Part shown: one piece after another, positions 1 through 23,933 of the stretch | Numbering within the stretch: position 1 is the stretch's first letter | Layout of the letters: every line of letters starts with the position of its first letter | Source: a virus | Reading direction: 5' to 3' (one strand) | IMG/VR virus record: IMGVR_UViG_3300032087_004694 | Coordinates: 1 to 23,933 of that record | Length of the DNA stretch: 23,933 nucleotides | The notes under the pieces: model-generated | Told to the model about the DNA's origin: nothing | Databases searched by the model: none | What the model saw: only the letters and a program-made list of their open reading frames with translations | Translations under genes and position numbers: made by a program

Positions 1-5
1 TAAAA

Positions 6-64
6 ACGATAGTTGAAAAAAAATCGAAAATAGGGCTTTACATTTCTGTGTGAAGTCCTATATT
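6..64 (+). promoter_or_regulatory. Early sigma-70-type promoter P1 inside a hairpin
   Basis: The -35 box TTTACA (37-42) and -10 box TATATT (59-64) are 16 nt apart. An A-rich upstream block begins with ACGATAGTTG (6-15), which recurs ahead of two other early promoters. The -35 box lies inside a perfect 13-bp inverted repeat (30-42 with 49-61, counting two G-U pairs), so promoter and stem-loop are one element. It should drive the genes at 93-815. Promoter function is inferred from consensus match and position. Confidence 0.8.
30..61 (+). terminator. 13-bp stem-loop overlapping P1
   Basis: Bases 30-42 pair with 49-61 around a 6-nt loop. All 13 positions pair when two G-U wobbles are allowed, which points to an RNA-level structure. 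The stem would form in read-through RNA from upstream, so it may act as a terminator or processing site that insulates P1. The downstream U tract is poor, so termination strength is uncertain. Confidence 0.5.
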
Positions 65-92
65 CATATGTATAGAAAGAAAGGAAATCGAC

Positions 93-452
93 ATGCAGTT
101 TAAAGTTCTCCAGATTCAACTCACCGATGCTGAAGTTGATATGGTCAATGAAGGTTGGCAAGTTCGCAAGCACATTCTCAAGACCTACATGTTCGGCGAG
201 AGAGTTGTTCCGAGCGCTACTGAGGCTATGGACCTTGGTTACTACGATCACGTACTGACCATCGACGGTGATAAGCTCGAAGATGTATTCTACATCGGTA
301 ATTTCATGGATGATCGCAACTTGGACAAGGTCCAGGTACACGGTACCTTCTCCTCCGTCTCCGTTGGCGATGTCATCATCGACGAAAACGACTTTGCTTT
401 CGTAGTCGATACCTTCGGTTTTCAAATGCTCCCTGAAAAAATCGCAGCATAA
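93..452 (+). CDS. Small early protein, YodL-like C-terminus, function unknown
   Basis: This 119-residue protein is the first gene after P1, with a clear AAAGGA site (79-84) 8 nt before its ATG. No enzyme motif is visible. The stretch SSVSVGDVII near residues 87-96, followed by a Phe-Gly-Phe element, resembles the 'SVSVGDVI...GF' signature of YodL-like phage and plasmid proteins; that is recollection of the family, not a search. Its codons are rich in C-ending and CGC/CGT forms, unlike the A/T-ending usage later in the window, which fits strong early expression. Eleven bases separate its stop from the next gene, so the two are probably co-transcribed. Confidence 0.75.
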   Translation: MQFKVLQIQLTDAEVDMVNEGWQVRKHILKTYMFGERVVPSATEAMDLGYYDHVLTIDGDKLEDVFYIGNFMDDRNLDKVQVHGTFSSVSVGDVIIDENDFAFVVDTFGFQMLPEKIAA

Positions 453-462
453 GGAATATGTT

Positions 463-633
463 ATGATTAAAGTACGTCCAAACTATCACTCTCGCAAAGG
501 AATCGCATCCTTTAAAACTGCCCGTGAGGCAGTGCAATATCTCGAAGAGTACACTGGGGGAACTTCCTCTGGTCGTACTTATGATGAAAAGTTGGAAGAA
601 TGGATCTGGATTGGAAAGGCGAAAATCGTATGA
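463..633 (+). CDS. Small hypothetical early protein (56 aa)
   Basis: The frame runs from ATG 463 (MIKVRPNYHSRKGIASFKTA) to TGA 631-633. An AAGGA site (451-455) precedes the ATG, and the stop overlaps the next start as ATGA. The product is basic at the N-terminus and acidic in the middle, with no membrane segment and no recognised domain. The tight packing between two better-supported frames and the good ribosome site are the main support. It belongs to the P1 operon. Confidence 0.65.
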   Translation: MIKVRPNYHSRKGIASFKTAREAVQYLEEYTGGTSSGRTYDEKLEEWIWIGKAKIV

Positions 634-815
634 AAGTGATGAACTCATGGTATGAAGCAGAGCAGCGGTTGTTTGGCAGCCGCTCTACTGCTGAGCTCAA
701 AGAGACTCTTGAGGGTATGAAGAACGGATTTATGTATCACCGTCGCCGTATTCGCCTTCAGGCAATTGAAGATATCTTGCTTGAGCGTGGCGAGGATATC
801 GAGAGAAGTCCTTAA
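630..815 (+). CDS. Small hypothetical early protein (61 aa)
   Basis: The start chosen is ATG 630 rather than the upstream in-frame ATG 600. ATG 630 overlaps the preceding stop as ATGA and has GGAAAGG (612-618) at a workable distance. The product is charged and probably mostly helical, with no cysteine and no membrane segment; its C-terminal half is rich in Arg, Leu and Glu. Its TAA stop (813-815) lies within the 29-nt sequence repeated at 2731-2759, so the gene end was fused to a regulatory cassette. Function unknown. Confidence 0.65.
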   Translation: MKVMNSWYEAEQRLFGSRSTAELKETLEGMKNGFMYHRRRIRLQAIEDILLERGEDIERSP

Positions 816-839
816 AATTTTACACGATAGTTGAAAAAA
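811..839 (+). repeat. 29-nt direct repeat, copy 1 (cassette upstream block)
   Basis: These 29 bases are identical to 2731-2759. They start in the last codons of the upstream gene, include its TAA stop and contain ACGATAGTTG plus an A tract. A shorter version (ACGATAGTTG and A tract) is at 6-23. The A-rich part sits 15-30 nt upstream of the -35 box, where a promoter UP element would be. Confidence 0.9.
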
Positions 840-883
840 AGTTAAAAAAGGGGGTTGACATTTCGATCCCCTTTTATTATATT
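824..883 (+). promoter_or_regulatory. Early sigma-70-type promoter P2 inside a hairpin
   Basis: Perfect -35 TTGACA (855-860), 17-nt spacer and TATATT (878-883). The ACGATAG/A-tract block lies just upstream. The -35 box is within the upper part of a 13-bp stem (846-858 with 863-875). It should transcribe the 88-residue gene at 918. Confidence 0.85.
846..875 (+). terminator. 13-bp stem-loop overlapping P2
   Basis: AAAAGGGG (846-853) pairs with CCCCTTTT (868-875). The stem continues through GTTGA/TCGAT with two G-U pairs to a 4-nt loop (CATT). The GC core followed by a T-rich tail is the best intrinsic-terminator shape of the four hairpins. It would end read-through from the 93-815 operon. Confidence 0.6.
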
Positions 884-917
884 ATATTCATAAGTTGAAA
901 ACGAAAGGTTCTATGTC

Positions 918-1184
918 ATGATTAACGCAACGACTCTCAAGGCTATCCGTAACGCTGACAGCGAAACTATCAAAGAAATGATCGAAGAGATCAACGCTCG
1001 TCGCAGCGCCATTCAAAAAGAGCTCCGTCGTAATTTTACCGTAGGTCAAATGGTCGAGTTTACCACCAAGAAAGGTGGTGTTGAGCGTGGCGAGATCGAA
1101 AAGATTAATCGTAAAACGATTTACGTTCGGACAGCTCCACTTGTGCGTTGGAAAGTAGCACCAAGTTTTTTGCGTGCTGTGTAA
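918..1184 (+). CDS. Small early protein with SH3/KOW-like C-terminal half
   Basis: The 88-residue product starts at ATG 918 with AAAGG (904-908) upstream; an ATG at 913 is followed directly by a stop. Residues 1-40 look like a charged helix. Residues 40-80 alternate short beta-prone stretches (VGQMVEF, GEIEKI, TIYVRT), as in small SH3- or KOW-like folds seen in many T4-type early proteins. That fold is a guess from pattern only. It is transcribed from P2 and seems to be the only gene in its unit, because the next hairpin-promoter follows its stop at once. Function unknown. Confidence 0.75.
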   Translation: MINATTLKAIRNADSETIKEMIEEINARRSAIQKELRRNFTVGQMVEFTTKKGGVERGEIEKINRKTIYVRTAPLVRWKVAPSFLRAV

Positions 1185-1205
1185 AAAAGTTGTAATTTTT
1201 TGAAA

Positions 1206-1238
1206 ATAAGGGTTGACATTTATCGTGTCAGCCCTTAT
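1206..1238 (+). terminator. 13-bp stem-loop overlapping P3
   Basis: Bases 1206-1218 pair with 1226-1238 over 13 bp with one U-G pair, around a 7-nt loop. TGACA and TGTCA of the -35 region pair with each other. It begins 22 nt after the stop of the upstream gene. It is probably an insulating terminator or RNA-processing structure. Confidence 0.5.
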
Positions 1239-1241
1239 ATT
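1206..1241 (+). promoter_or_regulatory. Early sigma-70-type promoter P3 inside a hairpin
   Basis: Perfect TTGACA (1213-1218), 17-nt spacer and TATATT (1236-1241). The upstream A/T-rich block (1183-1206) is a diverged form lacking ACGATAG. The -35 box forms the upper half of the left arm of a 13-bp stem. It drives the DUF932 gene at 1275. Confidence 0.85.
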
Positions 1242-1274
1242 AAAAACATGAGTTTGATATGAAAGGGAATCAAA

Positions 1275-2219
1275 ATGGCTCACGAAATTGAAATGGTAAA
1301 CGGTGTTGCTCAGATGGCTTATGCTGGCGAGACTCCTTGGCATGGTCTGGGCACTGAAGTATCTGATGATATTACCACTGATGGTATGATGAAAGCTGCT
1401 GGTCTTGACTGGTCTGTAACCAAGCAACCTATGTACTACATGGACGATCTTGGTGAGATGGGTGAAGTTCCGGGCAAGACTGCTCTGGTTCGCTCCTCTG
1501 ACAATAAGGTCATGGACATTGTAGGTTCTGACTGGAACCCTGTACAGAACGCAGAAGCATTCGAGTTCTTCCGTGAATTTGTTGATGCGGGCGATATGAA
1601 GATGCATACTGCTGGTTCTCTCAAGGATGGCAAGATGGTCTGGGCATTGGCTAAAGTCAATGATGGCTTTACTATCAAGACCGCACAAGGCGAAGACTCT
1701 GTTGAGTCCTACCTGCTGTTCTCCAACCCTCACCAGTACGGTAAGTCTATCGACGTTCGGTTCACTCCGATCCGTGTAGTGTGCAATAACACTCTCACAC
1801 TTTCCCTCAACCAGAACGTAGATCAGTATGTAAGGGTTGGTCACCAAAATCCATTTAACGCTGAAGATGCTCATGCTGCTCTGGGCATGGCTCAGCAGAA
1901 GCTGGAGACCTACAAGGAAGCAGCTGAGTACCTCTGTCAGAAGACTTACACTAAGGAAGATGTTGTAAACTACTTCAACCAAGTATTCCCTTCCGCTTCT
2001 GATCGTGACTCTAACAAAGCTCGTGAAGCACAGGAAGTGATGCATACTCAATCTGGTGCAAAGCTTGGTGAAGGCACCTTCTGGCAACTGTTTAACACTG
2101 TGACCTACATGACTGATCACACTCTTGGTCGAAACAGCGACACTCGGCTTCAGTCTTCCTGGTATGGTTACAACCAGAATGTAAAAAAGAAGGCTCTTGA
2201 GCTGGCAGTTAATATGTAA
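1275..2219 (+). CDS. DUF932 / TIGR03299-type phage-plasmid protein
   Basis: The 314-residue product matches, from memory, the DUF932 family (TIGR03299, 'phage/plasmid-like protein'). It starts MAHEIEMVNG, followed by the family's ETPWHGLG block near residues 18-25, then NPHQYGKSIDVRFTPIRVVC in the middle. The biochemical function of the family is not established. The start has a strong GAAAGGGAA site (1260-1268). Codon use is strongly biased to C-ending codons such as TAC, AAC and TTC, suggesting heavy early expression. It has its own promoter (P3), and a GC-rich stem-loop follows. Length is usual for the family and nothing looks truncated. Confidence 0.88.
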   Translation: MAHEIEMVNGVAQMAYAGETPWHGLGTEVSDDITTDGMMKAAGLDWSVTKQPMYYMDDLGEMGEVPGKTALVRSSDNKVMDIVGSDWNPVQNAEAFEFFREFVDAGDMKMHTAGSLKDGKMVWALAKVNDGFTIKTAQGEDSVESYLLFSNPHQYGKSIDVRFTPIRVVCNNTLTLSLNQNVDQYVRVGHQNPFNAEDAHAALGMAQQKLETYKEAAEYLCQKTYTKEDVVNYFNQVFPSASDRDSNKAREAQEVMHTQSGAKLGEGTFWQLFNTVTYMTDHTLGRNSDTRLQSSWYGYNQNVKKKALELAVNM

Positions 2220-2229
2220 TCTAAATAGC

Positions 2230-2252
2230 GGGTGGGGATAACTTCTCCACCC
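2230..2252 (+). terminator. GC-rich stem-loop after the DUF932 gene
   Basis: GGGTGG (2230-2235) pairs with CCACCC (2247-2252), extended by a G-U and a G-C pair around a 7-nt loop. It lies 10 nt after the stop codon. The following sequence is not a clean T run, so it may be a partial terminator or an mRNA-end stabiliser. The two downstream genes have no obvious promoter of their own and may depend on read-through. Confidence 0.5.
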
Positions 2253-2275
2253 TACTCTTGCTTATAGGATAAATT

Positions 2276-2458
2276 ATGAAAACTTCAAAACGAGATGGGA
2301 CTCAGGTAAGTTTCTATGATGATGGTAGATTTGTCGGGACGATAGACTACTCTGCCCATAGTAATTATTATATTGAAGATGCCATAGAAAACTGGCAAAT
2401 CGGAGTTCTCACAGAAGACATTATAGAAGTATTTGCGATAGGAGAAAATGATGGCTGA
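2276..2458 (+). CDS. Small hypothetical protein (60 aa)
   Basis: ATG 2276 is preceded by ATAGGAT (2265-2271). The acidic 60-residue product contains a DDGRFVGTIDY element near residues 15-25 that looks like a short beta-hairpin. No domain was recognised. The gene overlaps the next one by several bases, which supports coupled translation. Codon use shifts here to ATA and AGA forms compared with the strongly biased gene before it. Confidence 0.65.
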   Translation: MKTSKRDGTQVSFYDDGRFVGTIDYSAHSNYYIEDAIENWQIGVLTEDIIEVFAIGENDG

Positions 2459-2735
2459 TGAAACAATGTTCAAAAACTTTTTAGAAAAAGTCCAGAAAGG
2501 TATTGTCAATATTCGATTTGAAAAAGTGGATGGCACTCAGACTGATCGAAATGTGACCCTTGATCCTTCCTATATTCCTGAGGAGCATCCAGGTGTGGGG
2601 CAACCTGAATATGAAGACTTGATGGAAAGCCTTGATGATATTATGCACAGGGACTATCTGCGAGTCTATAGCGTAAGCAATCAAGGATGGCGCACTATCA
2701 AGCCCAGTAAACTTATCTCTTGGTTCAGTGCTTAA
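2451..2735 (+). CDS. WYL_2 (DUF2693)-like Sm/SH3-fold protein
   Basis: Two start codons are adjacent (2448 and 2451). GGAG at 2441-2444 is only 3 nt from the first but 6 nt from the second, so 2451 is preferred (94 residues). The pattern of a helix, then VNIRFEKVDGTQ with DRNVTL near residues 20-37, then a C-terminal WRTIKPSKLISW segment, matches the WYL_2 family as I recall it. This is a small Sm-like beta-barrel common in T4-type phages, with unproven, possibly ligand- or nucleic-acid-binding function. Its stop lies inside the second copy of the 29-nt repeat. Confidence 0.7.
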   Translation: MADETMFKNFLEKVQKGIVNIRFEKVDGTQTDRNVTLDPSYIPEEHPGVGQPEYEDLMESLDDIMHRDYLRVYSVSNQGWRTIKPSKLISWFSA

Positions 2736-2759
2736 AATTTTACACGATAGTTGAAAAAA
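2731..2759 (+). repeat. 29-nt direct repeat, copy 2 (cassette upstream block)
   Basis: Identical to 811-839 over 29 nt, again starting in the final codons of the upstream gene and supplying its TAA stop. The sequences on both sides (coding part upstream, hairpin arms downstream) are unrelated between the copies, which suggests a transferred or recombining module. Confidence 0.9.
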
Positions 2760-2802
2760 GATGAGTAGGGGGCTTGACAATCTCTTACTCATCACTTATA
2801 TA
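2744..2802 (+). promoter_or_regulatory. Early sigma-70-type promoter P4 inside a hairpin
   Basis: Perfect TTGACA (2774-2779), 17-nt spacer and TATATA (2797-2802), preceded by the ACGATAG/A-tract block. The -35 box is in the loop of a 13-bp stem. It would drive the muralytic-like, aldolase and secreted-protein genes (2837-4773). Confidence 0.85.
2760..2793 (+). terminator. 13-bp stem-loop overlapping P4
   Basis: GATGAGTA (2760-2767) pairs perfectly with TACTCATC (2786-2793). The stem continues for five more pairs, three of them G-U, to an 8-nt loop that holds the whole -35 box. It starts 25 nt after the upstream stop codon. Its arms share no sequence with the other three hairpins. Confidence 0.5.
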
Positions 2803-2836
2803 AGTATTATAAGTTGATTATTTTTAGGTGTTTGAC

Positions 2837-3403
2837 GTGTTTAATATTATTCGTACGATTGTCACTTTCGTTGTATTTTTCTTTATTGGATTTTGTGCCT
2901 ACAACATCATCCGTCCTCTCTGGGCGCATGAGGTATCTGTAGAAGAGGCGCCATTGAACTGTGATGAGATTGACCTCGGTACATACGACTATACCCACGT
3001 TTCTACTAATCGCCCTACTCGAAACAACAATCCCGGCAACATCCGCAAAACAGGAAGAGACTACTATGGCGAGACTTCTAATGACCCAGCCTTTGAGTCG
3101 TTCGCTGCTCCTGAATGGGGATATGCAGCTATGTTTGACCTTCTGGACCGTCTTTACACTGGACTCACTCTCAGTGAGGCTATCTACAAGTGGGCTCCAC
3201 CTGTAGAAAATGACACTGAACGATACGTTCGGTTTGTTGCGAAGAAGACTGGATATGATCGGAATGAATATAAAGTGAATGTGAATGATCCTAGCATTAT
3301 GAACTTTGCCAAGTATATGTCTGTTCTAGAAGGCATGAAAGGTTTTTCTGATGCTGATGTGGACCTTGGTTATCTGATTTGGAAGGAATGTTACAATGAC
3401 TGA
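2837..3403 (+). CDS. Membrane-anchored NPGNIR-type muralytic-like protein
   Basis: GTG 2837 is chosen because AGG (2826-2828) sits 8 nt before it; the in-frame GTG 2828 overlaps that AGG. The 188-residue product begins with one hydrophobic helix (about residues 6-25), then an exported-looking domain. That domain carries RNNNPGNIR near residue 55, then F-E-S-F, W-G-Y-A-A-M and WAPPVEN blocks. As I recall, this set marks lysozyme-like phage virion or lysis proteins often annotated as 'structural protein P5' or peptidoglycan hydrolase. The catalytic residues are not certain. It stands in an early operon next to an aldolase, which is odd for an endolysin. A signal-anchor-release lysin or a superinfection-exclusion factor are alternatives. 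Confidence 0.7.
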   Translation: MFNIIRTIVTFVVFFFIGFCAYNIIRPLWAHEVSVEEAPLNCDEIDLGTYDYTHVSTNRPTRNNNPGNIRKTGRDYYGETSNDPAFESFAAPEWGYAAMFDLLDRLYTGLTLSEAIYKWAPPVENDTERYVRFVAKKTGYDRNEYKVNVNDPSIMNFAKYMSVLEGMKGFSDADVDLGYLIWKECYND

Positions 3404-3584
3404 TGCTTATGTAAACTGGGTAGCAAATCTATCTGATGAAGATTTGACCGTAGGGTTCACTTCTTTGAACCTTGAAATTGATGAGTGTAAAAAGCAGAAT
3501 GCAAAAAGCCGTTTGAAGTATCTTCAAGCTTGTTATGATGTGAATATGGAGGAATATATGAAACGAGGTCTTTATGAATCATAA
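3396..3584 (+). CDS. Small hypothetical protein (62 aa)
   Basis: ATG 3396 overlaps the end of the preceding gene by 8 nt and is preceded by GGAAGGA. The 62-residue acidic product appears helical throughout, with charged repeats and no membrane segment. Its stop overlaps the aldolase start by 11 nt, so the three genes are translationally linked. No family recognised. Confidence 0.65.
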   Translation: MTDAYVNWVANLSDEDLTVGFTSLNLEIDECKKQNAKSRLKYLQACYDVNMEEYMKRGLYES

Positions 3585-4383
3585 ACAGTTATGTGAACCA
3601 GACTTCGGTAAGAAGGGGAACTACACCATTATCCTGCCGATTGATCAGGGTGTAGAGCATGGTCCTCATGCAGCCTTCTATAGCAGTGATCATCCTGAAA
3701 TGATGGATGTGAATTATCAAATTGATTACATTGCTGAGTTACTGCATGAGGGTCTTGTTGGTGCAACAGCATTACCGCAACGCATTGCCAATCTTCTAGT
3801 AAAGAAATATCCGCATCTTACCAAGAATGTTATTATGAAACTAAATCATGGTAACAATCTGAACAAAGACATTGAACCATCGCAAGCTGTATTTGCTTCA
3901 TCTTATTCAGCACGAAATATGGGAGCAGTAGGATATACAATCTATCCTGGTTCTTCAAAGCAAGATCAAATGATTGATCAGTTTAGTATGGTTCGATCCC
4001 ATAAGCCGGGTGGTGTAAAGACTGTTCTTTGGTCCTATCCACGTGGTGGCGACTTTAATCCTACATCATTTGAAACCACACTACATGCAGCATACATTGC
4101 AGCACAGTTAGAACCAGATGTGATCAAGGTAAAACTACCTGATTATGATAACATGCCAACTCTTTGTATTCGTGTGGATAATGTTGTGAAGGCAGCCTGC
4201 GGACTTCCTGTAGTCTTCTCTGGTGGTTCTAAACGGTCTGAGGGATCGCTGTTGATGGAAGCAGAAGCAATCTCCAAGAATGGTGGGTATGGTATGATTG
4301 TAGGACGTAATGTATTCCAACGTAAACCAGCAGAAGCAAAGAATCTGCTGAGAGACATACACAAAATATTTAGGGAGAGTTAA
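3574..4383 (+). CDS. Class I fructose-bisphosphate aldolase (DhnA/FbaB type)
   Basis: This 269-residue protein is a complete (beta/alpha)8 aldolase of the archaeal/FbaB class I type (COG1830 by recollection). The family blocks appear in order: PIDQGVEHGP (22-31), VGYTIYPGS (119-127), WSYPRGG (153-159), IKVK (184-187), FSGGSK (215-220) and IVGRNVFQR (242-250). K187 aligns best with the Schiff-base lysine of Thermoproteus tenax aldolase, and Y155 with its catalytic tyrosine. The likely reaction is reversible cleavage of fructose-1,6-bisphosphate to DHAP and GAP. Related enzymes in the fold include LsrF and the ADH synthase of aromatic biosynthesis, so the substrate is not fixed by sequence alone. 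It is an early-operon auxiliary metabolic gene with no sign of decay. Confidence 0.88.
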   Translation: MNHKQLCEPDFGKKGNYTIILPIDQGVEHGPHAAFYSSDHPEMMDVNYQIDYIAELLHEGLVGATALPQRIANLLVKKYPHLTKNVIMKLNHGNNLNKDIEPSQAVFASSYSARNMGAVGYTIYPGSSKQDQMIDQFSMVRSHKPGGVKTVLWSYPRGGDFNPTSFETTLHAAYIAAQLEPDVIKVKLPDYDNMPTLCIRVDNVVKAACGLPVVFSGGSKRSEGSLLMEAEAISKNGGYGMIVGRNVFQRKPAEAKNLLRDIHKIFRES

Positions 4384-4773
4384 ATGAAATATCTCATAGC
4401 AATACTGTTTGCTTTGGTTCCTAGTATTGCTATGAGTCAGGTGATCACTAAAGAAAATATGATTATGGAATATAAAGACATTGCCAGTTTAGCTGCGGCT
4501 GAAGTTCTTGGATGTGGTAAAATTAATAAAGAAAACATAAAAAGATTTAATGTGATTTTTGATGCCTTTATGCTTGACAAAGCCGAAGAAGAAGGTTATA
4601 ATGTCACGATAGAAGATATTGAAGGATGGAAACTAGCAAAACTAATAGAGCAATATGATGGAATGAAAGGTATTCCGTGTTCAGTGATCAATGAATCTAT
4701 TGATGAGTTTAATGAAACAGCTCGGTATACTCAGGAAATATATGATTATTATACACCGGCAGGAGGCATATAA
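4384..4773 (+). CDS. Secreted or periplasmic small protein of unknown function
   Basis: The ATG abuts the aldolase stop, with AGGGAG (4372-4377) upstream. The 129-residue product starts with a classical Sec signal peptide: K2, a hydrophobic core over residues 4-16, and a probable cleavage after A-M-S (residues 16-18). The mature part is acidic and helical, with two cysteines (near residues 43 and 99) that could form a disulfide in the periplasm. No domain recognised. It is the last gene of the P4 unit, and a late promoter overlaps its stop codon. Confidence 0.75.
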   Translation: MKYLIAILFALVPSIAMSQVITKENMIMEYKDIASLAAAEVLGCGKINKENIKRFNVIFDAFMLDKAEEEGYNVTIEDIEGWKLAKLIEQYDGMKGIPCSVINESIDEFNETARYTQEIYDYYTPAGGI

Positions 4774-4776
4774 ATA
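4769..4776 (+). promoter_or_regulatory. T4-type late promoter for the fibre gene
   Basis: A perfect TATAAATA octamer lies 30 nt upstream of the fibre start and overlaps the stop codon of the preceding gene. T4 late promoters need only this -10 element plus gp55/gp33/clamp; gp33 is encoded in this window. Confidence 0.8.
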
Positions 4777-4806
4777 GTCTTATATCTCAATCTTTTGGTA
4801 TAATCT

Positions 4807-6849
4807 ATGGCAATTACTTTTACTTCCTCTTTTTCATCTATTGCTGGAACGTTCTTAGGAGACTTCCAGACAGAGGATAGTGCCAGACCTCACGAATTAT
4901 CAGAATACTATAGGGGCGGAGATTTCGTTCCAGATTCTGCACAGTTTTCAGATATTCCTACTAGTGGAACAATTTCCGTTAGTGATTTTGGATTTGCCAC
5001 ATCAACACTCACATTCCAAGTAACAATTGATTCAAATGTAAACAACTTATTTTTGGACAGCTATGCCACTGCAAACGGTTGGAATGGTAATGACATACTA
5101 GAAGTTACTATTAATCCAGATGTTATAGTTGGGGCGCCAACACCAGACAGAACTACTGCTGGACTTTTTATCGGAGAAAGTGCTGGTGATCTTGACGGGC
5201 TAAGGGGCTTGCCCGCATTAACAATAGACACTAACAATACAATTATTAATAACTATGGTATTATTCATGGTTATGGAGGTACTGGCGGCGGTTTTATGAA
5301 GCTTACTGAAGCGGCATCAACTTTTTCATTTCTTCAGAGTGGTCAATATGGCGGTTCTGCAATAGAGGTGACTGGAAATAATGTTGAAATTAGAAACTAT
5401 GACAGAATTCTAGGTGGTGGTGGAGGAGGAGGATTTGGTAGAGAGCCAGGCGGTTCACCGACTTTACCATTTGTCGGAGGAGGCGGCGGCGCTGGAGCCG
5501 GACGACCTGGAGCTGGATCTACAAACTTTAATGAGACCGGTGCAGTGCAATATGATGCCTACAGTTCTACTCCTGCAAGAGGTGGAGGGGATGGCGCTTC
5601 TCGGGGGGCTACGACATCTAAAATCTATTCTGGGGAATATGGTGGATTAGACTTTACTTCAACTGGATTTAATGATGGCACCGATGGATCGAACACCTAT
5701 TACGGTGGTGGCGGCGGCGGATGGGGTCGCCCTGGAAGATTAGGAAATAGTCGGGGGTTTCCCTCCGCTGCTGGCATAGGCGGATATTCAGTTGATGCAA
5801 CTGGATTTAATGTTGAACTTCAGACTTTTCATGAGATTGGTGCTATATCAGCAGGTGATTTAGAAGGAAATGTCGATTCTGAAACTGGCGTTATTACTAC
5901 TATTAATGTAGCTAATGGAGTTTATGATAATACAAACATAAAATCATATTTGCCTGGAGCTCCTTCTGGTGGATATCCCGAACTTGATTTATATGAGTTA
6001 GCACAATCTTCTGGGGGATTGACACCAGTTTCTGGTAAAATAGAACAGCCAATTAAATTTGTAATTGATGCTACAACGAGAGTAAGAAATATTGATATTG
6101 GAGGTAAATTTTCTTACCTCGTTATAGAAAATAATGGTATGATTTTTGGTGAAGGTGGTCGAGGAAGTAGTACATCCGGTAATTCCGGAGCCCCTGGAAT
6201 TCAATTTAGTTCTAATGATGTTTGTGATACAGTATTAATTATTAATAATTCCGGAGGGTATATAGCTGGAGGCGGTGACGGCGGTCAACGAGTGATTGTT
6301 GGCAGCGGCCTTCAAGGTGATACTGCTGCAACCGCCCCTGGTGGGGGTGGAGCAGGCGGCGGGCAACCCGGCACCAGCGCACAAGCTAGTAATGATCAGG
6401 GAACCAGTAACTCAACAGTGTTTCCCGACTACTATGCACTAGGATCAATTACTGGTGCTGGTTCAAATGGCAATAGTACAGCCGATCGTCAAAGAGGAAC
6501 GAATCTTGTTGGGGGTGTAACTGTTGGATCCGGTGGGCAGGCTGGTGGTGGTGGCGGTGTTGCTGCAGCTGCTTGTAGACAGGTAAGCGGTCCGGATGAT
6601 CAAACTGCTCGAGCCTCTATGTCTGGCGGTGGTGGTGCAGTTTTCCCAGCTGGAACTACCGGAGCAAATGGTGGCGGAGGAGCGAACCTTCTAGGATTGG
6701 GATCTCCTAATGGTCAATTCGGATATGCAGCAGCTACTGCAGGTGCTGGAGGTTCGTTTGGTGATGCTAATGCTATTTCTGGAACCGGATCCTATGTAAC
6801 AAATTTCTCTTATGTAAATAATGGAACTATTTATGGGGCGATAACTTAA
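4807..6849 (+). CDS. Glycine-rich tail fibre / adhesin-like protein
   Basis: This is a 680-residue late structural protein. The N-terminal part contains SEYYRGGDFVP and IPTSGTISVSDF (about residues 32-62), a segment common at the start of marine phage fibre-like proteins. The rest alternates beta-strand turns of the form I-x-N-x-G-x-I with long glycine runs (about residues 150-158, 200-230, 298-308, and several after 450). This resembles the polyglycine-II receptor-binding domain of T-even gp38-type adhesins. It would sit at the tail-fibre tip and contact the host surface. No Shine-Dalgarno sequence is clear before ATG 4807. It is followed directly by a small gene that may encode its chaperone. 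The adhesin role is inferred. Confidence 0.75.
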   Translation: MAITFTSSFSSIAGTFLGDFQTEDSARPHELSEYYRGGDFVPDSAQFSDIPTSGTISVSDFGFATSTLTFQVTIDSNVNNLFLDSYATANGWNGNDILEVTINPDVIVGAPTPDRTTAGLFIGESAGDLDGLRGLPALTIDTNNTIINNYGIIHGYGGTGGGFMKLTEAASTFSFLQSGQYGGSAIEVTGNNVEIRNYDRILGGGGGGGFGREPGGSPTLPFVGGGGGAGAGRPGAGSTNFNETGAVQYDAYSSTPARGGGDGASRGATTSKIYSGEYGGLDFTSTGFNDGTDGSNTYYGGGGGGWGRPGRLGNSRGFPSAAGIGGYSVDATGFNVELQTFHEIGAISAGDLEGNVDSETGVITTINVANGVYDNTNIKSYLPGAPSGGYPELDLYELAQSSGGLTPVSGKIEQPIKFVIDATTRVRNIDIGGKFSYLVIENNGMIFGEGGRGSSTSGNSGAPGIQFSSNDVCDTVLIINNSGGYIAGGGDGGQRVIVGSGLQGDTAATAPGGGGAGGGQPGTSAQASNDQGTSNSTVFPDYYALGSITGAGSNGNSTADRQRGTNLVGGVTVGSGGQAGGGGGVAAAACRQVSGPDDQTARASMSGGGGAVFPAGTTGANGGGGANLLGLGSPNGQFGYAAATAGAGGSFGDANAISGTGSYVTNFSYVNNGTIYGAIT

Positions 6850-7308
6850 ATGACGTATAAGTATAGGATCACAAGAGACTCTGATTTTTCTGTTTTTGAT
6901 ACTATGGATTCTGCCGTGTCTTATATTACAGACGAGGTAGAAACATACTTAAATCAACAAACTGATATTGAGCGATATCACATTCGTGAATTAAATTATG
7001 TTTTAAAAAAGATTAATGGTCAGGTAATGCAGACTACAAAGATCAGGAATGTTACTGATCTAGATGATCCCTCTTATACAGAGAACACTGTTTTTCAAAT
7101 AGCGCATCCAAAGATACCAGAAGCTTATCATATTTCTGGACCAACATCTCTAAAACAGAAACTGGAAGAGATTAAAGTTGATTACAAAAATTGGATTCTT
7201 AGTAATAAATGGATTGAAAGATATGAATTAAAAACTGTTACTGATAGTGATGGTAACACCTCAGAGGTTACTGTTGATGTTAGTTATTTTAAAGGGTATG
7301 AGTACTAA
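6850..7308 (+). CDS. Hypothetical protein after the fibre gene, possible fibre chaperone
   Basis: ATG 6850 abuts the fibre stop codon (TAAATG), so translation is coupled. The 152-residue soluble product has mixed charge and no recognised domain. Its C-terminal third (a helix around residues 100-125, then a beta-rich tail) is shaped like the small tail-fibre assembly proteins that often follow fibre genes, and position is the only real argument for that role. It has no cysteine and no membrane segment. A strong sigma-70-type promoter for the next genes follows its stop. Confidence 0.6.
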   Translation: MTYKYRITRDSDFSVFDTMDSAVSYITDEVETYLNQQTDIERYHIRELNYVLKKINGQVMQTTKIRNVTDLDDPSYTENTVFQIAHPKIPEAYHISGPTSLKQKLEEIKVDYKNWILSNKWIERYELKTVTDSDGNTSEVTVDVSYFKGYEY

Positions 7309-7316
7309 AATAACTA

Positions 7317-7345
7317 TTTACAAACTGATAAAAGTATAGTATACT
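7317..7345 (+). promoter_or_regulatory. Sigma-70-type promoter ahead of the gp33-gp32 region
   Basis: TTTACA (7317-7322), 17-nt spacer and TATACT (7340-7345). There is no 13-bp hairpin here, unlike P1-P4. It lies 33 nt before ATG 7378 and probably drives the genes to 8114. Confidence 0.7.
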
Positions 7346-7377
7346 ACCCAAGTGTTTTAATGAAAGGAATATATTAC

Positions 7378-7560
7378 ATGGCTACTCTGAAAAATAAAAT
7401 CCGTAAGAAACACTTTGATACACAGTTCCGTAAAAAGAAACGGCAGGATAAACTCGCTGCTTTTGATATGGATTATGCTCACAATCATAATCTAGATGAA
7501 ATTTTATCTGGTAATGAGGCATATCAAGAGTTTGTGTTCGAGAAGAATAATGGATATTGA
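7378..7560 (+). CDS. Small basic protein upstream of gp33
   Basis: ATG 7378 is preferred over 7360 because AAAGGAA (7363-7369) lies between them at the right distance. The 60-residue product has a very basic first half (KNKIRKKHF, RKKKRQDK) and an acidic second half, so it may bind nucleic acid or RNA polymerase. T4 has a small DNA-binding protein gene (dsbA) before gene 33, and this gene holds the same position; there is no clear sequence match. It overlaps the gp33 start by 11 nt. Confidence 0.65.
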   Translation: MATLKNKIRKKHFDTQFRKKKRQDKLAAFDMDYAHNHNLDEILSGNEAYQEFVFEKNNGY

Positions 7561-7780
7561 AGATAAAATATTAACTAAGAAACGATTTTGTGATATGGTT
7601 GAAACTTATGTTTTTACTAAGAAAGAAACATATCTAGATGCCATTACTGATTTAATGTCTACTCATTCAATTGAACCTGAGCGAGTAGGTAATCTAATAA
7701 ATACATCAATCAAGGATAAACTAGAGGCAGAAGCCCGCAACTTAAATTTCCTTGAAAGGATTAACACACTACCCTTATGA
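7550..7780 (+). CDS. 33: gp33-like late-transcription coactivator
   Basis: The 76-residue product starts at ATG 7550, inside the end of the previous gene. The core YLDAITDL, then IEPERVGNLI, then KLEAEARNLNFL and a terminal TLPL matches the pattern I recall for T4-type gp33. gp33 bridges RNA polymerase (beta-flap) and the sliding clamp to activate late promoters. T4 gp33 is longer (112 aa), while cyanophage versions are short like this one. Position just upstream of gp32 fits the T4 order 33-59-32. Three well-placed TATAAATA promoters for window genes are expected targets. Confidence 0.75.
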   Translation: MDIEDKILTKKRFCDMVETYVFTKKETYLDAITDLMSTHSIEPERVGNLINTSIKDKLEAEARNLNFLERINTLPL

Positions 7781-7787
7781 GGAACAA

Positions 7788-8114
7788 ATGAAACGATTGG
7801 GGAATTTTATGCTTAGATTAGTCGGAATGTATATTCCATTCGTACTGGTCATCCTTGGCATTGGTGCATGTTCATATATCTACCGAGATAATTTCTTTGG
7901 TGGATTTGGCAATAATGATGAACAGACAATTGAGGAACCAGTAGAAAATGAAACAACAGAACTACCAGCTGATGTTGGAAATGACGAAGAGTCTACAACC
8001 GTTGATGAAATCGTCACAGAACCAACAGACAACAGTGACTCTGAAGAGTCCGATCTCGAATCTCTTCCAGGAATCGGTGAGTGCGTCTGCCCTAAAACCG
8101 ATGGAAGTGAATAA
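7788..8114 (+). CDS. Single-pass membrane protein with acidic tail
   Basis: ATG 7788 follows GAGGAA (7779-7784) at proper spacing; there is no upstream ATG. The 108-residue product has one hydrophobic helix (about residues 12-32, VGMYIPFVLVILGIGACSYI), then a strongly acidic, Thr/Ser-rich tail of about 70 residues ending with a C-x-C pair. It sits where T4 has gene 59 (helicase loader) but shares nothing visible with it. Topology is uncertain. Its stop codon is part of the stem-loop that precedes the gp32 promoter. Function unknown. Confidence 0.7.
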   Translation: MKRLGNFMLRLVGMYIPFVLVILGIGACSYIYRDNFFGGFGNNDEQTIEEPVENETTELPADVGNDEESTTVDEIVTEPTDNSDSEESDLESLPGIGECVCPKTDGSE

Positions 8115-8131
8115 AGGTTCAATCACCTTTT
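8113..8131 (+). terminator. Short stem-loop before the gp32 promoter
   Basis: AAAGGT (8113-8118) pairs with ACCTTT (8125-8130) around a 6-nt loop, and T continues at 8131. It overlaps the stop codon of the membrane-protein gene and ends 9 nt before the -35 box. This is a short, weak version of the hairpin-promoter layout. Confidence 0.45.
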
Positions 8132-8140
8132 AAAAAATGA

Positions 8141-8169
8141 TTGACTTTCTTGAACTTTTATAGTATGAT
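8141..8169 (+). promoter_or_regulatory. Sigma-70-type promoter of the gp32 gene
   Basis: TTGACT (8141-8146), 17-nt spacer and TATGAT (8164-8169), 40 nt before the gp32 ATG. An ATAAGGA ribosome site follows at 8193-8199. Confidence 0.75.
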
Positions 8170-8209
8170 ACAAAACTTAATATTTCAGTAATATAAGGAA
8201 AATACAAAT

Positions 8210-9109
8210 ATGTCACTTGCTTCACTTAAAAAATCCCGCACATCCTCTATTGATAAACTGGTAACTGCGGCAGCAAAACTCAATGAATCCTCCTCAGAGA
8301 ACCGTACAGGACCTGACGAGCGATTCTGGAAACCTACTGTAGATAAATCAGGTAACGGTTATGCTGTGATTCGTTTTCTTCCTGCTCCGGAAGGCGAAGA
8401 GTTGCCATGGGTTCGATACTGGGATCATGGATTTCAAGGCAAGACCACAGGTATGTGGTATATCGAGAAGTCTTTGACTTCGATTGGTCAAAAAGACCCT
8501 GTAGGTGAGTTGAACTCGCAGCTGTGGAACTCTGGTATTGATGAAGATAAGGAAACTGCCCGCAAGCAAAAGCGTCGCCTGCATTATGTTTCTAACATCT
8601 ATGTCGTATCTGATTCTGGTAATCCTGAGAATGAAGGTAAAGTCTTCCTGTATCAATATGGTAAGAAGATCTTTGATAAACTGATGGAATCTATGCAGCC
8701 TCAGTTTGAAGATGAAGATCCAATTAATCCATTTGATCTTTGGGAAGGTGCTGACTTTAAACTCAAGATTCGTAATGTAGAAGGATACCGGAACTACGAT
8801 CGGTCAGAGTTTGCATCTCCGGCAGCATTGGCGGATGATGAACAACTGGATGTAATTTACTCCAAGGTTTACCAACTGGGTGAGTTTACTGATCCTGCTA
8901 ACTATAAGTCGTATGACGAACTAAAAGCACGTCTAAATGCTGTTTTGGGTTCTGGTGAAACCTTTACTCCTCAGCAACAGGAAGACCTGTCTATTACTGC
9001 TGATACTGCTCCAATTAAAACAGTAGAACCAGTAGAGGCTCCTTCGACAAGTAGTGATGAAGATGATGACACTATGTCTTACTTCTCACGTCTTGCGAAT
9101 GAAGACTAA
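8210..9109 (+). CDS. 32: gp32 single-stranded DNA-binding protein
   Basis: The 299-residue product matches T4 gp32 (301 aa) in length and layout. It has a basic N-terminal segment (LKKSR, residues 6-10), a core OB-fold with RFLPAPEGEELPWVRYWDHG (about 55-74) and NPENEGKVFLYQYGKKIFDK (about 142-161), and an acidic C-terminal tail rich in Glu/Asp that ends SRLANED. It coats ssDNA during replication, recombination and repair, and its tail recruits replication proteins. T4 gp32 has a His/Cys3 zinc site between these core blocks; here that stretch has no cysteine, as in marine relatives. It has its own promoter. Its stop overlaps the convergent tape-measure-like gene by 4 nt. Confidence 0.92.
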   Translation: MSLASLKKSRTSSIDKLVTAAAKLNESSSENRTGPDERFWKPTVDKSGNGYAVIRFLPAPEGEELPWVRYWDHGFQGKTTGMWYIEKSLTSIGQKDPVGELNSQLWNSGIDEDKETARKQKRRLHYVSNIYVVSDSGNPENEGKVFLYQYGKKIFDKLMESMQPQFEDEDPINPFDLWEGADFKLKIRNVEGYRNYDRSEFASPAALADDEQLDVIYSKVYQLGEFTDPANYKSYDELKARLNAVLGSGETFTPQQQEDLSITADTAPIKTVEPVEAPSTSSDEDDDTMSYFSRLANED

Positions 9110-10560
9110 CCAATAAGTCCTTTGTTCATGTAAATATCTTGAGCAGCTGGGATATCTGATGCGATGGTCGTCGACTGAGCGTTGTTTGTTTCACTCACTT
9201 GGTTGATGACCGTCGTACTTCCTGCTCCAACACCTTGAACATTTTGTAGGTTCTGTCTATTTAATTCTAACAGTTGAGCTTCTAATCGAGCATTACGTTC
9301 TGCGATTCTAGCTCTTGCTGATTCTCCACCAGGAACACCAATCTCACTTGGCTCTGCGATAACTAATTCACCGCCACCTAGGAATCCTGGAATAGGAATA
9401 GCGATCTTAGGAATACTGATTCTAAGATTATCGCTCAAGAATGCAACTAATTGATCCGGAACATTCTGAATTAAATTCATAACTTTCAGAAGAGCTTCCT
9501 GTGCTCCAATCTTTAAATTTTCCACAAAGAAATCTAAAGCATTACCAATCTTTTCAAAGATACCTGGGACGATACCTTCAACTAAATTCATAATCATTCC
9601 TACTGGCGAAAGACTGAATATTGCACCAAGTGCTTCTTGTGCTTTCTCTAGTGAAAACTCTCCTTTGAAAAGATCACCAACGAAACTGGCAATCTTACCT
9701 ACATCATCAAAGATTCCTCCAATCAGATTAGAGAATAATTCTTTGAAAGAAAACTCATTTAGAACTTCTTGTGCGTTTTTAAATCCAAGTTTACCTAATA
9801 CCCAAGCAGTAGCATTCTTAAGAAGATCCAGCGGCGCTGCAACTAATGAACTAAAGAATCCTGTAACTGCACCTTCTAATGCTCCAACGATTCCGGCATC
9901 TTGATACCCCTGAATCGCCCCTTTGACCGTATCATATGCAGTAATAAGGATAGTTAAAGGTAAGAATAATCTACCCAAAATCTTACCGAAACCTTTTACG
10001 AAGTCGAGTGTTGGCATAATCTTTGCAGAAATCTTTGCAACTCTAACACCTAAGTCTTCAAAAAATAATGAAAGTCTTGCTAACAAATTAGCGATGGCAC
10101 CCATTCCTGGTATTTTTCGCAACTTAAATGCTGCATTTTCGATGACCCGTAAACCTGCTGATATACCTTTAAATGTTTCCTCTAATGCTAATAGTAAACC
10201 TTTTGAAAATACCTTAGCAAGATCTTTTACTATTTTAGCAGTAGCAACGAAGAATCCTGTAATTTGAGCCACTAAAGATCCTACGCCTAGGATATCTAAG
10301 ACGCCGAATCCACTAATATCAAATAATCCCTCTTTAACACCTGTACCGAAAGCCGTTCCCATACCTCCAGTTGGAGAAGGTGGCTCTGGTGTTCTACCTG
10401 CTTCTCTCCTAGCCTCTGCTTCATCCAGAATACTTCTTTTTTGCATGTCAAGCAAACTTTGAAAACGCTGTACAAGCGCAACGACAGCAGAGGTAGTTTT
10501 ACCTTGCTCTTCGTTCTGCATTTGTAATATTGCGGTTACGTCATTTAGTGTAGCTGCCAT
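9106..10560 (-). CDS. Tape-measure-like / baseplate-hub tail-length protein
   Basis: The 484-residue product is the last gene of the minus-strand late operon. It starts right after the stop of the gp26 frameshift frame (TAAATG). The N-terminus is a charged helix, followed by a Gly/Pro linker (about residues 55-80). The middle is a long run of hydrophobic and amphipathic helices rich in Gly, Phe and Leu (about 85-380), and the C-terminus is polar and low-complexity. This composition plus the position after the chaperone-like pair fits a tail tape measure (T4 gp29 role), which fills the tube and sets its length. At about 0.15 nm per residue it would span roughly 70 nm. No direct gp29 sequence motif was recognised, so this is an inference. 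Confidence 0.6.
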   Translation of the reverse strand: MAATLNDVTAILQMQNEEQGKTTSAVVALVQRFQSLLDMQKRSILDEAEARREAGRTPEPPSPTGGMGTAFGTGVKEGLFDISGFGVLDILGVGSLVAQITGFFVATAKIVKDLAKVFSKGLLLALEETFKGISAGLRVIENAAFKLRKIPGMGAIANLLARLSLFFEDLGVRVAKISAKIMPTLDFVKGFGKILGRLFLPLTILITAYDTVKGAIQGYQDAGIVGALEGAVTGFFSSLVAAPLDLLKNATAWVLGKLGFKNAQEVLNEFSFKELFSNLIGGIFDDVGKIASFVGDLFKGEFSLEKAQEALGAIFSLSPVGMIMNLVEGIVPGIFEKIGNALDFFVENLKIGAQEALLKVMNLIQNVPDQLVAFLSDNLRISIPKIAIPIPGFLGGGELVIAEPSEIGVPGGESARARIAERNARLEAQLLELNRQNLQNVQGVGAGSTTVINQVSETNNAQSTTIASDIPAAQDIYMNKGLIG

Positions 10561-10740
10561 TTATTTTGCTCTCTGTCGTTCGGCTTCTTCTTCAAGATAG
10601 TTGATTAGCATAGCAAGATAGATTTCTCTCTCCCAAGGTATCATATGATCGATTTCAGTCAAAGAATAATGATGATGTTGCATTAACTGGAAGTTTACCT
10701 GATAATGATTTGTCAGGTTGTCATGAGAGAGGCATACTAA
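10561..10740 (-). CDS. gp26 -1 frameshift extension (59 codons)
   Basis: This open frame begins at a TGA (10747-10749) just before the T8 run and ends at TAA 10561-10563, directly before the tape-measure ATG. It encodes 59 residues from TTA 10738-10740, including QHHHYSLTEIDHMIPWEREI and a charged helix. It has no good start: the first ATG (10683) lacks a well-spaced ribosome site. A His-rich stretch, then a 'W-E-R-E-hydrophobic' helix and an acidic end look like the C-terminal 'T' part of tail assembly chaperones. If the -1 shift occurs, gp26 (237 aa) becomes a 296-aa fusion. A small independently translated gp51-like protein of 40 aa is the alternative. Confidence 0.7.
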   Translation of the reverse strand, partial: LVCLSHDNLTNHYQVNFQLMQHHHYSLTEIDHMIPWEREIYLAMLINYLEEEAERQRAK

Positions 10741-10761
10741 AAAAAATCAGCGGTTCCTTCC
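10737..10761 (-). other. Candidate -1 programmed ribosomal frameshift site
   Basis: Reading the minus strand, the gp26 frame ends GAT TTT TTT TAG. The T TTT TTT heptamer (10746-10740) allows both tRNAs to re-pair after a -1 slip, and the stop codon follows at once. A GGAAGGA (10761-10755) lies 8 nt upstream, where a Shine-Dalgarno-like stimulator can act. A 6-bp stem (ACCTGA/TCAGGT) starts 21 nt downstream, probably too far to matter. Confidence 0.7.
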
Positions 10762-11450
10762 AGTGTCAACTTATTATCATGACCACAGCTACCACATTGA
10801 AACTCTACATCGTGTTTGAGTCGTGGCATCTTTTCAATAAAATCTCGAACCTTTATGAACTGCTCTGTCGAGAACGATTCAATAAAGTTCATCACTTCTT
10901 CAGGTGTCTCTTCTTCCAGCGAGAATCTTTCCTCTTTTGTTTCAACTGCGCTAATACAAGCAGCAATCATATCAAACGCTTGATCAGTTTGACTCCCTTT
11001 GTATTTAACCATTTTAGGGCCAATGTCTTTCAAAGTAGGATACTTCATTTCTAAAGTAATATCAGAAGACAGTTTAATCTTCTTTGCATTAGCTCCCTTA
11101 GGAACTTTAATATCAACCTTTGAGATATCTACTTTAATCTCATTAGATGTTTCACACTCGGTACACTTCGCTTTAATATCGCTAGACTCGCCTACGGACT
11201 TGCTACGGATCTGAGTGAAGAGATATTCGATGTCAAAGATCGGAAGGGTTCTTACGTTAATCTCTTCATCAATACAAGACTCAAGAGTATCGCAGATTGC
11301 TTCAAGTGAACCAAGTTCATCGCCCTGCTCTAGAGCAATCATTAAAACCTTTTCTTCTTTTACGAGATATGGTCTAAATCTAATTGTGTCGCCACTAGAT
11401 GGAATTTTTGTAGAATATTTAATCGTTTCATTAAGTTTTGGCAAAGCCAT
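10737..11450 (-). CDS. 26: gp26-like baseplate hub / tail assembly protein
   Basis: The 237-residue product resembles the T4 baseplate protein family (gp26, PF12322 by recollection; T4 gp26 is 208 aa). Features are FRPYLVKEEKVLM near residues 25-37, a C-x2-C pair at 96/99 (CTEC) and a second at 219/222 (CGSC), which could form zinc knuckles. T4 gp26 acts in hub assembly with gp51. Here it precedes the tape-measure-like gene and ends at a slippery sequence, which suggests a G-type tail chaperone role. ATG 11450 has GGAG upstream. The frame terminates at TAG 10737-10739. Confidence 0.75.
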   Translation of the reverse strand: MALPKLNETIKYSTKIPSSGDTIRFRPYLVKEEKVLMIALEQGDELGSLEAICDTLESCIDEEINVRTLPIFDIEYLFTQIRSKSVGESSDIKAKCTECETSNEIKVDISKVDIKVPKGANAKKIKLSSDITLEMKYPTLKDIGPKMVKYKGSQTDQAFDMIAACISAVETKEERFSLEEETPEEVMNFIESFSTEQFIKVRDFIEKMPRLKHDVEFQCGSCGHDNKLTLEGTADFF

Positions 11451-11468
11451 GATAATATCACTCCATAA

Positions 11469-11978
11469 TTATCTAATTCGTTCCCAGTCAGTATAGGAAA
11501 GTTGAACGCTGAGTTGTACTAATTGATTTTGATTATCGTCACCAAGTTCGATTGCTTGCATTGTTGTGGGAAATGCTTTTAATAATTTACAAGCATATAC
11601 CACTGAGTTATCGCCATGATCTAGTTGTTGAATCACAACTGTCTTGGCGTATTCACTTTTATATTTTAGTTCATAAGTGTCAAATCCAATAATTTCCTCT
11701 TGCCAGTTTTCAAAGTATCTTCTCATTGAATAGTCTTGATCAAGGAGGAATGTAAGGTTGACATCTTCAGATAAAAATCCATATGGCATTTTCTGAGACA
11801 TCATACCAATCGTTCTTTCGTTGGTTACGATTTGACGTCCAGGAATATTGACAGCACGGCAAAGAGCATCAATCGTTCTAGCATCTCCACCAAACTCTGT
11901 CGGCAAGATTACTCTGTATCTATCTGATCTAGATATACCTTTGGATACTCTACCCTTTAAGTCTTCTACACTTGCCAT
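11469..11978 (-). CDS. gp19-fold tail tube protein, probable gp54 tube initiator
   Basis: The 169-residue product has the tail-tube pattern: RYRVILP (near 21-27), LCRAVNIPGRQI (39-50), PYGF followed by DVNLTFLLDQD (about 65-82), a YFENWQEEI helix, and a final LSVQLSYTDWERI strand. Length equals T4 tube gp19 (163 aa), but the major tube gene normally lies beside the sheath and portal genes. The baseplate context (gp26, gp48 and gp4 nearby) therefore favours gp54, the protein that starts tube growth on the baseplate, or a tube paralogue. It overlaps the upstream stop as TAATG. Fold call is good; the exact role is open. Confidence 0.7.
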   Translation of the reverse strand: MASVEDLKGRVSKGISRSDRYRVILPTEFGGDARTIDALCRAVNIPGRQIVTNERTIGMMSQKMPYGFLSEDVNLTFLLDQDYSMRRYFENWQEEIIGFDTYELKYKSEYAKTVVIQQLDHGDNSVVYACKLLKAFPTTMQAIELGDDNQNQLVQLSVQLSYTDWERIR

Positions 11979-12565
11979 TAAGCTACCATTTTCCTTCTAG
12001 AATCTCTGTATACTGTAGTTGAACTTGCTTTCTCGAAATCAGCAGTTGGCAAGAACGTAGCAATTTCCCATTCTGTAGGAGCAACTAAAGCGAGTCTTGA
12101 TCTTAAATGCCTAGACAAATACCTTTTAAAGCAAGGTTTGAATGCTCGCAATGTTGATGCTCGCTTTAACATACTATAAGATATTCTAAATTTAGTTGTT
12201 TCATCGTATCGTTCATTATTTATATTGTCTAACAGTGCATCTAGGAATTTAGCACGTAATGCCATGGGCAGATAATGTAGATTGATGCCATAAAATCCAC
12301 CAGGAGCAGGTTTAACCATAATAATCAAAGGGAACCTATCATAGTATGGCAGTTTTTCTTTTGTTTTAGGATCATAAAAATACATATACATGCTTCCAAC
12401 CGCAGGACGATTCCTGAGTTGGACTGATTCTGCACGCATTAACTCTGCACGATTAGGATTTAATTGAGACGCCTTTTTACGAAACCACTCACGGGACTCT
12501 TTACTTCTTGGAGTAATTCCTTTACGGAATGCTTCAAGTTCTAGTTTTTGAAATAGATCGGCCAT
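11978..12565 (-). CDS. Conserved virion-type protein, candidate gp2 DNA end protector
   Basis: The 195-residue basic protein begins with a charged helical segment holding a WFRKKA motif. It then has MYMYFYDPKTKEKLPYYDRF (about residues 59-78) and YGINLHYLP (about 92-100), a conserved element I recall in T4-superfamily virion proteins, followed by Arg-rich helices. Its ATG abuts the gp4 stop. T4 places gene 2 (DNA end protector, a head-tail joining protein) next to gene 4, so gp2 is the best candidate. I cannot confirm it by motif, and it could be another connector or baseplate protein. Confidence 0.55.
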   Translation of the reverse strand: MADLFQKLELEAFRKGITPRSKESREWFRKKASQLNPNRAELMRAESVQLRNRPAVGSMYMYFYDPKTKEKLPYYDRFPLIIMVKPAPGGFYGINLHYLPMALRAKFLDALLDNINNERYDETTKFRISYSMLKRASTLRAFKPCFKRYLSRHLRSRLALVAPTEWEIATFLPTADFEKASSTTVYRDSRRKMVA

Positions 12566-13003
12566 CTATACTTTCATCCCCATTGCTCGGAGCGTTTTTT
12601 CTGTCCAGATTTGAAACTCATAACCATTATCTTTACAGTATTCACTTGCTGCTTTCCATTTACATTGATTTTTAACATACTCTAAAGACTCGCTGATATG
12701 TTTTTTAGTTCTTCTTCTACCAGCTGGTGGTTTCGTTTGCTTTTCAGGTTTAATCTCAACGAGAATAGTTCTACCATCTTTCATATTTAGTTTTAGATCA
12801 ACGAAGTAACGATGAGCACGATTGTCGATTGCGCTGATATATGGTATAATTGTTTCTTCAGATGACCATGATTTTATATCATTTTGATCTTCACACCACA
12901 TAAAAGCGAACTTCTCCCAATAGGATCTATAAATAACCTGTGTATGGTCGCCTGCATACTTCTTAGGTTTTTTGACTTTGTATTTGCCTTTGTAAGTTTT
13001 CAT
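12566..13003 (-). CDS. 4: gp4 head-completion nuclease
   Basis: The 145-residue product matches T4 gp4 (also called gp50/65), a head-completion protein with a TnsA-like nuclease fold. Conserved parts are KTYKGKYKVKKPKKYAGD at the start, YRSYWEKFAFMWCE (25-38), YFVDLKLNM (66-74) and VEIKPEKQTKPP (82-93). E30, D69 and the E83-x-K85 pair form a complete PD-(D/E)xK-type active site. It probably trims or processes packaged DNA ends so that heads can join tails. It is the first gene of the leftward late operon, 30 nt from a minus-strand TATAAATA. Length is normal for the family. Confidence 0.88.
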   Translation of the reverse strand: MKTYKGKYKVKKPKKYAGDHTQVIYRSYWEKFAFMWCEDQNDIKSWSSEETIIPYISAIDNRAHRYFVDLKLNMKDGRTILVEIKPEKQTKPPAGRRRTKKHISESLEYVKNQCKWKAASEYCKDNGYEFQIWTEKTLRAMGMKV

Positions 13004-13010
13004 AATACCA

Positions 13011-13018
13011 TATAAATA
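13011..13018 (+). promoter_or_regulatory. Late promoter of the rightward baseplate operon
   Basis: TATAAATA on the plus strand, 33 nt before the gp48 GTG start. Expected initiation is around 13024. It faces the leftward late promoter at 13034-13041. Confidence 0.78.
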
Positions 13019-13033
13019 ATTTAAACCATTATA

Positions 13034-13041
13034 TATTTATA
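13034..13041 (-). promoter_or_regulatory. Late promoter of the leftward gp4-tape-measure operon
   Basis: TATAAATA on the minus strand (TATTTATA on plus), 30 nt before the gp4 ATG. It lies downstream of the rightward promoter, so each transcript would run across the other promoter element. Confidence 0.75.
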
Positions 13042-13051
13042 GGTAAGATAC

Positions 13052-13915
13052 GTGGCATTTAACTTTCCATTAGTTCCAGATGAGAAGTATGAAGGTAAGA
13101 TTAGTTTCACTGCACTAAACTCTTCAACAGGTGCACAAAGAGCTGCCCAAAGAGCAGCTTATGCTTCTTCCATTGGAAGTTCTGATCAGATAGGAAGATT
13201 TGGTAGAGGTGATCAGGGGCAAACAATCACCACTACAGGTGGAACAGTAAACCTTTATCTTCCACAGGGATTAAATTTCCAGGATGGTGTTCAATATGAG
13301 AACACTGATCTGGGTATTATTGGATCAGCGATTGCTGGTGCCACTCGAACAGTATATAATGATCCCTCTGTTAGAGGTATTCAGGCAGTTACAAGTACGG
13401 CATCTTCAGTTGCCGATCAAGTATTCTCTAATATGTTTGGCGCCCAGAATAGAGAAGCAGCTGCTGGATTAGCAGAAAGATTCGCTCCGGGTGGACTTGG
13501 TGATGCGATTGCGATGGGAACTGGTATTACAGCAAACCCTCACAGAAGATCGATCTTTAGAGACGTTGCATTGAGACAGTTTAGTTTTAATTTTACCATG
13601 GTTCCTGCTAGCCCTGAAGAGGCTGCAGTATCTGAAGAGATTGTTAAATTTTTTAGAGTTAACATGTATCCAGAAAGGACTGGTCCAGCTGGTTCGCTGT
13701 ATAAATTCCCAACTAAATTTGAGATTAAACTTTCCTATAAAGGGGAAGAAGTAGCCACTAAAATTCTTCCTTGTTATCTAACATCTACACAAACTCAATA
13801 TAATCCTAGATCCGGATCATTCCATACTGACAGTAAGTTTAATGAGATTGGTATCTCTTTATCGTTCCAGGAAGAGACGACACTGGATAAACAGAAGATT
13901 GAGGAAGGTTACTAA
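13052..13915 (+). CDS. 48: gp48 baseplate tail-tube cap
   Basis: The 287-residue product starts at GTG 13052 with TAGG (13040-13043) upstream. The N-terminal half is Ala/Gly/Ser-rich. The C-terminal half has the gp48/gp54 tube-like signature: NPHRRSIFRDVALRQFSFNF (about residues 162-181), MYPERTG, then FPTKFEIKLSY. T4 gp48 (364 aa) caps the central hub and is the platform for gp54 and the tube. The stop overlaps gp53 as TAATG, which begins a tightly packed operon. Confidence 0.85.
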   Translation: MAFNFPLVPDEKYEGKISFTALNSSTGAQRAAQRAAYASSIGSSDQIGRFGRGDQGQTITTTGGTVNLYLPQGLNFQDGVQYENTDLGIIGSAIAGATRTVYNDPSVRGIQAVTSTASSVADQVFSNMFGAQNREAAAGLAERFAPGGLGDAIAMGTGITANPHRRSIFRDVALRQFSFNFTMVPASPEEAAVSEEIVKFFRVNMYPERTGPAGSLYKFPTKFEIKLSYKGEEVATKILPCYLTSTQTQYNPRSGSFHTDSKFNEIGISLSFQEETTLDKQKIEEGY

Positions 13916-15696
13916 TGTCTTATTTTACTAATTTCCCATTCGTCAATTATGTATTTGGTAATCAGCCAGGACCTACTGTGTTTCAGAACATGGGTGTTTA
14001 TGTTGACTTGTTAGATATTGCTAAAGATGATGCTGCATTCTACACCTACTATGATATTCAGAATGGCGATCGTCCAGATCAGGTATCACAAAAGTTATAC
14101 GGTAGATCAGATCTTCATTGGACTTTTGCAATTATGAATGATGACATTAAAATTCAAGGATGGCCGCTCAGTTATAATGACCTTTTACAAAAAGCAAAAG
14201 ATGATTATCCGAATGTAACGATTACAACTCGTACAGATGTCACAAGCAAATTTAAAGTTGGTAGTATTCTAACAGGTAGTACGGGTCAGTCTAAAGGCAA
14301 GATTATAAGAAAAAGACTTGATCTTGGGCAAATTATTGTAGAAAGAGTTTCTGATGATTATCAAATTACACAGACTACTGATGTTAAAGGATATATTAAA
14401 TTAGAACTTCCATCAGTGTATTATAGATTTACAGAATTAGCTGATTGGATTATTACTAAAGATGGTGTTGCGATTACTGCTCCTACAATTAAGTCAGGTG
14501 GCGCTAATCATACATTTATTGAATATGACTTTGGTAAAACAAATGCGAATACAGAATATGTGTTTAATACTAAAATCCTAAACTATGCAGTCACTCCTTC
14601 ATTCTTATCTGGTGAACAGATTACTACAACAGAAGAAGGGGTTCTTCAGTCAGCGATTGTAGATAGTTCATCATTAGAATATTTGGCAACTCATCACTAT
14701 GAAGATGCGAATGAAAGGTATGTAGATATTAATCCGAATGCTCCGTTTGTACAAAGAATTTCTGTTGAGCTTGAACTAGATGGAGCAACCGATGCAAATG
14801 TAAACAATGCTGTAGTTAAAAGCATCAGCGCTTCTACAACCCTGGATTATGCTACAAACATTACCTTAACCGATATTCAAAGAAATATCGATCAAGGATT
14901 CTATACCATTACAGGATCGATCTTAAAAGCAACTGTCGATGCATATAATGACGTAATTAATATAGACATTACCAAGACTCTTGATGGCCTGACCGGAATA
15001 GGTGGTGCTACCGATAACGACTTTGACAACAATTTCCCCTCTGGCACAAGTCTTACAGAGTTAAACAGTGAGCTTAGGACAGAGTTAAAAGCAGCTGTAG
15101 GTGTAGCTGATACCAACAGCAATAGCAAATACACTGTTACGGTTCATATGTTCTTCTTGATTGATAATCAATTGAACATCGTGCTTGCTCAAGAAAATGC
15201 TTTTGGTACTGTTTATGAATATAAAGTAGGTGGTGTAGATACATTTAAAGTTACATATACCGAAAATGAAGTTACTACTGTATCTTCACCTGCTCCTACG
15301 ACTCAGGCGGAGGCATGGACCGATGCTGCAACACAATTAGAAAGTTATATTCAACAAAACCTCTCTACATTTAATCCAGCACTGTTAAATCAAGTAACAT
15401 ATTTTGATCGATATGAAAGAAGTAATAATGCGCTTAAATCAATCCGTGTTCTCAAACCATCTATCGCAGATGAATTAGTTAAAGCATTTAATGATATTCT
15501 GGTTGAGTCGCAGGACTTTGGAGATCAAGTCGAACAAAATACTACAGTTCAAGGTGGTAGTGGCATCTCTGCTGTAACAGCATCATCTCAACCTGTGACA
15601 ACTTTGGCAGGGCAAACAGTAACATCTAGTAGTGCTGCAGCAGTCAGTTCTGCAACATCTGGATCGAGTAGCAGTAGTGGTGGTGGTTATTACTAA
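13915..15696 (+). CDS. 53: gp53 baseplate wedge protein with large insert
   Basis: Residues 1-95 match gp53: SYFTNFPFVNY, then YYDIQNGDRPDQVSQKLYG (45-63, LysM-like) and GWPLSYNDLL (82-91). More gp53 sequence follows up to HHYED...DINP (260-274) and resumes at TYFDRYERSNNALKSIRVLK (about 496-515). Between them lies about 210 residues of beta-rich, Thr/Asp-rich sequence without family resemblance, making the protein 593 aa against 196 in T4. The end is a Ser/Gly low-complexity tail. gp53 links wedges around the hub, so the insert probably decorates the baseplate surface. Stop and next start overlap (TAATG). Confidence 0.82.
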   Translation: MSYFTNFPFVNYVFGNQPGPTVFQNMGVYVDLLDIAKDDAAFYTYYDIQNGDRPDQVSQKLYGRSDLHWTFAIMNDDIKIQGWPLSYNDLLQKAKDDYPNVTITTRTDVTSKFKVGSILTGSTGQSKGKIIRKRLDLGQIIVERVSDDYQITQTTDVKGYIKLELPSVYYRFTELADWIITKDGVAITAPTIKSGGANHTFIEYDFGKTNANTEYVFNTKILNYAVTPSFLSGEQITTTEEGVLQSAIVDSSSLEYLATHHYEDANERYVDINPNAPFVQRISVELELDGATDANVNNAVVKSISASTTLDYATNITLTDIQRNIDQGFYTITGSILKATVDAYNDVINIDITKTLDGLTGIGGATDNDFDNNFPSGTSLTELNSELRTELKAAVGVADTNSNSKYTVTVHMFFLIDNQLNIVLAQENAFGTVYEYKVGGVDTFKVTYTENEVTTVSSPAPTTQAEAWTDAATQLESYIQQNLSTFNPALLNQVTYFDRYERSNNALKSIRVLKPSIADELVKAFNDILVESQDFGDQVEQNTTVQGGSGISAVTASSQPVTTLAGQTVTSSSAAAVSSATSGSSSSSGGGYY

Positions 15697-17048
15697 TGAC
15701 AAACCAACCAGCAAGTCCATATGATTTTGGTGAGACGAAAGTCAAGATATTTCCCGCCAGTGGTAAGACACCAGTTGATGTTACTAGGCTCGTTCAAGAA
15801 TTAAGTTTCTTCGAGAGTTTAAAAGATCCATATGTCAGCGGCACTTTGCTGATTATTGATTCTGCAAATATATTTAATTATGTAAATTTCTTAGGTCAAG
15901 AAAGAATTGATATTGAAGTAACCGATATTTACAAAACACCGCAGATTAAAAAATCTTTTGCGATTACGAGTGTCAGAAAACAAGAAAAGACCAACGATTC
16001 TACCTCTGCTTATGTAATTAGTTTTATTGACCTGCATATGTACAGAAATCAGAAAATTACATTTAGTAAGAAGTATGATGGCACTCCAGATGCAATTATT
16101 CAAAAGATATCTAATGAGTTTTTGGGAGTACCAGTTAATGGGGGTGGTGTTGCACAAAGCAACATGCGAGTAATTACTCCTCTGACTAATTCTCCTTTAG
16201 AGTCTATGACATGGTTAAAGAATAGATGTACAACAGCAACGGGCGCACCATTCTTTTTGCATTCTTCTTTGCAAAATAATAATCTGTCTTTAATTGACCT
16301 TAATACTCTTTTAGGGCAATCAGTATTTAATGGATCAGAGCCATTTAAATACTCTACACCTAACAGACCCAGCAACAGCAGTTATAGCAAAGAAGAATTT
16401 AGTTCTCTTTCGCATAAAATTGCTTCTTTGAATATGTCTGTAAATCAGGATGTGTTAGATCTTCTTGCTGGTGATGCTTACGGTAGTCATTATAATTATA
16501 TTGACACTACTGAAATGAAAGCATTAGAACGGCATTATGATTTAACAGAGCCTCTTGGCGCATTGACGAAACCTAATGGTCTGAATGATTATGAACCAAC
16601 TCTTCCTGGTGGTATGGGACCTGCATTACACACTCCACAGGCAAACAGTTCTTATGTTTCACAGATTGTAACAACTAAATTATTTGAGGATATTTTCTCT
16701 TATAATGAAGAACTGACAGTTGAAAAACATGCACTGAAAGATAAATCTAAAGGATTAAAGAAGTTTGCAATTAAAGGTGCGATTACATTAAACTGTCCTG
16801 GATATGAGTTCTTTGGTAAAGATCTTATGGGTAAGAATCAGATTGATGTGTTTATTCCAAAAGACAGACCATTCGAAGCAGAAAATGTTGGTGAAGATGA
16901 GATCAAAGATCGTAAGAGATCAGGTAAGTATGTGATTACAAACATGAGACATATGTTTAGAAACAGCATGTATTCAGTAACTCTAACTGCGATTAAGATT
17001 GATAATGATAGAAAACTTCCATCAGAAATGGTTTATACAGGAAGATAG
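15696..17048 (+). CDS. 27: gp27-like baseplate hub protein
   Basis: The 450-residue product has the start typical of marine gp27-type hubs: a short lead, then VDVTRLVQELSFFESLKDPY (about residues 28-47). Next come SGTLLIIDSANIF, ESMTWLKNRC (about 169-178) and a C-terminal region ending in GKYVITNMRHMF (about 409-420). T4 gp27 (391 aa) forms a trimeric cylinder connecting tube and gp5 needle. Its position between gp53 and the gp5 OB-domain gene fits. It has the extra length seen in non-T-even hubs. Confidence 0.82.
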   Translation: MTNQPASPYDFGETKVKIFPASGKTPVDVTRLVQELSFFESLKDPYVSGTLLIIDSANIFNYVNFLGQERIDIEVTDIYKTPQIKKSFAITSVRKQEKTNDSTSAYVISFIDLHMYRNQKITFSKKYDGTPDAIIQKISNEFLGVPVNGGGVAQSNMRVITPLTNSPLESMTWLKNRCTTATGAPFFLHSSLQNNNLSLIDLNTLLGQSVFNGSEPFKYSTPNRPSNSSYSKEEFSSLSHKIASLNMSVNQDVLDLLAGDAYGSHYNYIDTTEMKALERHYDLTEPLGALTKPNGLNDYEPTLPGGMGPALHTPQANSSYVSQIVTTKLFEDIFSYNEELTVEKHALKDKSKGLKKFAIKGAITLNCPGYEFFGKDLMGKNQIDVFIPKDRPFEAENVGEDEIKDRKRSGKYVITNMRHMFRNSMYSVTLTAIKIDNDRKLPSEMVYTGR

Positions 17049-17051
17049 ATT

Positions 17052-17411
17052 ATGGATCCATTTAACGATAGAAAATTCTATGGAGATGAAACTAGATGGT
17101 TCGTTGGTGTTGTAGAAGACAATGATGATCCGGAGCAACTTGGTCGTGTTCGTGTAAGAATCTTTGGTATTCATTCACCATATTACAAAGATATTGAGAT
17201 TGAAGATTTACCTTGGGCAGCAGTATTAATGCCAGCAACTGAAGGTGGTATCTCTGGTACAGGTAGATCACCGAATGGTATTCAACAAGGGGCATATGTA
17301 TTTGGATTATTCTTAGATGGTAAACAATCACAGAATCCTTTGATTTTTGGTTCTATACCTAAATTTGAGACTGAAGATGGAGATAACATCGAGCCGGTGG
17401 AACATAGATGA
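17052..17411 (+). CDS. 5: gp5 OB-fold domain as a separate hub gene
   Basis: This 119-residue protein is the N-terminal OB domain of T4 gp5 on its own. It carries WFVGVVEDNDDPEQLGRVRV (16-35), then IHSPYYK, LPWAAVLMP (about 54-62) and FLDGKQSQNPLIFGS near the end. In T4 this domain binds gp27 and is followed in the same chain by lysozyme and a beta-helix. Here the frame stops (TGA 17409-17411) and overlaps the next start as ATGA. The gene is complete, with no frameshift remnant, so the split is real unless a stop is recoded. Confidence 0.85.
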   Translation: MDPFNDRKFYGDETRWFVGVVEDNDDPEQLGRVRVRIFGIHSPYYKDIEIEDLPWAAVLMPATEGGISGTGRSPNGIQQGAYVFGLFLDGKQSQNPLIFGSIPKFETEDGDNIEPVEHR

Positions 17412-17806
17412 TACAGTTACTCGGTACAAGTATAACAGATAAAATCTATAATACTGCGATCTCTCGGCAATATACACCAGAGGCTGCGGCAGCGATTGCT
17501 GCAACAATCTCATTAGAAGTATCTGGTACGACTCTGATTCCTTATAGGGGAGATCGATATAGAAAATATGCTGATTACTGTGAAAGAAAAGATTCAAATC
17601 CTCAGTTACCAGATACTCAGATTGCATTTATTTTTGATAATCTTTCCGACTATAATACATCAAAGGTAAAGTATGCGAAAACAATTGATGATGCAGTTAC
17701 AGCATTTAATGAAGAGTATTTGAAAAAAACATTAAATACTACTGAGTTTTTAACTTTAACTATTTTAGCAAATGAAATTAATAGACTGTTTGTGGAAGAA
17801 GCGTAG
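17408..17806 (+). CDS. Phage tail lysozyme-like hub protein
   Basis: The 132-residue product begins inside the stop of the OB-domain gene. The order YTPEAAAAIAATISLEVSG (22-40, with a Glu in the catalytic position), a central Arg/Tyr-rich region, TQIAFIFDNL (about 70-79) and AVTAFNEEYLK (about 98-108) resembles the phage tail lysozyme family (Phage_lysozyme2) in outline. In T4 gp5 a lysozyme domain follows the OB domain, so position agrees. The resemblance is moderate. The family's usual Gly-rich and Gln-Trp substrate-site elements are not evident, so it may be inactive or a different muramidase-like fold. Confidence 0.55.
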   Translation: MIQLLGTSITDKIYNTAISRQYTPEAAAAIAATISLEVSGTTLIPYRGDRYRKYADYCERKDSNPQLPDTQIAFIFDNLSDYNTSKVKYAKTIDDAVTAFNEEYLKKTLNTTEFLTLTILANEINRLFVEEA

Positions 17807-19033
17807 ATGACTACCATAGGCGATATTACAGGCAAACTGACTAACAACCTTGGTGCTCTGCTAGAAGATTTAACCGAAGTTGGCACAGCAGCAGGTGCAG
17901 CAACACTGCAGTATGACCTGTTGACTGCCAGCGCACAAGATGCTACGATTGGTTCTAATAAAAATGGTTTAGAGATTGTAGGTAGTGCAGGTAAAAGGCT
18001 ACGTGATGATGGGACAGTTAAGAATACAGCTGTTGCAGTTTTCTCAGATAATCTGGGAACATTCGGATCACTAACTTCTACAACTGGTGGGGCATTGCTT
18101 GTAAAGACCGTGACTGGCGCTACAGCAGATGCTGCAGATGCTGCATTCCGTAATACATTCGGCAGCGCATTAACTAAGAGGCAAATGTTCGAAGCATCTC
18201 TGGTTGCTTCTGAGGCATTAGCGGATTCATCCATACTTCCTCTTGGTGCATCAACTCAATCTCTAATTAATGATGCTGGGAGAATATTGATCCAAAGATC
18301 TAATATTATGTTAGAGAATGCCAATTTTAAAGAATCTATACTAGAAGATTTAGTGGAAGAAACTGAACTCTCAAAGAATGTCAGTATTACTAAACTTGTT
18401 TCAGATACTGCTGGTCGACCATCCATACCAGTTGTAGATTACAGAAAAGATGTGCCTCCTAGAACATTGCTTCAGACATTTGAAGAAATGGAAGCATATA
18501 TTCGATCTTGTTCTAGAGAGATTACAGAAGTAGTAGTGCATGCTACAGACACATCTAGGGACATGGAAGTAAGTTATGATGTTCTCAGAGTATGGGATGT
18601 AACAAATAGAGGATTAGATGATGTTGGTTATCATTTAATTATTCTAAGGGACGGTTCTATTCAAGTTTGTAGACCTATTTCGATTCAAGGTGCGCACACG
18701 CTGAAAGATCATAATCCATATAGTATTGGTATTGCCTTTGTTGGTGGACTTATGGGTAATCGTAAAAAAGATCAATTTAAAAGATCACATAAGTCATATA
18801 CAATGGAACAGTTTAATACTTTTGACACATTTATGAAAGCATTTTATACTGTAATCCCAGGTGGTCAAGCATGGGGGCATAATGATATTGACTATACGAG
18901 AAGGTCGGATCCACATTTTGATGTGCCAAAATATGTGAGAAATAAATTTAATAAGACGAATGTACAAACTGTTGAAGAAACTAGAGAGAATGGTTCTTTA
19001 ACAATTGATCAATTAATAGAGGCTCAGAATTAA
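17807..19033 (+). CDS. Virion N-acetylmuramoyl-L-alanine amidase (Amidase_2/AmpD-like)
   Basis: The 408-residue protein has an Ala/Thr/Gly-rich N-terminal part of unknown fold (1-225) and a C-terminal Amidase_2 domain (about 235-385). Zinc ligands can be placed at H245 (VVHATD), H358 (WGHNDID) and D368 (RRSDPHFD). The 10-residue spacing of the last two equals AmpD H154/D164. GAHTL and SIGIAFVGG (about 300-321) are also family blocks. It would cut the bond between MurNAc and L-Ala during tail penetration. Its place between the gp5 OB and needle genes suggests it replaces or adds to gp5 lysozyme. The start directly follows the previous TAG. Confidence 0.88.
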   Translation: MTTIGDITGKLTNNLGALLEDLTEVGTAAGAATLQYDLLTASAQDATIGSNKNGLEIVGSAGKRLRDDGTVKNTAVAVFSDNLGTFGSLTSTTGGALLVKTVTGATADAADAAFRNTFGSALTKRQMFEASLVASEALADSSILPLGASTQSLINDAGRILIQRSNIMLENANFKESILEDLVEETELSKNVSITKLVSDTAGRPSIPVVDYRKDVPPRTLLQTFEEMEAYIRSCSREITEVVVHATDTSRDMEVSYDVLRVWDVTNRGLDDVGYHLIILRDGSIQVCRPISIQGAHTLKDHNPYSIGIAFVGGLMGNRKKDQFKRSHKSYTMEQFNTFDTFMKAFYTVIPGGQAWGHNDIDYTRRSDPHFDVPKYVRNKFNKTNVQTVEETRENGSLTIDQLIEAQN

Positions 19034-20223
19034 TGGCTGATATTGGCGAAGATACAGTAAGCGCAAAGTCTGGAGAAGGCACAGCAGGAACTGATGCTGC
19101 TCGGAATGATGCAACTGCGCCTGCATCTGGCGGCGATTTTGGATTTAAAGATCCAGATAAAGCCTTTCCTCCAGAGGAATATAAAGGCAGTCAAAAGACA
19201 AGCGTAGCTGCTAGAGGCGAATGGCAACCCAAATTAAAGTTACCTGATGGACAACCATTTGAAGTTCCTCAGGATGCACAGCCAGAATATCCTCATAATA
19301 AAGTCACTGAGTCTACTAATCCAAACCCAGACGAACGCCACCGTATGGAGATTGACGACACTCCATCCGAACCTCGTGTAACTCTTGTTCATAAAAATGG
19401 GACAGGAGTAGAGATGATGGAAAAGGATAAACTCCTTGTCGTCAATTCTTCTGGTCGAATGGTGCAATTAGTCGGTGATGACTTTGAGATGTTTGTTGCT
19501 GGCAACGGAACAGTTATCTATAAAGGTAATCTTGATTGGACAGTCGAAGGTAATATGAGTTTGACTGTAAAGGGTAATATGGAAACAACCGTTGAAGGCA
19601 CTAAAACTGAAATTGTCAAAAAATCTGTAATTGAAGAATATCAAGATGATCAAGAAACTACAGTAACAAATAATAAATCCACAACTGTTGGTGAAACAAG
19701 TACAGAACTTGTTCTTGGTAATAAGAATAGCTTTGTTAAGCAGAAACAGAGTAACTGGGTAAAGGGTGATGCTGAGTTTTTATCTGGCGCTAATACTCAT
19801 ATTTCTTCACAGACTAAAACATCTATTTCGTCAACCACGGTTAATATGACTAGCTCCACAATGAATATTGCAGGAGGAGCAGGCACTATTGGTGGTCCTG
19901 GAATATATCACTCTGGCGCAGCTTGGGATGGGACACTATATGTTATAGGCGATTTGTTAGTCGATAGCGATATAACTGCCGGCAATGAGATTAAAGTTGG
20001 CAATGATATTACTGCGTTTGATGCGGTAACAGCAGCTACGGTATCAGGAACTGTTGGACTATTAAACACTGCTAATGTTTACACTAAACCTAGCGCATCA
20101 AGCATTGGAGTCACTCTTGCTGCTTCTCCTGAAGGTATTATGCAAATTACAGTTGATGAAGCTGATAAGATTAAGCAGTCTATTGATCTAAGAGAACGTG
20201 TTGCATTAGGATTGGGTTTATAA
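19033..20223 (+). CDS. 5: gp5 C-terminal triple beta-helix needle as a separate gene
   Basis: The 396-residue product has an acidic, disordered N-terminal part (1-110). It then has GTGVEMMEKDKLLVVNSSGR (about 122-141) and octad repeats of the V-x-G-x5 type (VEGNMSLT, VKGNMETT, VEGTKTEI, about 170-193). A long Thr/Ser/Asn-rich beta-helix and a second short-repeat region (GDLLVDSDITAGNEIKVGND, about 310-330) follow. The octads are the hallmark of the T4 gp5C needle that pierces the outer membrane. In T4 gp5C is made by cleavage of gp5, but here it is encoded apart. Start overlaps the amidase stop (TAATG). Confidence 0.85.
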   Translation: MADIGEDTVSAKSGEGTAGTDAARNDATAPASGGDFGFKDPDKAFPPEEYKGSQKTSVAARGEWQPKLKLPDGQPFEVPQDAQPEYPHNKVTESTNPNPDERHRMEIDDTPSEPRVTLVHKNGTGVEMMEKDKLLVVNSSGRMVQLVGDDFEMFVAGNGTVIYKGNLDWTVEGNMSLTVKGNMETTVEGTKTEIVKKSVIEEYQDDQETTVTNNKSTTVGETSTELVLGNKNSFVKQKQSNWVKGDAEFLSGANTHISSQTKTSISSTTVNMTSSTMNIAGGAGTIGGPGIYHSGAAWDGTLYVIGDLLVDSDITAGNEIKVGNDITAFDAVTAATVSGTVGLLNTANVYTKPSASSIGVTLAASPEGIMQITVDEADKIKQSIDLRERVALGLGL

Positions 20224-21051
20224 ATGATTATTCGCAACGAAAACATTAGCACCGCAGATATTCGAAGACTGCTTAGAGATCCTGCTAATAGGGCTGATGA
20301 GTTTTTAATCGGATTTGCCTTGGCTAGAGAGGTGTTGAATTTCAGATATATGCAGTCAACACCCACTGCTGTTAAGAGAATACAATCGACCGAATCCGTA
20401 GGAAAGTATGGTACTCGAATTTATGGTAATCCGAGTATCCCCAAACTTAGATATATTGATGGATTAAGGTTTAAAAAGATTATTCCAGAAAAACAATATA
20501 ATCCTGTTCTCGCTTCCGATATTACGAATGGAACTAAACTTGGTGGAGGCATTCCGTTATCAACATTTGCTGGTAGTGCATTAAACAGCAAAACAACAAT
20601 TGCTGATCGCAAAGAAGTCGCAAAATATTTCTATCTTCAATCTATGATGATGAATGGAGTTAGGAATAATACAGGAAGATTCGGTAAACACAGTTTAATT
20701 GTTTCTGAAGGATTATATGCACCTGAGACAAATCAAACAGTAACCTCTGGAAGTATTCTTGATTTACAAACTAAAGGTCGTGCTGTAGTTTATGAAGTTA
20801 GGAATCTAGAAGGGAATTTAGATCCTGCTGCAGCATTTAATATTGCATCATACTGGAAAGATACAGCATTATTTGATGAATTAATTTTAAGTTTTGATAC
20901 AGTTGATCCCAAGGTAGATTATACTGCACAAATTATTGTCACAATGCCTGAAGTGACTGATAAATATATTGGAGAGTTTCGTAGGAATATTCGAACAGAA
21001 TACAACTACAATGTCGCACTGAAAGACGGACTCGCTGAGTTGGCTGTATAA
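20224..21051 (+). CDS. Unknown hub-operon protein, possible inactive M15-like domain
   Basis: This 275-residue protein lies between the gp5 needle and gp25. Most of it is unrecognised. Residues about 170-225 look like the DD-peptidase (M15-like) pattern found in some phage hub proteins: K-G-R-A-V, then 'N-I-A-S-Y-W', then L-F-D-E-L-I-L-S-F. The family's metal-binding His and Asp in H-x2-G-x-A-x-D appear as Gln and Val here. If the match is right, the domain would bind but not cut peptides. An unrelated virion protein is equally possible. The ATG directly follows the needle stop. A late promoter overlaps its own stop codon. Confidence 0.6.
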   Translation: MIIRNENISTADIRRLLRDPANRADEFLIGFALAREVLNFRYMQSTPTAVKRIQSTESVGKYGTRIYGNPSIPKLRYIDGLRFKKIIPEKQYNPVLASDITNGTKLGGGIPLSTFAGSALNSKTTIADRKEVAKYFYLQSMMMNGVRNNTGRFGKHSLIVSEGLYAPETNQTVTSGSILDLQTKGRAVVYEVRNLEGNLDPAAAFNIASYWKDTALFDELILSFDTVDPKVDYTAQIIVTMPEVTDKYIGEFRRNIRTEYNYNVALKDGLAELAV

Positions 21052-21054
21052 ATA
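21047..21054 (+). promoter_or_regulatory. Late promoter ahead of gp25
   Basis: TATAAATA overlaps the TAA stop (21049-21051) of the upstream gene and lies 22 nt before the gp25 ATG. CAGGAA (21064-21069) gives the ribosome site. It would boost the gp25-gp6-gp7 wedge genes within the longer operon. Confidence 0.72.
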
Positions 21055-21076
21055 TCTAATAAACAGGAATTTATGA

Positions 21077-21523
21077 ATGGCAGTAACTAAATCACTCTCG
21101 ATTGAAGATGCTAACTTAGCAGTACGAAGTATTGTATCTGCTAGAGAGCAGGTTTATTCAGATATTGATCTGACATTTGCCAAGAAGACAAATGGGGATA
21201 TTTTTAAAAAGACTGAAGCTGCTGCGGTAAAACAAGCAGTAAAGACTTTAATCCAGACAAACTTTGGTGAAAGACCATTTAATTATTACTTTGGCGCTAA
21301 TATTCGTGCTTTATTATTTGAACCAGTTACTCCTGATGTTATTGATGAAATAGAATTAAATGTAAGACTGGCAATCGAAAACTTTGAACCAAGAGCAGAG
21401 CTGCTTGATGTGAGAGTTTTGGATGAAATTGATAGAAACTCATTAAATGTGAGTGTTAGATTTAGAGTCGTAAGTACAGACGAAGTAGTAGAGATACAAA
21501 CAGCATTCTCAAGGTTAAGATAA
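21077..21523 (+). CDS. 25: gp25 baseplate wedge protein
   Basis: The 148-residue product is a GpW/gp25-family wedge protein (T4 gp25, 132 aa). Conserved features are YSDIDLTFAK near residues 28-37, a central helix AVKQAVKTLIQTNFGERPF (about 52-70) and ENFEPRAELLDVRV (about 97-110) with the family's Glu-Pro-Arg core, then a beta-rich end. gp25 connects the wedge to the sheath and starts sheath polymerisation. It is followed after 3 nt by gp6, as in many T4-type phages. Confidence 0.9.
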   Translation: MAVTKSLSIEDANLAVRSIVSAREQVYSDIDLTFAKKTNGDIFKKTEAAAVKQAVKTLIQTNFGERPFNYYFGANIRALLFEPVTPDVIDEIELNVRLAIENFEPRAELLDVRVLDEIDRNSLNVSVRFRVVSTDEVVEIQTAFSRLR

Positions 21524-21526
21524 GAC

Positions 21527-23401
21527 ATGGCAACAGTAATTAATTCATCCCAGCTTGACTTTGCATTTATTCGAGGTAAGATCCTTGAATATATGAAAAC
21601 TCAAACAGAGTTTCAAGATTATGATTTTGATGCTTCTGGACTTTCAGTCATTGCTGATGTTTTGGCATACAATACACATCAGAATGCATTGCTCGGTAAC
21701 TTCGCACTAAACGAAACATTCTTACAGACTGCTCAACTTAGATCTTCTCTGGTAAACCTTGGTCTGAATTATGGATATGTTCCTAGGTCTAGATCAGCAT
21801 CTACAGCATTATTAAATGTATCTTTAAATTTAACTGGTGCGACAAATAAACCAGAAGAGATTCGTCTTCCTGCTGGATTTACATTTACTGCGGAACTGGA
21901 TGAAGTAACCTACTACTTTAGAACTCAGCAAGAGCATACTGCAAAGATTGATGCTGCTGCTCTTGGTATCTATACATTTGAGGATGATGACGGTAATCTT
22001 GCGATTCCTGTAAAAGAAGGAACAGAGCAAGTTAAGACGTTCTTGGCTGATAAAACATTAGAAAGACAAATTTATGTAATTCCAGATACAACACTTGATC
22101 TCTCAACATTAAAAGTTAGAGTGTTCGAAAGTGCAGCAGATACAGTTGGTCAGTCCTATCTTTCTCCTGCTGAGTTGGTTGGATTTACTGCAGAAACCAG
22201 ATTGTTCTTACCATTAGAAACCTATAATGGATTCTATGAATTAAACTTTGGTGATGGTACGATTACTGGTGATGCTCCTGATGTTGGTAACATTATTCGA
22301 GCAACTTATCTTTCAACCAGCGGTCAAGTCGCAAACGGAGCATCAGTCTTTACACCATCAACTACAGTAAGTGTTGATAATGTATCATATACTCCGATTG
22401 TCACAACAGTTTCTAAATCAACTCTTGGTGCAGAAAAAGAAAATGTAGAAAGTATTCGTATTAATGCTCCACTTTCTTATCTTGCTCAGGGAAGATTAGT
22501 CACACCAAATGATTATATTGCAGTAATTTCTAATTTAATCCCAGGTATTAAGTCTATGAATGCTTGGGGTGGAGAAGATAATATTCCTGCTAAGTATGGT
22601 AAAGTATTAGTTTCTATTATCTATGAAGATGATATTGATGCTACATTTAAAGCATCTCTTGAGGATCGTATTGCTACAGAGATTACTGATAACCTCTCGA
22701 TCGCTTCGATTGAAACGGAAATTGTAAGTCCGGCATTTACATACCTCAATCTAACAACGAATATTAAATATGAGTCAGGCGTAACAGCATTAACTCGCAG
22801 AGGTATTCAGGATAAAGTCAAAAGAACGATTGCTTCCTACTTTGCCTCTAATCTCGGCAAGTTTAATGACGTGTTCCGTAAATCTAAACTTCTTTCAACG
22901 ATTGATGGATCGGATGCTGCGATTCTGTCTTCTACAATTGATGTTCGCATGGAGAATCGGTTTACGCCTGTATACGATGCAACCTCAGTAAGATTCGTTA
23001 CTGCAGACTATCAGTTAAGTTTCTTAAATAAACTTGCTCTGCCAAATAAAGAAACTGCAATCGTTACTAGCGATAACTTTGTATATGACTCTAAGGTTGC
23101 ATCTATTCGCAATCGTATTGGAGATAACTTTAGTAATATCTTAGAAATTATTGATACTGATGAGAATATTCTTGTTACGAATATTGGTTCTTATGATGCA
23201 GCTAAAGGCACTGTTAATTTAACAGGATTTAGTCCAACTTCGATTTCTTCAGGTAATACTTACATTCGAGTTATTGCTACTCCAGCAAATGATGCTGACA
23301 TTAAACCACTAAGAAATCATGTAATTGATCTTGGATTTAATGTTGTAAGAGCAACTGATGACTTGAATGCAGCAAATGCAGTAAGTGGTGTAACTGACTA
23401 A
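21527..23401 (+). CDS. 6: gp6 baseplate wedge protein (baseplate J-like)
   Basis: The 624-residue product (T4 gp6, 660 aa) begins with a helical region containing DYDFDASGLSVIADVLAYNT (about residues 29-48) and a long N-terminal beta domain. It continues into the baseplate_J-like middle part, with YLAQGRLVTPNDYIAVISN (about 318-336) and GGEDN (about 349-353). gp6 dimers make the ring that changes shape when the tail contracts. The protein appears full-length. Its TAA overlaps the next ATG by one base (TAATG). Confidence 0.9.
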   Translation: MATVINSSQLDFAFIRGKILEYMKTQTEFQDYDFDASGLSVIADVLAYNTHQNALLGNFALNETFLQTAQLRSSLVNLGLNYGYVPRSRSASTALLNVSLNLTGATNKPEEIRLPAGFTFTAELDEVTYYFRTQQEHTAKIDAAALGIYTFEDDDGNLAIPVKEGTEQVKTFLADKTLERQIYVIPDTTLDLSTLKVRVFESAADTVGQSYLSPAELVGFTAETRLFLPLETYNGFYELNFGDGTITGDAPDVGNIIRATYLSTSGQVANGASVFTPSTTVSVDNVSYTPIVTTVSKSTLGAEKENVESIRINAPLSYLAQGRLVTPNDYIAVISNLIPGIKSMNAWGGEDNIPAKYGKVLVSIIYEDDIDATFKASLEDRIATEITDNLSIASIETEIVSPAFTYLNLTTNIKYESGVTALTRRGIQDKVKRTIASYFASNLGKFNDVFRKSKLLSTIDGSDAAILSSTIDVRMENRFTPVYDATSVRFVTADYQLSFLNKLALPNKETAIVTSDNFVYDSKVASIRNRIGDNFSNILEIIDTDENILVTNIGSYDAAKGTVNLTGFSPTSISSGNTYIRVIATPANDADIKPLRNHVIDLGFNVVRATDDLNAANAVSGVTD

Positions 23402-23933
23402 TGGCTGCAGTAACCTTAGAAGATCGTAATCGTCGAGATATAAACTTTAATCAGGCTCAAGTTGATACCTTGCTGCCTGAGCATTTTCAAGAGCAGTATC
23501 CGACATTAGTTACGTTTCTTAAAAAATATTATGAATATCTGGAACTAGCAGCTGGTCGTAATAGACTAGATAATATCTTTTTCGCAAAAGATAATGAAAG
23601 CACGAATGAAGATTTCTTAGATTATCTTTTCTTTGAAAAAATTAATGGTCTTGGTGCTGACAGATTTGATCTGCCTAGACTTACACTGAAACTAGTATCT
23701 CAGTTTTCTAGAGCCAAGGGAACTGAAGTATCTATTCCTGCCTTCTTTAGATATATCTTTGGTGTGGATGCAGAGGCATTTTATCCAAAGACTCAGATGT
23801 TTACTGTTGGCGAAAGTCAGATTGGTGCTGACTCTTTAAGATTTCTTCAGGATTCTCGTTTCTGGCAGGTGTTATCTATTCAGATTAAATCGCCTCTGAG
23901 TACTATTCAATGGAACGATATTTACAAAAGATA
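23401..23933 (+). CDS. gp7-like baseplate wedge protein, N-terminal part only
   Basis: The frame opens at ATG 23401 and runs to the window end (177 codons visible). The segment LPEHFQEQYPTLVTFLKKYY (about residues 23-42) and the following 'LFFEKINGLGADRFDLPRL' region are typical of the N-terminus of large marine T4-type wedge proteins encoded after gp6, usually gp7 or a gp7/gp8-like fusion. In T4, gp7 (about 1,030 aa) organises the wedge around gp6. Only the start is here, so the exact identity is uncertain, but coupling to gp6 supports a wedge role. Confidence 0.65.
   Translation, partial: MAAVTLEDRNRRDINFNQAQVDTLLPEHFQEQYPTLVTFLKKYYEYLELAAGRNRLDNIFFAKDNESTNEDFLDYLFFEKINGLGADRFDLPRLTLKLVSQFSRAKGTEVSIPAFFRYIFGVDAEAFYPKTQMFTVGESQIGADSLRFLQDSRFWQVLSIQIKSPLSTIQWNDIYKR

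Follow-up and report, generated by a model that had tools for sequence, protein, structure and literature searches.

Probable -1 programmed frameshifting at the end of gp26 adds a gp51-like extension upstream of a tape-measure-like gene

Phage T4 gp26 and gp51 have long been catalogued as hub assembly factors, gp51 with no function assigned. One source lists the two proteins as chaperones of hub assembly and describes gp51 as a required protein that is missing from the particle (PMC3004832). In the window (the whole 23,933-nt stretch of viral DNA that was analysed), a gp26-family gene stops immediately after a run of T, and an overlapping frame homologous to gp51 remains open beyond that stop. 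This raises the question of how the gp51-like frame is expressed. An earlier note on this DNA had proposed a -1 programmed ribosomal frameshift. We find this very likely, with gp26, the gene before the tape-measure-like one, yielding a tail assembly chaperone in a short and a long version, as judged from sequence comparison.

The 3' end of gp26 reads CTG GAA GGA ACC GCT GAT TTT TTT TAG. The GAT TTT TTT TAG ending with its T TTT TTT heptamer is thus present as the earlier note claimed, and the Shine-Dalgarno (SD)-like GGAAGGA that it described was confirmed at 10761-10755, 8 nt from the heptamer on the 5' side. Translation of the -1 frame reads FF, then LVCLSHDNLTNHYQVNFQLMQHHHYSLTEIDHMIPWEREIYLAMLINYLEEEAERQRAK, then a stop codon. 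Past the slip point there are 59 codons and a TAA, giving a predicted fusion of 296 aa, and the TAA (10563-10561) abuts the ATG of the next gene (10560-10558) with zero gap. Directly 5' of the heptamer the -1 frame is closed by a TGA, and from there on it contains no ATG, GTG or TTG until an ATG at extension codon 21. The predicted length of this frame, its end at the next ATG, its lack of a credible start and the size of the fusion were therefore all borne out. Counting in-phase X_XXY_YYZ heptamers with Y limited to A or T in the main ORFs of the window (7,015 codons) gave 14 sites, and the gp26 site is the sole T_TTT_TTN among them. Table 1 lists the features of the locus.

Table 1. Features of the gp26/gp51 locus and its neighbours, in window positions.
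Feature	Position	Strand	Basis
Tail tube protein (gp19-like), directly upstream of gp26	11469..11978	-	phrog_45 E 3e-33, PF23849 E 3e-8
gp26-family gene, short chaperone (TAC-N), 237 aa	10737..11450	-	PF12322, phrog_150, AlphaFold2 model
SD-like GGAAGGA, possible stimulator	10755..10761	-	sequence; codon preference in relatives
Slippery heptamer T_TTT_TTT, part of T8 run 10739-10746	10740..10746	-	sequence; kept in relatives
0-frame stop TAG, adjoining the heptamer	10737..10739	-	sequence; stop position in relatives
-1 frame extension, gp51 homologue, putative C-terminal part of TAC-NC	10561..10740	-	phrog_634, pN/pS
Probable tape measure protein, 484 aa	9106..10560	-	directly downstream position; function inferred

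Profile searches placed the short protein in PF12322, the T4 gp26 family (E 1.4e-60, residues 10-237), and in phrog_150 (E 6e-65). The extension matched phrog_634 ('baseplate hub assembly catalyst', gp51) with E 3.5e-26 over extension residues 2-60. A sequence search for a solved gp26 structure found none; the best hit (E 0.07) was unrelated. An AlphaFold2 model of gp26 was obtained with pLDDT 87. On realignment its N-terminal domain scored Z 8.0 against 3FGX, and the model scored Z 6.8 against the HK97 tail assembly chaperone, gp13 (PDB 2OB9), with the next row at only Z 4.6. The Foldseek E-value for 2OB9 was about 0.8, and the match to this fold rests on the realignment. The likeness to HK97 gp13 is one of predicted fold over gp26 residues 1-91 (85 residues aligned) at 14% sequence identity, and gp26 is roughly double the length of gp13 and has additional domains that contain CxxC motifs. 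The model therefore supports, without proving, a fold likeness between the gp26 N-terminal domain and the HK97 chaperone.

The gene order is tail tube, gp26/gp51, tape-measure-like gene. The 484-aa protein encoded by the last of these had no Pfam family match. Its counterparts at the same position vary in length from 454 to 752 aa and mostly have hydrophobic segments. The counterpart from Vibrio phage D480 gave a weak hit to a tape-measure family (E 1e-6). Position, size and length variation together point to a tape measure protein. In the lambda precedent the short form binds the tape measure and the extension binds the tube protein, and a review describes the G-T shift as conserved in long-tailed phages 'except T4' (PMC5009743). 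The lambda gpG/gpG-T pair differs in that we saw no sequence homology between it and gp26, the window heptamer is T_TTT_TTN and gp26 carries two CxxC motifs. The fold match, the gene order and the lambda precedent suggest that gp26/gp51 is a tail assembly chaperone pair. Elsewhere in the window, the T4 gp5 counterpart is apparently split over separate ORFs (17052-20223): an OB domain (17052-17411), an Amidase_2 protein (17807-19033) and a gp5 C-terminal beta-helix protein (19033-20223). A 593-aa gp53-like baseplate wedge protein (13915-15696) is covered by the gp53 profile over just its first 100 or so residues, the remainder being an unexplained extension. At 3574-4383 lies a DeoC/LacD-family aldolase gene (PF01791, E 2e-24), possibly a host-derived metabolic gene in the phage.

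The slippery run and the -1 frame are kept in close and distant relatives, as shown by the alignment that the earlier note had named as a check. T_TTT_TTN occurs at the same codon in 170 of the 178 related loci long enough to test, which excludes chance occurrence. These 170 loci, a total that counts some contigs twice, represent 82 distinct extensions and 35 clusters at 50% protein identity. The site search demanded T6N, and full-length loci that lacked it were listed separately; there are eight, from four T4-type genomes, three Ackermannviridae and Vibrio phage K388. Within IMG/VR, all 79 gp26 relatives with a testable 3' end carry T_TTT_TTN at the same codon, and 35 of these have the form T_TTT_TTA or T_TTT_TTG. 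Annotated genomes with the heptamer include C48C1, P-SSM2, S-WAM1, DSL-LC03, Synechococcus phage MC09, Melnitz, Aeromonas phages 65 and Ahp1, Vibrio D480, Sinorhizobium phiM9, Rhizobium IG49, Pseudomonas Astolliot and the jumbo phages GAP32, K64-1 and Vibrio 2.275.O. NNT TTT TTN is used in 35 of 35 clusters, which from background codon use has a joint chance of about 1e-13 if the clusters are taken as independent, as they are only in part. The last base of the heptamer varies freely between T, C, A and G, as expected of a slippery site. The 0-frame stop falls 0 or 1 codon past the heptamer in 74 of 76 unique relatives, and in cyanophages homology of the extension begins exactly at the heptamer. 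Jumbo phages K64-1, GAP32 and Vibrio 2.275.O combine T_TTT_TTC with an extension of about 72 codons (L180:2501-3400; L095:3251-3470; L181:3150-3370), and in the K64-1 record both gp26 and the extension are unannotated.

Alternatively, gp51 could be a separate small protein whose translation begins at an internal start codon, such as the ATG at extension codon 21, or relies on stop-start coupling. Many phage records do annotate a separate 'baseplate hub assembly catalyst', and in some relatives an ATG overlaps the gp26 stop (TAATG in D480, TGATG in phiM9). D480 and phiM9 have both the heptamer and the overlapping ATG, while phiD3 (Ackermannviridae) and Vibrio K388 have TAATG without the heptamer. 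However, the window offers no start codon between the TGA that precedes the heptamer and extension codon 21, so that codons 3-20, the stretch between the heptamer and the first extension ATG of the window, are translatable only if the frame is entered at the heptamer. The first 15 extension codons lack an ATG in 73 of the 82 distinct extensions. Comparison with the closest relatives gave a pN/pS of 0.05-0.10 for the whole extension in the -1 frame, and comparable constraint was absent from its other two frames. For codons 3-20 alone, 177 close pairs gave a pN/pS of 0.10 for the -1 frame, against 1.5 and 2.9 for the remaining two. A separate gp51 would leave these conserved codons untranslated and gives no reason for the conservation of the heptamer. 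At the level of sequence, the constraint on codons 3-20 is the strongest argument against a separate gp51 gene, which we consider very unlikely in the window. Frame-specific purifying selection from the heptamer onwards, together with the absent start codon, supports the extension being the C-terminus of a predicted fusion. The conserved run and frame, and the fact that the short gene has no start it could use in the window, thus favour the -1 frameshift first proposed.

The same fusion could arise in transcription, if RNA polymerase slipped on the T8 run and produced a fraction of mRNA with an altered number of U. A run of eight T precedes 32 of the 82 distinct extensions, including that of the window. 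A run of six T is too short for usual transcriptional slippage, and 47 of the 82 extensions keep the same organisation with just six T followed by C, A or G, which makes this route improbable. The fixed phase of T_TTT_TTN is also a requirement of tandem tRNA slippage, and we give transcriptional slippage only a very slender chance. Homopolymer runs are error-prone in some sequencing technologies, and a sequencing or assembly error in such a misread run, or decay of gp51 as a pseudogene, are further readings of the frame break. The break recurs, however, in 170 loci from many assemblies and also in genomes of isolates, and the extension, far from decaying, is subject to purifying selection. The relatives with the same break refute an error or a pseudogene, and the probability left to either is negligible.

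Under -1 ribosomal frameshifting, we infer the slippage, its efficiency and the binding partners of each form as follows. Most ribosomes translating gp26 would halt at the TAG and release the 237-aa short form. A minority, with P- and A-site tRNAs on T_TTT_TTT, would slip back one base and re-pair as TTT TTT, bypass the TAG and read 59 more codons to give the 296-aa long form with the gp51 domain. If the pair works as lambda gpG/gpGT does, the tape measure protein encoded by the next gene would be coated by the short form, and the long form, the rarer of the two, may use its extension to recruit the tube protein encoded by the previous gene, or the hub. The stop codon that directly follows the heptamer would probably favour slippage, and GGAAGGA, the SD-like sequence upstream, perhaps does so too. 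At the glycine of the SD-like site, GGA or GGG was used in 45 of 68 relatives versus 159 of 442 elsewhere (90% clustering), and at 50% clustering the preference was not significant (p 0.11). The glycine itself is conserved for protein reasons, and the codon preference is only suggestive of a stimulatory role for GGAAGGA. We rejected a downstream stem-loop or pseudoknot as a stimulator in the window, where no stable RNA structure was predicted (z 0.18 and 0.24). Across representatives the mean z was only -0.7 to -1.4, with strong structure in few. Strong hairpins are predicted just 3' of the heptamer in P-SSM2, IG49 and D480, with z down to -4.7, -6.2 and -5.0 (regions L002:2500-2570, L093:3000-3070 and L089:3803-3890). 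Their presence there and absence from the window suggest that stimulators are lineage-dependent.

How does this arrangement relate to the T4 genes? T4 gp26 (208 aa; E 9e-64) and gp51 (249 aa; E 4e-52) each align with PF12322 along most of the protein. Only gp51 of this pair spans nearly all 282 positions of phrog_150, including the extension part; gp51 also matches phrog_634, and its C-terminus aligns with the -1 frame of the window, FFLVCLSHDNLTNHYQVNFQLMQHHHYSLTEIDHMIPWER. By these alignments gp51 is a paralogue of gp26 in T4 and corresponds, in a single reading frame, to the predicted frameshift product. T4 and the window are thus alike in having a chaperone in a short and a long (fused) form, but in T4 the two forms come from two paralogous genes, the longer of which is read in a single frame, whereas the window has one gene and a -1 shift. 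In-frame long forms were confined to T4-type genomes among the loci compared, and no in-frame gp26/extension fusion was found outside T4-type phages in that set. No second, in-frame long copy of gp26 was found in the window: there is one gp26 match in this 23.9-kb record, which is probably a genome fragment. The earlier statement that T4 uses separate gp26 and gp51 is right as to two genes and needs correction in that these are short and long paralogues. The link it drew between T4 hub assembly proteins and the general tail chaperones was supported, in that gp51 has a gp26-like part plus an in-frame extension and the predicted fold of gp26 resembles the HK97 chaperone.

Frameshifting is not universal in the family. 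Ackermannviridae phages CBA120, phiD3 and K5lambda5, together with Vibrio K388, keep the extension frame without the heptamer (L090:3750-3960, L179:3250-3450, L184:3250-3450 and L182:3040-3230). The gp26 stop context is TAATG in phiD3 and K388 and TAATT in CBA120 and K5lambda5. A frameshifted gp26/gp51 may have been ancestral in the T4 superfamily and its jumbo relatives, with duplication in T4 and a separate gp51 in Ackermannviridae and K388, a history to which we give even odds. Duplication in T4 would have swapped the frameshift for two dedicated genes, gp26 and gp51, and in Ackermannviridae and K388-like phages the frameshift would have been replaced by a separate gp51 that is stop-start-coupled or otherwise expressed. 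If this history is true, one chaperone pair with three expression strategies is directly comparable.

The principle is already published. Vladimirov, Gautam and Davidson (2022, Virology 566:9-15) reportedly identified the tail assembly chaperones of T4-like phages and are said to have named genes 26 and 51, which fits the homology found here. According to a passage of the PRFect paper (PMC10885494) that cites Vladimirov 2022, T4-like phages carry a short chaperone gene alongside a longer, fused one. A passage of the Adele paper (PMC12846349), citing the same work, notes that the TAC-N genes of T4-like phages contain poly-T signals for frameshifting. Pseudomonas phage Adele (Vandenendeviridae/Andersonviridae) likewise has a myovirus TAC-N gene that contains a poly-T motif and is followed by an open -1 extension ahead of the tape measure gene, although its motif is reported as GTTTTT and it belongs to other phage families (PMC12846349). 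The present locus is a new, well-supported instance, and what is added here is a broad survey that includes jumbo phages, frame-specific selection and lineages without the heptamer.

The frameshift would account for the 'baseplate hub assembly catalyst' being annotated wrongly or not at all in many genomes of cyanophages and related phages. In public records gp51 is annotated from arbitrary internal ATGs or omitted (L001:2585-2689, L096:3064-3207, L092:3043-3186, L003, L004), and these records could instead show gp26 and gp51 as one joined feature with a -1 frameshift. The sites surveyed here are broad in range and could serve directly as a panel on which to measure what sets the ratio of short to long form. 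In most of these phages gp51 would be the end of a longer gp26 and not a separate gene, which supports the view that the general tail assembly chaperones are represented in T4 by gp26 and gp51.
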